The position numbers were made by a program, and so were the translations under genes. From Erythrobacter litoralis (lineage in GTDB: Bacteria > Pseudomonadota > Alphaproteobacteria > Sphingomonadales > Sphingomonadaceae), in NCBI RefSeq assembly GCF_029760855.1, contig NZ_SOSI01000001.1:496001-560000 (forward strand): a DNA stretch of 64,000 nt, written 5' to 3'. Shown here piece by piece: positions 1 to 64,000 of the stretch; positions within the stretch are counted from its first letter, which is position 1; every line of letters starts with the position of its first letter. Under the pieces are notes generated by a model that searched no databases, was not told the DNA's origin, and was given only the letters and a program-made list of their open reading frames with translations.

Positions 1-1
1 T

Positions 2-562
2 GTCGAGCGGCCCGGCATCGTCCACCGGATCGACAAGGACACCTCCGGCCTGCTGGTCGTCGCCAAGTCCGACGCGGCGCATGAGGGGCTCGCCCGCCAG
101 TTCGCCGACCATTCGATCATCCGCCGCTATCAGGCTATTTGTGCAGGGCATCCCAATCCGCGCGACGGCATGATCGGGGGCCGCATCGGCCGCTCGGACA
201 AAGATCGCAAGAAGATGGCGGTGCTGCCCCCCGGCGCGAAACGCGGTAAGCATGCGGTCACGCATTACCGTACGGACCGCACCTTCGCCCACGCGGCGCT
301 GATCGAATGCCGGCTCGAAACGGGGCGCACGCATCAGGTGCGTGTTCACTGCCAGTCAATCGGCAATCCGCTACTCGGAGATCCAGTCTACGGACGCACG
401 CCGAAAGCGCTGAAACCGGTTCTTGAGCACCTCGGTTTCGCGCGTCAGGCTCTGCATGCGACGCGGCTCGGATTCAGCCATCCTATCAGCGGTGAAAGCT
501 TGGATTTCCGGGCTGAAATGCCCTCCGATATGCGGGAACTGATCGACGAAATCGCTCGTTGA
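2..562 (+). CDS. RluA-family 23S rRNA pseudouridine synthase (3' part, start outside window)
   Basis: This is the C-terminal part of an RluA/RluD-type pseudouridine synthase, which isomerises uridines in 23S rRNA. The frame is open from the window edge and reads VERPGIVHRIDKDTSGLLVV; HRIDKDTSG is the family's catalytic motif II with the nucleophilic Asp. Later blocks typical of the fold are RRYQAICAG, the Arg/Lys-rich KDRKKM segment, ECRLETGRTHQVRVH and GDPVYG. Any S4 domain would lie upstream, outside the window. The stop is followed by about 120 bp and then rpoH on the same strand, a neighbour pair I recall as common in alphaproteobacteria. The exact subfamily (RluA, RluC or RluD) and the modified uridines cannot be fixed from this part alone. 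Confidence 0.93.
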   Translation, partial: VERPGIVHRIDKDTSGLLVVAKSDAAHEGLARQFADHSIIRRYQAICAGHPNPRDGMIGGRIGRSDKDRKKMAVLPPGAKRGKHAVTHYRTDRTFAHAALIECRLETGRTHQVRVHCQSIGNPLLGDPVYGRTPKALKPVLEHLGFARQALHATRLGFSHPISGESLDFRAEMPSDMRELIDEIAR

Positions 563-577
563 AATCGACGAAACGCA

Positions 578-607
578 GTGCAAATTTCGGTCGCTTCCGT
601 GTATATA
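578..607 (+). promoter_or_regulatory. Candidate rpoH promoter
   Basis: A TATATA hexamer at 602-607 lies about 75 bp before the rpoH start, with a poor -35 match (GTGCAA or TGCAAA) 17-18 bp upstream. It is the most promoter-like element in the 120-bp gap. The assignment is an inference, and the weak -35 leaves room for an alternative sigma factor. Confidence 0.3.
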
Positions 608-682
608 GATGCAGTGGCCCGAAGACCGGATGCCCAGCAGGGGTCCGGCAACCGCGGTCGACGACAGAAAGGTTAGGGTAAC

Positions 683-1588
683 GTGAGCAATTCCAAATCC
701 TTGAGCGTTCCGACGCTCGGCGGTGAGCAGAGCCTCAACCGCTATCTCTCCGAAATCAAGAAGTTTCCGATTCTCACACCCGAGCAGGAATACATGCTCG
801 CGAAGCGGTACGAGGAACACGAGGATTCCGAAGCTGCGGCGCAGCTCGTCACCTCGCACCTGCGGCTCGTGTCCAAGATCGCGATGGGCTATCGCGGATA
901 TGGCCTGCCCGTCAGCGACCTTATTTCCGAAGGCAATGTCGGCCTGATGCAGGGCGTCAAGAAGTTCGAGGCCGATCGCGGCTTCCGCCTGGCAACCTAT
1001 GCAATGTGGTGGATCAAGGCGAGCATCCAGGAATACATCCTGCGTTCGTGGAGCCTCGTGAAGATGGGCACCACCGCCGCGCAGAAGAAGCTGTTCTTCA
1101 ATCTGCGCCGCATGAAGAAGAACCTCGATGCCTACGAGGACACCGATCTCCATCCCGACGATGTGAAGAAGATCGCAACCGATCTCGGCGTGCCCGAGCA
1201 GGAGGTGGTCAACATGAACCGCCGGATGCTGATGGGCGGTGACGGATCACTCAACGTGCCGATGCGCAATGGCGAAGACGGCAGCGGCCAGTGGCAGGAC
1301 TGGCTGACCGACGATCGCCCGCTGCAGGACGAAACCGTTGCCGACGCGCAGGAAAAGGAAGTCCGCCACGACATGCTGATCGAGGCGATGGACAACCTCA
1401 ACGACCGCGAAAAGCATATCTTCACCGAGCGCCGCCTGACCGACAACCCGCAGACGCTGGAAGAACTCAGCCAGGTCTACGATGTCAGCCGCGAACGCAT
1501 CCGCCAGATCGAGGTGCGTGCATTCGAGAAGGTGCAGAAAGCGATGAAGGCGATCGCCAGCGAAAAGCTGCTGGCGGGCGCTGCATAA
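683..1588 (+). CDS. rpoH: RNA polymerase heat-shock sigma factor RpoH (sigma-32)
   Basis: A 301-residue group 3 sigma-70 factor of the RpoH type, which directs RNA polymerase to heat-shock promoters. Region 1.2/2.1 begins near SLNRYLSEIKKFPILTPEQE. Region 2 includes TSHLRLVSKIAMGYRGYGLP, DLISEGNVGLMQGVKKFE and RLATYAMWWIKASIQEY. The RpoH box QKKLFFNLRR follows at about residues 133-142 and separates RpoH from RpoD-type factors. Region 4.2 has the helix-turn-helix around LEELSQVYDVSRERIRQIE. The start is GTG, chosen for the AGGTTAGGG sequence just upstream and the family N-terminus MSN. The protein has the family's normal length. A strong terminator follows immediately, so transcription appears monocistronic or shared only with the upstream synthase. 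ClpP, ClpX and trigger factor, encoded nearby, belong to the same protein-quality-control theme. Confidence 0.97.
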   Translation: MSNSKSLSVPTLGGEQSLNRYLSEIKKFPILTPEQEYMLAKRYEEHEDSEAAAQLVTSHLRLVSKIAMGYRGYGLPVSDLISEGNVGLMQGVKKFEADRGFRLATYAMWWIKASIQEYILRSWSLVKMGTTAAQKKLFFNLRRMKKNLDAYEDTDLHPDDVKKIATDLGVPEQEVVNMNRRMLMGGDGSLNVPMRNGEDGSGQWQDWLTDDRPLQDETVADAQEKEVRHDMLIEAMDNLNDREKHIFTERRLTDNPQTLEELSQVYDVSRERIRQIEVRAFEKVQKAMKAIASEKLLAGAA

Positions 1589-1611
1589 GCTTCTCCGAGG
1601 ATAACAAATCG

Positions 1612-1646
1612 AAGGCCGCGCATCACAAACGATGCGCGGCCTTTTT
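1612..1646 (+). terminator. Rho-independent terminator of rpoH
   Basis: AGGCCGCGCATC (1613-1624) pairs perfectly with GATGCGCGGCCT (1631-1642) around a six-base loop and runs into five T residues. It sits 24 bp after the rpoH stop and just before the convergent SDR gene. Confidence 0.9.
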
Positions 1647-1658
1647 CGCATCAGCCAG

Positions 1659-2402
1659 CTATCGATCGGCCAGCATGTCGATCAACTCCGCGGTCTTGCC
1701 GTTTTCCTCTGCGTGCCGGAACGCCTTCACCTGCTCGACGCACACTTCCCGAGGCGTCGGCGTCTGCTGGAGGAGGCCGAACGACTCGTCGATGAAATCG
1801 TCCAGCGGCATGTATTGGTCGTTGTTCGCCTGTCCGGGGGTAAGATCGGTCTGCACGCCCGGCGGGACGATCTCGATTACCTCGACCTTGCCTTCGAGCA
1901 CCTTGCGAAGCGTCATCGTGTAGGAATGGAGCGCCGCCTTGGTCGCGGAATAGGTCGGTGCTTTCGGCAGGGGCACAAAGGCCAGACCTGAGCTGACATT
2001 GACGATTGCGGCATCGTCCTTCGATTTCAGATGATCGATCAACGCATTCGTCAGCCGGATCGGACCCAGCAGGTTGATCGCGACCACCTTCTCCGCATCG
2101 GACAGGTCGCGACTGCCGGATATGTTTTCGAACGGCATGATGCCGGCATTGTTGACCAACACGTTCACGTCGGGGAACCGCTCGCGCACGGTCTGCGCGA
2201 ATTGATCGATGCTCGCTTCGTCTGCCACGTCGAGTTCGAGCCAGTGCAGGTTTTCGCGGCCTTCCGCCGTTTCGCGCAAGCCGTCTTCTGAGCGCGCCGC
2301 CACGATTACGGTGTTGCCTGCATCGTGCCATCGTTTCGCATATTCGCGGCCGATGCCGGAACTGCCGCCGGTGACGAGAATGGTATTGCCGGTGTTTTTC
2401 AT
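1659..2402 (-). CDS. Short-chain dehydrogenase/reductase (SDR, DltE-like)
   Basis: A 247-residue classical SDR oxidoreductase using NAD(P)H on an unknown substrate. The N-terminal Rossmann motif is TGGSSGIGREYA, followed by NNAGIMPFENI, a Ser in NVSSGLAF and the catalytic YSATK (Tyr and Lys, around residue 150). The open frame extends further upstream, but the start taken at 2402 gives the usual short SDR N-terminus (MKNTGNTILVTGG); the upstream extension has no conserved features and would cross the mtgA start region. It converges with rpoH, from which it is separated by the terminator, and is divergent from mtgA. Closest in character to the DltE/YdfG-like cytoplasmic SDRs. The substrate cannot be told from sequence. 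Confidence 0.93.
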   Translation of the reverse strand: MKNTGNTILVTGGSSGIGREYAKRWHDAGNTVIVAARSEDGLRETAEGRENLHWLELDVADEASIDQFAQTVRERFPDVNVLVNNAGIMPFENISGSRDLSDAEKVVAINLLGPIRLTNALIDHLKSKDDAAIVNVSSGLAFVPLPKAPTYSATKAALHSYTMTLRKVLEGKVEVIEIVPPGVQTDLTPGQANNDQYMPLDDFIDESFGLLQQTPTPREVCVEQVKAFRHAEENGKTAELIDMLADR

Positions 2403-2504
2403 CGCATGTCCTTTCGGTTTGCTTCGAGAACGAGGCGGGTGCGGGGATGTATCCACAGCCCGCACCCGGTTGCACGCGGCGGCGGTGCGCCTTATCCGAT
2501 TGCG

Positions 2505-3173
2505 ATGCGCTGGCTCACTCGCTTCCTCCTGTACCTTGTAGGCGGCTTCATTGTGCTCAGTCTGCTGCTGGTGGTCCTGTTCAAGTTCGTGCCCGTCCCG
2601 GTCACCGCGACCATGCTGATGGACGAGAACGGCATTACCAAGGACTGGACGTCGCTCTCGAATATCGACCGTAGCATGGTCGCCGCGGTTATTGCTGCCG
2701 AGGACGGGAAGTTCTGCACCCATGACGGGTTCGACCGCGAGGCGATCGAGAACGCCATACGCCGCAATGCCGAGGGCGGGCGCATTCGCGGCGGCTCCAC
2801 GATCAGTCAACAAACCGCTAAGAACGTGTTTCTGTGGCAAGGCGGCGGCTATTTCCGCAAGGGGTTGGAGGCGTGGTTTACCTTCCTGATCGAGCAGATC
2901 TGGGGCAAGCGGCGGATTATGGAAGTCTATCTCAACGTCGCGGAAACCGGCATCGGCACCTATGGTGTCGAAGCGGGGGCGCGGCGCTATTTCAATATCT
3001 CCGCAGGCTCGCTGTCGCGACTTCAGGCGGCGCGGATGGCGGCGGCCCTCCCCTTGCCGAAGGAACGCTCGGTCAAGAACCCGGGCGGCTGGCTGGCCCG
3101 CTACGGCAATACCATTTCGGCACGTATCGGCGTGGTGGGGCGTGACGGACTGGACACCTGCGTCTACGACTGA
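2505..3173 (+). CDS. mtgA: Monofunctional biosynthetic peptidoglycan transglycosylase
   Basis: A 222-residue GT51 glycosyltransferase that polymerises lipid II into glycan strands on the periplasmic face of the inner membrane. It has an N-terminal membrane anchor (RFLLYLVGGFIVLSLLLVVL, residues about 5-25). The GT51 blocks follow in order: the catalytic Glu in AAEDGKFCTHDGFD, GGSTISQQTAKNVFL, GKRRIMEVYLNVAETG and YGVEAGARRYF. There is no transpeptidase domain, which makes it MtgA rather than a class A PBP. The ATG at 2505 was chosen because it puts the anchor at the N-terminus; the frame is open 180 bp upstream. The next gene starts 5 bp after the stop, so the two are probably cotranscribed. 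Confidence 0.95.
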   Translation: MRWLTRFLLYLVGGFIVLSLLLVVLFKFVPVPVTATMLMDENGITKDWTSLSNIDRSMVAAVIAAEDGKFCTHDGFDREAIENAIRRNAEGGRIRGGSTISQQTAKNVFLWQGGGYFRKGLEAWFTFLIEQIWGKRRIMEVYLNVAETGIGTYGVEAGARRYFNISAGSLSRLQAARMAAALPLPKERSVKNPGGWLARYGNTISARIGVVGRDGLDTCVYD

Positions 3174-3178
3174 GCCTC

Positions 3179-4108
3179 ATGGGCGCAGGGCATACTCATA
3201 CAGCTAACGGGCATTCGCACGATCACGGCGGCGGGGGCCATGCCCATGCACCGGCGGATTTCGGCCGCGCCTTCCTGATCGGCATCATCCTCAACACCGC
3301 ATTCGTCGCGATCGAGGCGGCCTATGGCTGGATCTCCGGCTCGATGGCCCTGATCGCCGATGCGGGGCACAATTTGTCCGACGTGCTGGCGCTGCTGCTG
3401 GCTTGGGGTGCCAGCGTGGCGGCGAAACGGCCTGCAAGCGGCCGCTTTACCTACGGCCTCAAAAGCTCGACCATCCTCGCCGCACTCGCCAATGCGGGGC
3501 TGCTGCTCGTCGCAATCGGCGCGATCCTTTATGAAACGCTGCACCGGATGGCGCAGCCTGCGGCGGTGCAGGGCGAGACGATGGCAATCGTTGCGGGCAT
3601 CGGCATCCTCATCAATGCCGGCACCGCGGCGATGTTCATGCGCGGGCAGCACGATATCAACATACGCGGCGCGTTCCTGCACATGGCGGCGGACGCGCTG
3701 GTAAGCCTCGGCGTGGTGGTGGCGGGCCTGCTGATCATCTGGACGGGTGCCGCATGGATCGACCCTGCGGTCAGCCTCGTCATCGTGGCGGTCATCGCAT
3801 GGGGTACGTGGGGCCTGTTGAAAGACAGCGTAGCGATGAGCATGCTCGCCGTGCCGAAGGGTATTTCGGAAGCGAAGGTGCGCGGCTTTCTCGCCGGATT
3901 GCCGGGCGTGGCGGCGGTGCACGACCTGCATATCTGGCCGATGAGCACGACCGAGACGGCACTGACCGCCCATCTCGTCATGCCTGGTGGCCATCCAGGC
4001 GACGCCTTTTTGGGCGATATCGCGGAGGAACTGAAGCACCATCACCGGATCGGCCACGTCACGGTGCAAATAGAGCTAGCGCGCGGAGACTGCGCGGCAG
4101 GATGCTGA
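3179..4108 (+). CDS. Cation diffusion facilitator (Zn2+/Co2+/Cd2+ efflux, CzcD/ZitB type)
   Basis: A 309-residue inner-membrane CDF transporter that exports divalent metal in exchange for protons. The N-terminus is His-rich (HTHTANGHSHDHGGGGHAHA), as in CzcD/ZitB. Six membrane segments follow, with the metal site in ALIADAGHNLSD (TM2) and the matching HMAADALVS in TM5. A C-terminal cytoplasmic domain (about 215-300) carries VHDLHIWPMS and ends in a Cys-containing tail. It lies between mtgA and a NodB deacetylase and overlaps the latter by 7 bp. Metal specificity cannot be read with certainty; the His-rich loop favours zinc. Confidence 0.94.
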   Translation: MGAGHTHTANGHSHDHGGGGHAHAPADFGRAFLIGIILNTAFVAIEAAYGWISGSMALIADAGHNLSDVLALLLAWGASVAAKRPASGRFTYGLKSSTILAALANAGLLLVAIGAILYETLHRMAQPAAVQGETMAIVAGIGILINAGTAAMFMRGQHDINIRGAFLHMAADALVSLGVVVAGLLIIWTGAAWIDPAVSLVIVAVIAWGTWGLLKDSVAMSMLAVPKGISEAKVRGFLAGLPGVAAVHDLHIWPMSTTETALTAHLVMPGGHPGDAFLGDIAEELKHHHRIGHVTVQIELARGDCAAGC

Positions 4109-4857
4109 GGTTCGGCCGTTCGGCGAAGATCGCGGCGATCGCGTTCTTGATAGCCGGCGTGGCGGCGATAGGGCTGTTCCAATTGTCGCGCGCGAAGTGC
4201 TTCCAGCTTGTCGGCGAGGTGACCTGCCGGGTGCAAACGGATGAAAGGCTCGTCGCGCTGACATTCGACGACGGTCCGACGGATCGCGGCGTCGATGCGG
4301 TCATGCAGGCTTTGGCACGGCACGATGCGAAAGCGACGTTCTTCCTGATCGGAAACGCCATCGAGCGGAACCCGGAAGCCGTACGCCAGCTGGTTTCCGC
4401 CGGGCACGAAATCGGCAATCACAGTTATAGCCATGTGCCCAATGTCGGCCGCCCGCAGGCGTTCTATCGTGAAGAGGTCGAGCGCACGAATGCGGCTTTG
4501 CGCTCGCTGGGTGTGACGCCCCGCTATTTTCGCCCGCCTTATGGCATTCGGTTGATCGGGCTTTCCCGTGCCGTGTCGGAAGCCGGGCTGCACACAGTGA
4601 TGTATGATGTCGCGGAACCCGACGGTTCGAAAGATAGCGCCGAGGACTACGCCGCGAACATACTGCGCGAGATACGTCCGGGCTCCATCGTACTCATCCA
4701 TGCGATGAATTCGCACAACCGGAATGCGCGGGATGCTTTGCCGCTTATCCTGGAAGGATTGGCAAAGCGCGGCTATCGCGCCGTCACGGTTACGCGGCTT
4801 CTCGAGGCGGGCGGCAAGGCAGTCACGCCAGATGCGGGGCCATCTTCTTCGCGATAA
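4102..4857 (+). CDS. Polysaccharide deacetylase (NodB/CE4 domain)
   Basis: A 251-residue CE4 carbohydrate esterase, which removes N- or O-acetyl groups from a polysaccharide or peptidoglycan. An N-terminal hydrophobic segment (IAAIAFLIAGVAAIGLF) suggests export or anchoring. The NodB motifs are present: TFDDGP (catalytic base and metal Asp), GNHSYSH (metal His pair), YFRPPYG, and the C-terminal IVLIHAM. The ATG lies inside the end of the CDF gene (ATGCTGA overlap), implying translational coupling. The 3' end overlaps the convergent phosphatase-like gene by 35 bp. The substrate is not determined; the mtgA neighbour makes a cell-wall glycan reasonable. Confidence 0.93.
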   Translation: MLRFGRSAKIAAIAFLIAGVAAIGLFQLSRAKCFQLVGEVTCRVQTDERLVALTFDDGPTDRGVDAVMQALARHDAKATFFLIGNAIERNPEAVRQLVSAGHEIGNHSYSHVPNVGRPQAFYREEVERTNAALRSLGVTPRYFRPPYGIRLIGLSRAVSEAGLHTVMYDVAEPDGSKDSAEDYAANILREIRPGSIVLIHAMNSHNRNARDALPLILEGLAKRGYRAVTVTRLLEAGGKAVTPDAGPSSSR

Positions 4858-5152
4858 GCGCGACCAGCGCCGGGTCCATGTAACGATAACGGTCCGGTAT
4901 CGCGAGGTTCACGATCGGTTTCCCGTCGATCCGCTCGCGGAAGCGCTGGCGGATCACGCGCCTGTGCCGCGCTTCCATCGTGAAAATCCGGTCCGCCCAG
5001 TCGATCATTTCGGAGTCCAGCGGAACGTCGGCGTCCGACGCAGTTCCGGCCGAAAGGACATCGATATCCTCCCGGCCGGCGAAAAGCGTTTCTGCTGTCG
5101 GACTTCGCCAGCGGTTCTTGCCGCAAACGAAGAGGAAGTGGGTCTTCGTCAG
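4823..5152 (-). CDS. Low-molecular-weight protein-tyrosine-phosphatase-like protein (COG4551 type)
   Basis: About 109 residues with a phosphatase P-loop near the N-terminus: [16 protein letters not shown] fits C-x5-R-S (Cys10, Arg16). [12 protein letters not shown] and the later DRYRYMDP segment fit the short LMW-PTP relatives rather than classic 150-residue LMW-PTPs. No ATG or GTG gives the expected N-terminus; the best start is CTG at 5152-5150, which overlaps the clpX stop as CTGA and suggests termination-reinitiation. The frame stays open far into clpX, so the exact start is uncertain. It is the last gene of the clpX transcript. The substrate is unknown; activity is inferred from the intact CX5R loop. 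Confidence 0.8.
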
Positions 5153-6414
5153 GCCGCCTCTTCCTTCTCGTCCTTCTTGCCGTGAACCTGGATCGGCTCC
5201 TTGCGGCCTTCGACAACGTCCTTGTCGATCACAATTTCGGTCACGCCGTCGAGATCGGGCAGGTCGAACATAGTATCGAGCAGGATGCCCTCGACGATCG
5301 AACGCAATCCGCGCGCACCGGTCTTTCGTTCGATGGCCTTTTCCGCGATCGTGCACAGGGCCTCGTTATTGAAGGTCAGTTCGACGTCTTCCAGTTCGAA
5401 CAGCTTGGCGTACTGCTTGATCAGCGCGTTCTTCGGCTCGGTCAGGATCGTCACCAGCGCGTCGATATCGAGATCGCGCAGGGTGGCGATGACCGGCAGA
5501 CGGCCAACGAATTCGGGGATCAGCCCGAACTTCAGCAAATCTTCCGGCTCGCCCTTTTCGAGCAATTCACCCACACGGCGCTTGTCCGGATCGGCGACAT
5601 GCGCGCCGAAGCCGATGCTGCGCTTCTGCAAACGGTCCGCGATGATCTTTTCGAGACCTGCAAACGCACCGCCGCAAATGAACAGGATGTTCGTCGTGTC
5701 GACCTGCAGGAATTCCTGCTGCGGATGCTTGCGCCCGCCCTGAGGCGGAACGGAGGCGGTGGTGCCTTCCATCAGCTTGAGCAGTGCCTGCTGCACGCCC
5801 TCGCCGCTCACGTCGCGCGTGATCGAGGGGTTTTCCGCCTTACGGGTAATCTTGTCGATCTCGTCGATATAGACGATGCCGTGCTGCGCCTTTTCGACGT
5901 TGTAGTCCGACGCTTGGAGCAGCTTGAGGATGATGTTCTCAACATCCTCGCCCACATAACCCGCTTCGGTCAGCGTGGTGGCATCGGCCATGGTGAACGG
6001 CACGTCGAAAGTGCGCGCCAGTGTCTGCGCCAGCAGCGTCTTGCCGCAGCCCGTGGGGCCGACGAGCAGGATGTTCGATTTCGCCAGTTCGACGTCGCCG
6101 GATTTCCCGGCATGCTTGAGGCGCTTGTAATGATTATGCACCGCGACCGAGAGCACGCGCTTGGCGCGGTCCTGCCCGATCACGTAATCGTTCAGCGTCC
6201 GGAAGATTTCGGACGGCGGCGGAACGTCGCCTTCCTTGCGCCCGGCAATACCTGCCTTGGTCTCTTCGCGGATGATATCGTTGCACAGCTCGACGCATTC
6301 GTCGCAGATGAACACCGTCGGCCCGGCGATCAGTTTGCGAACCTCGTGCTGCGACTTGCCGCAGAAGCTGCAATACAGCGTGGACTTGCTATCGGTTCCG
6401 GTCAATTTCGTCAT
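5149..6414 (-). CDS. clpX: ATP-dependent Clp protease ATP-binding subunit ClpX
   Basis: A 421-residue AAA+ unfoldase that recognises tagged substrates and feeds them to ClpP. The N-terminal zinc-binding domain has the four-Cys pattern CSFCGKSQ...[10 protein letters not shown]. Walker A is [14 protein letters not shown] and Walker B is [10 protein letters not shown]. The pore GYVGED, the IGF-loop region (RSIGFGAHV) for ClpP docking, and the sensor-2 GARGLR motif are all visible. Length and order are normal for the family. It lies 165 bp downstream of clpP on the same strand, the classic order. A strong RNA hairpin sits in that gap. The stop codon overlaps the start of the phosphatase-like gene. 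Confidence 0.98.
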
Positions 6415-6498
6415 ATCCTGCTTTGCCCTGCCAGTCCCAGCCGCTTCATAGATTCGCCAAGCATACGGCGCGGGGGGAATGGTTCAACATCATAGGTA

Positions 6499-6539
6499 GA
6501 GCAATCCCCTTGCCACAAGCTGAAGCGGCAAGGTTGCTC
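6499..6539 (-). promoter_or_regulatory. Stem-loop in the clpP-clpX intergenic region
   Basis: GAGCAA and CCTTGCC (6499-6504, 6508-6514) pair with GGCAAGG and TTGCTC (6527-6539), leaving a three-base bulge and a 12-base loop. It is 41 bp after the clpP stop. No T-tract follows on the minus strand, so it is not a textbook terminator. It may be an attenuator, a processing site or a 3'-end stabiliser. Confidence 0.6.
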
Positions 6540-6579
6540 AATCCCTACGACGGTATTGTACGGTGGTTCGGGCGAACGC

Positions 6580-7290
6580 CTATTCCGGCGCGCCGCCCGA
6601 TCCCTTGTCGGCCTCGGGGGTCGGCTTGTCGTCGCCCTCGGTATCGGGACGCGCTTCGAACACCTTGTCGACGATGCCGAACTTCATCGCTTCGTCGGCT
6701 TCGAGGAAGGTGTCGCGGTCCATCGCCTTCTCGATGTCGGAAAGGCTCTGGCCGGTATATTGCACATAGAGATCGTTCATCCGCTTGCGGATGCGCAGGA
6801 TCTCGCGCGCCTGGATCTCGATATCGGACGCCATGCCGCGCGCGCCGCCCGAAGGCTGGTGGACCATGATACGCGCATTCGGCAGCGCGATGCGCATGCC
6901 GGGTTCGCCCGCCGCCAAGAGGAAGCTGCCCATCGAAGCAGCCTGCCCGATGCAAACGGTGGAAACGCGCGGCTTGATGTACTGCATGGTATCGTGAATC
7001 GCCATGCCAGCCGTCACCACGCCGCCGGGCGAATTGATATACATGCTGATAGGCTTCGACGGGTTCTCGCTTTCGAGGAACAACAGCTGCGCCACGATCA
7101 GCGAAGCCATCGTGTCTTCCACCTGCCCCGTCACGAACACGATGCGTTCGCGCAGCAGGCGGCTGAAGATATCGAACGCGCGCTCGCCCCGGCTGGATTG
7201 TTCCACCACGGTCGGCACCAGCGCGCCGGTGAACGGATCGCGGATGTACGGGTCCTGCGTGGAAGCGTCGGAAGCGAACGGGTTGATCAT
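6580..7290 (-). CDS. clpP: ATP-dependent Clp protease proteolytic subunit ClpP
   Basis: A 236-residue serine protease that forms the double-heptamer barrel degrading proteins unfolded by ClpX. The catalytic triad is visible: Ser119 in [12 protein letters not shown], His144 in [12 protein letters not shown] and Asp193 in [12 protein letters not shown]. The N-terminal axial-loop region (residues 1-35) reads [20 protein letters not shown], which matches the mature start of ClpP; the 20-25 residues before it probably form a short propeptide. The C-terminus has an extra acidic/Pro-rich tail after FEARP. The ATG at 7290 was preferred to upstream in-frame starts because it gives the family N-terminus. 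It is divergent from the TonB receptor gene. Confidence 0.97.
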
Positions 7291-7489
7291 GAAAGTCCTC
7301 TCGTCGAATGGATCGGCGCCTATTTCGCGATAGGCGCGCGCCAGTTCAAGGGGGCAATCGCCGCGGCGCATTCGTTTTGCAGGCCCCGTGGCGTTTGTCG
7401 GATTTCCATGCCGTTGGTCGAACGGCACGTTCCCGCGGCGGCGGACAGGTGCATTATGCAAGCAATACACAACGAACAGGGACGAGACG

Positions 7490-9589
7490 ATGCGGGCGAT
7501 ATCGAAGCGGGGCACGGCGCTGATGGCGCTCATCGCCTGTTCGCATCCGGCGGCGGCGCTGGCGCAAGACAGTCCGGAGGAAGCCGATTTGCCGCCCGTC
7601 CAGCAACAGGACGCTTCGGACACTCGTCGCATCTACGAACCCGCCTTCTTCGAACGCTTCGCGCCGCGCAACGCGCTCGACATGGTGGCGCGTATTCCGG
7701 GCTTCGCGATCACCGGCGGCGACGATAACGGACAGCGCGGGCTCGGTCAGGCGAACCAGAACGTCATCGTCAACGGACAGCGGTTTTCCAGCAAGTCCGA
7801 CGGCGTGCGCGACCAGCTCGCCCGTATACCCTCAAGCGATGTCGTGCGCATCGAACTCGTCGACGGCAATACGCTGGACATTCCCGGTTTGACCGGCCTC
7901 GTTGCCAACGTCATCGTCGAAAGTTCAGGCGCATCGGGCCAGTTCCGCTATGTCGCCGGCTTTCGCGCCTACAACACCGAACCGCAGCTCTATGGCGGCG
8001 AGATTTCGCTATCCGGCAAGAGCGGCAAGCTTGATTACAAGGTCGCCCTGTCCAACAATAACGAGCGGTTCGGCGCCGACGGGCCGACCATCCTCTACGG
8101 GGCGGACGGCGCCGTCATCGAGGAACAGTACACAAGCTTCTCGGGTGCGTTCGACAATCCCAAGCTGGCCACAAATTTCACCTACACCTTCGGACCGCGC
8201 ACGATCGCCAATCTCAACCTGAGCTATGGCGAGGACTTCTACTATCGCACCGATCCGGAAACCGGGCGCCCCCTCCTCGGTCCGGTGCGCGTTCGCGACA
8301 ACGTCTCGCGCGAAGACGGACCGGAATACGAGATCGGCGGGGATTTCGAATTCCCGCTGGGGCCAGGCAAGCTTAAGCTGATCGGACTGGAACGCTTCGA
8401 ACGCGACAACTTCTCCAACGACCTGATCGATTCCTTCGGCAGCGAGGCCCCGCCCGTCGGCTCGCGCTTCCTGCAAACCAACGGTATCGGCGAACGGATC
8501 GCGCGCGCCGAATACGGCTGGGCGATGTGGAAGGCGGACTGGCAGCTGTCGGGCGAGGCGGCGTACAACCGGCTCGACCGGGTCTCGTCGCTGTTCCTGC
8601 TGGGTTCTGGCGGCGAGTTCGAGGAAATCGATTTCCCGGCCGGCACGGGCGGGGTGAAGGAAGACCGCTACGAAACCTCGCTCAGCGTGTCGAAAAAACT
8701 GTCGAACACCCTGTCACTCCAGGCGATCGGCGCGGCGGAATTCTCGACGCTCACACAGTCAGGTTCCGCCGCCAATTCGCGCAGTTTCACGCGGCCTAAG
8801 GGCTCGCTCGCGATGACATGGAAGCCACGCGCAGATCTGGACGTCTCGCTGACGCTTGCCCGCCGGGTGAGCCAGCTGTCCTTCGGCGATTTCCTCGCCA
8901 GCGTTTCACTCGGTAACGACAACCAGAACGGCGGCAACAATGCGTTGGTCCCTTATCAAAGCTGGGACATCGAGCTCGAAGCGAACAAGACGCTCGGCGC
9001 ATGGGGCTCGCTGCGTTTCCAGGCACGGCAAGGCTGGTTCGAGGATTTCATCGACTGGTTTCCGCTGCCCGATGGCGGCGAAGCGCGCGGCAATATCGGC
9101 AGCGCGGAGCGTACCCACCTCGAACTGTCCGGCACGATCAACTTCGATCCCGTGGGCTGGCGCGGTGCGCGGCTCGATTTCACAGGGATAAAGCGCTGGA
9201 TGACCGTGACCGACCCCTTCGTCGGCGGGACGCGGCCATTCTCCTACGACCTGATCGACCAGCTCGAGGGCGATTTCAGGCAGGACATCCCGCGCAGCGA
9301 CTGGGCCTACGGCGCATCGCTCTTTACGTTCAATCCGGCAGGCTATTCCCGCCGCTACGAATTCGGGCGGGATTGGGAAGGCCCGACCTTCCTCGACCTG
9401 TTCGTGGAGAACAAGGATGTGTTCGGCCTGACCGTGCGCGGCGCCGTGGGGAATATTCTCGGCGCGCGCAACCGGTTCGAGCGGACGGTGTTCGACGGTT
9501 CGCGGCCCGATGGCGAAATCCTGTTCGTAGAGCAGACCGACCGCCGGATCGGCCCGACTTTTCGCGTCACGATCACAGGCGACTTCTAG
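7490..9589 (+). CDS. TonB-dependent outer-membrane receptor
   Basis: A 699-residue outer-membrane protein with a signal peptide ([19 protein letters not shown], cut near residue 27). A plug-like domain follows at about 45-150 ([47 protein letters not shown]), then a beta-barrel of alternating aromatic strands ending in [10 protein letters not shown]. The plug resembles sphingomonad receptors whose substrate is unknown. The ATG at 7490 was chosen over the upstream frame extension because it gives a clean signal peptide and has AGGGACGAG 5-14 bp before it. It is divergent from clpP, and the amidase gene starts 40 bp later, possibly in the same transcript. The substrate is not predicted. Confidence 0.9.
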
Positions 9590-9629
9590 GCCCGCTTGCA
9601 AGTTCGGGGCGATCTGCCAAACCGGCGGC

Positions 9630-11120
9630 ATGCTTTTTCGTTTGCTCAGCGCCACCGCGCTCCTTGTCCTGGCCTCCCCCCTAACCGCGCAGGAGGCTTC
9701 GCCCGACGATGCGGCCGAGCGGGTTCAGCGGATTGCGGAGCTCGACGATGCAGGCCCGATGCTCAATGCCGTGATCGCCTACGATGCCGGGGCAGCCGCG
9801 AAAGCCGCGGCGGTTTCGCCGGACAGCCTGCTCGCCGGGCGCACGGTGCTGGTGAAGGATAATATTGAAACGCGCGAATGGCCGACCACGGCCGGCAGTC
9901 TTGCCCTCGCCGATAATCGCACCGGCCGCGATGCGCCGCTGATCGCCAATCTTCGTGCGGCAGGCGGCGTGGTGCTCGGCAAGACCAACCTGTCCGAATG
10001 GGCCAATATCCGTGACGACAATTCGACCAGCGGCTGGAGCGCGGTCGGCGGGCTGACCCGCAATCCCTTCGCCATCGACCGGAACAGCTGCGGTTCGTCC
10101 TCGGGCAGCGGCGCGGCGGTTGCGGCGGGCTTCGCCTGGGGTGCAATCGGGACCGAGACCAATGGCTCGATCACCTGCCCCGCCAGTATCAACGGCGTGG
10201 TCGGCTTCAAACCTAGCGTCGGCCTTGTCAGCCGCACGCATGTCGTGCCGATTTCCAGCACGCAGGACACCGCGGGCCCCATGACGCGCAGCGTGGCGGA
10301 CGCCGCCATGTTGTTGAGCGCGATGGCGGGAGAGGATGCCGCGGACCGCGCGACCGTGGGTATTGACCGCCGCGCGGACTATCACACCGGCCTCGCCGAT
10401 TTCTCGCTTCAAGGTGTCCGGATCGGCGTGATGCGCAACCAGATCGGGGACCGCGACGATGTGCGCGCCGTGTTCGAGACCGCCCTTGCCGACCTCGAAA
10501 AGGCGGGCGCCGTGCTGGTCGATATCGAGTTCGAGCCGAACGAGCAGATGTATGCCGACAGCTTCGCCGTCCTGATGTTCGAATTGCGCGAAGAGATGGG
10601 GAAGTATCTCGCCAGCCTTCCCGGCGAGACCATGCCGCGCAGCCTCGCCGACCTCATCGCGTTCAACGAAGCGAATGCGGACACGGAAATGCGCTGGTTC
10701 GATCAGGACCTGTTCGAGCAGGCGGAGGCGACGACCGACCGCGACGCCTATGAAACCGCCCGCGCCAACGCCGTGCGGATCGCGGGCGAGGAAACGCTCG
10801 ACATGTTGCTGGCGGACAATGACGTCGCCTTTCTCGTCGCGCCCACGCGCGGGCCGTCATGGACCAGCGATCTCGTCAATGGCGACAACTACAATGGCTC
10901 GATCGGCTTCGGCTCGCCCGCCGCAATTGCCGGCTACCCGCACCTGACCGTGCCGATGGGCGCCGTGGAAGGTCTGCCGGTGGGGATCAGTTTCTTCGGC
11001 GCGAGGTTCGACGATTTCGCGGTGCTGAAAGTTGGCCAAGCTTACGAGAACGCGCGCAGTGCAGCCCTGCCTGTACCAAGCTTCGAGCGCTGGACCCCTG
11101 CCTCCGCGCAGCCGGACTGA
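9630..11120 (+). CDS. Secreted amidase (amidase-signature family)
   Basis: A 496-residue amidase-signature enzyme hydrolysing an amide bond. A signal peptide (LLSATALLVLASPLTAQ) directs it to the periplasm. The Ser-cisSer-Lys triad is visible: Lys in VLVKDNIETREW, the Ser-rich SCGSSSGSGAAVAAG, and the nucleophile region GTETNGSITCPASING. The C-terminal half continues to GYPHLTVPMG and ends normally. It follows a TonB receptor by 40 bp and precedes the antiporter by 6 bp. It is not GatA: it is secreted and there is no gatB or gatC nearby. The substrate is unknown; import of an amide-containing nutrient with the upstream receptor is possible but is only inferred. Confidence 0.93.
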   Translation: MLFRLLSATALLVLASPLTAQEASPDDAAERVQRIAELDDAGPMLNAVIAYDAGAAAKAAAVSPDSLLAGRTVLVKDNIETREWPTTAGSLALADNRTGRDAPLIANLRAAGGVVLGKTNLSEWANIRDDNSTSGWSAVGGLTRNPFAIDRNSCGSSSGSGAAVAAGFAWGAIGTETNGSITCPASINGVVGFKPSVGLVSRTHVVPISSTQDTAGPMTRSVADAAMLLSAMAGEDAADRATVGIDRRADYHTGLADFSLQGVRIGVMRNQIGDRDDVRAVFETALADLEKAGAVLVDIEFEPNEQMYADSFAVLMFELREEMGKYLASLPGETMPRSLADLIAFNEANADTEMRWFDQDLFEQAEATTDRDAYETARANAVRIAGEETLDMLLADNDVAFLVAPTRGPSWTSDLVNGDNYNGSIGFGSPAAIAGYPHLTVPMGAVEGLPVGISFFGARFDDFAVLKVGQAYENARSAALPVPSFERWTPASAQPD

Positions 11121-11126
11121 CGGGCG

Positions 11127-12518
11127 ATGCTGGACCTCGACCCGCGTATTCTGATGTTCGTGCTGTTCGGCGCGGGACTGATGCTTGCCGTCTCGCTCGA
11201 ACGACTCCTCGCGCGGTTCTGGCTCTCCCTTCCGATCCTTTATGTCGCGATCGGGTATGCGGTGTGGTCGCTCCCGCTGGACCTGCCTTCGTTCAATCCC
11301 GCTTCCGACGGGTTCGATGCGCTGACCCTCGAATATGTAACCGAGTTCATCGTGATCGCGTCGCTCATGGCGGCGGGGATCGCGATCGACCGGCCCGTGA
11401 GCTGGAAGAACTGGCGACAGATCTGGCCCTTGCTGGCGATCGCCATGCCGATCACCATCGCGGCAGTCGCGTTCCTCGGCTGGTGGGCGCTCGGCCTCGC
11501 CCCTGCCAGCGCCATCTTGCTGGGCGCCGCAATGGCACCGACGGACCCGGTTCTTGCCCGCAGCGTGCAGGTCGGCCCGCCCGGACAGAACAAGCGCCAT
11601 GACGTGCGCTTCAGCCTCACGGTCGAGGCGGGGCTGAACGATGGACTCGCCTTCCCCTTTACCTATCTCGCCATAGCCGCGGTCGGCATGACGGCTTTGG
11701 GGGGCTGGACCCTCGAATGGTTCGCATTCGATTTCGTCTATCGTATCGCCATCGGCATCGCGGTCGGATGGGCGGTGGGGCGCATCGGTGCGTGGTACGT
11801 GTTCGAGCGCGAGGCCGATGCGCCGCTCACGGAGATCGACGAAGACAGCGAAGACGAACCGAGCCGCCCGGAATATTCGACCAGCGAGGGCCTCATCGTG
11901 CTCGGCACCTTGCTGCTGGCCTACGGTCTGGCCGAAGTGATCGAGGGTTACGGCTTCCTTGCCGTATTCGTCGGCGCGGTGACCGCCCGCCAAAGCGAGA
12001 ACCGCAGCCGCTATCACAAGATCAGCCATCATTTCATCGACCAGATCGAGCAGATTGTGCTGGTCGCCGTCCTGTTCGGCTTCGGCGCCATGCTGGCGAG
12101 CGGCGTGCTCGATGCTCTCGATTGGAACGACGTGCTGGTGGGCCTTGCCCTTATCTTCCTGATCCGTCCGTTGGCCGGGCTCTTATCGGAAAGCCTTTCC
12201 AAGCTGCGTTTCCCCGGCAAGCTGGCAATCGCGTTTCTGGGCGTGCGCGGAATGGGCTCGATCTATTACCTGTCTTACGGCCAGAACAACGGCAACTTCC
12301 TGCAGATGCCTGAATTATGGGCGGTCGCCAGTTTCACCATTCTCGCCTCGATCATCGTGCACGGCATCGTCGCCGGGCCCTTCATCGCCGCCGTCGAACG
12401 GCGCGGCTTCCATGTTCATCTCGGCGAGAATGCTGAAATACCAGGGAAGGACGAAGAGGAAGAGGAAGACACCGAAACAGTTGAAGTCGACGAAGCCGAC
12501 ACGGTGAAAGCGCGCTAA
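11127..12518 (+). CDS. Cation:proton antiporter (CPA1/NhaP type)
   Basis: A 463-residue inner-membrane antiporter with about 12 hydrophobic segments. It carries family motifs GAAMAPTDPVLARSVQVG (TDP in the unwound helix) and VEAGLNDGLAFPF (Asn-Asp transport site). A charged cytoplasmic loop separates the helical bundles at about residues 230-255. The C-terminal 35 residues are strongly acidic (KDEEEEEDTETVEVDEADT). It exchanges Na+ or K+ for H+; the ion cannot be told from sequence. It starts 6 bp after the amidase stop and ends before a bidirectional terminator shared with tig. Confidence 0.93.
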   Translation: MLDLDPRILMFVLFGAGLMLAVSLERLLARFWLSLPILYVAIGYAVWSLPLDLPSFNPASDGFDALTLEYVTEFIVIASLMAAGIAIDRPVSWKNWRQIWPLLAIAMPITIAAVAFLGWWALGLAPASAILLGAAMAPTDPVLARSVQVGPPGQNKRHDVRFSLTVEAGLNDGLAFPFTYLAIAAVGMTALGGWTLEWFAFDFVYRIAIGIAVGWAVGRIGAWYVFEREADAPLTEIDEDSEDEPSRPEYSTSEGLIVLGTLLLAYGLAEVIEGYGFLAVFVGAVTARQSENRSRYHKISHHFIDQIEQIVLVAVLFGFGAMLASGVLDALDWNDVLVGLALIFLIRPLAGLLSESLSKLRFPGKLAIAFLGVRGMGSIYYLSYGQNNGNFLQMPELWAVASFTILASIIVHGIVAGPFIAAVERRGFHVHLGENAEIPGKDEEEEEDTETVEVDEADTVKAR

Positions 12519-12534
12519 ACCGTTTCGCGCATAG

Positions 12535-12568
12535 AAAAAGGGCGGCGGGATGATCCCGGCCGCCCTTT
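12535..12568. terminator. Bidirectional rho-independent terminator
   Basis: GGGCGGC (12540-12546) pairs with GCCGCCC (12559-12565), with an inner GGGAT/ATCCC hairpin. The stem is flanked by AAAAA on the left and TTT on the right, so it can end both the antiporter (+) and tig (-) transcripts. Confidence 0.8.
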
Positions 12569-12593
12569 CTATGTCGCTTTGCCGTGAGCCCGA

Positions 12594-14228
12594 TCAGCCG
12601 TCCGACTTCTTCGGGGCAGCCTTCTTCTTGGCCGGAGCCTTCTTTGCGGCAGGTTTCTTGGCGGGCGCCTTGTCGTCGGCATCGGCCTTCTTCGCCGCCG
12701 GCTTCTTGGCAGGGGCTTTTTTGGCTGCCGGTTTCTTGTCGTCCTCGTCTGCAGCCTTCTTCGCCGGCGCCTTCTTGGCGGCAGGCTTCTTCTCGGCGGC
12801 GTCGCCGTCCGCATCGTCGGACTTGGCGGCGGCCTTTTTGGCCGGCGCCTTCTTCTTCGGGGCGGCCTTCTTCTTTTCCGCCGGCTTCTGCTCGGCGTCC
12901 TCGTCCGCTTCGATCGCGGCTTCGAGTTCCTCGCGCGTCACTTCGCGGTCGGTGATTTCGGCCTTGTCGAACAGGAAGTCGACCACCTTGTCTTCATACA
13001 GCGGGGCGCGAAGCTGCGCGGCAGCCATCGGTTCCTGCTGGATGTACTGGATGAACTTCTGCCGGTCCTCGTCGCGATATTGCTGCGCCGCCTGCTGGAT
13101 GAGCATGCTCATTTCCTGCGAGGTGACCTGGACGTTGTTCTTCTGGCCGATTTCCGACAGCAGCAGGCCGAGGCGCACGCGGCGCTCGGCGATGCGCCGG
13201 TAATCGTCCTTCTCGTCTTCCATCTCCTTCAACATGGCGTCGGCATCGTCGGAACGTGCCGCTTCCTGCTGGAGCTGGGCCCAGATCTGGTCGAACTCGG
13301 CATCCACCATGCCTTGCGGCACGGCGAAATCGTGGCCGGCGGCCAGCTGGTCGAGCAGCGCGCGCTTCATCTGCGTGCGGGTGAGCCCGGCGGTTTCCTG
13401 TTCCAGCTGGCCGCGGATCAATTCCTTCAGCTTGTCGAGGTTTTCGAGGCCCATGTTCTTGGCGAACTCGTCGTCCACCTTGGTTTCGTCCTCGACCTTG
13501 ACCTGCTGCACGGTCACGTCGAATTCGGCGTCCTTGCCGGCAAGATGCGCGGCCTGGTAGTTTTCCGGGAAGGTGACGGTAATCGTCTTTTCCTCGCCCG
13601 TTTTCACGCCGGTCAGCTGCTCTTCGAAGCCGGGGATGAACTGGCCGGAGCCGAGCACCAGCGGCGCGCCTTCGGCCTTGCCGCCCTCAAATTCCTCTCC
13701 GTCGACGCGGCCAACGAAATCGATGATCAGCTGGTCGCCGTCCTTCGCCTTGCGGGTCTTGGCGGCATCCTTGTAGCTCTTGTTCTGGCCGGCGATGCGC
13801 TCGAGCGTCTCGTCCACCTGCGCCTCGTCCACCGGAACGGTCAGGCGTTCGATCTTCAGCCCGTCGGTATCGGGTGCCTCGACCTGCGGCAGCACCTCGA
13901 GTTCCATGGTGAGGGTCGCGTCCTTGCCCTCTTCATAGCCGTCGCCCATTTCGACCTTCGGCTGCATCGCGGGGCGCAGCTCGTTGTCGGCGATCGTCTT
14001 GTCGACCGATTCGCGGATCACGTCGTTCACCGCCTGCGCGTGGATCTGCTCGCCGTGCATCTTGCGCACCAGATTGGCGGGCACCTTGCCGGGGCGGAAG
14101 CCGGGCATGCGGACCTGCGGCGCGATCTTCTTGATCTCCTTGGTCACCCGCCCCTCGATTTCGTCGGCGGGGATGGTGATCGCATAGGCGCGCTTCAAAC
14201 CGTCATTGGTCGTTTCTTTGATCTGCAT
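12594..14228 (-). CDS. tig: Trigger factor with Lys/Ala/Pro-rich C-terminal tail
   Basis: A 544-residue ribosome-bound chaperone and peptidyl-prolyl isomerase that receives nascent chains. The N-terminal ribosome-binding domain carries PQVRMPGFRPGKVPANLVRK (the GFRxGKxP signature). The FKBP-type PPIase domain spans about 155-245 (GDQLIIDFVGRVDGEEFEGG) and the helical C-terminal arms run to about residue 440. Residues 440-544 are an added low-complexity tail built from PAAKKAPAKK-like units interrupted by DDAD, DEDD and DADD acidic islands, resembling histone-H1-like tails. Typical trigger factors stop at about 430-450 residues. Shorter K/A tails occur in other alphaproteobacterial trigger factors. 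The gene stands alone between the terminator and tRNA-Leu. Whether the tail binds RNA, DNA or the ribosome is unknown. Confidence 0.97.
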   Translation of the reverse strand: MQIKETTNDGLKRAYAITIPADEIEGRVTKEIKKIAPQVRMPGFRPGKVPANLVRKMHGEQIHAQAVNDVIRESVDKTIADNELRPAMQPKVEMGDGYEEGKDATLTMELEVLPQVEAPDTDGLKIERLTVPVDEAQVDETLERIAGQNKSYKDAAKTRKAKDGDQLIIDFVGRVDGEEFEGGKAEGAPLVLGSGQFIPGFEEQLTGVKTGEEKTITVTFPENYQAAHLAGKDAEFDVTVQQVKVEDETKVDDEFAKNMGLENLDKLKELIRGQLEQETAGLTRTQMKRALLDQLAAGHDFAVPQGMVDAEFDQIWAQLQQEAARSDDADAMLKEMEDEKDDYRRIAERRVRLGLLLSEIGQKNNVQVTSQEMSMLIQQAAQQYRDEDRQKFIQYIQQEPMAAAQLRAPLYEDKVVDFLFDKAEITDREVTREELEAAIEADEDAEQKPAEKKKAAPKKKAPAKKAAAKSDDADGDAAEKKPAAKKAPAKKAADEDDKKPAAKKAPAKKPAAKKADADDKAPAKKPAAKKAPAKKKAAPKKSDG

Positions 14229-14293
14229 GAATGGCTTCTCTTGGACAGGTCGGTTGTTTCAAATGGCACGAAGGCCTGCGCCGGGGCGGAGAT

Positions 14294-14378
14294 TGGTGCG
14301 GGCGAAGGGACTCGAACCCCCACATCTTTCGATACTGGTACCTAAAACCAGCGCGTCTACCAATTCCGCCACGCCCGC
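14294..14378 (-). tRNA. tRNA-Leu (anticodon UAG)
   Basis: On the minus strand the acceptor GCGGGCG (14378-14372) pairs with CGCCCGC (14304-14298). The D-arm is GGCGGAATTGGTAGACGC, the anticodon stem CTGGT/ACCAG encloses TTTAGGT with anticodon TAG, and a long variable arm (GTATCGAAAGATGT) marks a class II tRNA. The T-arm contains GGTTCGAGTCC. Discriminator A and an encoded CCA follow (14297-14294). It reads CUA and probably other CUN codons. Confidence 0.96.
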
Positions 14379-14530
14379 ATGCCCGAACGAAGTTGCGCAT
14401 CGGCGGGATGCGCCGCGCGTGTAGGCGCGTGCCTCTAGTCTTATGCGCTGAAAAGGGCAAGCGCTGCGCCGCAATCGGGGAACGCGGCCGGTTCACCGGT
14501 CGTTCTCATCACGAAAGGATCGCGTATACC

Positions 14531-14779
14531 ATGACTGATTACGAGACCCCAAAGGTACCCCCCGCCACCCCGCCGACCATCGATCCCAAGGTCAAACCCA
14601 AGACCGCGGCGGAAATGGAAGCCGAAGGCGAGCGCGAAGGCGACGTGCTTGCCGACAAGACCGAACCCGACGAGATCGATATCGAGTCGGAGAAGGCCAT
14701 GCGCGCCTCGGTGGAAGGCGGCGAGGATGGCGAGGGCGAGCAGGCGCTGGATGCAGCGACCATGCTGCCGCCAGATTGA
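14531..14779 (+). CDS. Small acidic, probably disordered protein, unknown function
   Basis: An 82-residue protein rich in Glu, Asp, Pro, Lys and Ala with no hydrophobic core, no signal peptide and no Cys or aromatic clusters. The N-terminus is Pro-rich (TPKVPPATPPTIDPKVKP) and the rest acidic (AEMEAEGEREGDVLADKTEP, ending MLPPD). The ATG at 14531 has a GAAAGGATCGCG purine tract upstream. The next small gene begins 12 bp after its stop with an almost identical leader (GAAAGGATCACGAC). I do not recognise the family. It is likely intrinsically disordered. The leader and frame make a real gene more likely than chance. Confidence 0.6.
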   Translation: MTDYETPKVPPATPPTIDPKVKPKTAAEMEAEGEREGDVLADKTEPDEIDIESEKAMRASVEGGEDGEGEQALDAATMLPPD

Positions 14780-14791
14780 AAGGATCACGAC

Positions 14792-14971
14792 ATGGCGACC
14801 CAACCCGACCCCACCCCCGATACGATCGAACCCGGCGCACCGCAGGAAATGCCGTCCGATCCCTCACCCGCCGAAACCCCGGTGCAAGACCCGCCGGGAT
14901 TCGAACCGCCGCAACCCGATACCGACAATCCGGATCGCGGCATTCCCGAGACGCACCCTCCTCCGGATTGA
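14792..14971 (+). CDS. Very small Pro-rich disordered protein, unknown function
   Basis: A 59-residue protein made mostly of Pro, Asp, Glu, Thr and Gln (MATQPDPTPDTIEPGAP at the start, ETHPPPD at the end). It has no predicted fold, signal or membrane segment. An AAAGGATCACGAC leader gives a good ribosome-binding site 5-10 bp before the ATG. It is 12 bp downstream of the 82-residue acidic gene and ends like it in PPD, so the two may be paralogues or parts of one operon. DUF3297 follows 52 bp later. No function can be offered. Confidence 0.55.
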   Translation: MATQPDPTPDTIEPGAPQEMPSDPSPAETPVQDPPGFEPPQPDTDNPDRGIPETHPPPD

Positions 14972-15023
14972 TCGAACCGTTTGATCTTGCCGCTTGGCCG
15001 CGCCCGCATTATCGCGCGCGGCC

Positions 15024-15308
15024 ATGAGCGACGATACCAAGCCCGACACCCCGCCCCGCCATCTCTCGGTCAACCCGAAGAGCGCGCATTTCGACGTCGA
15101 AGTCCTGAAGCGTGGCGTCGGCATCCGGTTCAAGGACCGGCAGCGCACCGATATCGAGGAATACGACATCGACGAAGGCTGGGTGCGCGTTCAGGCGGGC
15201 AAATCGGTCGACCGAAAAGGCAATCCGCTCACGCTCAAACTCAATGGTCCGGTCGAGGCATGGTACGAGGATCTGGGCGAGGACGCGCCAGTCGCGAAGG
15301 CGGACTGA
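15024..15308 (+). CDS. DUF3297 family protein
   Basis: A 94-residue conserved protein. The body reads RHLSVNPKSAHFDVEVLKRG, then VGIRFKDRQRTDIEEYDIDE, GWVRVQAGKSVDRKGNPL and GPVEAWYED, which matches the DUF3297 family found widely in proteobacteria. No catalytic residues are known for the family. It is soluble, beta-rich by composition and lacks a signal peptide. The ATG at 15024 gives the common MSDxxPD start; an upstream in-frame start would add ten non-conserved residues. It is followed 49 bp later by der on the same strand. Confidence 0.9.
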   Translation: MSDDTKPDTPPRHLSVNPKSAHFDVEVLKRGVGIRFKDRQRTDIEEYDIDEGWVRVQAGKSVDRKGNPLTLKLNGPVEAWYEDLGEDAPVAKAD

Positions 15309-15357
15309 CCGCTAATCCTTGCCAAGGCCCGAAGGACGGGCCACTTGCGCTGTTGCT

Positions 15358-16761
15358 ATGAGCGCTCCCGAAAAACCCAAGGTCATCATCATCGGCCGCC
15401 CGAATGTGGGCAAGTCCACGCTGTTCAACAGGCTGGTGGGCAAGAAGCTCGCGCTGGTCGACGATCAGCCCGGCGTCACGCGCGACCGGCGGCTCGGCGA
15501 TGCGGAGATCGCGGGTCTCGAGTTCACCGTGGTCGACACCGCCGGATGGGAGGACGAGGACGCCGAAACCCTCCCCGGCCGGATGCGGCAGCAGACCGAG
15601 GTGAGCCTGGAAGGCGCGGATGCGGCGATGTTCGTCATCGACGCGCGTGCGGGCCTCACGCCGATGGACGAGGAGATCGGGCGCTGGCTTCATACGCAGC
15701 CGGTGCCGGTGGTGCTCGTCGCCAACAAGGCGGAAGGCAAGGCGGGCGAAGCGGGCATCTTCGAAAGCTACAGTCTGGGCTTCGGCGAACCGCTCGGCAT
15801 TTCGGCGGAGCACGGCGAAGGGATTGCGGATCTGTTCGGCGGCTTATGGCCGATTATCGGCGAAAAGGCCGAGGGCGGCGACCGTCTCGACACGCCTGTC
15901 GAAGATAGCGAGGAAGAAGACGAAGCTTCGCGCGGTCCGCTCAAGCTCGCCATCGTCGGACGACCCAATGCGGGCAAATCCACCCTCATAAACCGGCTCC
16001 TCGGCGAAGATCGCCTCCTCACCGGCCCCGAAGCCGGCATTACGCGCGATTCGATCGCCGTCGATTGGACATGGACCGATCCTAGATCAGGCGAGCGGCG
16101 CGACATCCATCTCGTCGATACCGCCGGGATGCGCAAACGCGCGCTGGTGGTCGAAAAGCTGGAGAAGCTTTCTGTCGCCGATGCGCGCCGTGCGATCGAT
16201 TTCGCGGAAGTGGTCGTCCTCCTGCTCGATGCGACGCGCGGCCTCGAATCGCAGGATTTGAAAATCGCCAATATCGTCCTCGAAGAAGGGCGCGCGCTGA
16301 TGATCGCGATCAACAAGTGGGACGTGGCAGAGGAAGCTTCGTCCCTGTTCAACGGCATCAAGGCCGCGCTCGGCGAAGGGCTGGCGCAGCTTCGCGGCGT
16401 GCCGTTGTTCGCCGTATCCGCGAAGACCGGCAAGGGGCTCGACCAGATGCTCGGCGCCGCGTTCGACCTGCGCGAGGAATGGTCGAAACGCGTCTCGACC
16501 TCCGCGCTCAACCGCTGGTTCGACGATGCCCTGATGGCCAATCCGCCGCCCGCGCCCAAGGGCCGCCGGATCAAGCTGCGCTATATTACGCAGGCCAGCA
16601 CCCGCCCGCCGCGCTTCGTGGTGTTCGGCACCAAGCTCGACGCGCTGCCAAAAAGCTACGAACGCTATCTCGTCAACGGCATCCGCGCTTCTCTCGGCTT
16701 CCAGCATGTGCCGATCCGCGTGGTGCTGAAATCGCCGAAGAACCCGTACAAGACCGACTGA
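15358..16761 (+). CDS. der: Ribosome biogenesis GTPase Der (EngA)
   Basis: A 467-residue double-GTPase needed for 50S ribosome assembly. G domain 1 starts with GRPNVGKSTLFNRL and has VDTAGW and NKAE. G domain 2 starts near residue 200 with GRPNAGKSTLINRLLGEDR and has DTAGMRKR and NKWD. The C-terminal KH-like domain contains TRPPRFVVFGTK and ends in PIRVVLKSPKNPYKTD. The ATG at 15358 gives the normal N-terminus ending directly in the first P-loop. The stop codon shares one base with the start of the DUF2721 gene (TGATG), so the two are probably translationally coupled. Confidence 0.97.
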   Translation: MSAPEKPKVIIIGRPNVGKSTLFNRLVGKKLALVDDQPGVTRDRRLGDAEIAGLEFTVVDTAGWEDEDAETLPGRMRQQTEVSLEGADAAMFVIDARAGLTPMDEEIGRWLHTQPVPVVLVANKAEGKAGEAGIFESYSLGFGEPLGISAEHGEGIADLFGGLWPIIGEKAEGGDRLDTPVEDSEEEDEASRGPLKLAIVGRPNAGKSTLINRLLGEDRLLTGPEAGITRDSIAVDWTWTDPRSGERRDIHLVDTAGMRKRALVVEKLEKLSVADARRAIDFAEVVVLLLDATRGLESQDLKIANIVLEEGRALMIAINKWDVAEEASSLFNGIKAALGEGLAQLRGVPLFAVSAKTGKGLDQMLGAAFDLREEWSKRVSTSALNRWFDDALMANPPPAPKGRRIKLRYITQASTRPPRFVVFGTKLDALPKSYERYLVNGIRASLGFQHVPIRVVLKSPKNPYKTD

Positions 16762-17258
16762 TGCCGCCGCTCGAACTCCTTCTTTCCGCTTCCCTCGGCT
16801 TCGATCTGATCGAGCGCACGAGCTCCACCGTGCGGGTGCAGCATGTCGTGCAGCTGAGCCTTGCACCGGCTTTCCTTCTGGCCGGGATCGGGGCGGTGAT
16901 GAACGTGATGACCAATCGCTTGATCTGGGTCGCCAACCGGATCGACCGCATCCTGATCGCCGACGAGGCGGGCGAAGCCGGCGAATTGACGCAGGACCTG
17001 CCCGCGCTCGAGAAACGCCGCGTCCATGCGCAGCGCGCGGTCATGCTCAGCACAGCGGCGGCCTTGACCATCAGCATCGTGATCATGCTGCTGTTCGTCA
17101 GCGCCTTCGTCTACTTTCCGCTGGGTACGCTGGTGGCGAGCATGTGGATGCTCACCATGATCTTTCTGATCGGCGGTCTGACTTCCTTCGTGTTCGAAAC
17201 CCGCACCGCCGCCTTGCGTAATCGCGAGCGCATGAAGCGGCGGCGCGAGCGGACCTAG
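16761..17258 (+). CDS. DUF2721 family membrane protein
   Basis: A 165-residue inner-membrane protein with three hydrophobic segments: about 32-52 (VVQLSLAPAFLLAGIGAVMN), 95-118 (VMLSTAAALTISIVIMLLFV) and 120-148. A positively charged tail ends in RERMKRRRERT. The NRIDRI motif after the first segment and the EKRR motif before the second are typical of DUF2721. The role of the family is unknown. It starts in the der stop codon. Its own TAG stop interlocks with the TAG of the convergent DUF418 gene in a shared CTAG. Confidence 0.88.
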   Translation: MPPLELLLSASLGFDLIERTSSTVRVQHVVQLSLAPAFLLAGIGAVMNVMTNRLIWVANRIDRILIADEAGEAGELTQDLPALEKRRVHAQRAVMLSTAAALTISIVIMLLFVSAFVYFPLGTLVASMWMLTMIFLIGGLTSFVFETRTAALRNRERMKRRRERT

Positions 17259-18538
17259 CGCCGCAGCGCGAACCGCTTGCCATAGGTAAGGCAGCGCCAC
17301 AGCCATTCGAGCGGCCCGTAGCGATAGCGCGCCAGCCACGAATTCGACCACGCGAGCATCAGCGCCCATGCCGCGAGCACGACGAGATAGAGCTGTCCCC
17401 GCGTCAGGTCCCCGAACAGGCCGCCGGCCCAGCCGTCGAACACCAGCATCATCACGACCGAAGTACCGAGATAATTGGTGAACGCAGCGCGGCCCGCAGC
17501 CGAAACGCGCTCCGCCAGCCAGCCGCTCGCCCGCGCACCCCACAGCGCGAGCAGTGCGGCTAAACCCAGCGTCATCAGAAGCCGCGGAATGGGCGACCAG
17601 CCGGAGAACGCGGCCAATGTTCCGTAATAGGTAAGCCCGGCATTCTTCGTCGCAATCGCGATCCACAGGGTCAGCGCGCCACCGACGATCAGTCCGGCCC
17701 ATCCCCATAGCAAGACCTTGCGCCGATCCATACGCCCGTCGAACAGGCCGAACCGGTATAGCGCCATGCCGATCAGCATGAGCGGCAGCGTCTCAAAGGC
17801 GAACAGGAACAGCGTTGCGGCCAGATCATCCCAGTGTTCGCTTGCGCGGTGGGAGACGATGTCGGCATAGGAGCCGGTCTCGTGCAGTCGATCCTCCACG
17901 GCCGCATCGGCGAGGTCCACCCGCTTGCCCTTCTCCAGCCCCTCGCGCATTTCGACCACCGCCGCAGGCGCATCGTCCTGCGGCGTGTCGGCCACGAACT
18001 GCAAAGGGATCGTGAAAATGCCGTACAGGATGGCGCCCCCGATATAGCCAACGACCCCCAAAACCATCTGCCGCTTGGCGCTCAGCCGGATGAACAGCAG
18101 GGCGGCAAGTCCGGCGCAGGCATAAAGAAACAGGATATCCCCGCGCCAGATCAGGAAGAAGTGGATCAGGCCGAAAATCCCTAGGAACAGAAGCCGCCGC
18201 GCCTGAAGGCCCCGCCCCGCCCCGCGCTCCCACGCTTTCTCCATGAACAGGTACAGCCCCGCCCCGAACAGGAGGGAGAACAGCCCGCGCATCTTCCCGT
18301 CGATCGCCACGAATTGCGCGACCCACATCCAGTTTTCCGCTTCGCCATGCGGTGTAGTGAACGCGCCGGGAAACATATAGGCCTGGAACGGCTGACCGAA
18401 GGCGACGATATTGGCGGCGAGGATTCCCATCACCGCAATGCCGCGAATGAAATCGAGGCTTCCGATGCGATTGCCGGCCACCGCCACCGGTTCGGGCTGA
18501 TCGACGGCAGCGGCCGCCTCGTCCGTATAGGTCGTCAT
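17255..18538 (-). CDS. DUF418 domain-containing membrane protein
   Basis: A 427-residue polytopic inner-membrane protein of the DUF418 (YeiB-like) family, which is related to membrane acyltransferase-like proteins. It starts with RIGSLDFIRGIAVMGILAAN, the family signature. About ten hydrophobic segments follow, and the DUF418 C-terminal block includes AAGRAAFTNYLGTSVVMMLV and YRYGPLEWLWRCLTYG. The function is not established. The ATG at 18538 was picked from the family N-terminus; the frame is open far upstream as an artefact of the SPOR gene. It lies 20 bp downstream of the Sel1/SPOR gene on the same strand. Confidence 0.92.
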   Translation of the reverse strand: MTTYTDEAAAAVDQPEPVAVAGNRIGSLDFIRGIAVMGILAANIVAFGQPFQAYMFPGAFTTPHGEAENWMWVAQFVAIDGKMRGLFSLLFGAGLYLFMEKAWERGAGRGLQARRLLFLGIFGLIHFFLIWRGDILFLYACAGLAALLFIRLSAKRQMVLGVVGYIGGAILYGIFTIPLQFVADTPQDDAPAAVVEMREGLEKGKRVDLADAAVEDRLHETGSYADIVSHRASEHWDDLAATLFLFAFETLPLMLIGMALYRFGLFDGRMDRRKVLLWGWAGLIVGGALTLWIAIATKNAGLTYYGTLAAFSGWSPIPRLLMTLGLAALLALWGARASGWLAERVSAAGRAAFTNYLGTSVVMMLVFDGWAGGLFGDLTRGQLYLVVLAAWALMLAWSNSWLARYRYGPLEWLWRCLTYGKRFALRR

Positions 18539-18558
18539 TTTTCCCCCTTCGGCATTTG

Positions 18559-19422
18559 CTAACGTGTCACGAGACACTCGACCTTGCCGCGCTTCAGCGA
18601 ACGACAGGCGCGCCGGGCTTCCGCAAGGTTCGCGAACCCGGTCGCATAAAGCACGGTGAGCTTTCCGGCGGGCTCGTCCAGCCGCGTCTTTCCGGCCAGT
18701 TCGGGCCTGCCCGATACCTTGCGCCACATCCGCTCGACGTTGCCATTTACCGCGAAGGCGCCGAGTTGGACCTTCCATTCGGAGGACAACCCTCCCTCGG
18801 GCATTTGCCGAACCGCGGGTGATTCGGCGCTCGCCACGTTCGTCGTCGCCATATCGCCGCCCTGTGCCAGCGCCGGGACCAGCTTGAGGCCGGAAACCTT
18901 GTCTTCCGGTGGCAGGTTTTCTTCCATGTTCGTCAGCGCATCGCTCGCTTGCGGCAGGCCCGCGCGACTCGCGAGCGTCATGTAGCCATAGGCGCGCGGC
19001 CAGTCGCGCTCGGTGCCGTCGCCGTTGAAATAGGCCGTGCCGAGCAGATAATAGGCGCGCGGATCGTTGCGCGATGCCGCCCCTTGCAAAAGGCCGAACG
19101 CTGCCTTCCGCTCGCCGCGCAGATACATGAGGATCCCGTAATTGTCCGCTGCCCGCAGATTGCCCTTGGCGGCAGCGGCCGCATACAACTCTTCCGCCTT
19201 GACCGTATCGGTCTCGACCCCTCGGCCCATACGATAGGCTTGGCCGAGATTGAACATCGCATCGGGATCGCCCATCGCCGCAGGGCCTTCCCATTCGCGC
19301 ACGGCCGCCTCGTAATCGCCGGCTTCCCAAGCATCGACGCCGGCCTGCGTATCGGCGGCAAGCGGTGCGGCCGTGCACAAGACGGCGCCGACCAAAACGT
19401 TCAAACCCCAACGAACCGTCAT
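18559..19422 (-). CDS. Periplasmic Sel1/TPR-repeat protein with SPOR domain
   Basis: A 287-residue exported protein. Residues 1-23 form a signal peptide (LNVLVGAVLCTAAPLAADT). Residues about 25-165 hold Sel1-like repeats (GDPDAMFNLGQAYRMGRGVE, KGNLRAADNYGILMYLRGER, DPRAYYLLGTAYFNGDGTER). The last 75 residues form a SPOR domain (KVQLGAFAVNGNVERMWRKV to CRSLKRGKVECLVTR) with two Cys. SPOR domains bind denuded glycan strands at the septum. It has the same repeat-plus-SPOR layout as the lipoprotein at 21082-22416, on the other side of the ParA-like pair. A role in division or envelope remodelling is inferred from the domain. Confidence 0.88.
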   Translation of the reverse strand: MTVRWGLNVLVGAVLCTAAPLAADTQAGVDAWEAGDYEAAVREWEGPAAMGDPDAMFNLGQAYRMGRGVETDTVKAEELYAAAAAKGNLRAADNYGILMYLRGERKAAFGLLQGAASRNDPRAYYLLGTAYFNGDGTERDWPRAYGYMTLASRAGLPQASDALTNMEENLPPEDKVSGLKLVPALAQGGDMATTNVASAESPAVRQMPEGGLSSEWKVQLGAFAVNGNVERMWRKVSGRPELAGKTRLDEPAGKLTVLYATGFANLAEARRACRSLKRGKVECLVTR

Positions 19423-19527
19423 TGAAATCCCCCCGTCGTTCGAACGCCGCCTTTTAGCGGTTTCGCCTTGGTTAGCAAAACATTGCCTGACGCCCCGCCC
19501 GCCGCCGCGCGAAAAGCCGGTCCGCGA

Positions 19528-19542
19528 TTAACGCAAAATTAG
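19528..19542. promoter_or_regulatory. Candidate CtrA-binding site
   Basis: TTAA-N7-TTAG at 19528-19542, one base off the CtrA consensus TTAA-N7-TTAA. It lies between the divergent Sel1/SPOR gene (start 19422) and the ParA-like gene (start 19629), about 100 bp from each. CtrA is the alphaproteobacterial cell-cycle regulator. Binding is an inference from the motif. Confidence 0.4.
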
Positions 19543-19628
19543 TTCTAGTCTGCGAATTCGGTTCTCGAAGTCGCCGCATAATTTCGATGCGGCATCGGAT
19601 CGAACAGGCGCAATCAGGGGGACCAGCC

Positions 19629-20345
19629 TTGCGTGTACTGGCTTTGGCATCGCAAAAGGGCGGATCGGGTAAGACCACGCTCTCGGGACACTTGGCCGTT
19701 CAGGCCCAGCTTGCAGGTGCAGGCCCGGTCGTCCTGATCGACATCGACCCGCAAGGTTCGCTCGCCGACTGGTGGAACGAGCGCGAGGCGGAACTGCCCG
19801 CCTTCGCGCAGACCACGGTGGCGCGTCTTGCCAACGACCTCGCCATCCTGCGCCAGCAGGGTTTCAAGCTCGCGGTGATCGATACGCCGCCCGCCATCAC
19901 CATGGCGATCCAGTCGGTAATCTCGGTGGCCGAACTGATCGTCGTGCCGACCCGCCCCAGCCCGCACGATCTGCGCGCCGTAGGGGCCACGGTCGATCTT
20001 TGCGAACGGGCCGGAAAGCCGCTGATCTTCGTCGTCAATGCGGCGACGCCGAAGGCCAAGATTACCTCCGAAGCTGCGGTGGCCTTGAGCCAGCACGGCA
20101 CGGTCGCGCCGATCACCCTTCATCATCGCACCGATTTCGCCGCTTCGATGATCGACGGACGGACGGTGATGGAAGTCGATCCGGAAAGCCGCTCGGCCGC
20201 AGAGGTCACCGCGCTGTGGAAATACATCGCGGATCGTCTCGAAAAGAATTTCCGCCGCACGGTTTTCGCCGCGCCCAACTCGCAATCGGTGATGGCCGGT
20301 GCGTATCGCCCCGCCGGTGGCTTCGGTCGCCGGGTGGCGCAGTAA
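19629..20345 (+). CDS. ParA/MinD-family P-loop ATPase
   Basis: A 238-residue ParA-type ATPase that would form an ATP-dependent dimer on DNA to position cargo. The deviant Walker A motif is QKGGSGKTTLSGH (residues about 9-21). DIDPQGSLADWW, the Walker B-like LAVIDTPPA and VVPTRPSPHDLRAV follow. There is no N-terminal HTH, so it is the small ParA type. The start was set at TTG 19629 because AGGGGGA lies about 6 bp upstream and translation then begins three residues before the conserved strand. An ATG at 19587 is in frame but lacks a ribosome-binding site. The partner gene starts 28 bp later. A hydrophobic-poor, Arg-rich tail (PAGGFGRRVAQ) extends past the fold. Confidence 0.9.
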   Translation: MRVLALASQKGGSGKTTLSGHLAVQAQLAGAGPVVLIDIDPQGSLADWWNEREAELPAFAQTTVARLANDLAILRQQGFKLAVIDTPPAITMAIQSVISVAELIVVPTRPSPHDLRAVGATVDLCERAGKPLIFVVNAATPKAKITSEAAVALSQHGTVAPITLHHRTDFAASMIDGRTVMEVDPESRSAAEVTALWKYIADRLEKNFRRTVFAAPNSQSVMAGAYRPAGGFGRRVAQ

Positions 20346-20373
20346 GAGACACGCTCAGGCGGAGGACTGCCGG

Positions 20374-21018
20374 ATGACTGACGCCAGTTTTGCTTCCCTT
20401 TCCTCGACCCTGCTTGCGCGCAAGGGCGGGGCCAAGCCCGCCATGCGTCCCCAATCGACCATCCCCGGATTGGTGAACGGCGCAGCCGCCGCCGCGAATC
20501 TGGAAGATCTCGGCTGGAACGACATGGGCGAAGGTGCCACGGCGCTCACCGCTGCATCGCCGAAACCCGCGGATGAGGCGAATGAATACAAGTTCGCCGA
20601 GGTCATCTCCTTCGGCGACAATACGGAAATCGACGGCGAGAGCCGCAACGACGTTCGCGAATCGCTGGACCGTATCGCGCAGCAGATGGAGACGACGCCG
20701 GAAGTCGAAGACGCGGAGAGCGAACCGAAGGTCTTCGCCTCGCTGACCGTTCCACCGGAAGAGAAAGCCAAGGAGCCGACGGTCGTGCCCGCCGAGCCAG
20801 AGCCGGACCCCGTTCCGACGCCGCGGCCCAAGGCCGTCATTACGAGCGCGCGCCGTGCGGCCTTCACGCTCCGCCTCGATCAGCAGCGCCACCTGATGCT
20901 CAAGCTCGCATGCACTGTAAGAGGTTGCAGCGCACAACAGCTCGTAAGCGATGCGCTTGACGGCGTGCTCGCCGAAATGCCGGAAATTGCTTCTCTCGCC
21001 GCGCAGGTGAAACGCTAG
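20374..21018 (+). CDS. Probable ribbon-helix-helix partner of the ParA-like ATPase
   Basis: A 214-residue protein with two parts. The first 150 residues are acidic and low in complexity, probably disordered. The last 57 look like an RHH DNA-binding fold: a short strand (AAFTLRLD) followed by two helices (QQRHLMLKLACTVRGCSAQQ and LVSDALDGVLAEM). Omega and ParG partners of ParA ATPases use this fold. A good GGAGGA site lies 7 bp before the ATG, and the gene is 28 bp after the ParA-like gene. I infer a ParA-ParB-analogue pair. No sequence family is recognised beyond the fold-like pattern. Confidence 0.7.
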   Translation: MTDASFASLSSTLLARKGGAKPAMRPQSTIPGLVNGAAAAANLEDLGWNDMGEGATALTAASPKPADEANEYKFAEVISFGDNTEIDGESRNDVRESLDRIAQQMETTPEVEDAESEPKVFASLTVPPEEKAKEPTVVPAEPEPDPVPTPRPKAVITSARRAAFTLRLDQQRHLMLKLACTVRGCSAQQLVSDALDGVLAEMPEIASLAAQVKR

Positions 21019-21081
21019 CCGAAGTGACCGCCCAAAAGACCGAAACCTTAAGATGCGTGGGATCGCCTTCAGGGGGATAGA

Positions 21082-22416
21082 ATGACCAAGACTAGAAACA
21101 CCCGCTTCGTCCGCCTCGCCGTGACCACCGCGCTCGCCACGACGGCGCTGGCAGGCTGCACCGGAAAGGTTGCGCCCACTGCGTCGGCTTCGGCCGCGAA
21201 GGCGCAGGTCGCCTTGGAAAAGGGCAAGGGCGAAAAGGCGGTTCGCCATGCGGAAGCGGCGGTGCTCGCAGCACCTCGCGATGCTCAGACCCGCGTCCTG
21301 CTGGGCAACGCCTATCTGGAAGACGGCCGGTTCCTTTCCGCTGCGACGAGCTTTTCCGACGCGATCGCGCTTGGCGACACCTCGCCGCGCACCGTCATCA
21401 GCCTCGCACTCGCACAGACCGGAATGGGGGATTCTCGGTCGGCAGTCGAAACGCTGGAGCGCTGGGAAGCGGCGATCGATCCTGCCGATTTCGGTCTTGC
21501 CATCGCGCTGGCCGGCGAGCCGCAGCGCGGTGTCCATATCCTGAGCAACGCCATCCGTGGCGGCGAGAACACGGCGAAGACGCGGCAGAACCTTGCTTAT
21601 GCCTACGCGATGGCCGGCCAGTGGCGAGAGGCGCGCCTGATGGCGTCGCAGGACGTGCCTGCCGGAGAACTCGGCACGCGCATGGCCGAATGGGGCGCAC
21701 TCGCCAACCCGGCAAACAGCCGTGTTCGCGTCGCCCATCTCCTCGGTGTCGAGATGCAAAACGATGCGGGCCAGCCTTCGATGCTCGCACTGTCGAACAA
21801 TCCCAGCATCGATCAACTTGCTACCGAAGCTTTCGCAGCATCAGATACGTCCGCCGAAGCGTCCGCCTTCGCCATGGCGAGCGAGCTGCCGGCGCTCGAC
21901 AGCGATGCGGCCGCTCCCGCTGATTTAGGTGAAGTGGCCTATGCCGAAGGACCGGAGGCCGCGCCGGGCCGAATGGTCGGCGGTACGCGCTTCGTCAGCC
22001 GCGAAGTGGTCCAGCCGCTGCCAGACACGGCGAAGCGCGCTCCGGCACCGCGCCGGACCGCCAATGCGACGACGCCCCGCAACGCCAAGCCCAGCCCGGT
22101 CCCGCAGATCGCGCTCGGCACCGGTGACTACAATATTCAGCTCGGCTCGTATTTCTCGATGTCCGACGCCCAGGCGGCGTGGAGCAAGTTCCAGCGGAAC
22201 TATCCCGAACTCGGCAATGCCAAGCGTTCGATCACGAAGGCGCGCGTGGGCGGAAAAATCTACTACCGGGTCGCTGCAACCGGCTTCGCGAAACATTCGG
22301 CGCGGGCCATGTGCTCCACCGTCAAAGGCAAAGGGGGCGGCTGCATTGCCTATGCGGCGAGCAATCCGCTTCCCGGTGCACTCTCCAACGGAAATATCCG
22401 GGTAGCAGCGCGGTAA
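21082..22416 (+). CDS. TPR-repeat lipoprotein with C-terminal SPOR domain
   Basis: A 444-residue envelope protein. The signal peptide ends in the lipobox TALAGC (Cys26), so it should be lipid-anchored. TPR-like helices span about 35-210 (AQVALEKGKGEKAVRHAEAA, TRVLLGNAYLEDGRFLSAAT). A long Ala/Pro-rich linker (about 210-350) leads to a SPOR domain (DYNIQLGSYFSMSDAQAAWS ... CSTVKGKGGGCIAY). The ATG has AGGGGGA upstream. It follows the RHH gene by 63 bp on the same strand and ends at a strong terminator. SPOR domains localise to septal peptidoglycan, which would fit a ParA-positioned division or polar complex, but this is an inference. Confidence 0.88.
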   Translation: MTKTRNTRFVRLAVTTALATTALAGCTGKVAPTASASAAKAQVALEKGKGEKAVRHAEAAVLAAPRDAQTRVLLGNAYLEDGRFLSAATSFSDAIALGDTSPRTVISLALAQTGMGDSRSAVETLERWEAAIDPADFGLAIALAGEPQRGVHILSNAIRGGENTAKTRQNLAYAYAMAGQWREARLMASQDVPAGELGTRMAEWGALANPANSRVRVAHLLGVEMQNDAGQPSMLALSNNPSIDQLATEAFAASDTSAEASAFAMASELPALDSDAAAPADLGEVAYAEGPEAAPGRMVGGTRFVSREVVQPLPDTAKRAPAPRRTANATTPRNAKPSPVPQIALGTGDYNIQLGSYFSMSDAQAAWSKFQRNYPELGNAKRSITKARVGGKIYYRVAATGFAKHSARAMCSTVKGKGGGCIAYAASNPLPGALSNGNIRVAAR

Positions 22417-22459
22417 TTCAACGCTCCGCGCATCCAACTCCTCCACCGAATACCCAACC

Positions 22460-22488
22460 GCCCCCGCACAACTTGCGGGGGCTTTTTT
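22460..22488 (+). terminator. Rho-independent terminator after the SPOR lipoprotein
   Basis: GCCCCCGCA (22460-22468) pairs perfectly with TGCGGGGGC (22474-22482) around CAACT, followed by six T residues. The T-tract abuts the stop codon of the convergent pyrC' gene. Confidence 0.92.
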
Positions 22489-23720
22489 CAGGCTTCGATG
22501 CGAACCCCGCCCTTGAACAATGCAAGGACCCGGCCCTGCACCGGCTGACCGTCGAACGGAGTGTTGCCAGCACTCGCTTCCATCTTCTCGCTTTGCACGA
22601 TCCAAGGCTTTTCGGGATCGACGATGGCGATATCCGCCTCCGCCCCTTGAACAATCATCCCGGCTTTCACGCCCAGCAATCGGGCAGGCGCGCGGGCGAC
22701 AAGGTCGAAGGCGCGCACAGTGTCGATAAGGCCGTCGCGCACCAGGCCCAGCACCATGGCCAGAAGCGTTTCCGCCCCCGCCATACCCGGCATCGCATCC
22801 GCGAAGGGCAAGCGCTTGTCTTCCGGACCGCGCGGATCGTGGCCGCTGGCGACGATGTCGATCGTGCCGTCCGCGATCGCCTCGCGCACCGCATGCCGAT
22901 CGTCCTCACAGCGCAGCGGCGGGGAGAGGCGCGCGAAGGTGCGGAAATCGGCAGTCGCGAGGTCGGACAGCATGAAATGCGCCGGCGTCACCCCGGCCGT
23001 CACCTTCTCGCTTGCCGCCTTGGCGCGGCGCACGAGATCGAGGCCGGCGCGTGTCGTCACCTGCCGGAAATGTATTTGGGCGCCAGACATCCGTGCCAGC
23101 GCAAGGTCGCGCGCGATGGCGATGGCTTCGGCTTCGGCAGGGGCGCTGGGAAGGCCGCTGCGCGTCGCGTATTCGCCCGCCGTCGCCACTGCATCGCCGG
23201 TCAATCCGCCGTCCTCTGCATGGACGACGACCGGCATATCCAGCATCGCAGCATATTGCAGCAGGCGCAGCATCGTCCCGCTGTCGGCGATCCAGCGCCG
23301 CCCGGTGGCAACACCGCGCGCACCCGCCTCGCGCATCAAAGCAAGCTCGGCGATCTGCGCGCCGCCCAAATCCCGCGTCGCGGCGGCCAGCGGATGCACC
23401 CAGAGATCGGGCTTCCCGCTTTTCGCAATGTACGAGACGCGGCTCGGGAGATCGAGCGCCGGCGTCTGGTCGGGCATCAAGGCGGCGCGCGTGATCCCGC
23501 CGAAATGGAATGCCGGCTTGTCGACCGCGAACACCCCGCAATCGACGAGGCCGGGAGCAATTAGTTTTCCCCTTGCATCCAGCGTCTCGTCGCCATCCAG
23601 CGGTGCGACATCGCCGATCTCCTCGATCATGCCGTCCACCAGCCGAACGGCCCCGTCCTGCAAGCCCTCGGGCGTGACAATGCGCCCGTTCACAATCGTA
23701 AGCGGCGCGGCCTGCTTCAT
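22488..23720 (-). CDS. pyrC: Dihydroorotase homologue lacking metal ligands (PyrC', probably non-catalytic)
   Basis: A 410-residue amidohydrolase-fold protein of the dihydroorotase family ([50 protein letters not shown]). Active enzymes carry HxH after the first strand (VDxHVH); here the segment is VDCGVFA, so both histidines are lost (Gly62, Phe64). The ATDHAPH block with the catalytic Asp reads ASGHDPR, losing the Asp. It therefore looks like the inactive PyrC' that supports aspartate transcarbamoylase assembly in Pseudomonas. The ATG overlaps the pyrB stop as ATGA, consistent with coupled synthesis. An active dihydroorotase should exist elsewhere in the genome. Confidence 0.88.
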
Positions 23721-24742
23721 GCGCCGTCTCCCCAACCCGCGATTCCGCGCCGACGGCGCGTCAATACGTCGAGGCAGGTCATCCGTAGTGCGACGCCCAT
23801 CTCCACCTGCCGGGTGATGATCGACCGGTCGAGCATATCGGCGACGTCGCTGTCGATCTCCACCCCGCGGTTCATCGGCCCGGGATGCATCACCAGCGCA
23901 TCGTTCGCCGCCGCGGCGAGGCGCTTGCGCGTCAGGCCATAGAGATGGTGATATTCCCGCTCGGACGGGATGAACTGCCCACTCATCCGCTCGGCCTGAA
24001 GCCGCAGCATCATCACGACATCGGCACCGGCGAGCGCCTTATCGAAATCGTAATGAACCTCCGCGCCCATCTCCGCGATGCCGGAGGGCATCAGTGCAGG
24101 CGGCGCACACAATCGGACCGTCGCGCCCAGCGCTTGCAGGCACAAAAGGTTCGAACGTGCGACCCGGCTATGCAGGATGTCGCCGCAGATCACGACCTTG
24201 AGGCCCGTGAAATCGTCCGCCGTTTCGCCCCGTTCGCGCAGCGCGTGGCGCAGGGCCAGCGCATCGAGCAGCGCCTGCGTCGGGTGTTCGTGTTGCCCGT
24301 CGCCCGCATTGAGGACCGGGCAATCCACCTTGCTCGCGATCAGGGCCGTCGCCCCGCTCGATCCGTGCCGGATGACGATTGCATCGGCGCGCATGGCGTT
24401 CAGCGTGATCGCCGTATCGATCAGCGTCTCGCCCTTCTTCACGCTGGAGGTCGCGGCATGCATATTGACCACATCCGCGCCCAACCGCTTCCCCGCGATC
24501 TCGAAGCTCAGCAGGGTTCGGGTGGAATTCTCGAAGAAGGCGTTGATGATCGTCAGCCCCGCCAGCGTTTCGGCGTGCTTGGCGCTCTTCCGATTGAGCG
24601 CGATCCACTGTTCCGCCTCGTCGAGCAGGAACAGGATTTCGTGCCGCTGCAGATGGCCGATGCCGAGCAGGTCGCGGTGCGGGAAGGCCTGTGCACCCGG
24701 CGGATAGCGGGTCGCAGGCGGCGGGGCGGACGAAGCTGTCAT
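23717..24742 (-). CDS. pyrB: Aspartate carbamoyltransferase catalytic chain
   Basis: A 341-residue enzyme that joins carbamoyl phosphate and aspartate in pyrimidine synthesis. Carbamoyl-phosphate binding is shown by [34 protein letters not shown] and [14 protein letters not shown]. The Asp domain carries MLRLQAERM and the end block [13 protein letters not shown]. The N-terminus is longer than that of E. coli PyrB by about 25 Pro/Ala-rich residues. The start was set at 24742; an ATG three codons upstream is equally in frame but sits too close to the AAGGG site. It is followed by pyrC' with a 4-bp overlap. There is no pyrI, as expected for this class. Confidence 0.95.
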
Positions 24743-24852
24743 TAAAGCCATGCCCTTAATCGAGTGCCATAGCCCCCTCAAGCACATTCGGGTGGCGCCC
24801 CGCCCCACCCTCGCCTAAGCGGATCGAAACGCGCAATTCAAAGGGATACGGA

Positions 24853-26733
24853 ATGCATTTTGCGGGCAAGGTCTGGCGCTTGCTGGTCGGGATCAAGGAC
24901 GGCCTCGTCCTCCTCCTAATGCTGCTGTTCTTCTGGGCCCTGTTCGCCATCCTCACTTCGCGGCCCAGCCCGGCCGAAGTGCGCGAAGGCGCGCTCTTGC
25001 TGAAGCTCGACGGCGTGGTGGTGGAGGAACGCTCCGAGATCGATCCGCTCTCTGCCCTGCTGGCATCCGAAGCGCCGGTCGGCGAGTATCAGGTGCGCGA
25101 TCTCGTCCACGCGTTGAACGCGGCGGCGGACGATGCGCGGATCAAGGCGGTCGTGTTCGATCTCGACCTGTTCCTTGGCGGCGGCCAGGTCCACATGCAG
25201 GAGATCGGCGCGGCGATGGACCGGGTGCGCGCGGCCGACAAACCCGTGCTTACCTATGCCACCGCCTACGCGGATTCCGCGATGATGCTGGCCGCCCATG
25301 CAAGCGAGGTCTGGGTCAATCCCGAAGGCGTCGCCGTAGTGACCGGACCTGGCGGCGAAACGCAATATTACGCCGGTCTGATCGAGCGGCTGAACGTCAA
25401 CGCGCATGTCTTCAAGGTCGGTGAATATAAGAGTGCGGTCGAACCCTATACCCGCTCCTCCATGTCGCCCGAAGCGCGCGAAAACTATGCCGCGCTGTAC
25501 GGTGCGCTGTGGGAAGAATGGCAGGCCAACGTCAAGAAAGCGCGACCCAAGGCGCAGCTTGAGCGCATCGTGACCGATCCCGTTGCGCTCGTGCAGAATG
25601 CCGATGGCGATCTCGCCACCGCGGCGCTTCAGGCGGGGCTGGTCGACAAGATCGGCAGCAAGACCGCGTTCGAGGAACGGGTCGTCGCACTCGTCGGCGG
25701 CGATGAATGGAGCGAGCTTCCCGGCGCTTATCCCGCCACCGAGTTTCAGCCTTGGTTACAGGCCAACCCGTACCCGACGACCGGGCGCGAGATCGGCGTC
25801 ATCACTGTCGCCGGGCCGATCGTCGACGGCGATGCCGGCCCTGGCACGGCAGGCGGCACGCGGATCGCCGATCTGCTGGACGAAGCGCTGGCCCGCGACC
25901 TTGCGGGGCTGGTGGTGCGCGTGGATTCGCCGGGCGGATCGGTACTGGCAAGCGAGGAAATTCGCGAGGCGATCGAGCGCCACAAGGCGAAGGGCATTCC
26001 TGTCGCGGTTTCGATGGCGAATGTCGCGGCCAGCGGGGGCTACTGGGTTTCCACACCCGCTGACCGGATCTTCGCGGAGCCGGAAACCATCACCGGATCG
26101 ATCGGCATTTTTGCCGTCCTCCCCACTTTCGAACGGACCGCCGCTAGTATCGGCGTAACCAGCGATGGGGTGCGCACCTCGCCGCTTTCGGGTCAGCCCG
26201 ATCTTATCGGCGGGCTGACACCTGAAATGGAAGCCGTATTCCAGGCGAGCATTGAAAACGGCTACCGCGATTTCACCTCGCTCGTTGCAACATCACGCAA
26301 CATGACCCCGGCCGCTGTCGAGCGCATCGCGCAGGGCCGTGTCTGGGACGGCGGAAGCGCCCGGCAGATCGGCCTGGTCGATCAGTATGGCGGCATGGAC
26401 GAAGCCCTCGCCTGGGTTGCCGGTCGCGCTGGCCTCGGCGATGGCGAATGGCACGCCGCCTATCTCGGGCGCCAGCCGAGTGCCACCGATGCCCTGCTAC
26501 GGCAGTGGCTTTCCGGGGAAGAAAGCGTCCAGCGGGCCGACGTCTTCGCGCTGTTCGCGCGGCGCAATCAGGCCGCTTTGGCGAGGATGGGTGCCGATAT
26601 GGAGCGCTTCATGGGAACGAGCGGAGCGCAGGCCTACTGCCTCGGTTGCCCAGCCCCCGTCAGTGCAGCGACACATGGATCGCGTGAGTCGACTGGCTGG
26701 CTGGTCCGACTGCTCGCAATGGTTACCGACTGA
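24853..26733 (+). CDS. sppA: Signal peptide peptidase SppA (67K type)
   Basis: A 626-residue membrane-anchored serine protease that degrades cleaved signal peptides in the periplasm. One TM helix at about 18-37 (LVLLLMLLFFWALFAILTS) is followed by two tandem SppA/ClpP-like domains. The N-terminal one carries the catalytic Lys in FKVGEYKSAVEPYTR and the C-terminal one the nucleophilic Ser in VAASGGYWVST; RVDSPGGSVLASEEI precedes it. This is the long, E. coli-like form. It is divergent from pyrB. The frame ends 75 bp before tRNA-Val. A Cys pair (YCLGC) near the C-terminus is unusual. Confidence 0.94.
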   Translation: MHFAGKVWRLLVGIKDGLVLLLMLLFFWALFAILTSRPSPAEVREGALLLKLDGVVVEERSEIDPLSALLASEAPVGEYQVRDLVHALNAAADDARIKAVVFDLDLFLGGGQVHMQEIGAAMDRVRAADKPVLTYATAYADSAMMLAAHASEVWVNPEGVAVVTGPGGETQYYAGLIERLNVNAHVFKVGEYKSAVEPYTRSSMSPEARENYAALYGALWEEWQANVKKARPKAQLERIVTDPVALVQNADGDLATAALQAGLVDKIGSKTAFEERVVALVGGDEWSELPGAYPATEFQPWLQANPYPTTGREIGVITVAGPIVDGDAGPGTAGGTRIADLLDEALARDLAGLVVRVDSPGGSVLASEEIREAIERHKAKGIPVAVSMANVAASGGYWVSTPADRIFAEPETITGSIGIFAVLPTFERTAASIGVTSDGVRTSPLSGQPDLIGGLTPEMEAVFQASIENGYRDFTSLVATSRNMTPAAVERIAQGRVWDGGSARQIGLVDQYGGMDEALAWVAGRAGLGDGEWHAAYLGRQPSATDALLRQWLSGEESVQRADVFALFARRNQAALARMGADMERFMGTSGAQAYCLGCPAPVSAATHGSRESTGWLVRLLAMVTD

Positions 26734-26807
26734 CGATGACCTTCCGCTTGCCAACGCGCCTGCGCTTTCGTAAAGGCCCGCCCCTGCCCTGACGGCACAT
26801 CCGGGGC

Positions 26808-26882
26808 GGGCGCGTAGCTCAGTGGTAGAGCACACCCTTCACACGGGTGGGGTCGCAAGTTCAATCCTTGCCGCGCCCACCA
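26808..26882 (+). tRNA. tRNA-Val (anticodon CAC)
   Basis: Acceptor GGGCGCG (26808-26814) pairs with CGCGCCC (26872-26878). The D-arm is GCTCAGTGGTAGAGC; the anticodon stem CACCC/GGGTG holds TTCACAC with anticodon CAC. The T-arm has AAGTTCAATCCTT. An encoded CCA follows discriminator A. It reads GUG. Lower-GC DNA begins right behind its 3' end. Confidence 0.96.
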
Positions 26883-26927
26883 TTCGAATGGAACGGCTGT
26901 CGTTCGAATGTAACAAGCCCGCCGATC

Positions 26928-27953
26928 TCAGCGCGCAAATGGCTTCTCATCGTACGCCAATCGAAAACCGACATTGCTTGCGCCCATTCCCGGATCGCGA
27001 CCGCTGCGTGCGGCGGGGCGGTATCTCTGGCAGTAATTCGGAGCACAAAGATAGCTTCCGCCTTTGATTACGCGTGATATGAATCCAGGGTTGTGTGGAT
27101 CGTAAGCAGCGTTTTCGCTTGGACCCCTCGGGTTCTCGCGATCCTTTAGGTTATGGCCTGCCCGATACAGATCGGATGTCATCTCCCACACGTTGCCAAT
27201 CATGTCGTAAAGACCGTGTGGGTTCGGCTTATAGCATCCGACGGGGGAGATACCTTCGAAGCCATCGGTTTCCTGATTGACCATCGGGAACGGGCCTTGC
27301 CAACTGTTGGCCTCTTCGGGTTGGTCCGTGCTCGAAGGCTCGCCTGCCCCGGCTGCAAATTCCCATTCAGCCTCGGTCGGCAACCGTCCGCCCCGCCAAC
27401 TCGCAAAGGCTTTCATGTCCTCATAGGCGAGATGTACAACCGGCTCTTCGGATCGATAGTCTTGTCCGGCGGGGCCATACGGCTTTTTCCAGTTCGTGCC
27501 GGGGCGATACTCCCACCAATCGGCATAGTTTTGAGATGGTCGATTGGGCGGAGTGAAAACGGCTGAACCCGGCTTGAGAAGATCAGGCGGTATCTGATCA
27601 ATCGGGACGCCGAAAGCCGCAGTATCGACTGGTCTCTCCGCCACCGTTACATACCCGGTTGCTTCTACGAACTCGCCGAATTGCTGATTGGTGACTTCGT
27701 GCGCATCCAGCCAAAATCCATCGACCGTCGTTTGGCGGACCGGCCCCTCTTCGCTGTAGACCCCTTCCTGGCCCATAGCGAAAGTGCCTCCTTCAATACG
27801 GATTGCGGTATCGGAAGGGGTTATACATGCACGTTCCATCGCCTTCGCTACGGCATCACCTCTGTCCGCCGGTGCTTCGTTGCAAGCTGCCAAGCATGAT
27901 GCGAGCAAGGCTGCTGTACCGAAAGGCGGAAGAATTCGAATCAGTTTCGGCAT
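26928..27953 (-). CDS. Formylglycine-generating-enzyme (SUMF1) family lipoprotein
   Basis: A 341-residue protein of the FGE-sulfatase family. The signal peptide ends in a lipobox (CLAAC, Cys24), so it should be lipid-anchored. The FGE fold blocks are IRIEGGTFAMGQEG, GFWLDAHEVTNQQFGEFVEA, GGRLPTEAEWEFAAGA and YDMIGNVWEMTSD. Near the end, IKGGSYLCAPNYCQRYRPAA contains two Cys (303 and 308) in the spacing of the copper-binding active-site pair of genuine FGE, which many non-catalytic relatives lack. It may therefore oxidise a sulfatase Cys to formylglycine, but no sulfatase gene is in the window. GC is lower than in neighbours (31 of 60 bases at 27661-27720). It lies 37 bp after the small lipoprotein gene on the same strand. 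Confidence 0.9.
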   Translation of the reverse strand: MPKLIRILPPFGTAALLASCLAACNEAPADRGDAVAKAMERACITPSDTAIRIEGGTFAMGQEGVYSEEGPVRQTTVDGFWLDAHEVTNQQFGEFVEATGYVTVAERPVDTAAFGVPIDQIPPDLLKPGSAVFTPPNRPSQNYADWWEYRPGTNWKKPYGPAGQDYRSEEPVVHLAYEDMKAFASWRGGRLPTEAEWEFAAGAGEPSSTDQPEEANSWQGPFPMVNQETDGFEGISPVGCYKPNPHGLYDMIGNVWEMTSDLYRAGHNLKDRENPRGPSENAAYDPHNPGFISRVIKGGSYLCAPNYCQRYRPAARSGRDPGMGASNVGFRLAYDEKPFAR

Positions 27954-27990
27954 GTGATGGAAATGGGCATTAAGCTCTACGGGAGCGAGA

Positions 27991-28143
27991 TCATTCCTGA
28001 TCCATCGGCTCGTCCAGATCCTCGTCCAGTTCCGCCGCCTTGGCGTTGATCTCCTCTTCCGCCCGCTCGTAGCGTTCGTCGAAGCTCGGTTCGGAACGGC
28101 AGGCCGTAAGGAGCAGCAATGCGATGACGAAAGCGCGGCGCAT
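27991..28143 (-). CDS. 50-residue lipoprotein coupled to tamB
   Basis: A 50-residue open frame starting in the tamB stop codon (TGATG, one shared base). It begins MRRAFVIALLLLTACRSEPS, a compact lipoprotein signal with Cys15 as the lipidated residue. The mature part is only 36 residues, charged and helical (FDERYERAEEEINAKAAELD, then DEDLDEPMDQE). The position suggests translational coupling to tamB. I do not know a named family. A small accessory lipoprotein of the Tam complex is an attractive but untested role. FGE follows 37 bp later. Confidence 0.75.
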   Translation of the reverse strand: MRRAFVIALLLLTACRSEPSFDERYERAEEEINAKAAELDEDLDEPMDQE

Positions 28144-31100
28144 CAATAGTTCTTCCGATAGCGCACGTTCACGTTCGTCTGGCCAGAACCGCCCGCTTGG
28201 CTCAGGATCGATAGCGCCGGGGTCAGGCTGACCTCCAATTGCGTGGCGGTGAAGCCGCGCGCATCGGTGATGAATTCGACATAGATGTCGTCGGTCAGAT
28301 ACTGGCCCGCCGCCAGCGCGGTGCCGCGGCCGGTCGTCTCGTCGCCGCCAAGGATGCGTAGCCGGTCGACGCCGGTGGCCGAACGCAGCTTGCCCAGCGG
28401 ATTGAGGCCGCCGCCGCTGCCGCGCAGCGAGTTGAGCGAAGCGGCAAGCTGGACCGCTTGGATGGTAGACAGATTGCCGACCGAACTGCCGAACAGGATG
28501 CGCGAGACGATCTCGTCCTGCGGCAGGCCGGGCGTGCTCGAAAACGCAATCTGCGGATCGTAGGCGCGGCCCGATACGTTCACGCGGACCGTAACGTCCT
28601 CGATATCTTCCGAGGCGACCAGGGTGATGACCGGATCGATCGAGGTCCCGCCGGTAAAGGCGACGCGGCCTTCCTGCAGTTCGAACGAGCGGCCCGCAAA
28701 CCCGAGAGTGCCGCGAATGAGTTCGACGTCGCCGCTGATGCGCGGGGCGGCGCTGGTGCCGGCGATGTTGAGATCAGCATCCCATTCAGATTCCAGACCC
28801 ATGCCGGACACGTAGAGGCGCTCTGGCGCGGTGAGGCCGATATCCAGCCGCAAAAGGTCGAACAGGCCCGGGCTCGGCTCTGCCGGTTCGTCGCCGGTGA
28901 TGCGCTTCGGCCCCTTGGGCGGCGCGAAACGCACGCCGGTGAGCTGCGGAATTTCGGCCGCGCCCTGGCGGATGATCTCGTAGCGGGTTTCGGGCAGGCG
29001 GATGTCGCCGGCGAGCAGCGCCGTCTGGTTGGCGGCCTTGGTCAGGCGCAATTCGCCGGTCGCGGTCGCATCGATGGCTTCGCTGCGGGCGAGGCGCGCA
29101 TCGTCCATCGTGACGCGCACGTCCATCGGGTAGCCGCTCGCTTCGGCGAGGCTGACGAAGCCTTGCGCGCTGACCGTGCCGTCGCCGGCGGTGGCGCGCA
29201 GTCGCTCTATTTCGAGTCGCTCGCCGTTGAACCGCGCGGCCAGCGTCATGTCGGACAGACGGGTGCCGTAGGTCTGGTTCTCGTAGGTCAGCGAATTGGC
29301 ACGAATGACCCCGGAGAGTTCCGGCTGCTGCACCCGTCCCGAGAAGTCGGCGGCGACGCCGATCGGGCCGGACAGGCGCTGGTCGGGCTGCCCCGCAAAG
29401 GAGAACAGCGTGTCGGCCGGGCCGTTATAGCGGATGCCGCCACCGAGCGGGGCGGAGAGCAGCCGTTCGGTCCATGGGCCTGCGCCGGGCGGCAGGGGAT
29501 TGAGGCTCGCCACCATGCGGCCGATCACCGTGCCGCGCCGACGCATGACCGCGCGGGCCTCGCCGCCATCGGCCAACAGCTTGCCGACAAAGTTTATATC
29601 GATAGGCTGACTGACCGATGCAGCGGTGGTGCGGCTGAAATTGCTGATCTTCAGGCGTGCATCGGCACGCGGGAACGCGGTGGAACTGGCCTGCGCGAAA
29701 TCGAGGCTGCCGCTCGCGGACCCATTCACGCCGAGGCCGGGCACGAACGCGTCGATGATTCCGAGATCGAGCGAGTCGAGCCGGCTCTGCAAGGTGATGC
29801 CTTCACCGTAGGATCCCGCCAAGCGCACATTACCGCGCCCGAAATCTATGGTGGTCGGGAGCAGACGGTATTCGCCCGAACCGGGCACGATGCGCGCCGG
29901 ATTGACCGTGCGGAAATCGATGCCACGAACCCGTCCGGTCAGGGCGGCGCGCCACAGTTCGGGCTCGAGCTCGGCATTCGCGGCGATGCGGAAGGGCACG
30001 CCGCTGGTGCCTTCCGCGGTCAGGCGGACGTTTCCGCGCCCGTCGCGATAATCGATTTTCGCGCGGGCCGCATTAACGTCGAATTCGCCATAGCGGGTCT
30101 GGCCCAGCTGCACATCGCCGACGACATAGGGCTGGTCGTACAGCACCACGCGCGCATCGATGATCGCCGACCCGATCGAAACGTTGGCCGGGCCGGGCAA
30201 CGTGGTGTCGCGCGCCCGCAGATTGACTAGCGCTTCCTGATACTGCCCTTGCCCGTCCAGCCGGACGATCCCGCGAAGGCCCCGCCCGTCGGCTTCGAGC
30301 CTGCCGGCGAACGGACCTGCCGCTGTCTGTCGCAGCGAACCGGCGAAATCGATTCCGGCAAGATTGGCGCTGTTGATGTCGAGCGTGAGCTGATCGCCCG
30401 TGCCGAGCGTCACATCCGCCGTCAGCGGTCCGTAATCGGTATCGGCGGTCGCATCGAGGCGGTAGCCGTTCGGCGCGCCATTGATCCGCGCTTCCAGATT
30501 GGCGAGGCCGATGCCGAAGTCAGGCCTCTCAGCCGTGACGAAGGCCTGGGGATTGGTGATCGTCCCGGCGACGCGCACGCCAACCCGGCCATAGGCGTCG
30601 GTCGTGCCATCGGCATTGAGGGCAAGGCGGCCGTCGGGCGAATAGAAACCGTTCCCGCCGGTGATGCGCACGGCGGGCGCGTTGAGCGAGAGATTGGCAA
30701 ATCGCACGACGCCGTCCGGCCCGTAGCGCACATCCGTCGCCGCAACCGCATTCCCGCCGAGGAAATCGCGCACGCCTTCGTTGAACAGGCTGGTGGAACG
30801 CGCGCGGACCCTGCCGGCCATGGCAAACCCTTCGCGTTCGGTGCGAAGATCGATGTCGGTCTCGATATTGAAGATGCCGACGCTTTCGAGCCGGTAATTG
30901 TCGATCCGCCCGTCGACCGCGCCGGTATAGAGCCCGGTCGAGGTATCGGCGAGGAGGATCAGCCCCGCATCGATCCGGTCGGACCGCAAGCGCATATTGT
31001 CGGACAGGATGCGCGTACCTTCGATCGCGAGATCGCCTGCCAGCCGCACGTCGGTCAGCGTTCCACCCGCCACGGTGTCGAGCCCGGTGACCCGCGCGAC

Positions 31101-32381
31101 CCGGGCATCGATCGGGATCAGAATGCGATCGGAATCGATGACCGCATTGCCGGAAGCCCGCAGGTTCTGCAGCCCCATATCGTTCATGACGAGGCGGTTG
31201 GCGTTGATGAGGTATTCTACTTCCGGCGTTGCGAATTCGCCGTTCAGCGTCAGCAGGGCGCGAAGGCCGCTGCCGCCGAGATTTTCCGCCAGCGCCGACG
31301 GCTTGAGCAGCACGAATGACGCTTCGAGATCCTCGAAGCTGTTATCCGACAGATCGACCAAGCCGTTCGTGTTCAGGCGGAAGGCATCGGAGTTGAGGTT
31401 GCCCGCAAGGTCGATCCGCCGTTCGTTCAGGGCGGCGCGCATATCGACGTTCAGGATCGGACCGAGCAGCTGCGCGGTTGGGCCTTCGAACAGGCGGGCG
31501 ACGCGGGTCGGCCCCTTGACGTCGAAAGTCCCGTCGCGCGCCGCAATGGCGAGGCGGGCGAATTGCGAACCGGCGAGGTCCGCATCGAGCCGCCCGTTCC
31601 AGCGCTCCCAGTCTCCGCGACCCGACACCTGCACGCGCAGCGGCTCGGTGAGGCCGGCGAGCGCGGCAATCACGCCGTCCCCCGGCGCGTTCAGGTCGAG
31701 ATCGAGATCGAGCTTGTTCTCTTCCGGCACCGCATCGAGCAGCAGTGCGACACGGTCGCCCCCTGCCCTGCCCGGTCCGGCGATGGTGCGCCCGTTCAGG
31801 CGTGTCTGTGCCCGGCCATCGGCGATGGCGACCGTTCCGGCAAGACTGGCGACCCGGCGTTCGCCAGAAACCGGTGCTTCGGCGACGAACTGGTCGATCC
31901 GCAATTCGCCCACGTCGATGTCGAGATCGGGCAGCAGGGGATCGTCGGAAGGCGGCGTCTCGTTGAATTCCGGCAGGCGCTGCAGCGTGATCAGCCGAGA
32001 GGTCAGCGAGCGGATGTCGACATGGTTGTTGATGAAGGCGAAAGGCCGCCAGTCCATTCGGATTTCGGGCGAAGTCAGGAACGCGCCCTTCGGATCGCTT
32101 ACCGTAAGATCGTGCAGAACCATCTCGCCGTAGATCGAACCGTCGATCCGGCCGATGTCGATCTCCATTCCGTTCTCGAATTCGAGCCCGGCGATCTGGT
32201 TGGCAATAAAGCGCTTACCCGGGCCGGTGTTGAGGATCAGCAAAGCTGCTGCCACCAGCACCAGCAGTCCGACGACCACGATCGCCGCCCATTTGGCGAT
32301 CCGTGCCCAGATATTGCGGCGTGGCGCGCGCTCCGGCTCTTGGGCCATCGGCTCGTCGTTCATGATCGCCTCGTCCACCAT
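28143..32381 (-). CDS. tamB: Translocation and assembly module protein TamB
   Basis: A 1412-residue AsmA-like protein that bridges inner and outer membranes and acts with TamA in outer-membrane biogenesis and probably phospholipid transport. A cytoplasmic N-terminus of about 30 residues is followed by a TM anchor (WAAIVVVGLLVLVAAALLIL). Long beta-taco repeats fill most of the chain, and the DUF490/TamB C-terminal domain holds the end (AASLNSLRGSGGGLNPLGKL, VNVRYRKNY). The ATG at 32381 shares a base with the tamA stop (TGATG). An ATG six codons later (MNDEPM) is possible. Length is normal for the family (about 1250-1500). Confidence 0.96.
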   Translation of the reverse strand: MVDEAIMNDEPMAQEPERAPRRNIWARIAKWAAIVVVGLLVLVAAALLILNTGPGKRFIANQIAGLEFENGMEIDIGRIDGSIYGEMVLHDLTVSDPKGAFLTSPEIRMDWRPFAFINNHVDIRSLTSRLITLQRLPEFNETPPSDDPLLPDLDIDVGELRIDQFVAEAPVSGERRVASLAGTVAIADGRAQTRLNGRTIAGPGRAGGDRVALLLDAVPEENKLDLDLDLNAPGDGVIAALAGLTEPLRVQVSGRGDWERWNGRLDADLAGSQFARLAIAARDGTFDVKGPTRVARLFEGPTAQLLGPILNVDMRAALNERRIDLAGNLNSDAFRLNTNGLVDLSDNSFEDLEASFVLLKPSALAENLGGSGLRALLTLNGEFATPEVEYLINANRLVMNDMGLQNLRASGNAVIDSDRILIPIDARVARVTGLDTVAGGTLTDVRLAGDLAIEGTRILSDNMRLRSDRIDAGLILLADTSTGLYTGAVDGRIDNYRLESVGIFNIETDIDLRTEREGFAMAGRVRARSTSLFNEGVRDFLGGNAVAATDVRYGPDGVVRFANLSLNAPAVRITGGNGFYSPDGRLALNADGTTDAYGRVGVRVAGTITNPQAFVTAERPDFGIGLANLEARINGAPNGYRLDATADTDYGPLTADVTLGTGDQLTLDINSANLAGIDFAGSLRQTAAGPFAGRLEADGRGLRGIVRLDGQGQYQEALVNLRARDTTLPGPANVSIGSAIIDARVVLYDQPYVVGDVQLGQTRYGEFDVNAARAKIDYRDGRGNVRLTAEGTSGVPFRIAANAELEPELWRAALTGRVRGIDFRTVNPARIVPGSGEYRLLPTTIDFGRGNVRLAGSYGEGITLQSRLDSLDLGIIDAFVPGLGVNGSASGSLDFAQASSTAFPRADARLKISNFSRTTAASVSQPIDINFVGKLLADGGEARAVMRRRGTVIGRMVASLNPLPPGAGPWTERLLSAPLGGGIRYNGPADTLFSFAGQPDQRLSGPIGVAADFSGRVQQPELSGVIRANSLTYENQTYGTRLSDMTLAARFNGERLEIERLRATAGDGTVSAQGFVSLAEASGYPMDVRVTMDDARLARSEAIDATATGELRLTKAANQTALLAGDIRLPETRYEIIRQGAAEIPQLTGVRFAPPKGPKRITGDEPAEPSPGLFDLLRLDIGLTAPERLYVSGMGLESEWDADLNIAGTSAAPRISGDVELIRGTLGFAGRSFELQEGRVAFTGGTSIDPVITLVASEDIEDVTVRVNVSGRAYDPQIAFSSTPGLPQDEIVSRILFGSSVGNLSTIQAVQLAASLNSLRGSGGGLNPLGKLRSATGVDRLRILGGDETTGRGTALAAGQYLTDDIYVEFITDARGFTATQLEVSLTPALSILSQAGGSGQTNVNVRYRKNY

Positions 32382-34759
32382 CAGAACGCCTGCCCGATGC
32401 CGACATAGACCGCGAACCCGCTCTCGCCCTCACGCTTGTCGAGCGGAATGGCGACGTCGAAGCGCAGCGGGCCGAAATTGGTGTAATAGCGGCCGCCGAG
32501 ACCCGCACCGAAGCGGATGTCACTGAACTTGGGCACCGAACCCTCGTAAACCTGGCCCGCATCGACGAAGCCGACCACGCCGAAATTGCCGAAGCGATAG
32601 CGCACTTCCGCCGCCGCTTCATTGAGGCTGGTGCCGCCAAGCGGGCGGTAGATGAATTCGTCTTCGTTGCTGTCCTCGTCCTCCGGATCGAAATCGGGAT
32701 TGTCGAGCACTACACGGGGGCCGAGCTGCTGGAAGCCGTAACCGCGCACCGATCCACCGCCACCGGCGTAGAACCTGCGCGAAGGTGCGAGATCGAAGCG
32801 GTCGATACCCTGAATCGTGCCTACTCGTACCCGGCCCGCCAGCACGATCGCATCGGTCGCGGAGAAATAGGCCGAACCGTCGATCCGGGCGCGGACATAG
32901 GGCGAGAAGCCGCCCTGCAGCGAGCCTTCCGGTTCGACAAGCGCCGTCACGCGGAAGCCGTCGGTCGCATCGAGGAGGCTGTTGGTCCGGTCGATCCCGA
33001 CTTGTCCCGTCAATCCGCCGATAAAGAAGGTGCGGCGGATGAGGTCCTCTTCCTCGAAGCTGTAATCCTGCTCGTTCGTCGCGATCAGCTGCACGCCGTA
33101 GGCATAGGTAAACGGCTTCTGCCAGATCGGGGTGGAATCGTAGCTGACCAGCGCGGAAAGCCGCCCGGTGAACGCCTCGTAGGCATCGTAATCCGCACGC
33201 AGCGCTTCGGCCGCAAGCTGGAAGGTGCGATCGCGGCGCCCGGCATTGGACCGGCGAAAGATGACGTTCGCGCCCTGCTCGCGCGTCCCAAGAACCGCAC
33301 CCGCGATCAGCGCGCCTTCGGGCGGGAACAGGTTGCGGTGGGTCCAGCTGCCTTCGACCCTGAAACCCTGCCCCGTGCCGTAGCCCGCGCTCCCCGCCAA
33401 GGTGCGCGGCGGACCGGCATCCTGTTCGACCACGATAGTCGCATATTCGGTTCCATCGCCCGCATCTTCGCCGGTCTGCTCGGGTACGACGGATACGGTG
33501 TTGAACAGGCCGGTTGCGACCAGCGCCTTGCGCAGATCGTCGACGTCGCGGCTGTCGTAAAGCTCGCCGCGTTCGAAGCGGGTCAAGACTTCGACATGCT
33601 CGGCATCGAAAGCGAGGTTGCCGGTCGTGCGAATGCCGCCGAACCGGCTGCGCGGTCCGACAGTGATAGGCAAGGTGTAGACACCGTCGCCCGTCGTTTC
33701 ATCGAGCAGGATGTCGCGCTGGCCGATCTGGGCAAAGGGATAACCGTTCTGCGGCAATTCTACCGCAACCTTTGCCTCGGCGCCCTGTACGCGGTCGGCC
33801 ACGATCGGCTCGCCTACCTCGAGCGCAAGGTTCGACGTAATCAGATCCTCCGGCACGACGGGATCGGCTTCGATCACGATTTCCGCGATTGTATACCGCT
33901 GGCCCGGCACTACGTTTATCACGGCCACGAGTGCCGGATTGCCTTCCTCGTCCGAACGATCGATCGTCGTATTCGCCGTCGCGCTGTACCAGCCTTCCGA
34001 CGCGAGGATCTGCTGCAACAGCGCGGAATCCTCGGTCAGCCGGGCAGAAACCTGCGCCACGTTCGCCGCCTCGCCGTCGCCCTCTTCCAGGGCCGAGAGC
34101 CCATCGAACAGACCGCGAAGATCGGTTTCGGTTTCCTCGTCGGCGGCCGCCAGTCCGTCGACCCGCACGTCGTAAGCGACTTCGACCGTTTCCTCATCCG
34201 AGGCATCCTCGGCGAATTCGACCGGCTCGACCTGGAACTGGTCAAGCGGCGGCAGGGGTGCTGCGAGCTCCGCATCGCGGATGGGCGCATCGCCGATTTC
34301 CTCGACCGGATCGCCATCGGCCAGTGCCGGATCGTTCAACGGCGGCGCCTGCCCTTCGGCAGTCTGCGTCTCCGCCTCTTCGGCCGCCAGCCTGCGTTCG
34401 AATTCCGCGATCGATTCCAGCGGCCTGTCCAGTTCCGGATCGTCCTCCGGCGCCAGCTCGGGCACGCTTTCCTCGAACTCCTCGTCGCTGATGATCGGTT
34501 CGACTTCGGGAAGATTCGCACCCGGCGGGGGTGCGGGGATATCGAGCGGTGTGGACTCGTCCTGCTGCACGTCCGCCTGCGCCTGCGTATCCTGCGCGAC
34601 CCCGGGCGACGCCGTCATCGCTGCAGCTAAAGCAAGCCCGGCGGCGGAAATTCGCAGGTTCCGGGACCGATCCTGCCGCGGTTCCGTTCCGAAACCAGAC
34701 AAGCCGACCAATCCAGCAATCGACGGGGACTGTTTTCTTGGAATCGACCCAACACCCAC
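32381..34759 (-). CDS. tamA: BamA/TamA-family outer-membrane protein TamA
   Basis: A 792-residue Omp85-family protein. The mature N-terminus carries an unusually long acidic, Pro-rich segment (about residues 65-190; for example PLDIPAPPPGANLPEVEP and EESVPELAPEDDPELDRP). POTRA domains follow (SALLQQILASEGWYSATANT, YTIAEIVIEADPV, VEVLTRFERGELYDSRDVDD), then the 16-stranded barrel with the conserved GGGSVRGYGFQQLGP motif and a final aromatic residue (VGIGQAF). The signal peptide (ISAAGLALAAAMTASPGVAQ) begins only at about residue 37, so the true start may lie downstream of 34759 at an alternative codon. It precedes tamB in a one-base overlap. Confidence 0.93.
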   Translation of the reverse strand: MGVGSIPRKQSPSIAGLVGLSGFGTEPRQDRSRNLRISAAGLALAAAMTASPGVAQDTQAQADVQQDESTPLDIPAPPPGANLPEVEPIISDEEFEESVPELAPEDDPELDRPLESIAEFERRLAAEEAETQTAEGQAPPLNDPALADGDPVEEIGDAPIRDAELAAPLPPLDQFQVEPVEFAEDASDEETVEVAYDVRVDGLAAADEETETDLRGLFDGLSALEEGDGEAANVAQVSARLTEDSALLQQILASEGWYSATANTTIDRSDEEGNPALVAVINVVPGQRYTIAEIVIEADPVVPEDLITSNLALEVGEPIVADRVQGAEAKVAVELPQNGYPFAQIGQRDILLDETTGDGVYTLPITVGPRSRFGGIRTTGNLAFDAEHVEVLTRFERGELYDSRDVDDLRKALVATGLFNTVSVVPEQTGEDAGDGTEYATIVVEQDAGPPRTLAGSAGYGTGQGFRVEGSWTHRNLFPPEGALIAGAVLGTREQGANVIFRRSNAGRRDRTFQLAAEALRADYDAYEAFTGRLSALVSYDSTPIWQKPFTYAYGVQLIATNEQDYSFEEEDLIRRTFFIGGLTGQVGIDRTNSLLDATDGFRVTALVEPEGSLQGGFSPYVRARIDGSAYFSATDAIVLAGRVRVGTIQGIDRFDLAPSRRFYAGGGGSVRGYGFQQLGPRVVLDNPDFDPEDEDSNEDEFIYRPLGGTSLNEAAAEVRYRFGNFGVVGFVDAGQVYEGSVPKFSDIRFGAGLGGRYYTNFGPLRFDVAIPLDKREGESGFAVYVGIGQAF

Positions 34760-35844
34760 AAAATGGAACCGACAGCACTCGCGCCGTCGACCAAACCGTT
34801 AACGAAAACAACGTTTCGCGCGATCCGGCGCCGGGTGCAACCGCTAATTCACCATGGCAGATGCCGAAAGCGGCATGGATCGCAATCCTGAAGCGCATGT
34901 TCACGATGTGGGGATTCCACAATCTTTCTCTGCTGGGTGCGGGCGTCGCCTTCTTCACATTCCTGGCGATTACACCGCTGATTGCCGCCACCGTCATGAT
35001 CTACGGGCTGATCGGCAGCGTCGAGACGGTGCAGCGCCAGATGCAGACGATCATTACGATCCTGCCTGCCGATGCCGCGCGGCTGCTTCAGGACCAGATG
35101 CTTGGTGTCGTAACCGCCAATTCCGGCGTGACAGGCCTTGCGCTGATCATCGCGCTGACCTTTGCGATATATGGCGGAATGCGGGCGGCGAACGGTCTCA
35201 TCGGCGCCCTCAACATCATCAACGAAGAGCACGAATCGCGTAACATCATCAAAAAGACCCTGCGCGTGGCAGCGCTGACCCTGGCCGCGATCCTGCTGGC
35301 CGTGACCGGGATCGTAAGCGCTGGCGTTTTCGCATGGTTGCAAACGCAGGCGGGTTCGATGTTCGGTGCGGAAGCGGAATTCCTGATCAAGCTTTGCGCC
35401 TGGGCGGCATCGGTGCTGCTGGGTGCATTCATGTTCGCCGTCATCATGCGTTATGGCCCCGACCGCGAACCGGCGAAGTTCCGCTGGCTTTTTCCCGGCG
35501 CCCTCCTCGCCACCCTGCTGTGGATCTCGATCTCGTTCGGCTTCTCCTATTACGTAGCCTATGTGAGCGATTACAACGCGACTTACGGCTCGCTTTCGGC
35601 CATCGTCGTCTTCCTTATGTGGCTGTTCCTGTCGGGCTATGGCGTGCTTGCCGGTGCGCTGCTTAACGCCGAGATCGAGCGCCAGACCACCGTCGATACC
35701 ACCACCGGTCCCGAACAGCCGATGGGCCGGCGCGGCGCGGTTCTGGCCGACCTTGACGAAGGCGGCCTGTCGATCGAACAATGGATGCAGCAAACCGAAC
35801 GCCGCGCCGTCGCCCGGCACATGAAGAAGTCGAAAGTGCGGTGA
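34738..35844 (+). CDS. YihY/virulence factor BrkB family membrane protein
   Basis: A polytopic inner-membrane protein of about 368 residues (BrkB/YihY family; misnamed RNase BN in older work). Six hydrophobic segments begin with NLSLLGAGVAFFTFLAITPL; SFGFSYYVAYVSDYNATYGS and VVFLMWLFLSGYGVLAGALL are the conserved C-terminal helices. The tail is soluble and charged. The start is uncertain. TTG at 34738 has GGGGAC 7 bp upstream and keeps the conserved SPWQMPKAAW leader inside the protein; the first downstream ATG, 34861, would cut that leader. The 5' end overlaps the annotated tamA start region on the opposite strand. The function of the family is unknown. Confidence 0.9.
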   Translation: MESTQHPQNGTDSTRAVDQTVNENNVSRDPAPGATANSPWQMPKAAWIAILKRMFTMWGFHNLSLLGAGVAFFTFLAITPLIAATVMIYGLIGSVETVQRQMQTIITILPADAARLLQDQMLGVVTANSGVTGLALIIALTFAIYGGMRAANGLIGALNIINEEHESRNIIKKTLRVAALTLAAILLAVTGIVSAGVFAWLQTQAGSMFGAEAEFLIKLCAWAASVLLGAFMFAVIMRYGPDREPAKFRWLFPGALLATLLWISISFGFSYYVAYVSDYNATYGSLSAIVVFLMWLFLSGYGVLAGALLNAEIERQTTVDTTTGPEQPMGRRGAVLADLDEGGLSIEQWMQQTERRAVARHMKKSKVR

Positions 35845-36283
35845 GAGGAGCCGTTCGCGGTCCGGTTCCTCATTGATTACGAGGTAGAGTGAGCCCTCGG
35901 GGGCGATCGATCGCGTCATCAGTCCCCGATGACATTTTCGACGCGCCTCTCCGTCGATATTTGCATCCATCATCGAAGATCGTCCGGACCTCTGCATATT
36001 GCGGCCCCAAGCAGTTAGCGACCGGCTCGAGATCATAGTGTGATCCGAGAAGGCAGCGAGCAGGCTTGCTATAGGCTCCCGGCAGGCTGGACGCCGTGGA
36101 TCCATTCACAACAGAGTGTCGATAGAAAGGTCGTGAGAGCTCTTTCCGGAAGCCCGTATTACGACCTAGCGCTAGCGGTCAGACGCTTACAGGGGTTTTC
36201 GCGGCCGGCGACTTTCCACCAGATCCCGGCTTTTACTAAATTTTGCTATGGAGCGGACACTGCCGCAGACCGCGGCAAACACG
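35845..36283. other. Gene-poor stretch, nothing assigned
   Basis: This stretch separates yihY from the terminator of the adhesin gene. It holds several short frames (for example 35870-36109 on the minus strand) but none with a ribosome-binding site, a recognisable motif or a codon pattern like that of the neighbours. The base composition is less GC-rich than the flanking genes (TTTTACTAAATTTTGCTATG near 36231). It may contain decayed coding sequence. I see no tRNA or clear RNA gene in it. Confidence 0.4.
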
Positions 36284-36313
36284 AAAAAAGGCGAGGCGCC
36301 GAAGCGCCCCGCC
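36284..36313 (-). terminator. Rho-independent terminator of the adhesin gene
   Basis: On the minus strand GGCGGGGCGC and GCGCCTCGCC form a ten-pair stem (one G-U) capped by a stable TTCG tetraloop, followed by six T residues. It lies 43 bp after the adhesin stop codon. Confidence 0.92.
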
Positions 36314-36356
36314 CCTCTCCTGGTCCACAGGAAGTTCGTGAACCCGTGGTCGGTGA

Positions 36357-38546
36357 TTACCAGGAAGACTGGAAGCCTGCCCGCGCACCGACTTCGCCGG
36401 AGTCGAACCCGACGCCGACACCGCCGCTGACCGACGTGCTGTCGCTGATCCGGAAGCCGACCGAGGCCGAACCTGCGACCCGTTCGTTATAGTAACCGAA
36501 GCCGCCGGCGACGCCCATGCGCTGACCCGGCATGATGATCGGCGATTCCATGGCTAGCGCCATGGCAACACCTTCGCTGGCCTTGCGCGACTCACGCCGG
36601 TTCTCTTCTGCCAGATCGAACAGCATCGACTGCTGGTCCTGCAGGTCGAGGATCGCGGCGCTGTTCTGACCGATCATCATGCTGTTCATATCGGTCCGTG
36701 TGCCGAGATCGGCGATCATCATCGTATTGGCCTGTACGTCGTCGAAGCTGGCGAGGTTGGTGGTACCCGCCGATGTGCTGACACCGAGCGTACCGTTCGC
36801 ATCCGCCGTCACGAAAGCGAGCGGGCCCATCTGCGAGGTCGTGCTGGTGCCGAGCGAGGCGATGACGACCTGGCCGTCATTGGTCGCCTGCGCACCGTTG
36901 CCGATAGCGACCGAATTGGTGCCCGAAGCCACTGCCTCGTTACCCATCGCGACCGCACCATCACCGGTGGCCGAAGTCGCTTCGCCGACCGCGACCGAGC
37001 GTACGCCCGATGCCGTCGAGAGGTGGCCAAGCGCCGTAGCCCGTTCCGCCGTAGCATTGGCGCGCCAGCCGTAAGCTGTGGCACCGGCACCGACGGCCGA
37101 GGATTGACCGCCGACGACCGTCGTCGAAGGACCGCTCGCGATGGTCGAGAAGCCATCATCCCCGTCGCGATTGCCGCCGATTGCGATCGAATCGCCGCCG
37201 GTCGCTTGCGCGGTGTTGCCGATCGCCACGGAATTGCTGCCGGACGCGACCGAATCTTCACCGCCGGCGAAGCTCTGATCGCCCGAAGCGGTCGACTGGT
37301 GGCCCACGGCCGTGCCCATCATGCCCGTTGCGCTGGCCTGCCAGCCCAAGGCGGTGGATCCCGGTGTGGTGGCGACACTCTCGCCGCCGACTGCGGTGGT
37401 CGAGTTGCCCATCGCCATGGCATCCGCGCCGAGTGCGAGAGCATCGACGCCGTCGGCTACCGCGCCGTCACCGTTGCCGTCGGCATCGCTACCGATCGAA
37501 ATGGCACCAACCTGACGCGCTTCGGAATCAGCGCCGAGCGCGATACCGGCTTCGTCGGTTGCGAGGGCACCATACTGGCCGCCGTCGACATTGCCGCCGA
37601 TCGCGATACCGCCACGACCCAAGGCCGCTGCCGCTTCACCCATCGAAGTGGAGGCGAAGCCAGCCGCTTCGGCCAGATGACCGATCGCGGTCGAACGTTC
37701 TGCACTCGCATCGGCCTGCCAACCAAAGGCGCTGCTGCCCGGGTTTTCGGCATTGCTTTCACCGCCGACGGCAGTGGTCGAGTTGCCGTTGGCATTCGCG
37801 CTGTCGCCGATGGCGAGAGCGTCTGTGCCGTTGGCAATGCTTTCGTTACCGATAGCGGTCGCGAAGTCGCTCTGTGCATCGGCATTCTCGCCGACTGCCA
37901 GCGAACGAACGCCCTGCGCGGTGGCAAGGTGGCCGAGCGCGGTCGCACGTTCCGCAGTTGCACCGGACTGCCAACCGACGGCCGTCGCACCCGGACCCGT
38001 CGCCACGCTTTCGCCGCCGAGCGCCGAGGTCGAATTGCCGTTTGCAGCGGCGCTGTCGCCCAGAGCGAGGGCATCGACGCCATTGGCGATGCTTTCATTG
38101 CCGATGGCGGTCGAGAGATCGCTCTGCGCATCTGCATTTTCGCCGACGGCCAGCGAACGAACGCCCTGTGCGGTGGCAAGATGGCCGAGCGCGGTTGCGC
38201 GTTCCGAAGTCGCTCCGGACTGCCAGCCATATGCGGTCGCGCCGGGTCCGGTGGCAACCGCTTCGCCGCCTACTGCAGTGGTCGAAGGACCGGTCGCGGT
38301 CGTGGGTGCGGCGCCTGCATCGTCGCTGCCGATGGCGATGGCGTCCACGCCGTCCGCTACCGCGCCGTTGCCGACAGCGGTCGCGCCGGCGGACGTCGCG
38401 TCTGAATCCGTGCCGCATTCGGTGGCATTGGTTTCAGAATCGTTGCACTCGGGCGTTTCGTCCGCCTGTGCGGAGCCGGCGATGGCGAACATCGCGGTCC
38501 CAGTCAAAAGCGCGGCCGCGAAACGGGCCGGTTTGAAATTCATCAT
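36357..38546 (-). CDS. YadA-like trimeric autotransporter adhesin
   Basis: A 729-residue surface protein. Residues 1-28 form a signal peptide (FAAALLTGTAMFAIAGSAQA). Residues about 50-590 are YadA-head repeats of the pattern AxAxGxxSxAxG (ATALGHLATAQGVRSLAVGE), arranged in five longer units. A short neck/coil follows (VQANTMMIADLGTRTDM, SAAILDLQDQQSMLFDLAEE). The C-terminal anchor has four strands ending in ARAGFQSSW, typical of type Vc secretion. No long stalk is present, so the head should sit close to the membrane. Two ATGs lie together; 38546 has AAGGAAA 5 bp upstream. It is downstream of an ECF sigma/anti-sigma pair on the same strand and ends in a strong terminator. Confidence 0.93.
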   Translation of the reverse strand: MMNFKPARFAAALLTGTAMFAIAGSAQADETPECNDSETNATECGTDSDATSAGATAVGNGAVADGVDAIAIGSDDAGAAPTTATGPSTTAVGGEAVATGPGATAYGWQSGATSERATALGHLATAQGVRSLAVGENADAQSDLSTAIGNESIANGVDALALGDSAAANGNSTSALGGESVATGPGATAVGWQSGATAERATALGHLATAQGVRSLAVGENADAQSDFATAIGNESIANGTDALAIGDSANANGNSTTAVGGESNAENPGSSAFGWQADASAERSTAIGHLAEAAGFASTSMGEAAAALGRGGIAIGGNVDGGQYGALATDEAGIALGADSEARQVGAISIGSDADGNGDGAVADGVDALALGADAMAMGNSTTAVGGESVATTPGSTALGWQASATGMMGTAVGHQSTASGDQSFAGGEDSVASGSNSVAIGNTAQATGGDSIAIGGNRDGDDGFSTIASGPSTTVVGGQSSAVGAGATAYGWRANATAERATALGHLSTASGVRSVAVGEATSATGDGAVAMGNEAVASGTNSVAIGNGAQATNDGQVVIASLGTSTTSQMGPLAFVTADANGTLGVSTSAGTTNLASFDDVQANTMMIADLGTRTDMNSMMIGQNSAAILDLQDQQSMLFDLAEENRRESRKASEGVAMALAMESPIIMPGQRMGVAGGFGYYNERVAGSASVGFRISDSTSVSGGVGVGFDSGEVGARAGFQSSW
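37773..38276 (-). repeat. Two 252-bp tandem repeats inside the adhesin gene
   Basis: Residues 91-174 and 175-258 are nearly identical 84-residue units; both contain ATALGHLATAQGVRSLAVGE and AIGNESIANG. The DNA copies lie at 38276-38025 and 38024-37773. Three more divergent units follow (about 259-384, 385-476 and from 477), the third being 126 residues, one and a half times the unit. Such repeats allow copy number to change by recombination or slippage. Confidence 0.85.
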
Positions 38547-38630
38547 TATGCTTTCCTTGTGGTTTTGGACCAGAAAGCCGAACGACAAAGGTATGTATCC
38601 AAGGCGGGCGATATGTCGCTCCGCCACCCC

Positions 38631-38670
38631 CCGACCCATGCGGTCGGCACCTCCCATAAAGTGGGAGATG
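38631..38670 (-). promoter_or_regulatory. Two adjacent stem-loops in the adhesin 5' leader
   Basis: CACCTCCCA/TGGGAGATG (38648-38656 and 38662-38670, one mismatch that reads as G-U in RNA) abuts CCGACC/GGTCGG (38631-38636 and 38642-38647) with no spacer. Both lie 85-125 bp before the adhesin ATG on the minus strand. They could be RNA structures or operators; no function is known. Confidence 0.5.
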
Positions 38671-38712
38671 CCTACAGTTACTCACGAGGGGCTTGGATGG
38701 ATGCGCCAACGC

Positions 38713-38756
38713 TGTAATTTTTATGAATTTATTTTTTAGCTACCGTTCATGAACGG
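38713..38756 (-). promoter_or_regulatory. AT-rich promoter region with a 14-bp perfect palindrome
   Basis: A run of 26 almost pure A/T bases (38713-38738) stands out in this GC-rich DNA. It is flanked by the perfect palindrome CCGTTCATGAACGG (38743-38756), 11 bp after the anti-sigma stop codon. No T-tract follows the palindrome on the minus strand, so it is more likely an operator or promoter element for the adhesin gene than a terminator. The assignment is inferred. Confidence 0.45.
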
Positions 38757-38767
38757 AGAGACGGCGA

Positions 38768-39520
38768 TCAAACAGAACTCACGCTTCCGCTCAGCACAAT
38801 GGGCAAGGTAGGCGCTTCGTGGCGGATACCGCCGTCTTCTTCGAACGTCACCGCCAAGGTCGCATTCTGACCGAGCAGTTGCGCCTCTTCGGCGGACACG
38901 CCCCGCTCAATCCGGCCAGAGCCCGGAAGGAAGCCGAGCGATACCGGTGTGCCGCCTTCGGGAATGACCCACAGTTCGGCCGTCCGGCCTGTCTCCGCTT
39001 CCAGACCGGCGATATCGAGCCGGATGCGGCGGGCCTGCGGATCGACGATACCTGCAAGCCGCCGGCCGCTTTCCTCGTTTTGGAATTGTGCGATAAGCAG
39101 GCCGGACGGCAGCGCCGGGCTTTCCGACGCCGTCGGCTGTGGAATGGGTGCAGGCTCCGGCGCGGAGAGAAAGAGCACCAGTCCGGCGATCGATAGAGCA
39201 GCGCCCGCTGCAAAAGTGATAAGGCTTGCCCGCGAAGGCCCGGTAGCGCGCGGTGCGATCTCGGTCGGCGACGCTGATACGTCGCGGTCGCCGAGCCGAG
39301 CAGCGATTGCGGGCCATACACCTTCGGACGGTTCGATCGTGCCGGCAGCTTCGCCGATCGTGCCGAGGCGCCATTCCCACCACTCGACCGCTTGCGCGAA
39401 GTCGCGATCCGCGAGCTGCATTCGGCGCGCCTGCGACAATTCCTCGCCCTCGAGCACACCGAGAACGTATTCGCCGGCCAGTACGAACCGATCGCTTTCG
39501 CTGGGAAGGTCGTCAGCCAT
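38768..39520 (-). CDS. RskA-like anti-sigma factor
   Basis: A 250-residue single-pass inner-membrane protein. The cytoplasmic domain (1-95) begins LAGEYVLGVLEGEELSQARR and continues to EWWEWRLGTIGEAAGTIEP, the pattern of anti-sigma-K (RskA) proteins. It has no HxxxCxxC zinc motif. A TM helix spans about 99-119 (SLITFAAGAALSIAGLVLFL). The periplasmic RskA domain contains GRTAELWVIPEGGTPVSLGF and LAVTFEEDGG. It should hold the upstream ECF factor until released by a signal. Its start overlaps the end of the sigma gene by 8 bp. The signal is unknown. Confidence 0.92.
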   Translation of the reverse strand: MADDLPSESDRFVLAGEYVLGVLEGEELSQARRMQLADRDFAQAVEWWEWRLGTIGEAAGTIEPSEGVWPAIAARLGDRDVSASPTEIAPRATGPSRASLITFAAGAALSIAGLVLFLSAPEPAPIPQPTASESPALPSGLLIAQFQNEESGRRLAGIVDPQARRIRLDIAGLEAETGRTAELWVIPEGGTPVSLGFLPGSGRIERGVSAEEAQLLGQNATLAVTFEEDGGIRHEAPTLPIVLSGSVSSV

Positions 39521-40079
39521 CGAGGCACCCCCTCAGCTTGGCGAGACCCCGGCGGATCCAGCTTTTCATCGTGCCGAGAGGCACATCGTGATGATGCGCC
39601 AACTCGCTGTAGCTGTACCCTCCGAAAAAGGCCGCCTTGATCGACCGCTTATGATCGGGCTGTAAATCCTCGATGCAGCGATTCAAGGCTGCATTATCTT
39701 CCTGCGAACACAGCCAGTCGTCAGCGGCGATGCAGCGTTCATCGGCGATGTCCGGCATCGACGCCGCGTCTGTCGTTCTTTCTATCCCGCGGCCGCGAAT
39801 ATCGTTCAGGGCGGTATTGCGCGCCACGGTGCAGAGCCACGTTATCGGGCTTCCCTTGGCGGGATCGAAGCGCCCGGCGCGATGCCAGACCTTCACGAAA
39901 ACCTCCTGCAGGACGTCTTCCGCCTGTTCGCGGTCGTCGACGATCCGCACAATCACGGCGAACAGCTTCGCCGAGGTCAGCGAATAGACGGTATGCAGGG
40001 CATCGCGGTCGCCTTCCGCGGTCCGGCGCATGGCGGCAGTAAGCCGCTCTCGCCGATCCGCTTCGCTGTTCGCGTTCAT
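39513..40079 (-). CDS. ECF-type RNA polymerase sigma factor (SigK-like)
   Basis: A 188-residue ECF sigma factor. Region 2 reads ALHTVYSLTSAKLFAVIVRI, DDREQAEDVLQEVFVKVWHR and SPITWLCTVARNTALNDIRG; region 4 has FGGYSYSELAHHHDVPLGTM followed by KSWIRRGLAKLRGCL. The RskA-type anti-sigma factor is encoded next with an 8-bp overlap, so the two form one regulatory unit. The adhesin gene follows in the same direction and may be a target, an inference from position. The start is the ATG at 40079. No EcfG-type features were seen. Confidence 0.94.
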   Translation of the reverse strand: MNANSEADRRERLTAAMRRTAEGDRDALHTVYSLTSAKLFAVIVRIVDDREQAEDVLQEVFVKVWHRAGRFDPAKGSPITWLCTVARNTALNDIRGRGIERTTDAASMPDIADERCIAADDWLCSQEDNAALNRCIEDLQPDHKRSIKAAFFGGYSYSELAHHHDVPLGTMKSWIRRGLAKLRGCLDG

Positions 40080-40168
40080 GCCTGCCCCCGTTGCGACCGA
40101 TGCGGTCAGTCGGGGGAGTTAAGCCGATCCCCCAAAGCCTTGCAATCGTTAATGTCCGAAAGTTCGGA

Positions 40169-42517
40169 TCAGAAATCGAGCGTTGCGGTAACGAAGACTT
40201 GGCGCGGATTGCCGTAGTAAGCCGTGAGCACCCCCTCACTGCCAAGCGTCGGGACAAAACCGCCATCGGCATTACGGAGGAACTCACCGGTATCGGGATT
40301 CTGCGCGAGGAAACTGTAGCCGGAAACGATATATTCCTCGTCCGTCAGATTGCGGCCGTGCAGCCCCAGCGAGAACCGGTCGCCCGGCACATGCCAGACC
40401 ACGCTTGCCTGGAACAGCGTAAAGCCTTCCTGGTCGAGTAGAGGATTGCGCAGTTCGAATTGCTGGGTGCGGCTACGGTAGGATGCGGTGCCGTTGATAT
40501 TCACGTATCCACTGCCGAGGGGAAGATTGGTACTGATCGTGCCGCTCGCCGCCCATTCGGGGGTGTTCTGAAAAGCACGTCGGTCGGCGACATCGATCCC
40601 GCGGGCGTCGATGAACTGGCGATATTCCGCGTCGAGATAGCTGACCATGCCGGACAACACGAGATTGCTGGTCGGCCCGGCGAAATCTTCTGCGAGGATG
40701 GCCGATCCTTCGGCTTCGATCCCCTGGATACGCGCTTCGCCGGCATTGGTCGTGACCCCGATAAAGGTCTGCTGGCCGTTGACCACGGCACCGACCGAGC
40801 CGGGAATCTGGACGTCCGTATAGTCCGACCGGAATGCGGCAAGGCTGAGATTGAGCCGGTTGTCGAGCAACGAGCCTTTGTAACCGATTTCGTAAGCATC
40901 GACCGTTTCGGGATCGAACGTGATGAACTCGAACACTTCCGCGTCGCTGATCGTGCCATCGCCGTTCTGGTCCGGTGCGGCGGTCGTCACGCCGCGCGGA
41001 TCGAAGCCGCCCCCTTTGAACCCCTTCGAATAGCTCGCATAGAACAGGTGGTCGCGGGTCGGCTGAAAGCTCAGCGATACGCGCGGCGTGAATTCCTCGA
41101 AGTCACGCTCGCCTTCGAAATTGGACGTGGTCTGGAACAGAACTCCCGGTCCGCCGAAGAAGGGCGAGCCGCCGCCCACGAACACCTGCCGCAGGATATC
41201 GGACCTGCGCGTATCCCACGTGTAACGCGCCCCGCCGGAAATGCTGATCTGCGGTGTGATCTCGAACGTGGCATCTCCAAAGACGGCGTAGGTCTCGGTA
41301 TCGACATCACCAAAGGTCAGCGCCGTCACCGTGCCGGGCAACCGCACATCGAAGACGGTCCGCGCATTGGCGTCGAGGTAATAGAAGCCCACCAGACCGT
41401 TGAAGCGGCCTAGGTCGACCAGCGCCTGCACTTCCTGGCTAAATTGTTCGTTGTTGTAAAAAGCCGGTACGTCCACATCGACGGCGGGCAGCGCATCGAA
41501 ATCGATCGGCGTGCCGCTATCGTCCTTGCGATAGCCGGTGATGGAGCGAAGCGTTACAGCATCGCCGGCCTCCACTTCGACGAACAACGATCCCCCATAG
41601 GCCTCGACATCCTGCTTCGGGTCGTTCAGCCCGCCCCGTGTATCGAACACGTCGTCAAGCACCGGCGTGCCGCTTTGGAGACCCGGAATGAGACGATGGC
41701 CCCCGCGCGGATTGCTGTTGTCGTCGGTGTAATCGCCCGACAGGCGGACGAACACGGCGCCGCGGTCGTATTCGATGCTGCCGCGGGCGGCGAGGATCGC
41801 CTTGTCGTAATTCTCCTCGCCCGTTGTGAGATTGGTGCCGAAACCTTCGCGGGTCAGCACTGCGCCGCCGCCGCCAATCGCCAGACCGCTATCACCGATA
41901 GGCATCGCGAAACTCGCCGTGAGGTCCGCCTGATCGTATGTACCGTAGGTTGCGCGCAGACTTAGCCGCGGATCGTCGCCCAGCCGCTTGGTAACGTACT
42001 TGATTGCCCCGCCGATCGTGTTGCGACCGTAAAGCGTGCCCTGCGGACCGCGAAGGACTTCGATCCGTTCGACGTCGTAGATCTCAAGGACGGCGGCCTG
42101 TGGGCGGTTGAGATAGACATCGTCGAGATAAATCCCGACCCCGGCCTCGAAACCGGCGACCGGGTCTTGCTGCCCTACACCGCGAATGAAGGCCGTCAGC
42201 GTGCTGTTGGTGCCGCGCGATGCTTCGAGCGTGACCGAGGGCGTCGTAAGCGCGACATCGGTTATATCGATCGCGCCGCGTGCTTCCAGTTGATCACCCG
42301 AGAGCGCCGTGACTGCAATCGGAACGTCCTGAAGCCGTTCCTCGCGCCGCCGTGCTGTAACGACGATCACATTGCCCTCGTCCGTCGCGACTGCCACGTC
42401 CGCCTCATCGTCGATAGGCGGCGCGGTAGATTGCGCGGCAGCAGGCTGCGCGAACATTGCTAGCGCGAGCGCCCCGGAGGAACCCAGCAGCAAATGGCGT
42501 GTGCAACGAAGCGTCAT
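40169..42517 (-). CDS. TonB-dependent receptor (sphingomonad type)
   Basis: A 782-residue outer-membrane receptor. The signal peptide is LLLGSSGALALAMFAQPAAA. The TonB box region reads NVIVVTARRREERLQDVPIA. The plug spans about 60-170 (SVTLEASRGTNSTLTAFIRG, EVLRGPQGTLYGRNTIGGAI) and the barrel ends in RQVFVTATLDF. This plug pattern is typical of the large sphingomonad receptor families for plant-derived or aromatic compounds; the substrate cannot be named. The gene is divergent from a TetR-type gene, and an inverted repeat lies between them, so it is likely under that regulator. Length is normal. Confidence 0.93.
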   Translation of the reverse strand: MTLRCTRHLLLGSSGALALAMFAQPAAAQSTAPPIDDEADVAVATDEGNVIVVTARRREERLQDVPIAVTALSGDQLEARGAIDITDVALTTPSVTLEASRGTNSTLTAFIRGVGQQDPVAGFEAGVGIYLDDVYLNRPQAAVLEIYDVERIEVLRGPQGTLYGRNTIGGAIKYVTKRLGDDPRLSLRATYGTYDQADLTASFAMPIGDSGLAIGGGGAVLTREGFGTNLTTGEENYDKAILAARGSIEYDRGAVFVRLSGDYTDDNSNPRGGHRLIPGLQSGTPVLDDVFDTRGGLNDPKQDVEAYGGSLFVEVEAGDAVTLRSITGYRKDDSGTPIDFDALPAVDVDVPAFYNNEQFSQEVQALVDLGRFNGLVGFYYLDANARTVFDVRLPGTVTALTFGDVDTETYAVFGDATFEITPQISISGGARYTWDTRRSDILRQVFVGGGSPFFGGPGVLFQTTSNFEGERDFEEFTPRVSLSFQPTRDHLFYASYSKGFKGGGFDPRGVTTAAPDQNGDGTISDAEVFEFITFDPETVDAYEIGYKGSLLDNRLNLSLAAFRSDYTDVQIPGSVGAVVNGQQTFIGVTTNAGEARIQGIEAEGSAILAEDFAGPTSNLVLSGMVSYLDAEYRQFIDARGIDVADRRAFQNTPEWAASGTISTNLPLGSGYVNINGTASYRSRTQQFELRNPLLDQEGFTLFQASVVWHVPGDRFSLGLHGRNLTDEEYIVSGYSFLAQNPDTGEFLRNADGGFVPTLGSEGVLTAYYGNPRQVFVTATLDF

Positions 42518-42553
42518 GTCTCTCTCCCCAAACTCTCTTTTTTGCCGCGATAC

Positions 42554-42574
42554 TGAAAGTTGAACCGGCTTTCA
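42554..42574. promoter_or_regulatory. Inverted repeat, candidate TetR operator
   Basis: TGAAAG (42554-42559) and CTTTCA (42569-42574) are separated by 9 bp, with an overlapping TTGAA/TTCAA repeat (42560-42564 and 42571-42575). It lies in the 112-bp gap between the divergent TonB receptor and TetR genes. On the minus strand a TTGAAA and a weak TATCGC, 17 bp apart, overlap it, so repressor binding there could block the receptor promoter. Confidence 0.5.
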
Positions 42575-42629
42575 AGTTTTAGATTGAGGGTTGTCGTTAG
42601 GCTGGTTAGATACCGCCATGGGAGGCTAC

Positions 42630-43268
42630 ATGACCGAAGGGCCGAAAATCGACGTCAAGCAACCGCGAACAAAGCGCGGTGAGAAGACGATGCGCAAACT
42701 GCTGGATGCCGCGACGGCCGAATTTGGTGAGCGTGGATTTCACGAAGCGTCGGTAAGCTCGATCACTACGCGTGCCGGGATCGCGCTCGGCAGCTTCTAC
42801 ACCTATTTCGACAGCAAGGACGCGCTGTTTCGCGCACTGATCCACGACCTGAGCGGGCAGATCCGGTCGGACGCCAGCGCCGCTATCGCCGAGGAGACAG
42901 ATCCGCTTACGATCGAGCGCGAAGCGTTGACCGCGTTCCTGCGTTTTGCAGCCGAGCATAAGGAAATCTATCGCATCATCGACGAAGCGGAATTCGTCGA
43001 TCCCGAAATCTATCGCTACCACTACACCACTATTGCCCAGCGGATCACTGGGCGGCTGCGAAAGGCGGCAGAGGATGGCAAGTTCGTGGAGAGTGCTGGA
43101 GAGATCGAAGCCTGGGCGGTGATGGGGATGAACGTATTCCTCGGCCTGCGTTTCGCCATCTGGCGCGAAGAAGGCGATCCCGCGATCGATCAGATCGCAC
43201 AAGCGGCGAATGCCCTTATCGCAAAGGGATTGGCACGCGCATTTAGCAAGCGCCCGCCCAAGGTGTAA
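42630..43268 (+). CDS. TetR/AcrR-family transcriptional regulator
   Basis: A 212-residue regulator. The N-terminal HTH (about 15-62) reads TMRKLLDAATAEFGERGFHE, ASVSSITTRAGIALGSFYTY and FDSKDALFRALIHD, the classic TetR pattern. The C-terminal domain is all-helical (ALTAFLRFAAEHKEIYRIID) and would bind a ligand and dimerise. The start at 42630 has GGGAGG 5 bp upstream; an ATG at 42618 is also in frame. It is divergent from a TonB receptor with an inverted repeat between the two, so it probably controls that receptor and itself. The ligand is unknown. Confidence 0.92.
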   Translation: MTEGPKIDVKQPRTKRGEKTMRKLLDAATAEFGERGFHEASVSSITTRAGIALGSFYTYFDSKDALFRALIHDLSGQIRSDASAAIAEETDPLTIEREALTAFLRFAAEHKEIYRIIDEAEFVDPEIYRYHYTTIAQRITGRLRKAAEDGKFVESAGEIEAWAVMGMNVFLGLRFAIWREEGDPAIDQIAQAANALIAKGLARAFSKRPPKV

Positions 43269-43353
43269 CATAAGCTACAATGGCGCAGAAAACCGCGCTT
43301 TTAGGCTTCATCGATACTTTTCACAGCCAGCATTGTGTGCCACGCACGCGGCA

Positions 43354-43896
43354 ATGGAAACCTTCCTCGCTGATGCAACCGTTCCCGATGGCCTGAAGGG
43401 CGTTTTCGAACGGAGCAATATTTCTCTATCGCTTGCCGATTACACCTCGCCCGACTGCCCCTTGATCGGGGTAAACGAAGAATTTTGCGAATTGAGCGGA
43501 TACGGGCCGGACGAAGTGCTGGGGCGTAATTGCCGCTTCCTTCAGCCCGAAAATGGAGCAGGTCCGGTGCGGGATCGCATGCGCGCCTTTCTGCAGGACG
43601 AGGGGCAGACCGACGACAAGTTTCTCATTCCGAATATCACCAAGGACGGTCGGCGCTTCCTGAACCTCGTGTACATGTCGAAACTCACCCGCAAGGGGAA
43701 AGTCGAGCTAATTCTCGGTTCACAATTCGCCGTACGCGGAAAGGACGGGCAGGCGCCTGCTTTGTACGATCGCGCATTGGCCGAAGACCTGCGGCAAATG
43801 AACGTCCTTACGAACGAAAACAATTGGGCGCTGCTCGGCAGCTTCGAAGCGCTTGCGTCGAGCCATTCGATCATCGCGCAATCCAAGATCGAATAG
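43354..43896 (+). CDS. Short LOV-domain blue-light photosensor
   Basis: A 180-residue protein consisting of one LOV (PAS) domain and a C-terminal helix. The flavin-binding signature is intact: GRNCRFLQ with the photoadduct Cys60, preceded by SGYGPDEVL and followed by an Arg-rich VRDRMRAFLQ helix. NLVYMSKLTRKGKVELILGS completes the PAS core with a C-terminal Gln-containing strand (GSQFAV). There is no fused effector, so it resembles the short LOV proteins of pseudomonads. A helix with ALAEDLRQMNVLTNENNWAL could serve as output or dimer interface. The kinase gene follows after 13 bp in the same direction, which points to a functional pair. Confidence 0.95.
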   Translation: METFLADATVPDGLKGVFERSNISLSLADYTSPDCPLIGVNEEFCELSGYGPDEVLGRNCRFLQPENGAGPVRDRMRAFLQDEGQTDDKFLIPNITKDGRRFLNLVYMSKLTRKGKVELILGSQFAVRGKDGQAPALYDRALAEDLRQMNVLTNENNWALLGSFEALASSHSIIAQSKIE

Positions 43897-43909
43897 TGAC
43901 GGAGTAGTC

Positions 43910-46900
43910 GTGACGGGGGTCAGCAAACCTTTTCCAATCATCGGCGTGGGCGCTTCGGCCGGCGGCCTCGAAGCCTTACGCGAACTGTTCGGCGGCTTCG
44001 ACGGGCAGACCGGTATGGCGTTTGTCGTCGTGCAGCATCTCGATCCGACGCATGAGTCGCTGATGGCGCAGCTGATCGAACGGTACACCGCCATGTCCGT
44101 CCGCCAGGCGAGCGGAGGCGAAACGATCGAGCGCGATAACGTGTATGTGATCCCGCCGGGCCACGGGTTGGCGCTCGACAATGGCGTGCTCAACTTGACC
44201 GAATTCAAGGAATCGCGCGGCATGCGTCGCCCGATCGACGATTTTTTCGAGAGCCTAGCCGAAGATCGCGGCACACAGGCGGCCTGCGTCATCCTGTCCG
44301 GCACGGGTGCCGACGGCAGTCGCGGCCTGCGCGCCATCAAAGAGCATGGTGGCATCTGTCTGGTACAGGAGCCGGAAAGCGCCGCTTACGACGGCATGCC
44401 CGCTTCGGCCATCGGCACCGGACTTGTCGATATCGTTAGCGCTCCGAGCGACATCGTGCCCTACCTCACGAAGTTCTTCGAACGCGGCGACCTCTCGCAA
44501 GACGACCTCGAGGATGCTTCGGATGTGGCAGACCATATCGACAATTTGTGCGATGTGTTGCGCGATGCGGTCGGCCACGATTTCTCGCGGTACAAGCGCA
44601 GTACGCTCAATCGCCGTATCGCACGGCGCATGCAGGTTCTCGGCATCGAGAACGGGGTGGATTATCTCGATCGGTTGAAGGGCGACCGGGGTGAATGCGA
44701 TGCCCTGTTCCGGGATCTCCTGATCAACGTCACCCGCTTCTTCCGTGACGACGACCAGTTCGAAGCACTGAATCAAGTCGTGATCGATCGACTGGTCGCC
44801 AAAGCACGCGACGCAGAGGAAATCCGCGTATGGGTGGCAGGCTGTTCCAGCGGCGAGGAAGCCTACACGATCGCCATCCTGTTCGACGCGGCGATGAAGA
44901 AGCACGGCAAGCGCCCTTACGTTCAGGTCTTCGCCACCGACATCGACGACAAGATGCTCGAGATCGCACGCGGCGCGACCTATCCTATCGCTGCGATAAC
45001 CGACATTCCCGAAGGATATCGCGACGAAGCAGTCATCGGTTCGTCGGAGCGTTTTACGATCGCGCCGCACATCCGCGATATGGTGCGTTTCAGCGTACAT
45101 AACGTCGTGCGCGACCCGCCTTTCGCCAAGATCGATCTAATCTCCTGCCGTAACGTCCTCATCTATTTCGATGATACGCTGCAAAAAAACGTGATTCCGC
45201 TGTTCCACTTCGCATTGAAGGAGGACGGCAAGCTCTTCCTCGGCTCTTCGGAAGCGATCGGTCGGTATGAGGACCTGTTCGAAGTCGTCGATCAGGCCAA
45301 CCGCCTGTTCCGGCGCAAGAACGTGAAAGGCCGCTATACGCTGCAATTGTCGGGCAATGTCGGCATGTCGCAAAAGCCCCGCCGGCTTTCGCCGCCGAGC
45401 CCGCCGCCGCGTGGGAACGACAGTACCGAAACCGCCGCGCTTAAGCTCATCGCTCAGCGCTATGCCCCCGTCAGCCTGCTCGTCGATCGCGAAGGCTTGC
45501 TGATCGATCGTTGGGGTGCCGCCGGTCGCTATCTCGATTTTCCCGAACGGCTCGAACGCAATATTCATGTGCCATCGCTCGCCCGTCCTGGTTTGCGCGA
45601 ACTCGTCAGTCCTTTGATTCGCAAGGCTTCGGATACCGGTCGCCGGATCGGCGCGAAGGACGTCGAAATCCGCACGGATTTTGGCAGCCTGCAAGCGCGC
45701 ATCGTATGCGAACCGCTCGAACACGCGACCTTCCTGATCGTCATTCAGGAAACAGGATCACTCGAATTGGCGGACGACGATCTCGATATATTCGAAATCG
45801 ATGGGGAGCAGCAGCAATTTCTCGAAGAAGAATTGCAGGCGACCCGCCACCGACTGCGATCGACGGTGGAAGAACTCGAGACGACGAACGAGGAACTGAA
45901 AAGCTCCAACGAAGAAATGATGTCGATGAACGAGGAGCTTCAATCGACCAACGAGGAGCTGACCACGGTCAACGATGAGCTGAAATCGAAGGTCGATCAA
46001 CTTACCGTCGCCAATTCCGATCTGCGCAATTTCTTCGACAGCACCGAGATGGCGGTGCTGGTAGTCGATGCCGACCTGAAATTGCGCAGCTTTACCGACG
46101 CGGCGCTGGAACTTTTCCCGATCGGTCGCGACCGGATCGGCGACAGGTTGGGCGACCTGCCGACCCGCTTCGAAAAAAAATCCTATGTCGATCTTGCGCG
46201 CCGCGCGGCCAGTCGCGGGGAAGCAGGGGAACATAGAGTACAGTCGGAGGCCTTGAGCGCCGAATATATATTGCGGACGACACCCTACCGATTGGCGGAT
46301 GGAGAAATCGACGGCGCGACGATCGTGTTCAACGATGTCACCAATGCGCTTTCGCTGGAACGTGACCTGAAGGAAGAGAGGGAGCGGTTACGCCTCGCCC
46401 TGGATGTCGCGAAGATCGGAATTTGGGAATACGAACCTTCCACCGACGAACTCGTATTGGACGAGAAAGAGCGCAGTCTTCTCGACCTCGGTGTCGAAGA
46501 CGATGCGGATACGATGGAACCCATCCTTTCGAGGCTTCCTGGCGAGGATCGGGACCGCATCAACCGTGCCCTTCGCATGGCGATGGAAGGCGATCGGGAC
46601 TTCAACGAGATTTTCCGGCTGCCGCTGAATGACGGGCAGTTCCGTTGGCTGCACGGTCTCGGCAAATTGATCGAAACCGGAAACCGGAAGAGATTTATCG
46701 GTGTCACATTCGATGTGACCGCCGAACATTCCGCGCTCGATCAACGCGAATTGATGATTCGCGAGATGAACCACCGGGTGAAGAACCTGTTCTCGGTAAT
46801 CTCGGCCATGGTCACTATCGCCGCGCGCAACGCGGAGGACGTGAAGAGCTTCGCAGAAAGCCTACGCAGCCGAATTCATGCGCTCGATCAGTCGCATTCG

Positions 46901-47320
46901 CTTACCACGCGCACTACCGGAGACGATGCGGGCGTCGTTCTTCTCGGCGATCTTATCGAGACGGTCATTGCACCGAACAGGTCAGGTCAGGACGTCGTCG
47001 TCAAGGGACCCGACATACAGATTTCCGACCGTCAGCTCACCTCCCTCGCCCTCATTCTTCACGAATGGGCGACCAACTCGTCGAAGTACGGCGCGCTGTC
47101 GATCGAAGACGGATGCCTCGAGGTTCACTGGTCCGAGAAGGACGGTGCGGTTGCCATGAAATGGTCGGAAGAGGGGGGAACCGATAGCTCTACGCACGAT
47201 ACCAAGCCCGGTTTCGGCACACGGCTGGTCGAAACCGCCGCGCGGCAGCTACGCGGCGAGGCTACGGGCGAACCGACCGATGACGGCTATCGACGTCGCC
47301 TGGTATTCCCTCTTGCATAG
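43910..47320 (+). CDS. CheB-CheR-PAS-HWE histidine kinase fusion protein
   Basis: A 1136-residue multidomain signalling protein. A CheB methylesterase domain (about 8-190) has GVGASAGGLEALRE, VVVQHLDPTHES and LSGTGADGSRG but no receiver. A CheR methyltransferase domain (about 205-470) has FSRYKRSTLNRRIARRM and the SAM motif VAGCSSGEEAYTI. A coiled coil rich in TNEEL repeats leads to two PAS domains (about 710-830 and 845-950). The C-terminal HWE kinase (about 950-1136) has the phospho-acceptor MNHRVKNLFSVI, the N box ILHEWATNSSKYGALS, the WxE motif VHWSEKDG and GFGTRLVE. GTG at 43910 was chosen for the CGGAG 5 bp before it. It lies 13 bp after the LOV gene. Its phosphorylation target is unknown. 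Confidence 0.93.
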   Translation: MTGVSKPFPIIGVGASAGGLEALRELFGGFDGQTGMAFVVVQHLDPTHESLMAQLIERYTAMSVRQASGGETIERDNVYVIPPGHGLALDNGVLNLTEFKESRGMRRPIDDFFESLAEDRGTQAACVILSGTGADGSRGLRAIKEHGGICLVQEPESAAYDGMPASAIGTGLVDIVSAPSDIVPYLTKFFERGDLSQDDLEDASDVADHIDNLCDVLRDAVGHDFSRYKRSTLNRRIARRMQVLGIENGVDYLDRLKGDRGECDALFRDLLINVTRFFRDDDQFEALNQVVIDRLVAKARDAEEIRVWVAGCSSGEEAYTIAILFDAAMKKHGKRPYVQVFATDIDDKMLEIARGATYPIAAITDIPEGYRDEAVIGSSERFTIAPHIRDMVRFSVHNVVRDPPFAKIDLISCRNVLIYFDDTLQKNVIPLFHFALKEDGKLFLGSSEAIGRYEDLFEVVDQANRLFRRKNVKGRYTLQLSGNVGMSQKPRRLSPPSPPPRGNDSTETAALKLIAQRYAPVSLLVDREGLLIDRWGAAGRYLDFPERLERNIHVPSLARPGLRELVSPLIRKASDTGRRIGAKDVEIRTDFGSLQARIVCEPLEHATFLIVIQETGSLELADDDLDIFEIDGEQQQFLEEELQATRHRLRSTVEELETTNEELKSSNEEMMSMNEELQSTNEELTTVNDELKSKVDQLTVANSDLRNFFDSTEMAVLVVDADLKLRSFTDAALELFPIGRDRIGDRLGDLPTRFEKKSYVDLARRAASRGEAGEHRVQSEALSAEYILRTTPYRLADGEIDGATIVFNDVTNALSLERDLKEERERLRLALDVAKIGIWEYEPSTDELVLDEKERSLLDLGVEDDADTMEPILSRLPGEDRDRINRALRMAMEGDRDFNEIFRLPLNDGQFRWLHGLGKLIETGNRKRFIGVTFDVTAEHSALDQRELMIREMNHRVKNLFSVISAMVTIAARNAEDVKSFAESLRSRIHALDQSHSLTTRTTGDDAGVVLLGDLIETVIAPNRSGQDVVVKGPDIQISDRQLTSLALILHEWATNSSKYGALSIEDGCLEVHWSEKDGAVAMKWSEEGGTDSSTHDTKPGFGTRLVETAARQLRGEATGEPTDDGYRRRLVFPLA

Positions 47321-47328
47321 CCCGGAAA

Positions 47329-47358
47329 GGCAATCGGACCGCGCTCAGGCCGATTGCC
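47329..47358. other. Perfect inverted repeat at a convergent gene junction
   Basis: GGCAATCGG (47329-47337) pairs with CCGATTGCC (47350-47358) around 12 bases that include the stop codon of the GGDEF/EAL gene. It lies between the convergent kinase and GGDEF/EAL genes. No T-tract follows on either side, so any terminator role is weak. Confidence 0.4.
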
Positions 47359-49651
47359 GCGCCGGGAAAACCGCTTGGCCGAATATGGCATTCATCGCGC
47401 TGGCGGGGACCGGGCGGCTGAAGAGATAGCCCTGCCCGAAGCCGCAGCCCTCGTCTTCCAGAACCTGACGCTGTTCGGGGCTTTCCACCCCTTCGGCCAG
47501 CGTTTCCATGCCCAGAGCTTCAGCGAGCGTCGTTATGGCGCGAATGACGGCGTGGGCATTCTTGCCCTCTTGGCAAAGATCGCGCACGAAACTCTGGTCG
47601 ATCTTCACCTTGTCGAACGGGAACTGGCGCAGATAGCTTAGCGACGAGTAGCCCGTGCCGAAATCGTCCAGGGAAATGCGCACGCCAAGGTCGCGAACGC
47701 CGTGCAGAACGCTCAGCACCTTGTCGACATCGGCGATGAAGACGCTTTCGGTGATTTCCAGTTCGAGTTGCTGAGGCGGGAGGCCGGACGTCGTCAGGGC
47801 TTGCATGATAATCGAGGACAAACCCGGCGCCGAGAACTGCTTGGGGGAAATATTGACGGCAACCGAGAAATTGCCCGGCCATTGCGAAGCGGCATGACAA
47901 GCCTCACGGATGACCCATTCGCCGATCGGCAATATGAGGCCGGTTTCTTCGGCAAGAGGGATGAACTCTGCAGGACTTATCATTCCCTTGGTCGGATGTT
48001 GCCACCGGATAAGGGCCTCGAATCCAGTCAATTCGTTCTTTCGAAGGGAATAAAGCGGCTGGAAGTGCAGCGCGAACTGCCCCTCCTTCAGAGCGAGCCG
48101 AAGATCGAGCTCCATCTCCCGCCGGCGGCGCGCCTGTTCGTCCAGCGATGCTTCGAAGAAATGGAAATTCGCTTTTCCGTCGCGCTTTGCCCGATAAAGC
48201 GCGAGATCGGCATGCTTTAACAGCGTGACACCATCCTCGCCGTCCGAAGGCGCGATGGCGATGCCGATACTTGCCGAACAATCTGCCAATTGCCCTTCGA
48301 TGCGGATCTGACGCTCGAAGCAATCCTTGATGCGCCTGGCGTGATCGAACAGGGAAACGTTCGGATTTTTTTCGATCATCAGAATGGCGAATTCGTCGCC
48401 GCCCAGCCGCGCAATCACGGCATCCTGAAGTTCTTGCCGCAAGCACTCTGCAACATGGCGAAGCATGGTGTCGCCAGCCGGGTGTCCCATCGTATCGTTG
48501 ACGACCTTGAAATCGTCGAGATCGCAATAGGCGACGAGTATGCGCTCCCCGTTGGAACGGCGCGCTAGGTGTTGGGAGAGCTGTTCCGCAAACAGGCGAC
48601 GGTTGGGAAGATTGGTTAGCCCGTCGTGCAAACCGACATGGATGATCTTTCGCTCGCGCTCCTCGATCGCCTCCATCATCGAACCGAAACTGCTGGCAAG
48701 CCTGCCGACCTCATCATCGGTTTGCTGCGGCAATTCGACCGTTTCCCCTTGGCCAAAACGTCGCACGGCTGAATCGAGTTTGGCGATCGGCCCGGCGACG
48801 CCCTGCGCGACCCTTCCGCCAAGAGCAATCACCAGAGCAAGCCCGGCAAAGCCGACAGCGAACAGCGTATATTTCAGGCCGGAATAGGCCTGAAGCGCCT
48901 CCCCCAGTGAATGGCGGAGGACGAGGCGGGGCGAAAGGCCATCCTCGAGACTTGGCAATGCGTTCAGCAGATAGAGGTTTCGGGCTTCACCATTCTCTTC
49001 GTAAATATCGCCGACCGGCGTAAGTGCCAAATCCTGTGGTAGATTGCCGATATCCCGCACTGTAGCGGAAGTCTCTACCGCCGCCAATTTGGAGAGCCGC
49101 GCCATCTCGTTCTGGTCGAGCGGTTGCGCGATAACTAGCCATCCCAAGAGGTCCGGCGCTTCGATGGGAGCGGCCGCAGCCAGAGCGAGGCCATCACCCA
49201 TCCGGACCATGCCCCGCTCCCGCCCCTCGTCGAGGGCGTACCATATGCTTTCGCCATCGGGCGTTGTCGTGCCACCGGCACTCGTCACCGATCCATCGAG
49301 ATCGACGACGAAAGCCGACGATGCGTGGGTCCGATCGCCCAAGCTTCGTAACGCGCTCGAGATCGTGGGACCATCCCCCGTTGCGACAGCTTCGCGGAAA
49401 CCGAAATCGTGAGCGAGAACATCCGCCGATCCACGCATCTGGCGCGCGCGCAGTTCGATGATTTCGTCGAATACCCGGGCATTGGCGGCCAAATCCCGTT
49501 GCGCACTGTGCTCGCCGAATTGCTCGATGCCGGCGCTAACCAGCATGATCATGACGGTGAGCACGATGGCGAACAGGACGGCGTAAAGCGCCGCGATCCG
49601 CTGCCGCAGCGAGCCGAAGCGCAATCGCGCAAGTCGGTCCGAAAACTGCAT
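47345..49651 (-). CDS. Membrane-bound sensor diguanylate cyclase/phosphodiesterase (HAMP-GGDEF-EAL)
   Basis: A 768-residue c-di-GMP enzyme. TM helix 1 is at about 17-42 (RIAALYAVLFAIVLTVMIML). A periplasmic sensor region (about 43-250) precedes TM2 (LFAVGFAGLALVIALGGRVA), a HAMP domain (GPIAKLDSAVRRFGQGETVE), a GGDEF domain with intact ARLGGDEFAIL, and an EAL domain with intact GFEALIRWQHP and DDFGTGYSSLSYLRQFPFDK. Both catalytic motifs look competent, so it could make or degrade c-di-GMP depending on the signal. The start shares a base with the stop of the cupredoxin-like gene (TGATG). I recall GGDEF/EAL, cupredoxin-like, DUF3034 and truncated-globin genes occurring together in other proteobacteria. 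Confidence 0.94.
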   Translation of the reverse strand: MQFSDRLARLRFGSLRQRIAALYAVLFAIVLTVMIMLVSAGIEQFGEHSAQRDLAANARVFDEIIELRARQMRGSADVLAHDFGFREAVATGDGPTISSALRSLGDRTHASSAFVVDLDGSVTSAGGTTTPDGESIWYALDEGRERGMVRMGDGLALAAAAPIEAPDLLGWLVIAQPLDQNEMARLSKLAAVETSATVRDIGNLPQDLALTPVGDIYEENGEARNLYLLNALPSLEDGLSPRLVLRHSLGEALQAYSGLKYTLFAVGFAGLALVIALGGRVAQGVAGPIAKLDSAVRRFGQGETVELPQQTDDEVGRLASSFGSMMEAIEERERKIIHVGLHDGLTNLPNRRLFAEQLSQHLARRSNGERILVAYCDLDDFKVVNDTMGHPAGDTMLRHVAECLRQELQDAVIARLGGDEFAILMIEKNPNVSLFDHARRIKDCFERQIRIEGQLADCSASIGIAIAPSDGEDGVTLLKHADLALYRAKRDGKANFHFFEASLDEQARRRREMELDLRLALKEGQFALHFQPLYSLRKNELTGFEALIRWQHPTKGMISPAEFIPLAEETGLILPIGEWVIREACHAASQWPGNFSVAVNISPKQFSAPGLSSIIMQALTTSGLPPQQLELEITESVFIADVDKVLSVLHGVRDLGVRISLDDFGTGYSSLSYLRQFPFDKVKIDQSFVRDLCQEGKNAHAVIRAITTLAEALGMETLAEGVESPEQRQVLEDEGCGFGQGYLFSRPVPASAMNAIFGQAVFPARQSA

Positions 49652-50262
49652 CAGCGCAACCGGACAGCGATCTTGTGGCGGTTATTGGCTCCGGAGATAG
49701 ATACATCGCGCCGCAGTTCGCCGGCCGGAGCACGAAGGCGGGGATGCCATACCGTGATCTGCGCCGCCCCGCCCGGCACGTTATCCAAGGCAACATAGCC
49801 ATTCGCATCGGTCTTTGACGCGAATGGGGTGTCGACCACTCGGATATACCCACGCATCTGATCGTGAATGTTGCAGCCGAGCGCGACGGTCCCGGCCTTT
49901 GCGAACCCTTGCGTGCGGGTCTGGTCACGACCGTAGAGTTCGATCTCGAATTTCGCGGGTTTGGAAAAACTGTAAACGGAATGCCTCACCCGATCGAGAT
50001 TGGGAAAGGCTACCGTGCTTCCGCGCGCCACGATCAGGGTGCCGGGCACGAACTGCTCGCCCTTCTGCGCCATGGCCATGCGCCAGGGAAAACTGATGCG
50101 CCCTGTCGAAGCACCGGAAGAAAGGATTTCCACGACAGCATCGCGAACGGGCATTCCGCGCTCGTCGACGATCTGCACCCTGACCGGAACCGGAGCCGCA
50201 GCCTGCAATAGGCCGGAAGTAAGCACCAATAGACCGGCGAGAGCGAAGGCGAGGCGTTTCAT
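49651..50262 (-). CDS. Cupredoxin-like (methylamine-utilisation-type) periplasmic protein
   Basis: A 203-residue exported protein with a signal peptide (LAFALAGLLVLTSGLLQAAA). A carboxypeptidase-like strand region starts the mature part (VRVQIVDERGMPVRDAVVEI). A cupredoxin-like core follows: VARGSTVAFPNLDRVRHSVY, then GTVALGCNIHDQMRGYIRVV. The His in RHSVY and the Cys and His of LGCNIHDQM match type 1 copper ligands, and the Met two residues later (HDQM) completes the usual set. It is often annotated as methylamine utilisation protein, but no methylamine dehydrogenase is here. It overlaps the GGDEF/EAL gene by one base and is probably translated with it. Electron carrier or copper sensor are possible roles. 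Confidence 0.88.
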   Translation of the reverse strand: MKRLAFALAGLLVLTSGLLQAAAPVPVRVQIVDERGMPVRDAVVEILSSGASTGRISFPWRMAMAQKGEQFVPGTLIVARGSTVAFPNLDRVRHSVYSFSKPAKFEIELYGRDQTRTQGFAKAGTVALGCNIHDQMRGYIRVVDTPFASKTDANGYVALDNVPGGAAQITVWHPRLRAPAGELRRDVSISGANNRHKIAVRLR

Positions 50263-50349
50263 GGCACGCCCGAAATACGGCGGAAACCCTTAAGAAAGCG
50301 TCCCTCGAGGGTTAATCACTTTGAAACCACGATCTGCGAAATCCTACTC

Positions 50350-51267
50350 ATGAAAAGAGTCGCTCGGGTCTTAGCGTTCGCGCAGACCGCATATTTTGTT
50401 GCCGTCGCGCAGACCGCCACCGCACAGGTGGATGAAGCGCCATCCGTCTTGGTGGAATCGCCCCCGCCGGCTGACTACAATGCCAAGCTGCTTCTTACGA
50501 ATGGCATTTCAACCATTGGCGGCGCCAGCGGCGGCGGAATCTCCGATTGGGCGACCATAGCCGGCAGGCAATCCGATCGCGGAATCGGCGTCCAGCTACA
50601 TGTCAGCGGAGCGGTGTTGCCCGATTATCTGTGGCAAAGCCACGGAATAGCGGTCGGAATAGCGGACCGCGTCGAACTTTCCTATGCGCGGCAGAATTTC
50701 GATACGCAGGATGTCGGTGCAGCACTTGGAATTGGGCAGGGTTATGTCCTTAATCAGGATGTTTGGGGCGCGAAGCTCCGGGTCGCGGGAGACACGGTAT
50801 ACGGCTCCCCTCTGCTGCCGCAGATTGCCGTAGGCGTGCAGTACAAGCGGTCGCTCGACGGGGGCGTTGCCGCTGCCGTCGGGGCGGCACACGACGAAGG
50901 CGTCGACTTTGTCGTCAGCGCGACGAAGCTGTTCCTCGCACGAAGCATACTCTTGGATGCGACGGCGCGAATGACCAAAGCGAACCAGAACGGGCTGCTC
51001 GGTTTCGGGAGCGTCGGCAATGATGACTACTCGGTTCAGTTCGAAGGGGCGCTCGCGTACCAGTTTTCCCGTCGTTTCGTCATGGGCGCGGAATATCGAA
51101 GCAAGCCGGACAATCTCGGTCTCGGCGAAGATGACTGGATCGATATCTTTGCGGCCTGGGGCGCGACCGATAATATTACCGTGACGGCAGCTTATGCCGA
51201 TCTCGGGTCCATCGCGACGTTCGAGGGGCAACGCGGCGTGTTCGCCCAAGCCCAGCTCGCATTCTAA
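50350..51267 (+). CDS. DUF3034 family outer-membrane protein
   Basis: A 305-residue exported protein. The signal peptide (ARVLAFAQTAYFVAVAQTAT) is followed by a beta-rich mature chain typical of a small outer-membrane barrel. Family blocks include KLLLTNGISTIGGASGGGIS near the N-terminus, a middle region of alternating strands (YVLNQDVWGAKLRVAGDTVY) and a C-terminal FAQAQLAF with a final Phe. The function of DUF3034 proteins is unknown. It is divergent from the cupredoxin-like gene (88-bp gap), and the truncated haemoglobin gene starts 12 bp after its stop. I recall the same group of genes in other proteobacteria. Confidence 0.9.
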   Translation: MKRVARVLAFAQTAYFVAVAQTATAQVDEAPSVLVESPPPADYNAKLLLTNGISTIGGASGGGISDWATIAGRQSDRGIGVQLHVSGAVLPDYLWQSHGIAVGIADRVELSYARQNFDTQDVGAALGIGQGYVLNQDVWGAKLRVAGDTVYGSPLLPQIAVGVQYKRSLDGGVAAAVGAAHDEGVDFVVSATKLFLARSILLDATARMTKANQNGLLGFGSVGNDDYSVQFEGALAYQFSRRFVMGAEYRSKPDNLGLGEDDWIDIFAAWGATDNITVTAAYADLGSIATFEGQRGVFAQAQLAF

Positions 51268-51278
51268 GGATTTACGAT

Positions 51279-51806
51279 ATGTTCGAGCTCGCGCTTACCT
51301 TTCTGATGATGCAGCAAGCGCCTGCAGAAAATACGGACTGGGACGAAGCATTCGGTGTCGAAGAGGCGGTACGGGATCCGCAAACAGGCGAGCTTCCAGT
51401 GGATCCCTACGACGTCGACAATGCCAATGCGGGTGCAAAGCCATTCTCCGGCAGCAGCATCGCAGCCGATTTCGGCGGGAAAGACGGTATTCGCCAAATC
51501 GCCGATCGATTTGTCGACCTGAACATTTCCGACCCTCGCGTAGCCGCGATATTCGCCGGCCACGACCATGTTCGCCTTCGCCGAACTCTGTACGAGCAGT
51601 TCTGCTACATTCTCAATGCGGGTTGTGAATATACCGGCCGCGATATGGCGACCGCACACCAGGGTCTTGGTACGCGTAAACCGGATCTCAATGCGATTGT
51701 CGAAAATCTGCAAAAAGCCATGCGGGAAGCGGATGTTTCCTTCGTCGCGCAAAACCGCTTCCTGGCGAAACTGGCGCCGATGTACGGCGATGTCGTTACT
51801 CGTTGA
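51279..51806 (+). CDS. Group 1 truncated haemoglobin with N-terminal extension
   Basis: A 175-residue protein. Residues 1-60 are an extension (MFELALTFLMMQQAPAEN at the start, then acidic residues) not found in minimal group 1 globins. The globin starts near AADFGGKDGIRQIADRFVDL; NISDPRVAAIFAG and RTLYEQFCYILNAGCEYTGR follow, and AHQGLG contains the proximal His (His127). A hydrophobic start might direct it to the periplasm, but the segment is short and poorly formed. Such globins bind O2, NO or CO. It lies 12 bp after DUF3034, in the same transcript. The extension is odd for the family. Confidence 0.88.
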   Translation: MFELALTFLMMQQAPAENTDWDEAFGVEEAVRDPQTGELPVDPYDVDNANAGAKPFSGSSIAADFGGKDGIRQIADRFVDLNISDPRVAAIFAGHDHVRLRRTLYEQFCYILNAGCEYTGRDMATAHQGLGTRKPDLNAIVENLQKAMREADVSFVAQNRFLAKLAPMYGDVVTR

Positions 51807-52085
51807 GGGAACGGTTACTGCGTTCTTCCAACGCCGGGGAGTGCGATCTGCTGGCGCAATCCACTGAAGTCGTGATACCTTTTCCCGTATCGTTTCGGCA
51901 AAGCAGACCATCCTTTGTGCGGATCGCTCTAAAAAGCTGAAATAAACGCGGGCTTTTCTCGTCTACGAACGCTATGTGCGAAGGGAATTCGCCCACGCGT
52001 GCTTCTGCGATGTGCAAACGCCGGGCAATCCTTTTCCTCGCTCATCCCGTTGCAATGCGGTGCGGCCCTTCCCTCGTGAGTAGAC

Positions 52086-53846
52086 ATGTCTTTTGAGAAC
52101 TTACCGCCGATACTCGGCGATGCCTTGGCCGAGCGCGGATATACTGCGCTCACCCCGGTTCAGGCTGCCGTGACCGGTGGCGATGCCGAAGGTCGCGATC
52201 TCATCGTTTCGGCTCAGACCGGCTCTGGCAAAACGGTCGCCTTCGGTCTGGCTCTGGCCCCGGAAATGCTCGCGCAAGCTGCGCCCTCCACCGACGCTGA
52301 AAAACCGAGCGCCCTGGTGATCGCTCCCACACGCGAATTGGCTCTACAGGTGAGCCGAGAGCTCGGCTGGCTATACGCGAAGGCCGGGCTTCGCATCGCC
52401 ACATGCGTTGGGGGAATGGACGCGAGCAAGGAACGGCGGGCGCTGCGTAGCGGACCGGCCATCGTCGTCGGGACGCCGGGCCGGCTGCGCGATCACCTGG
52501 AACGCGGCGCGCTCGACCTGTCCGGTCTTATTGGGGTCGTGCTCGATGAGGCCGACGAGATGCTCGATATGGGCTTTCGCGAAGACCTCGAGGAAATTCT
52601 CGATGCCACGCCGGACCGGCGTCGCACCTTGCTGTTTTCCGCCACCCTGCCGCGCCCTATCGTGCGTATGGCCGAGCGGTATCAGAAGGACGCGTTGCGC
52701 CTATCGCTCGCCGGGGAAAGCCGCGGCCATGGCGACATTGCATATCAGGCGGTGACGGTTGCCCCGTCGGAAATCGAGAACGCTGTCGTTAACCTTCTGC
52801 GTTATCACGAGGCCGAAACCGCGATTTGCTTCTGCGCCACGCGTGATAGCGTTCGGAGGCTTCATGCGACCTTGCAGAACAGAGGGTTCGCGGTTGTGGC
52901 ATTGTCCGGCGAACATTCTCAATCCGAACGCAACCATGCGATGCAGGCACTGCGTGACCGCCGCGCACGAGTATGCGTCGCCACCGACGTGGCGGCCCGG
53001 GGTCTCGATCTGCCTACCCTGAGCCTCGTGATCCACGTCGAAATCCCTCGTGATGCCGAAACCCTTCAGCATCGTTCCGGCCGGACGGGCCGGGCGGGAA
53101 GGAAAGGCACGGCGGCCATCGTGGTGCCGTACAACCGTCGCAAGCGCGTGGAATCGATGCTCCGAGGCGCGCAAATCGTAGCCGAATGGACCGAGGCCCC
53201 GTCAGCCGATGCAATCCGCTCTCAGGACCGAACGCGATTGCTCGAGCGGCTTACCGCGGAAACTGAATTCGAAGATGAAGACCTGTCGCTGGCCAAGGAT
53301 CTGATGGAGCGTATGTCGCCTGCGGATATCGCGGCGGCACTGGCACGGGCGCACCGGGCCAAACTCCCGGAACCGGAAGAACTGATCGCCAACACCCCAG
53401 AGGCGCGGCAAAAGGACAAAGCCGAGCGGCATCGCCCCGGCTTCGAGGATACGGTCTGGTTCAAGATCGACATTGGCCGCAAGCAGAACGCCGAACCTCG
53501 TTGGTTGCTTCCCATGATCTGCCGAAGGGGGCACATTACGCGAAACGAGATCGGTGCGATCCGGATCGGTCAACGCGAGAGCTGGTTCCAGATACCCCGC
53601 GCGATTGTCCCCAAATTTACCGATGCGGTGGCTCGTACATCCCAATCCGAAGACGCGCAGGATGCAATCGCCATCGAAGAAAGCAGCGACGGTCCGCGGA
53701 TCGAGGCACGTCAGAACCGCAAGCACGGTGAACGGAATGGCTTCAATCGAAACGGCGGTGACAGGTCTGACGGTAAGGGTCCGGGGCGAAAAGACGGCAG
53801 TCGCGGCCGAGGGAAAAACAAACGAGGTCCGATCAAGAAGCGGTAA
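52086..53846 (+). CDS. DEAD-box RNA helicase with DbpA-type RNA-binding domain
   Basis: A 586-residue ATP-dependent RNA helicase. Motifs in order: Q-motif region near FENLPPILGDALAERG, Walker A SAQTGSGKTVAF, APTRELALQV, TPGRLRDHL, DEAD (VLDEADEMLDMG), SAT (FSATLP), ATDVAARGLDLP and HRSGRTGRAGRKG. A DbpA RNA-binding domain follows at about 455-510 (WFKIDIGRKQNAEPRWLLPM). The last 70 residues are a basic, Gly/Arg/Asn-rich tail (DGSRGRGKNKRGPIKKR). DbpA domains recognise structured RNA such as 23S rRNA, which suggests a role in ribosome assembly or cold adaptation. It stands alone; no terminator with a T-tract follows. Confidence 0.94.
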   Translation: MSFENLPPILGDALAERGYTALTPVQAAVTGGDAEGRDLIVSAQTGSGKTVAFGLALAPEMLAQAAPSTDAEKPSALVIAPTRELALQVSRELGWLYAKAGLRIATCVGGMDASKERRALRSGPAIVVGTPGRLRDHLERGALDLSGLIGVVLDEADEMLDMGFREDLEEILDATPDRRRTLLFSATLPRPIVRMAERYQKDALRLSLAGESRGHGDIAYQAVTVAPSEIENAVVNLLRYHEAETAICFCATRDSVRRLHATLQNRGFAVVALSGEHSQSERNHAMQALRDRRARVCVATDVAARGLDLPTLSLVIHVEIPRDAETLQHRSGRTGRAGRKGTAAIVVPYNRRKRVESMLRGAQIVAEWTEAPSADAIRSQDRTRLLERLTAETEFEDEDLSLAKDLMERMSPADIAAALARAHRAKLPEPEELIANTPEARQKDKAERHRPGFEDTVWFKIDIGRKQNAEPRWLLPMICRRGHITRNEIGAIRIGQRESWFQIPRAIVPKFTDAVARTSQSEDAQDAIAIEESSDGPRIEARQNRKHGERNGFNRNGGDRSDGKGPGRKDGSRGRGKNKRGPIKKR

Positions 53847-54212
53847 ACTACCGGCAGATATGGATCTTTCTGCCGGCGATATTCCTCGTGCTAGGTCGGT
53901 CGCATCGACAGATTCCATTAAAACTCACAGGAAGACGTACTCTCTACCGAAATCTCGTTTACCGTAAGTAAGCCGGTCACGATCCACGAAAACGATCGAT
54001 GCAAGAAGCAGGCGCGCTTCTATTGTTCAGTACGCCGGAACCCGGCACTGTGTGAAAGCTTTGAACCCATTGCAGCGGCACGTGATCGTCGAACGGATCG
54101 GATGAGAGCTACGGTTCCAGTAGGCGGGGAAGATTGTACCGCGCCATGCAACTGACTTCTTGATCGACGTCTCGAGCTCGTGTGTGATCCACTCGACTAA
54201 GAGAGGTGTACT
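53847..54212. other. 366-bp intergenic region upstream of poxB
   Basis: A hairpin CCGGCAGA/TCTGCCGG (53851-53858, 53869-53876) lies 5 bp after the helicase stop; no T-tract follows, so it is a weak terminator candidate. GGAGGT-like AGAGAGG at 54200-54206 is the ribosome-binding site of poxB. The rest has no gene, tRNA or clear motif. GGAAC at 54042-54046 has no matching -10 element at the EcfG spacing. Confidence 0.5.
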
Positions 54213-55925
54213 TTGAAAACTGTTGCGGAAATCGTTATCGATGCTTTGCAGAAGGCAGGTGCTAAGCGCGTTTACGGAATACCCGGCGATACGATCAACC
54301 ATTTCACCAACGCCGTCGCCAAGAGCGATCTACGCTGGGTCGGCGTTCGCCATGAAGAAGCGGGTGCGTTCGCGGCGGGCGGCGAATCCTACATGACCGG
54401 TGAGCTTTCGGTCTGCGCCGGAACCTGCGGACCGGGATCGCTGCATTTCGTGAACGGCATCTACGAAAGCCATCGCAACGGTGCCCCCGTGCTATTGATC
54501 GCATCGGATGTCGCACGCACGGAAAAGGGGTTCAATTTCCCGCAGGAGGTCGACCAGAAGAAGGTTTACGAACAGCATTCGCACTTCTGCGAATATATCT
54601 CGCACCCGTCGCAGGCGCGGCGCATCGTTACCAAGGCTGCGCAGGCCGCCCTGACGAAAAGGGGCGTGGCGGTCGTAATCGTCAATGGCGATATGTTCAC
54701 CGAGAAAGATGACGATGCGATGGACTGGCGGGTCTATCGCCCCCAGCCGGTCTGCCGCCCGAACGACGCGGAAATGGCGGAACTGGCCGCAATGGTCGAT
54801 GCGGCAGGAAAGATCACGGTCTATGCCGGGATCGGGGCGCGTGACGCACGCGAAGAGATTATCGCGTTTTGCGACAAGGTGAAGGCACCGATGGTGCACA
54901 CGACGCGGGCGAAAGAATTTCTCGAACCGGACAATCCTTACAATGTCGGTGTGAACGGTATTCTGGGAAACAAGGCCGGGGTCGAAGCACTGGAGGATGC
55001 CGATCTCGTCATTACGCTCGGCTGCGATTTTGCCTACACCCAGTACTATCCGGAAGCGAAAAAGATCGCGCAGATCGACATCGAACCCACTCATTTGGGA
55101 AGGCGATCGGCCATTCACCTTGGACTGGTGGGCGATGCGAAAACCACCATGGCCGCGCTGCTCCCGCTCGTCGGCGCGAAATCGAATGAGGGACATCTGA
55201 CAGCGCAGAAGAAGCAATGGGAAGAGGATCTCGAGGGTTACGAAAATCAGGGCGGGGAAGTCGATCCCGACCTGATCCATCCGCAGTTCGTCGCCCATAT
55301 GCTGGATGAGAAGGCAGCGGATGACGCGATCTTCGTATCCGATGCGGGTACATCGATGGTTTGGATGCTGCGTCACATCAAGGCGACCGGACGGCGTCGC
55401 TTTCTTAACACACTGCTTCACGGCACGATGGCGAGCGGAATGCCGCAATCGATGGGCATCAAGCTCGCCTATCCCAATCGCCAGGTCATCGCCATGTGCG
55501 GCGATGGCAGCCTGACCATGCTGATGGGCGAGCTGCTAACGCTGGTGCAGGAGAACATCGCGCTCAAACTGATCGTGTTCCACAACAACTCCTTCGGCTT
55601 CGTGGAAATGGAACAGCGCGTGGAAGGGCTGGTCGATCATTATACCGGGCTGCACAATCCGGATTTTGCCAAGCTTGCAAAAGCATGCGGTATCGAAGGC
55701 TGGCATGTCGAGAACGCCAACGCGCTGGAGCCGGCGATGGACGCATGGCTGCGACACGACGGGCCGGCCCTGCTGGATGTAAAAGTCAATCAAATGGAAC
55801 TGGTCATGCCGCCGAAGATCGAGGCCTCGCAAGTGGCAGCGACCGCTCTGTTCGGCGTCAAAGCCGTGCTCGACGGCCGGACCGGGGAAGTCGTGGACTT
55901 GCTCAAGAACAACTTCTTGCGATAA
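54213..55925 (+). CDS. poxB: Pyruvate:quinone oxidoreductase (PoxB type)
   Basis: A 570-residue TPP- and FAD-dependent enzyme that turns pyruvate into acetate and CO2 and passes electrons to the quinone pool at the membrane. The N-terminal TPP/PYR domain has RVYGIPGDTINHF and the catalytic Glu in GVRHEEAGAFAAGG. The central FAD-binding domain covers about 190-330. The C-terminal PP domain has GDGSLTMLMGELLTLVQEN ... FHNNSFGFVE (the GDG-N TPP motif). The start is TTG at 54213 with AGAGAGG 6 bp upstream; no ATG fits better. The gene is followed by cyoABCD (about 97 bp to cyoA), so pyruvate-derived electrons could go straight to the encoded quinol oxidase. Confidence 0.93.
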   Translation: MKTVAEIVIDALQKAGAKRVYGIPGDTINHFTNAVAKSDLRWVGVRHEEAGAFAAGGESYMTGELSVCAGTCGPGSLHFVNGIYESHRNGAPVLLIASDVARTEKGFNFPQEVDQKKVYEQHSHFCEYISHPSQARRIVTKAAQAALTKRGVAVVIVNGDMFTEKDDDAMDWRVYRPQPVCRPNDAEMAELAAMVDAAGKITVYAGIGARDAREEIIAFCDKVKAPMVHTTRAKEFLEPDNPYNVGVNGILGNKAGVEALEDADLVITLGCDFAYTQYYPEAKKIAQIDIEPTHLGRRSAIHLGLVGDAKTTMAALLPLVGAKSNEGHLTAQKKQWEEDLEGYENQGGEVDPDLIHPQFVAHMLDEKAADDAIFVSDAGTSMVWMLRHIKATGRRRFLNTLLHGTMASGMPQSMGIKLAYPNRQVIAMCGDGSLTMLMGELLTLVQENIALKLIVFHNNSFGFVEMEQRVEGLVDHYTGLHNPDFAKLAKACGIEGWHVENANALEPAMDAWLRHDGPALLDVKVNQMELVMPPKIEASQVAATALFGVKAVLDGRTGEVVDLLKNNFLR

Positions 55926-56021
55926 GCCTGCCGGGCTTTAGTGTGCCATCGCTGACGGGCCGTTTTGCTCGCGTTGCGCGCCATTGCGACTGCCGTAAAA
56001 AGTTGAATGAAGGCATTGAAA

Positions 56022-56975
56022 ATGGTTGAGGCGAAATGGATCGCTAGATGCTTCCTTTTTGCTTCGATCGCCGGCTCGGCCAGTGGCCTGTGCGCAGCCG
56101 AGCCTATGCGCGAAAGTTTCCTTCAGCCAATGGGGCCGGTGGCCGACGAGCAGTTCAATCATCTGCTGCGCGTGATCGGTATTACCATGGTGGTAATCCT
56201 GCCCGTGCTTGTCGGAGTGCCGCTGATCCTGTGGCGATACCGCTATTCCGCGCCGCTTGGAGAATACACCCCGCGGTGGGAATTTTCGAAAAAGCTCGAA
56301 TGGGTGCTATGGGGCGTGCCGGTACTCGTCGTCGTCGTGCTGGCCAGCTGGCTGTGGTATTCGACCCAGAAACTCGATCCCTACGAGCCATTGGGACCGG
56401 AGCCGTTACAGGTGCAGGCGATAGGGCTCGATTGGAAATGGGTGTTCATCTATCCCGACGAAGGCATCGCCACGGTCAACGAGCTTGCCCTCCCTGTCGG
56501 ACGGCCCGTGGAACTGACGCTGACGACCGATACGGTCATGCAGAGCCTGCTCATCTCCTCGCTCACTGGGCAGATCTACGCGATGCCGGGCATGACGACG
56601 AAGCTGAACTTTGCGGCTACCCGCCCCGGCGTTGCGGAAGGCGAGAACACGCAGTTCAACGGCACCAGCTTCGGGCGCCAGAAATTCACCGTCCGTGCCA
56701 TGACGCCCACCGATTATGCGACGTGGACGGCGGGCGGTGGCGGCGGCCTGCTGCTCGATGAAGCGACGTACACGATACTGCGCCGCCAAACAGTGCTGGC
56801 CGAAGCGCGGCAGGACCTTGGGCTGGAAGGGACCGCACAGCCGATCAGGATGAGGGCGACCGAGGACGGCATCCTTGAGCGTATCGTCGCCAAATACCAC
56901 ACTAGCGGCCGGCGAGCGCACGGGTGGGGCGGCACGGGGCGGCCATCCGACAATTCGGTTCAGACCGCAGAATGA
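56022..56975 (+). CDS. cyoA: Cytochrome o ubiquinol oxidase subunit II
   Basis: A 317-residue subunit II of a haem-copper oxidase. Two TM helices (VIGITMVVILPVLVGVPLIL and VLWGVPVLVVVVLASWLWYS) anchor a periplasmic cupredoxin domain (QAIGLDWKWVFIYPDEGIAT, QIYAMPGMTTKLNFAATRPG). The CuA Cys-x3-Cys motif of cytochrome c oxidases is absent, which marks it as quinol-using. The start at 56022 was chosen because GAAGG is 8 bp upstream; an ATG five codons earlier is possible. The N-terminal segment is signal-like, without a convincing lipobox. The stop overlaps cyoB (ATGA). Confidence 0.92.
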   Translation: MVEAKWIARCFLFASIAGSASGLCAAEPMRESFLQPMGPVADEQFNHLLRVIGITMVVILPVLVGVPLILWRYRYSAPLGEYTPRWEFSKKLEWVLWGVPVLVVVVLASWLWYSTQKLDPYEPLGPEPLQVQAIGLDWKWVFIYPDEGIATVNELALPVGRPVELTLTTDTVMQSLLISSLTGQIYAMPGMTTKLNFAATRPGVAEGENTQFNGTSFGRQKFTVRAMTPTDYATWTAGGGGGLLLDEATYTILRRQTVLAEARQDLGLEGTAQPIRMRATEDGILERIVAKYHTSGRRAHGWGGTGRPSDNSVQTAE

Positions 56976-59077
56976 ACGAAGCAACCAGCCCGATCTTTGG
57001 AAACCTGAACTGGCAGGTGACACCTTACACCGACCTGCTCCGCGATGTGAACAGTAGCACCATCGTAGGTGCCGGTGCGGCCAGCGTGCTGGTGCTGGGG
57101 ACGATCGCCGGGGTGGCGCTCCTCACCTATATGCGTTGGTGGGGCCCGCTTTATCGCAACTGGCTGACGTCGCCCGACGCGAAGAAAATCGGCATCATGT
57201 ATATTGCGCTAGCCCTTATCATGCTGGCGCGCGGGATCATCGAAGGCTTCGTAATGCGCACGCATCAAGCGACCGCATTAGGGACGTTGGCACAACAGGA
57301 AAGCGGTCTCGTCGCTCCGGATCACTTCGCGCAACTGTTCAGCACGCATGGTACGATCATGATCTTCTTCGTCGCGATGCCGTTGCTGATTGGCCTGATC
57401 AACTTTGTCCTGCCCCAGCAACTGGGTGCCCGCGACATGGCCTTTCCGGTCGTCAACCAGGTTAGTCTGGGGCTTACAACCGTCGGTGCGGCATTGGTGA
57501 TGATCTCGTTGCTGATCGGCAAATTCGGGACCGGTGGGTGGACCATGTATCCGCCCTATACCGGCATTGAATACAGCCCGGGCGAAGGGGTCGATTACTG
57601 GCTTTGGGCGATTCTGATTTCGGGAATCGGCTCGACCCTCACGGGTATGAATTTCGCCGTGACCATCTTCAAGGAACGCGCGCCTGGCATGCATTTCATG
57701 CGCATGCCGTTGTTCTGCTGGACCAGCCTGTGCGTTGCAATCATGATGATATACGCGATGCCTGCGCTCACCGTATCGAGCGCGATGCTGGCTCTCGACC
57801 GCTATGCCGGTTTCCACTTCTTCACCAATGAAGCGGGCGGGAACATGATGAATTACGCCAACATCTTCTGGATGTTCGGCCATCCCGAAGTCTACATCCT
57901 GATACTGCCCGCGTTTGGCGTTTTCTCGGAAATTAGCTCCACCTATTCGGGAAAACGGCTCTACGGCTACACCTCGCTGGTGATCGCCAGCATGAGCATA
58001 GCGGTCATCAGCTTCACCGTTTGGCTCCACCATTTTTTCACCATGGGACAAAGCGCGGGGGTGAACATCGCCTTTGGTATAGCCACCATGATCATCGGCA
58101 TTCCGACGGGCGTAAAAATCTATGACTGGATGGCCACGATGTGGCGCGGACGCGTGCGTATCACGGCGCCAATCGTCTACCTTACCGGTTTTTTCCTGCT
58201 GTTTGTAATCGGGGGGCTTTCGGGCATCATTCTCGCTAATCCGTCGATCGATTATCAGGTTCACAATTCGACCTTCCTCGTCGCGCACTTCCATAATGTC
58301 ATCATTCCGGGCGTGCTGTACGGCATGCTCGCAGGCATCCATTACTGGTTTCCCAAGGCCTTCGGTTTCCGGTTGGACGAGGCCTGGGGGCGGCGCACCG
58401 CATTCCTTTTCGTCGGCGGCTTCGTCTTCACCTTCCTGCCGCTCTATGTGCTGGGGCTGATGGGGATGCCTCGTCGATCGCCGACGTTCCAGAACCCCGA
58501 TTTCATGCCATGGATGTATATTGCAGGCTTCGGCGCGGTGCTGATGCTGTGCGCCTTGACGAGCCTGTTCTGGACCTTCTGGACCAGCTATCGCAACCGG
58601 CTAGCGCTCGCGGTTCCCGGTGGAGACCCTTGGAATGGCTCCACCTTGGAATGGTCGACGCCTGCCCCGGCCCCCGAGTGGACGTTTCCCCGTATTCCGC
58701 ATGTTCAAGCAAGGCATGATTGGGGAGAGACGAAGCGATCGAACGATCCATGGAGGGCCCCGAAACAATACTGTGATATCGAGATGCCTTCCAACACACC
58801 GCACGGATTGCTGATTGCAGGAGCGTCTTTCTGTTTCGCTTTTGCGATGGTTTGGCACATCTGGTGGCTCGCAATACTCAGCTTTCTCGCGGTCCCCGGC
58901 CTGATCGCGCTCCGCGGCATGATGATAATCGAGCCTAAGATCATCAAGGCGGCCGAGGTCGAGGAGGCCGATTGCCGTTTCCGGCAACAGGTCGCCAACC
59001 TTTCCGCGGTCACTCGCGCGGACGAGGAAACGTCGCGCAACCGCGGCGTGCCCGATGTTTCGGAGTTCGCCGGATGA
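56972..59077 (+). CDS. cyoB: Cytochrome o ubiquinol oxidase subunit I
   Basis: A 701-residue haem-copper oxidase subunit I that holds the low-spin haem, the high-spin haem and CuB, and pumps protons. The N-terminal region has STHGTIMIFFVAMPLLIGLI. Haem/CuB ligands are visible in MFGHPEVYILILPAFGVFSE (CuB His and D-channel Glu), VWLHHFFTMG (His pair) and FLVAHFHNVIIPGVLYGML. About 14-15 TM helices are present. The ATG sits in the cyoA stop (ATGA) and its stop overlaps cyoC the same way, so the operon is tightly coupled. Length is normal for CyoB. Confidence 0.97.
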   Translation: MNEATSPIFGNLNWQVTPYTDLLRDVNSSTIVGAGAASVLVLGTIAGVALLTYMRWWGPLYRNWLTSPDAKKIGIMYIALALIMLARGIIEGFVMRTHQATALGTLAQQESGLVAPDHFAQLFSTHGTIMIFFVAMPLLIGLINFVLPQQLGARDMAFPVVNQVSLGLTTVGAALVMISLLIGKFGTGGWTMYPPYTGIEYSPGEGVDYWLWAILISGIGSTLTGMNFAVTIFKERAPGMHFMRMPLFCWTSLCVAIMMIYAMPALTVSSAMLALDRYAGFHFFTNEAGGNMMNYANIFWMFGHPEVYILILPAFGVFSEISSTYSGKRLYGYTSLVIASMSIAVISFTVWLHHFFTMGQSAGVNIAFGIATMIIGIPTGVKIYDWMATMWRGRVRITAPIVYLTGFFLLFVIGGLSGIILANPSIDYQVHNSTFLVAHFHNVIIPGVLYGMLAGIHYWFPKAFGFRLDEAWGRRTAFLFVGGFVFTFLPLYVLGLMGMPRRSPTFQNPDFMPWMYIAGFGAVLMLCALTSLFWTFWTSYRNRLALAVPGGDPWNGSTLEWSTPAPAPEWTFPRIPHVQARHDWGETKRSNDPWRAPKQYCDIEMPSNTPHGLLIAGASFCFAFAMVWHIWWLAILSFLAVPGLIALRGMMIIEPKIIKAAEVEEADCRFRQQVANLSAVTRADEETSRNRGVPDVSEFAG

Positions 59078-59700
59078 GCGAAACCAACCTCTATCCCGGT
59101 CTCAACCTCGGAAGCGGCCACGGCGAGGCGCACGATCAGGCAGAGACGACGGTGTTCGGCTTCTGGGTGTTCGTGATGAGCGACCTCTTCATCTTCGGCA
59201 TCCTGTTTGCCTCCTATGCCTCCTATCTCGACCCCATCGGCATGGCGGGCGGCCCGGGACCGCAGACCTTATTCGACATCAAGAGCGTTGCCATTCAGAC
59301 CGCATTCCTTCTGGTCGGCGGGGTCGCCTATGGCGGTGTATCGATCGGCACGAAATACGAGCATGGCCGGACCGTAGTGATAGCATCGCTGCTACTATGC
59401 GCCGCGCTCGGCGCGGGCTTCCTCTTCTTCGAAGTGAAGGATTTTATCACCCAAGCAGGCAAGGGCGGCGTGCCGCAGGCCAGCGGCTGGCTCAGTGCTT
59501 ACTGGGCGTTGGTCGGCCTTCATGGTGTCCACGTATTCTCTGGCATCCTGTGGATCAGTGCCATGATTGCCCAGATCGCGGTGCGCGGGCTCGACGACGT
59601 GGTGAAGGTCCGCCTGTCGATGCTCGGTGTATTCTGGCACTTCCTCGACCTTATTTGGGTCGGCATCTTCTCCTTCGTGTTCCTGGTCCCCCTCGCATGA
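59074..59700 (+). CDS. cyoC: Cytochrome o ubiquinol oxidase subunit III
   Basis: A 208-residue subunit III of the quinol oxidase. Five TM helices begin at TVFGFWVFVMSDLFIFGILF; the end carries GVFWHFLDLIWVGIFSFVFL, the conserved CyoC C-terminal helix. The soluble start (NLYPGLNLGSGHGEAHDQAE) is typical. It overlaps cyoB and cyoD by 4 bp each (ATGA). It supports assembly and proton pathway stability and carries no redox centre. Confidence 0.95.
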   Translation: MSETNLYPGLNLGSGHGEAHDQAETTVFGFWVFVMSDLFIFGILFASYASYLDPIGMAGGPGPQTLFDIKSVAIQTAFLLVGGVAYGGVSIGTKYEHGRTVVIASLLLCAALGAGFLFFEVKDFITQAGKGGVPQASGWLSAYWALVGLHGVHVFSGILWISAMIAQIAVRGLDDVVKVRLSMLGVFWHFLDLIWVGIFSFVFLVPLA

Positions 59701-60071
59701 CACGGCCGAACACCGGAGAAGTCGATCCGCAAGACGGCATGGCGGCCGAGATCAAAAGCTACGCCATCGGGTTTGCCGTCAGCCTGCTGCTCACTCTCGG
59801 AGCATTTACGGCCGCGATGTCAGACATATCGGCTACGATGAAAGTACTTCTCATCTGCATCGCGGCACTGCTGCAGATCGTCACACACTTGCGCAACTTC
59901 CTGCACCTCAGCTTCTCCGGCGAACAATCGCGCGAGGACCTGTTGCTTGTCCTGTTCTCCGTTACCTTGCTGGCGATCATGGCCGGGGGCACGTGGTACA
60001 TCATGTCCGACTTGAGCGACCGGATGCATACGTCGCACGAAGGCACGACGCATTCATTCAAGTCGAACTGA
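59697..60071 (+). CDS. cyoD: Cytochrome o ubiquinol oxidase subunit IV
   Basis: A 124-residue subunit IV of the oxidase with three TM helices (IGFAVSLLLTLGAFTAAMSD, VLLICIAALLQIVTHLRNFL and LLVLFSVTLLAIMAGGTWYI). It aids CuB insertion and assembly. It overlaps cyoC by 4 bp and ends the operon. A cyoE haem O synthase, often the next gene, is not present within the window: the next gene is convergent. Either haem O is made by a gene elsewhere or the enzyme uses another haem. Confidence 0.93.
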   Translation: MTRPNTGEVDPQDGMAAEIKSYAIGFAVSLLLTLGAFTAAMSDISATMKVLLICIAALLQIVTHLRNFLHLSFSGEQSREDLLLVLFSVTLLAIMAGGTWYIMSDLSDRMHTSHEGTTHSFKSN

Positions 60072-60122
60072 CCCCCCGGCTTTTTGATACATACCGCAAG
60101 GACGCCTACCTCGGTAGAAAAC

Positions 60123-61058
60123 CTAATTCGATTTCTGAGGGGCGAGCATCTCCCGGGCGCTTAACCAAAAAAGAAATTGATCGAACCACGCATCGCTAGT
60201 CGCGCCCGTTGGACGAAGATCGAAGCCGTGCCCTCCACTATCGTAGATGTGCAGTTCCGCAGGTACGCCAGCAGCACGCCACGCGGCGAAGGCACGAACG
60301 CTATCCATAGGCAGAAGCTCGTCGTCGGCCGCAGCTGCGATGAAACCGGGTGGTGCGTCGGCGGGGACCCGATTCCGCACTCCCCCATATAACATGCCAA
60401 CAAAGTCTGGTCGGCTCTCTACCGGTCCGGTGGCAAGGTCTGCAGCAATGAATGCTCCTGCCGAAAGGCCGAGCATGCCAATGCGCTCCGGATCGATGCC
60501 CCATTGCACGGCATGGTCCCTTACGAAGCGCACAGCTCGGGCGCCATCCTCGATACCAGCTGCCTCGCCTGCGAATGTTGGGATCGCCTCTGGCGTCCCG
60601 GATTGCGCGCGTGCCATCAACGCGCTCATTTCATCGAGATGGACTTTCGGAATGTCTTGCGGATCGCCCGAGCTCTGAATGGTGCGATATTTCAGGACGA
60701 CTGCGGCAATCCCGTGCTCTGCCAGCCTGCGAGCTATGGCTGTCCCGCCCTGTTCGTAACCGATGGCGACGAAGCCGCCGCCGGGTGCGACAATCACCGC
60801 CGCGCCGTTCGCCGTCCCCTCCGCCGGGCGGAACAGCTCCAGCGTTGGGTTGCTGACATTGAAGATCAATGTCTCGCCCATCTCCTCGACCCGCACCTGT
60901 GTTTCGGGCACGCCAAGCGCCGCTATCTCCCCCTCTTCGTAGAGGGGTATCACCATTCCGGGCTCTTGTGCGGACAGCGCCGTGTGACCTGCCGCTACCA
61001 CGGCAACGATCATCGCCAGCTTGCCGAGCGCTGCATTTATCCTGCCGATCATCATCAT
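60123..61058 (-). CDS. Secreted alpha/beta-hydrolase (BD-FAE/acetylesterase-like)
   Basis: A 311-residue esterase-fold protein. The N-terminus is a signal peptide (LAMIVAVVAAGHTALSAQ). VIVAPGGGFVAIGYEQGG forms the oxyanion-hole region. The catalytic Ser is in GMLGLSAGAFIAA, the Asp probably in AAADDELLPMDS and the His in SGGHGFDLRP. The arrangement fits the BD-FAE/acetyl-xylan-esterase-like group. Three ATGs lie in a row; the first (61058) overlaps the TBDR stop as ATGA. Because it is translated after a siderophore-type receptor, it could cleave an esterified ligand brought in by it, but this is an inference. Confidence 0.9.
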   Translation of the reverse strand: MMMIGRINAALGKLAMIVAVVAAGHTALSAQEPGMVIPLYEEGEIAALGVPETQVRVEEMGETLIFNVSNPTLELFRPAEGTANGAAVIVAPGGGFVAIGYEQGGTAIARRLAEHGIAAVVLKYRTIQSSGDPQDIPKVHLDEMSALMARAQSGTPEAIPTFAGEAAGIEDGARAVRFVRDHAVQWGIDPERIGMLGLSAGAFIAADLATGPVESRPDFVGMLYGGVRNRVPADAPPGFIAAAADDELLPMDSVRAFAAWRAAGVPAELHIYDSGGHGFDLRPTGATSDAWFDQFLFWLSAREMLAPQKSN

Positions 61059-63169
61059 ATCTCCGCCTTGAGAGTGACGAACGCCGAGCGCGGCTGATTG
61101 GGCGCGACGACAGCATCGCCGAAATAGGAGAAGGGATCGAATGCATCGCGACCACCGAGATTGATGACCGATACGCCAAGCGAGAAGCGACCCAGATCGT
61201 AGGACGCCTGCGCATCGATCGCGGCATAGCCCGGCACCGCGATGGTGTTGGGCAAGGTAAGTTCGCGCGACGTGAAGGCGGTTACGCCGGCACCGAACGA
61301 AAGTCCGGAGAGCGGTCCATCGAGCACGCGGTAGCGAGCAGCGATGCGCCCGCTGCTTTCGGGCACGCGGGTCAGTTCATCGCTCGGCGCGGCGCCGTCG
61401 TCACGCGTGTCGGTATAGGCGTAGTTCGCCAGCAGCGAGAAAGCCGGGCTCGGCTCCCAGACCAGATCGACCTCAAAACCACTGGCGCGTTGCCGTCCGC
61501 TCTGGATGAAGAAACCGAGATTGTCGGGATCGGAGATGGTCACGTTCTCGCGAACCTGGCGAAAGGCAGCGATGGTGCCGGATACGCCCGCTTCGGGAAG
61601 CGCCAGCTTGATCCCACCCTCGACATTGTTGGAGCTTTCGGGTCGCGGGCTGTCGAAGCCGAGGAAGCCGAACGGTGCGCGGAAGGCAGTGGCATAGCCT
61701 GCGTAGAGGGCGATGCCCGGAACGACGTCGAGAGTCGCACCGATACGCGGGGAAAGCCGCGTATAGGTGGAATCGTTGTCCACTCCGATATTGCTGTCTT
61801 CGATGAACTTGAGCGAGGTGAGCCGCACACCGCCGGTAAGGTGCAACGGCCCGTAGGTCGCCTGATCCTGCAGATAGACCGCGAAGGTCTCGAAACGGTC
61901 GTCGGTGAAGGAATTCACCGGAAGTTGCGGCGTGTAGATCAAGTCGTAGGCCGGATCGGCGAGGTCGATCGTTCCCGAAGGCGTGTTGCTGACGAACAAG
62001 CCCATGGCACTGTAGAAGCTCGTCCAGTCATAACTCGCACCCAGCAGGAACGTGTGTTCGCCGCTGAGAGCTTGGGTGCGCAGCATCAGGTTCGCGTCGA
62101 ATGTCGCTTCCTTCGTGCGCGTGTCCATCGTCACCGGTGCGACCGGGAAGACCGTGGGGGTCGCCGGATCGCCGGGGAAGAAAGAGGGCGAAACGAAGCT
62201 GCCGAACTCGTCGATCTCGCCGGAGTAATAGCGCCCGGTAACATTGAGGACGAACCCGTCCGAGAAGGCATGGCGCAGGCTGGCTGTGCCCATCCGGTTG
62301 TCGTTCTCGGTCCGCGGCTGCCCAACTGGCGCGCCGGGAAAGGCATTGCGATCTATCTCGCCCGCCAAGGCTTGCCCTGCGGGGATGCCCGAATATTCGA
62401 GACTGCTGCGGTGATTTAATTGGCCCTGCAACAGAAGCTCGGTGTCCGGCCCGGGCCGGAACGAGACGCTCGGCTGCACCGACCAGCGCTCTCCATCGAC
62501 GAGATCGATCCAGCTATCTTTGCTCTGGTATTCGCCGACGATCCGCGCGGCGATACCTTCGCCGAGCGGCAGATTGAGGTCGCCATAGGGATTGATCGTC
62601 GAAAAGCTTCCAGCACGTAACGCGACATAACCGCCCGTCTCATCGTCGGGCCGCGCCGTTACGACATTGATTAGCCCGCCGAGCGGTGTCCCTAGGCCAC
62701 CCCCATACAAGGTTGCGGTGGGCCCCTTGAGCACTTCGATGCGGCGCACCCCGACAATACTGCTGGGATCATAGGCCTGCTGGTTTCCGGCGAAGATCGG
62801 CAGGCCGTCGAGATAGACCTCGGCCGGGAAGCCGCGCACGATCGGCGGAATGAATACGTTTTCCTCGGACCGGGTCGGCGTAACTCCGGACACGTTGACC
62901 AGCGCCTCGTTCAACTGGCGGCGATCCTGCTCCCTCAGCAGGGTGTCGGTGATGACCTGAACCGATTGGGGAACCTCGATAAGCGGGGTGTCGGTGCGGG
63001 TGGATGCTGACGACGAAGGCGCAACATATCCTTCCCGCTTACTGGTTACCACGATGGTATCCGCAAGCCAGCTGCCGGTCTGTTCTTCGTCTTCTGCGAC
63101 ATCCTGCGCGGATACCGGCGCAGCCAGAACGCTGGTGGCGAGAAAGGATGCGATAATGGCGTTTCTCAT
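61055..63169 (-). CDS. TonB-dependent siderophore-type receptor
   Basis: A 704-residue outer-membrane receptor. The signal peptide is FLATSVLAAPVSA. The siderophore-receptor plug signature is IEVPQSVQVITDTLLREQDR with LNEALVNVSGVTPTRSEENV and EVLKGPTATLYGGGLGTPLG. The barrel ends in PRSAFVTLKAEI. The plug style is that of ferrichrome/catecholate-type receptors, but the ligand cannot be named. The gene is coupled to a secreted esterase by an ATGA overlap. No Fur-box-like sequence was recognised in the short upstream gap. Confidence 0.93.
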   Translation of the reverse strand: MRNAIIASFLATSVLAAPVSAQDVAEDEEQTGSWLADTIVVTSKREGYVAPSSSASTRTDTPLIEVPQSVQVITDTLLREQDRRQLNEALVNVSGVTPTRSEENVFIPPIVRGFPAEVYLDGLPIFAGNQQAYDPSSIVGVRRIEVLKGPTATLYGGGLGTPLGGLINVVTARPDDETGGYVALRAGSFSTINPYGDLNLPLGEGIAARIVGEYQSKDSWIDLVDGERWSVQPSVSFRPGPDTELLLQGQLNHRSSLEYSGIPAGQALAGEIDRNAFPGAPVGQPRTENDNRMGTASLRHAFSDGFVLNVTGRYYSGEIDEFGSFVSPSFFPGDPATPTVFPVAPVTMDTRTKEATFDANLMLRTQALSGEHTFLLGASYDWTSFYSAMGLFVSNTPSGTIDLADPAYDLIYTPQLPVNSFTDDRFETFAVYLQDQATYGPLHLTGGVRLTSLKFIEDSNIGVDNDSTYTRLSPRIGATLDVVPGIALYAGYATAFRAPFGFLGFDSPRPESSNNVEGGIKLALPEAGVSGTIAAFRQVRENVTISDPDNLGFFIQSGRQRASGFEVDLVWEPSPAFSLLANYAYTDTRDDGAAPSDELTRVPESSGRIAARYRVLDGPLSGLSFGAGVTAFTSRELTLPNTIAVPGYAAIDAQASYDLGRFSLGVSVINLGGRDAFDPFSYFGDAVVAPNQPRSAFVTLKAEI

Positions 63170-63430
63170 CTGAACGTGTCTTTCTTAGTCAAACGGCCAG
63201 CCGCTCGGACTTGGTGAGCGCGCTTTGGCTGGAGATCGTGCCGCTGTTGGTAATTGGGATGGAGGGCCGGCTTTTATCCTGGCCTTCCTCCGCCTCACGC
63301 GACCATGGATTGGTTACGGCAATCCGACTGATGGCAGACTGCATCTCGGTCGCCGCCTGCGTTTCGGATGCGAAATTGCAGTCCGAACGCAGGAGCGAGC
63401 CGGTAGCGCCGACAAATCAGGCTTGGATTG

Positions 63431-63841
63431 TCAGGCTGCAGCCGGAGGCCCACGCAATGGCGGGCGGATACGGGCATATTCCTGGAACGACAGACGGCGC
63501 AGCGGGGCAAGGCCAAGCATGAGCGTATAGGCAATAGCCAACGCCAGCAGGCATGCATCAGCGCCGCCCACCGCAACCTTGGCGAGACCCGCAAAAGCGC
63601 AGTGTTCGCCTTTGTTCGCCCCTTCGCGATGTTCGCCGCTTCGCTCCTTGCGTGGAACTACGATGCGTGCGTGCTCGATATTGCCGGTCGCATCGGAACA
63701 GATCTTCACGGTCAATACGGTATCGGACGACGCCGAGACCATGAAACCCGTCGGGATTGTTGCCTTGATACAGAACGCCATCACCAGCAGCGCAAGCGCC
63801 AAGTGACGATGATCTCGAATCAAGGCACGCAGGGATTGCAT
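63431..63841 (-). CDS. DUF2946-like small membrane protein
   Basis: A 136-residue protein. One TM helix lies at the N-terminus (LALALLVMAFCIKATIPTGF) and a second at the C-terminal side (ACLLALAIAYTLMLGLAPLR). The middle has two Cys separated by a charged, His-containing stretch (ICSDATGNIEH, then EHCAFAG). DUF2946 proteins have this layout of two helices and a Cys/His loop and often sit near TonB receptors or metal-handling genes, as here. The start is the ATG at 63841; a TTG three codons upstream is also in frame. It is on the same strand as the receptor, 262 bp upstream of its start. Function unknown. Confidence 0.78.
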   Translation of the reverse strand: MQSLRALIRDHRHLALALLVMAFCIKATIPTGFMVSASSDTVLTVKICSDATGNIEHARIVVPRKERSGEHREGANKGEHCAFAGLAKVAVGGADACLLALAIAYTLMLGLAPLRRLSFQEYARIRPPLRGPPAAA

Positions 63842-64000
63842 TAACGCCAACGCCTTAGCCAGGCGCGTCGCTCTTGTCAGCGGTTCCGCGGCGAACGTTT
63901 CTTGGCGTCATGCCAACGTCCATTCCGGCGCGAAGTACGGGCTGGCGCCAAACCGAACGTAACTAGCTTCGCCGGGGCGAGTCTTGGAGCGACAGTAACC

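Follow-up and report, generated by a model that had tools for sequence, protein, structure and literature searches.

A recurrent four-gene unit encoding DUF3034, truncated globin, cupredoxin-like and GGDEF/EAL proteins as a candidate envelope-spanning sensor setting c-di-GMP

Why are a DUF3034 protein, a truncated globin, a cupredoxin-like protein and a GGDEF/EAL protein encoded side by side, and what could they do together? The question is raised by one locus of the window, i.e., the whole stretch of 64,000 nucleotides that was analyzed. A preliminary description had proposed that the four families form one unit, that the GGDEF/EAL and cupredoxin genes are coupled and that neither catalytic motif is damaged. 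Among the titles listed from the open-licence literature no description of the four-gene unit was found, nor of DUF3034 together with GGDEF, nor of a truncated hemoglobin as a lipoprotein, as a periplasmic protein or with a signal peptide; where DUF3034 is mentioned there, the context is retron neighbourhoods or a Streptomyces gene list. The features of the locus are as follows:

47345..49651, minus strand: Cache-HAMP-GGDEF-EAL inner-membrane receptor, 768 aa (open reading frame list, Pfam, hydrophobic windows)
47411..48106, minus strand: EAL domain, residues 516-747, catalytic E-N-E-D-D-K-E-Q complete (Pfam, motif check)
48173..48628, minus strand: GGDEF domain, residues 342-493, motif intact in the window copy (Pfam, motif check)
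48659..48808, minus strand: HAMP domain, residues 282-331 (Pfam)
49076..49507, minus strand: dCache_3 / CHASE4-like periplasmic sensor region, residues 49-192 (Pfam)
49651..50262, minus strand: cupredoxin-like protein, 203 aa, predicted exported (open reading frame list, family profile, AlphaFold, fold matches)
49855..49875, minus strand: copper-ligand loop C130-x2-H133-x2-M136 (alignment)
49981-49983, minus strand: fourth copper ligand H94 (alignment)
50263..50349, no strand: divergent intergenic region (sequence read)
50290-50315: TTAA-N18-TTAA element within the divergent intergenic region
50350..51267, plus strand: DUF3034 protein, 305 aa, predicted 12-stranded outer-membrane barrel (open reading frame list, Pfam, AlphaFold)
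51279..51806, plus strand: truncated globin, 175 aa, probably exported (open reading frame list, Pfam, alignments)

All four genes were indeed located within 47345-51806. The cupredoxin gene lies upstream of the GGDEF/EAL gene, and the sequence TGATG, in which the stop codon of the former and the ATG of the latter share one A, was read directly, as had been described. The DUF3034 and globin genes form a pair that is divergent from these two. In the genome of origin one match was found for each of the four families, with the best candidates scored for the globin, the cupredoxin and the sensor domain. A CtrA-type site (TTAA-N7-TTAA) was present in one of 43 divergent promoter regions, and an FNR-type site in none of the 43.

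The spread of the families was analyzed in 398 genomes of the phylum with profile searches for DUF3034, the globin, the cupredoxin and the sensor domain. For the latter three, scoring was limited to the best candidates of each genome, and the counts are thus lower bounds, with more copies possible. DUF3034 was present in 39 of the 398 genomes and had no match in 14 named control genomes. The globin gene adjoined the DUF3034 gene in all 39, the cupredoxin was found in 38 of the 39 versus 15 of the 359 other genomes, and the corresponding counts for the sensor domain were 37 and 13. In 30 of the 39 genomes both the cupredoxin and the sensor domain were encoded at most 4 kb from DUF3034. The co-occurrence was far above chance (Fisher values, phylogeny ignored) and reached well beyond close relatives; together with the linkage across the phylum it upheld the proposal of one unit. 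The unit was seen in Alpha-, Beta- and Gammaproteobacteria, and the four genes were adjacent also on plasmids of Novosphingobium and Caballeronia (three named records examined of 13 found). Distance correlations among the four proteins were positive over 70 loci, but they lack a species-tree control and are therefore not taken as proof. The alignments used below contain many close relatives and one duplicate genome (L058 = L108), so that their rows are not independent events.

Do the four genes have a common job, or do a cupredoxin-receptor module and a DUF3034-globin module with separate jobs just travel together? The latter would fit with the genomes that have the cupredoxin or the sensor domain and no DUF3034, and with the arrangement in at least four genomes (G261, G225, G389, G213), in which the two pairs are found at separate loci. 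In addition, six of the 39 fetched loci consisted of DUF3034 and globin only; two of these are in G078, in which neither a cupredoxin nor a sensor match was found among the best candidates scored. Against separate jobs, nearly all DUF3034 genomes keep the cupredoxin, including those with distant loci, and the order and strands in which the four genes are combined vary. We regard the explanation by two modules as very unlikely. Inertia of gene order as the sole cause was ruled out, because order and strand differ by lineage and unlinked pairs still co-occur. No single frame matching two of the cassette models was found among the loci examined. A DUF3034-globin pair had been suspected in L072 and L075, and there the genes proved to be SPFH/NfeD.

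The cupredoxin-like protein had no match to a Pfam cupredoxin family, and a CarboxypepD_reg match was below the threshold. The profile of its own family found amicyanin and pseudoazurin in the PDB, albeit weakly. The AlphaFold model (pLDDT 93.8) matched cupredoxins with Z scores of up to 12.6, the best match being 5fc9 (rmsd 1.8, 80 aligned residues). The predicted cupredoxin fold covers about residues 59-143 and is apparently inserted into a carboxypeptidase-regulatory-like sandwich. The residues H94, C130, H133 and M136 were invariant in 78 of 78 rows (77 distinct sequences). The modelled fold and the set of His, Cys, His and Met are features of type 1 copper cupredoxins, a copper site is predicted, and the earlier naming of the protein as cupredoxin-like is borne out. 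The fold and the His, Cys-x2-His-x2-Met ligand set are common to this protein and to amicyanin, pseudoazurin and plastocyanin, and the loop spacing is presumably that of amicyanin. In contrast to these proteins, the window protein has the additional sandwich and is encoded beside signalling receptors.

The cupredoxin gene was at most 200 nt from the sensor domain at 45 of 57 sensor places. At 14 of 59 cupredoxin places a sensor match was missing over the same distance; one of these adjoins a redoxin (L193), another a sub-threshold porin match. Directly after the cupredoxin gene, the same sensor domain was fused to class III cyclases in L072, L075, L179 and L188, and to a Ser/Thr kinase, with a weaker match, in L187. 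The cupredoxin thus appears to pair with the sensor domain and not with one particular output. This pairing with swapped outputs was absent from the preliminary description.

The receptor itself had Pfam scores above the curated cut-offs for EAL (253.8 bits), GGDEF (133.5), dCache_3 (39.6) and HAMP (27.4), and a CHASE4 match below its own cut-off. Its hydrophobic windows begin near residues 17-28 and 258-264. The sensor residues D82, F85, T96, S99 and R107 were invariant in 28 aligned sensors. Both catalytic motifs are complete in the window receptor, in agreement with the earlier claim. All eight EAL catalytic residues were present in 72 of 73 aligned receptors, and the 73rd ends early. A strict GG[DE]EF motif was found in 49 of the 73 and was missing in 24; outside of the window's family and the L032-L070/L076 set it was found in six of 30, a loss that the preliminary description did not mention. 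The comparison of 72 with 49 points to c-di-GMP hydrolysis by the EAL domain as probably the conserved output. In the window's family and those close to it the GGDEF part may act as a second enzyme; in most other receptors it may have decayed or serve in regulation. An identity with the phosphodiesterase DibA (NF045675) was rejected; the score was 438.9 bits versus an equivalog cut-off of 980, and the best stretch comprised residues 324-754 only.

The globin scored 35.7 bits with Bac_globin PF01152 (cut-off 21), and the best PDB matches of its profile were TrHbN structures. The window protein has the proximal His127, Cys109 and Cys116, and Val/Leu/Leu at the distal site. The heme His and the Cys pair were invariant in 80 of 80 globin rows, and a distal Tyr B10 or Gln E11 was found in none of the 80. 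The fold family, the proximal His (F8) and the CD1 Phe are common to the group 1 truncated hemoglobins (TrHbN) and this globin, for which heme binding is predicted; it differs in its apparent export, the invariant Cys pair and the missing Tyr B10 and Gln E11. This polar distal site is typical of TrHbN, in which the two residues support O2 binding and NO dioxygenation, but it is not required across the family. The comparison globins were 27 frames hand-picked from the globin search list, including the cassette-type L204 and L205; 12 of 25 had both Tyr and Gln and 13 of 25 were without the pair, so that its absence is not special to this globin. A strict lipobox pattern was present in 22 of the 80 rows, and a looser pattern in 26 of 43 among the rows listed. 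By eye, the window globin has a weak signal peptide, MFELALTFLMMQQAPAEN, and its probable export is deduced mainly from relatives and from the invariant Cys pair. The preliminary description mentioned neither the export nor the missing distal residues.

A periplasmic globin could also remove NO or reactive oxygen with electrons from the cupredoxin, with an auxiliary channel formed by DUF3034 and with a GGDEF/EAL protein that just tunes behaviour during this stress. Cupredoxins are mostly electron carriers, the heme and copper ligands are both invariant, and a redoxin neighbours one cupredoxin relative, all of which would suit such a detoxification. However, the distal Tyr and Gln are absent throughout, Pfam revealed no reductase among the four genes, and at loci that are free of the globin the cupredoxin is paired with receptors whose outputs differ. 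Moreover, NnrS, a proxy for nitric oxide, was not enriched (19 of 39 DUF3034 genomes versus 209 of 398 overall) and was not found in the genome of origin. Detoxification is thus judged to be improbable.

The DUF3034 protein matched PF11231 with 290.2 bits (cut-off 25). The best fold matches of its AlphaFold model (pLDDT 86.3) were transporters and porins, i.e., FapF (Z 19.9), KdgM (18.4), NanC (18.0) and the COG4313 channel (17.5). They are in line with an unlikely further explanation, a channel for a copper or heme compound or another small molecule, with the globin and the cupredoxin as periplasmic carriers and the receptor reporting uptake. Yet the top nine matches had 9-13% identity, a common fold alone gives no function, and no inner-membrane transporter was found among the four genes by Pfam. 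The match to the copper transporter PcoB (Z 13.0) was below FapF, KdgM and NanC, and therefore no claim of copper transport is made. Ika8 and Ika4, which we take to be designed proteins, were rejected as profile relatives; the matches were weak and no stretch passed by itself.

The retention of the copper ligands, the heme ligand and the EAL site makes a heme/copper input and a c-di-GMP output, as already suggested in the preliminary description, a sound reading. That the signal would be O2, NO or redox state and that surface behaviour may be under its control, also put forward there, is more tentative, and the NO proxy NnrS showed no association. Together with the unit, its spread and the swapping of outputs, all read from sequences, the retained sites lead us to favor, with slightly better than even confidence, a sensory unit that spans the envelope and adjusts c-di-GMP. 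Location in the cell, physical contacts, signal direction, ligand, activity and phenotype are proposed as follows. The DUF3034 barrel would reside in the outer membrane, the globin would be periplasmic or anchored as a lipoprotein, and the cupredoxin would be the periplasmic, cognate partner of the sensor domain of the Cache-HAMP-GGDEF-EAL receptor in the inner membrane. The globin, aided by the barrel, would supply or modify the signal, most likely a small gas or an oxidant bound by the heme. The copper or redox state of the cupredoxin, or its bound ligand, would set the receptor, and the EAL domain would hydrolyze c-di-GMP.

A more far-reaching and rather doubtful proposal is an undescribed receptor class of the envelope, where a Cache domain senses through a blue-copper partner protein and its cytoplasmic output (a c-di-GMP phosphodiesterase, a class III cyclase or a protein kinase) can be exchanged. 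In the present unit an exported globin, lacking polar residues at its distal site, would extend this class to the outer membrane; the globin would sense NO or another gas outside the cytoplasm and pass the signal to the copper site by electron transfer or ligand exchange. If the favored reading is right, cupredoxins would serve in signalling, beyond electron transfer, and a hemoglobin would sense outside the cytoplasm. Four families, of which two are annotated as "DUF3034" and "methylamine utilization protein", gain a shared, testable role and, since the unit occurs in three proteobacterial classes, a number of unstudied c-di-GMP receptors could be explained by a single mechanism.

Three known systems resemble parts of the proposed unit. 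In YfiBNR, an outer-membrane lipoprotein, a periplasmic protein and an inner-membrane c-di-GMP enzyme reportedly act as one chain. The likeness is the envelope-spanning chain that ends in such an enzyme, but here the conserved output is probably EAL, not GGDEF, and presumably none of the Pfam assignments of the four proteins corresponds to YfiB or YfiR. In NspS-MbaA, according to the accessible part of the source, periplasmic NspS sets synthesis versus degradation of c-di-GMP by a bifunctional inner-membrane GGDEF-EAL receptor (PMC8967002). A periplasmic partner and an inner-membrane GGDEF-EAL receptor are common to both, whereas the partner there is described as binding polyamines and a globin and an outer-membrane barrel are added here. 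An identity with NspS-MbaA was rejected, because profile and fold matches reveal a cupredoxin and not a polyamine-binding protein. H-NOX is a different, cytoplasmic fold, and at E 0.1 Pfam revealed no H-NOX domain in any protein of the unit. As far as the accessible text of PMC12329717 goes, H-NOX is a heme protein without a distal Tyr that is tied to c-di-GMP enzymes and goes with NO sensing. The coupling of a heme protein without a distal Tyr to c-di-GMP enzymes is thus a further likeness, but the heme protein of the present unit is a truncated globin and apparently exported.

The four genes were found at the positions assigned to them in the preliminary description, as verified by open reading frame and Pfam analysis and by direct reading of the sequence:

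47345-49651, minus strand: Cache-HAMP-GGDEF-EAL receptor gene (768 residues)
49651-50262, minus strand: cupredoxin-like gene (203 residues)
50350-51267, plus strand: DUF3034 gene
51279-51806, plus strand: truncated globin gene, following the DUF3034 gene

The TGATG overlap joining the upstream cupredoxin-like gene to the receptor gene was also present. The genome has a size of 2.97 Mb, among named organisms Erythrobacter and Qipengyuania matched best when the cupredoxin was used as query, and one match each was obtained for DUF3034, globin, cupredoxin and sensor domain, whereby best candidates were scored for the last three. A gene for a CheB-CheR-PAS-HWE histidine kinase (43853-47320) adjoins the unit and is overlapped, in the longest reading, by a PAS gene (43210-43896), the product of which contains a GRNCRFLQ motif and resembles a LOV blue-light domain.

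The proposal that the four families form one unit was followed up with a neighborhood survey, which bore it out. A PF11231 search of 398 genomes of the phylum, including that of the window, detected DUF3034 in 39 genomes, and in all 39 a cassette-type globin (E 1e-40 or better) was located within 300 nt. This globin type was found at 42 places in total, i.e., the 39 next to DUF3034, one next to a broken DUF3034 (genome G078) and two without DUF3034 (genomes G154 and G328). The broken copy is a second DUF3034-globin pair in pieces (L115, G078:C3), and G078 has a copy without internal stops elsewhere. The cupredoxin (E <1e-30) was present in 38 of the 39 DUF3034 genomes versus 15 of the 359 others, and the corresponding numbers for the sensor domain (E 1e-8 or better) were 37 of 39 and 13 of 359; Fisher values on these counts ignore shared ancestry. 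Both were encoded no more than 4 kb away from DUF3034 in 30 of the 39 genomes, and in four genomes (G261, G225, G389 and G213) the cupredoxin-receptor pair was at a separate place from the DUF3034-globin pair.

The arrangement was analyzed for 39 fetched loci from 38 genomes besides that of the window (G078 twice). All four genes were on a single strand in 19 loci and, with an extra receptor gene, in three more; six were divergent like the window, six contained only DUF3034 and globin, and five had other arrangements. In the loci L077, L078 and L084 the cupredoxin gene is preceded by a second GGDEF-EAL gene, so that receptors are encoded on both sides, and in the first two (genomes G344 and G237) the second protein also matches the sensor profile. 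Independent of the DUF3034 search, all four genes were present in 41 of 45 loci located via the cupredoxin. Two of the exceptions (L041, L063) start at a contig end, and two (L072, L075) have a different receptor. DUF3034 was also found in 13 plasmid records, and the four genes adjoin in the three that were examined (Novosphingobium, Caballeronia).

The cupredoxin gene was within 200 nt of the sensor at 45 of 57 sensor places, and the sensor was present at 45 of 59 cupredoxin places. In L072 and L075 the sensor domain (150 and 142 bits) directly follows the cupredoxin gene and precedes a class III nucleotide cyclase, and the same arrangement was seen in L179 and L188. In L187 a HAMP-Ser/Thr kinase protein follows, which matches the sensor less well (41 bits). 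Thus, the output is swapped while cupredoxin and sensor stayed together, and, judged from the sequences, the predicted partner of the cupredoxin is the sensor domain, irrespective of the output. However, there are counter-examples. The cupredoxin gene lies beside a gene for a porin-like protein (sub-threshold Porin_4 match) in L203 and beside a redoxin gene in L193; in L181 and L202 a gene similar in length to that of L203 follows (about 410-420 residues; without Pfam match in L181). The neighbors in these four loci suggest further cupredoxin partners. In L189 and L190 hybrid histidine kinases are nearby that match the sensor weakly or not at all, and genomes G142, G158, G015 and G375 contain both cupredoxin and sensor, but at positions that do not adjoin.

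H94, C130, H133 and M136 of the cupredoxin were invariant in all 78 aligned sequences. In its AlphaFold model (pLDDT 93.8) residues 59-143 match cupredoxins and lie within the region, from about residue 23 to residue 203, that matches carboxypeptidase-regulatory-like sandwiches. This points to the copper domain being an insertion in such a sandwich. In the sensor region D82, F85, T96, S99 and R107 were invariant in 28 sequences. Of the 73 receptors aligned, 72 had all eight EAL catalytic residues and one ended early, whereas a strict GG[DE]EF motif was present in only 49. The motif was kept in 40 of 40 receptors of the group comprising the window, L032-L070 and L076, versus nine of the remaining 33. 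Three of these nine (L108, L110, L113) belong to the window's own family, outside of which six of 30 keep it; it is lacking in L091, L097 and L111, which share the class of the window. The preserved output is thus predicted to be c-di-GMP hydrolysis, while the window receptor could perform both synthesis and hydrolysis.

In the globin, Cys109, Cys116, the proximal His127 and the CD1 Phe92 were kept in all 80 aligned sequences. The positions B10, E7 and E11 were putatively assigned via an ungapped match to TrHbN and its residue numbering. B10 was V/L/I/M in 78 sequences (T in L076, N in L111), E7 was L/F/V/I and E11 was L/F/I; none of the 80 had a Tyr at B10 or a Gln at E11. The Tyr-Gln pair was present in 12 of 25 unlinked globin frames chosen for comparison and absent from 13, and, therefore, its loss is not unique to the cassette globin. 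Three of the 25 (L206, L207, L209) have the Cys pair, a signal-like N-terminus and Leu at B10, and their fetched loci yielded no DUF3034 match. A strict lipobox pattern was found in 22 of the 80 cassette globins and a looser one in 26 of the 43 listed, many others of which have signal-like N-termini by eye.

For H-NOX proteins, loss of the distal Tyr is reported to accompany sensing of NO rather than O2 (PMC12329717); carried over to the cassette globin, this rule would point to NO. NnrS, however, was not enriched (19 of 39 DUF3034 genomes versus 209 of 398 overall) and had no match in the window genome, which counts against NO, although NnrS is only a proxy and NO could be sensed without being metabolized.

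The AlphaFold model of DUF3034 (pLDDT 86.3) has 12 strands behind a low-confidence N-terminal stretch. Its best fold match was FapF (Z 19.9, rmsd 3.0, 222 aligned residues, 11% identity), followed by the porins KdgM and NanC, and this common barrel fold is no guide to function.

In the NspS-MbaA system a GGDEF-EAL receptor is reported to be under the control of a periplasmic protein (PMC8967002). On this model, the cupredoxin would be the partner of the Cache-HAMP-GGDEF-EAL receptor, the likeness being a periplasmic protein as partner of such a receptor. The globin and the DUF3034 barrel might form an outer input to this pair, with presumed contacts, ligand and phenotype. A c-di-GMP receptor with an envelope partner is of a known kind, while the pairing with a cupredoxin and the putatively exported globin are unusual; a search of mainly open-access literature returned nothing on the unit.

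Among 43 divergent intergenic regions, which include that of the window and are related by descent, 21 contained a TTAA-N17-19-TT[AT]A element, versus at most two in 200 simple shuffles. The copy of the window is located at 50290-50315.
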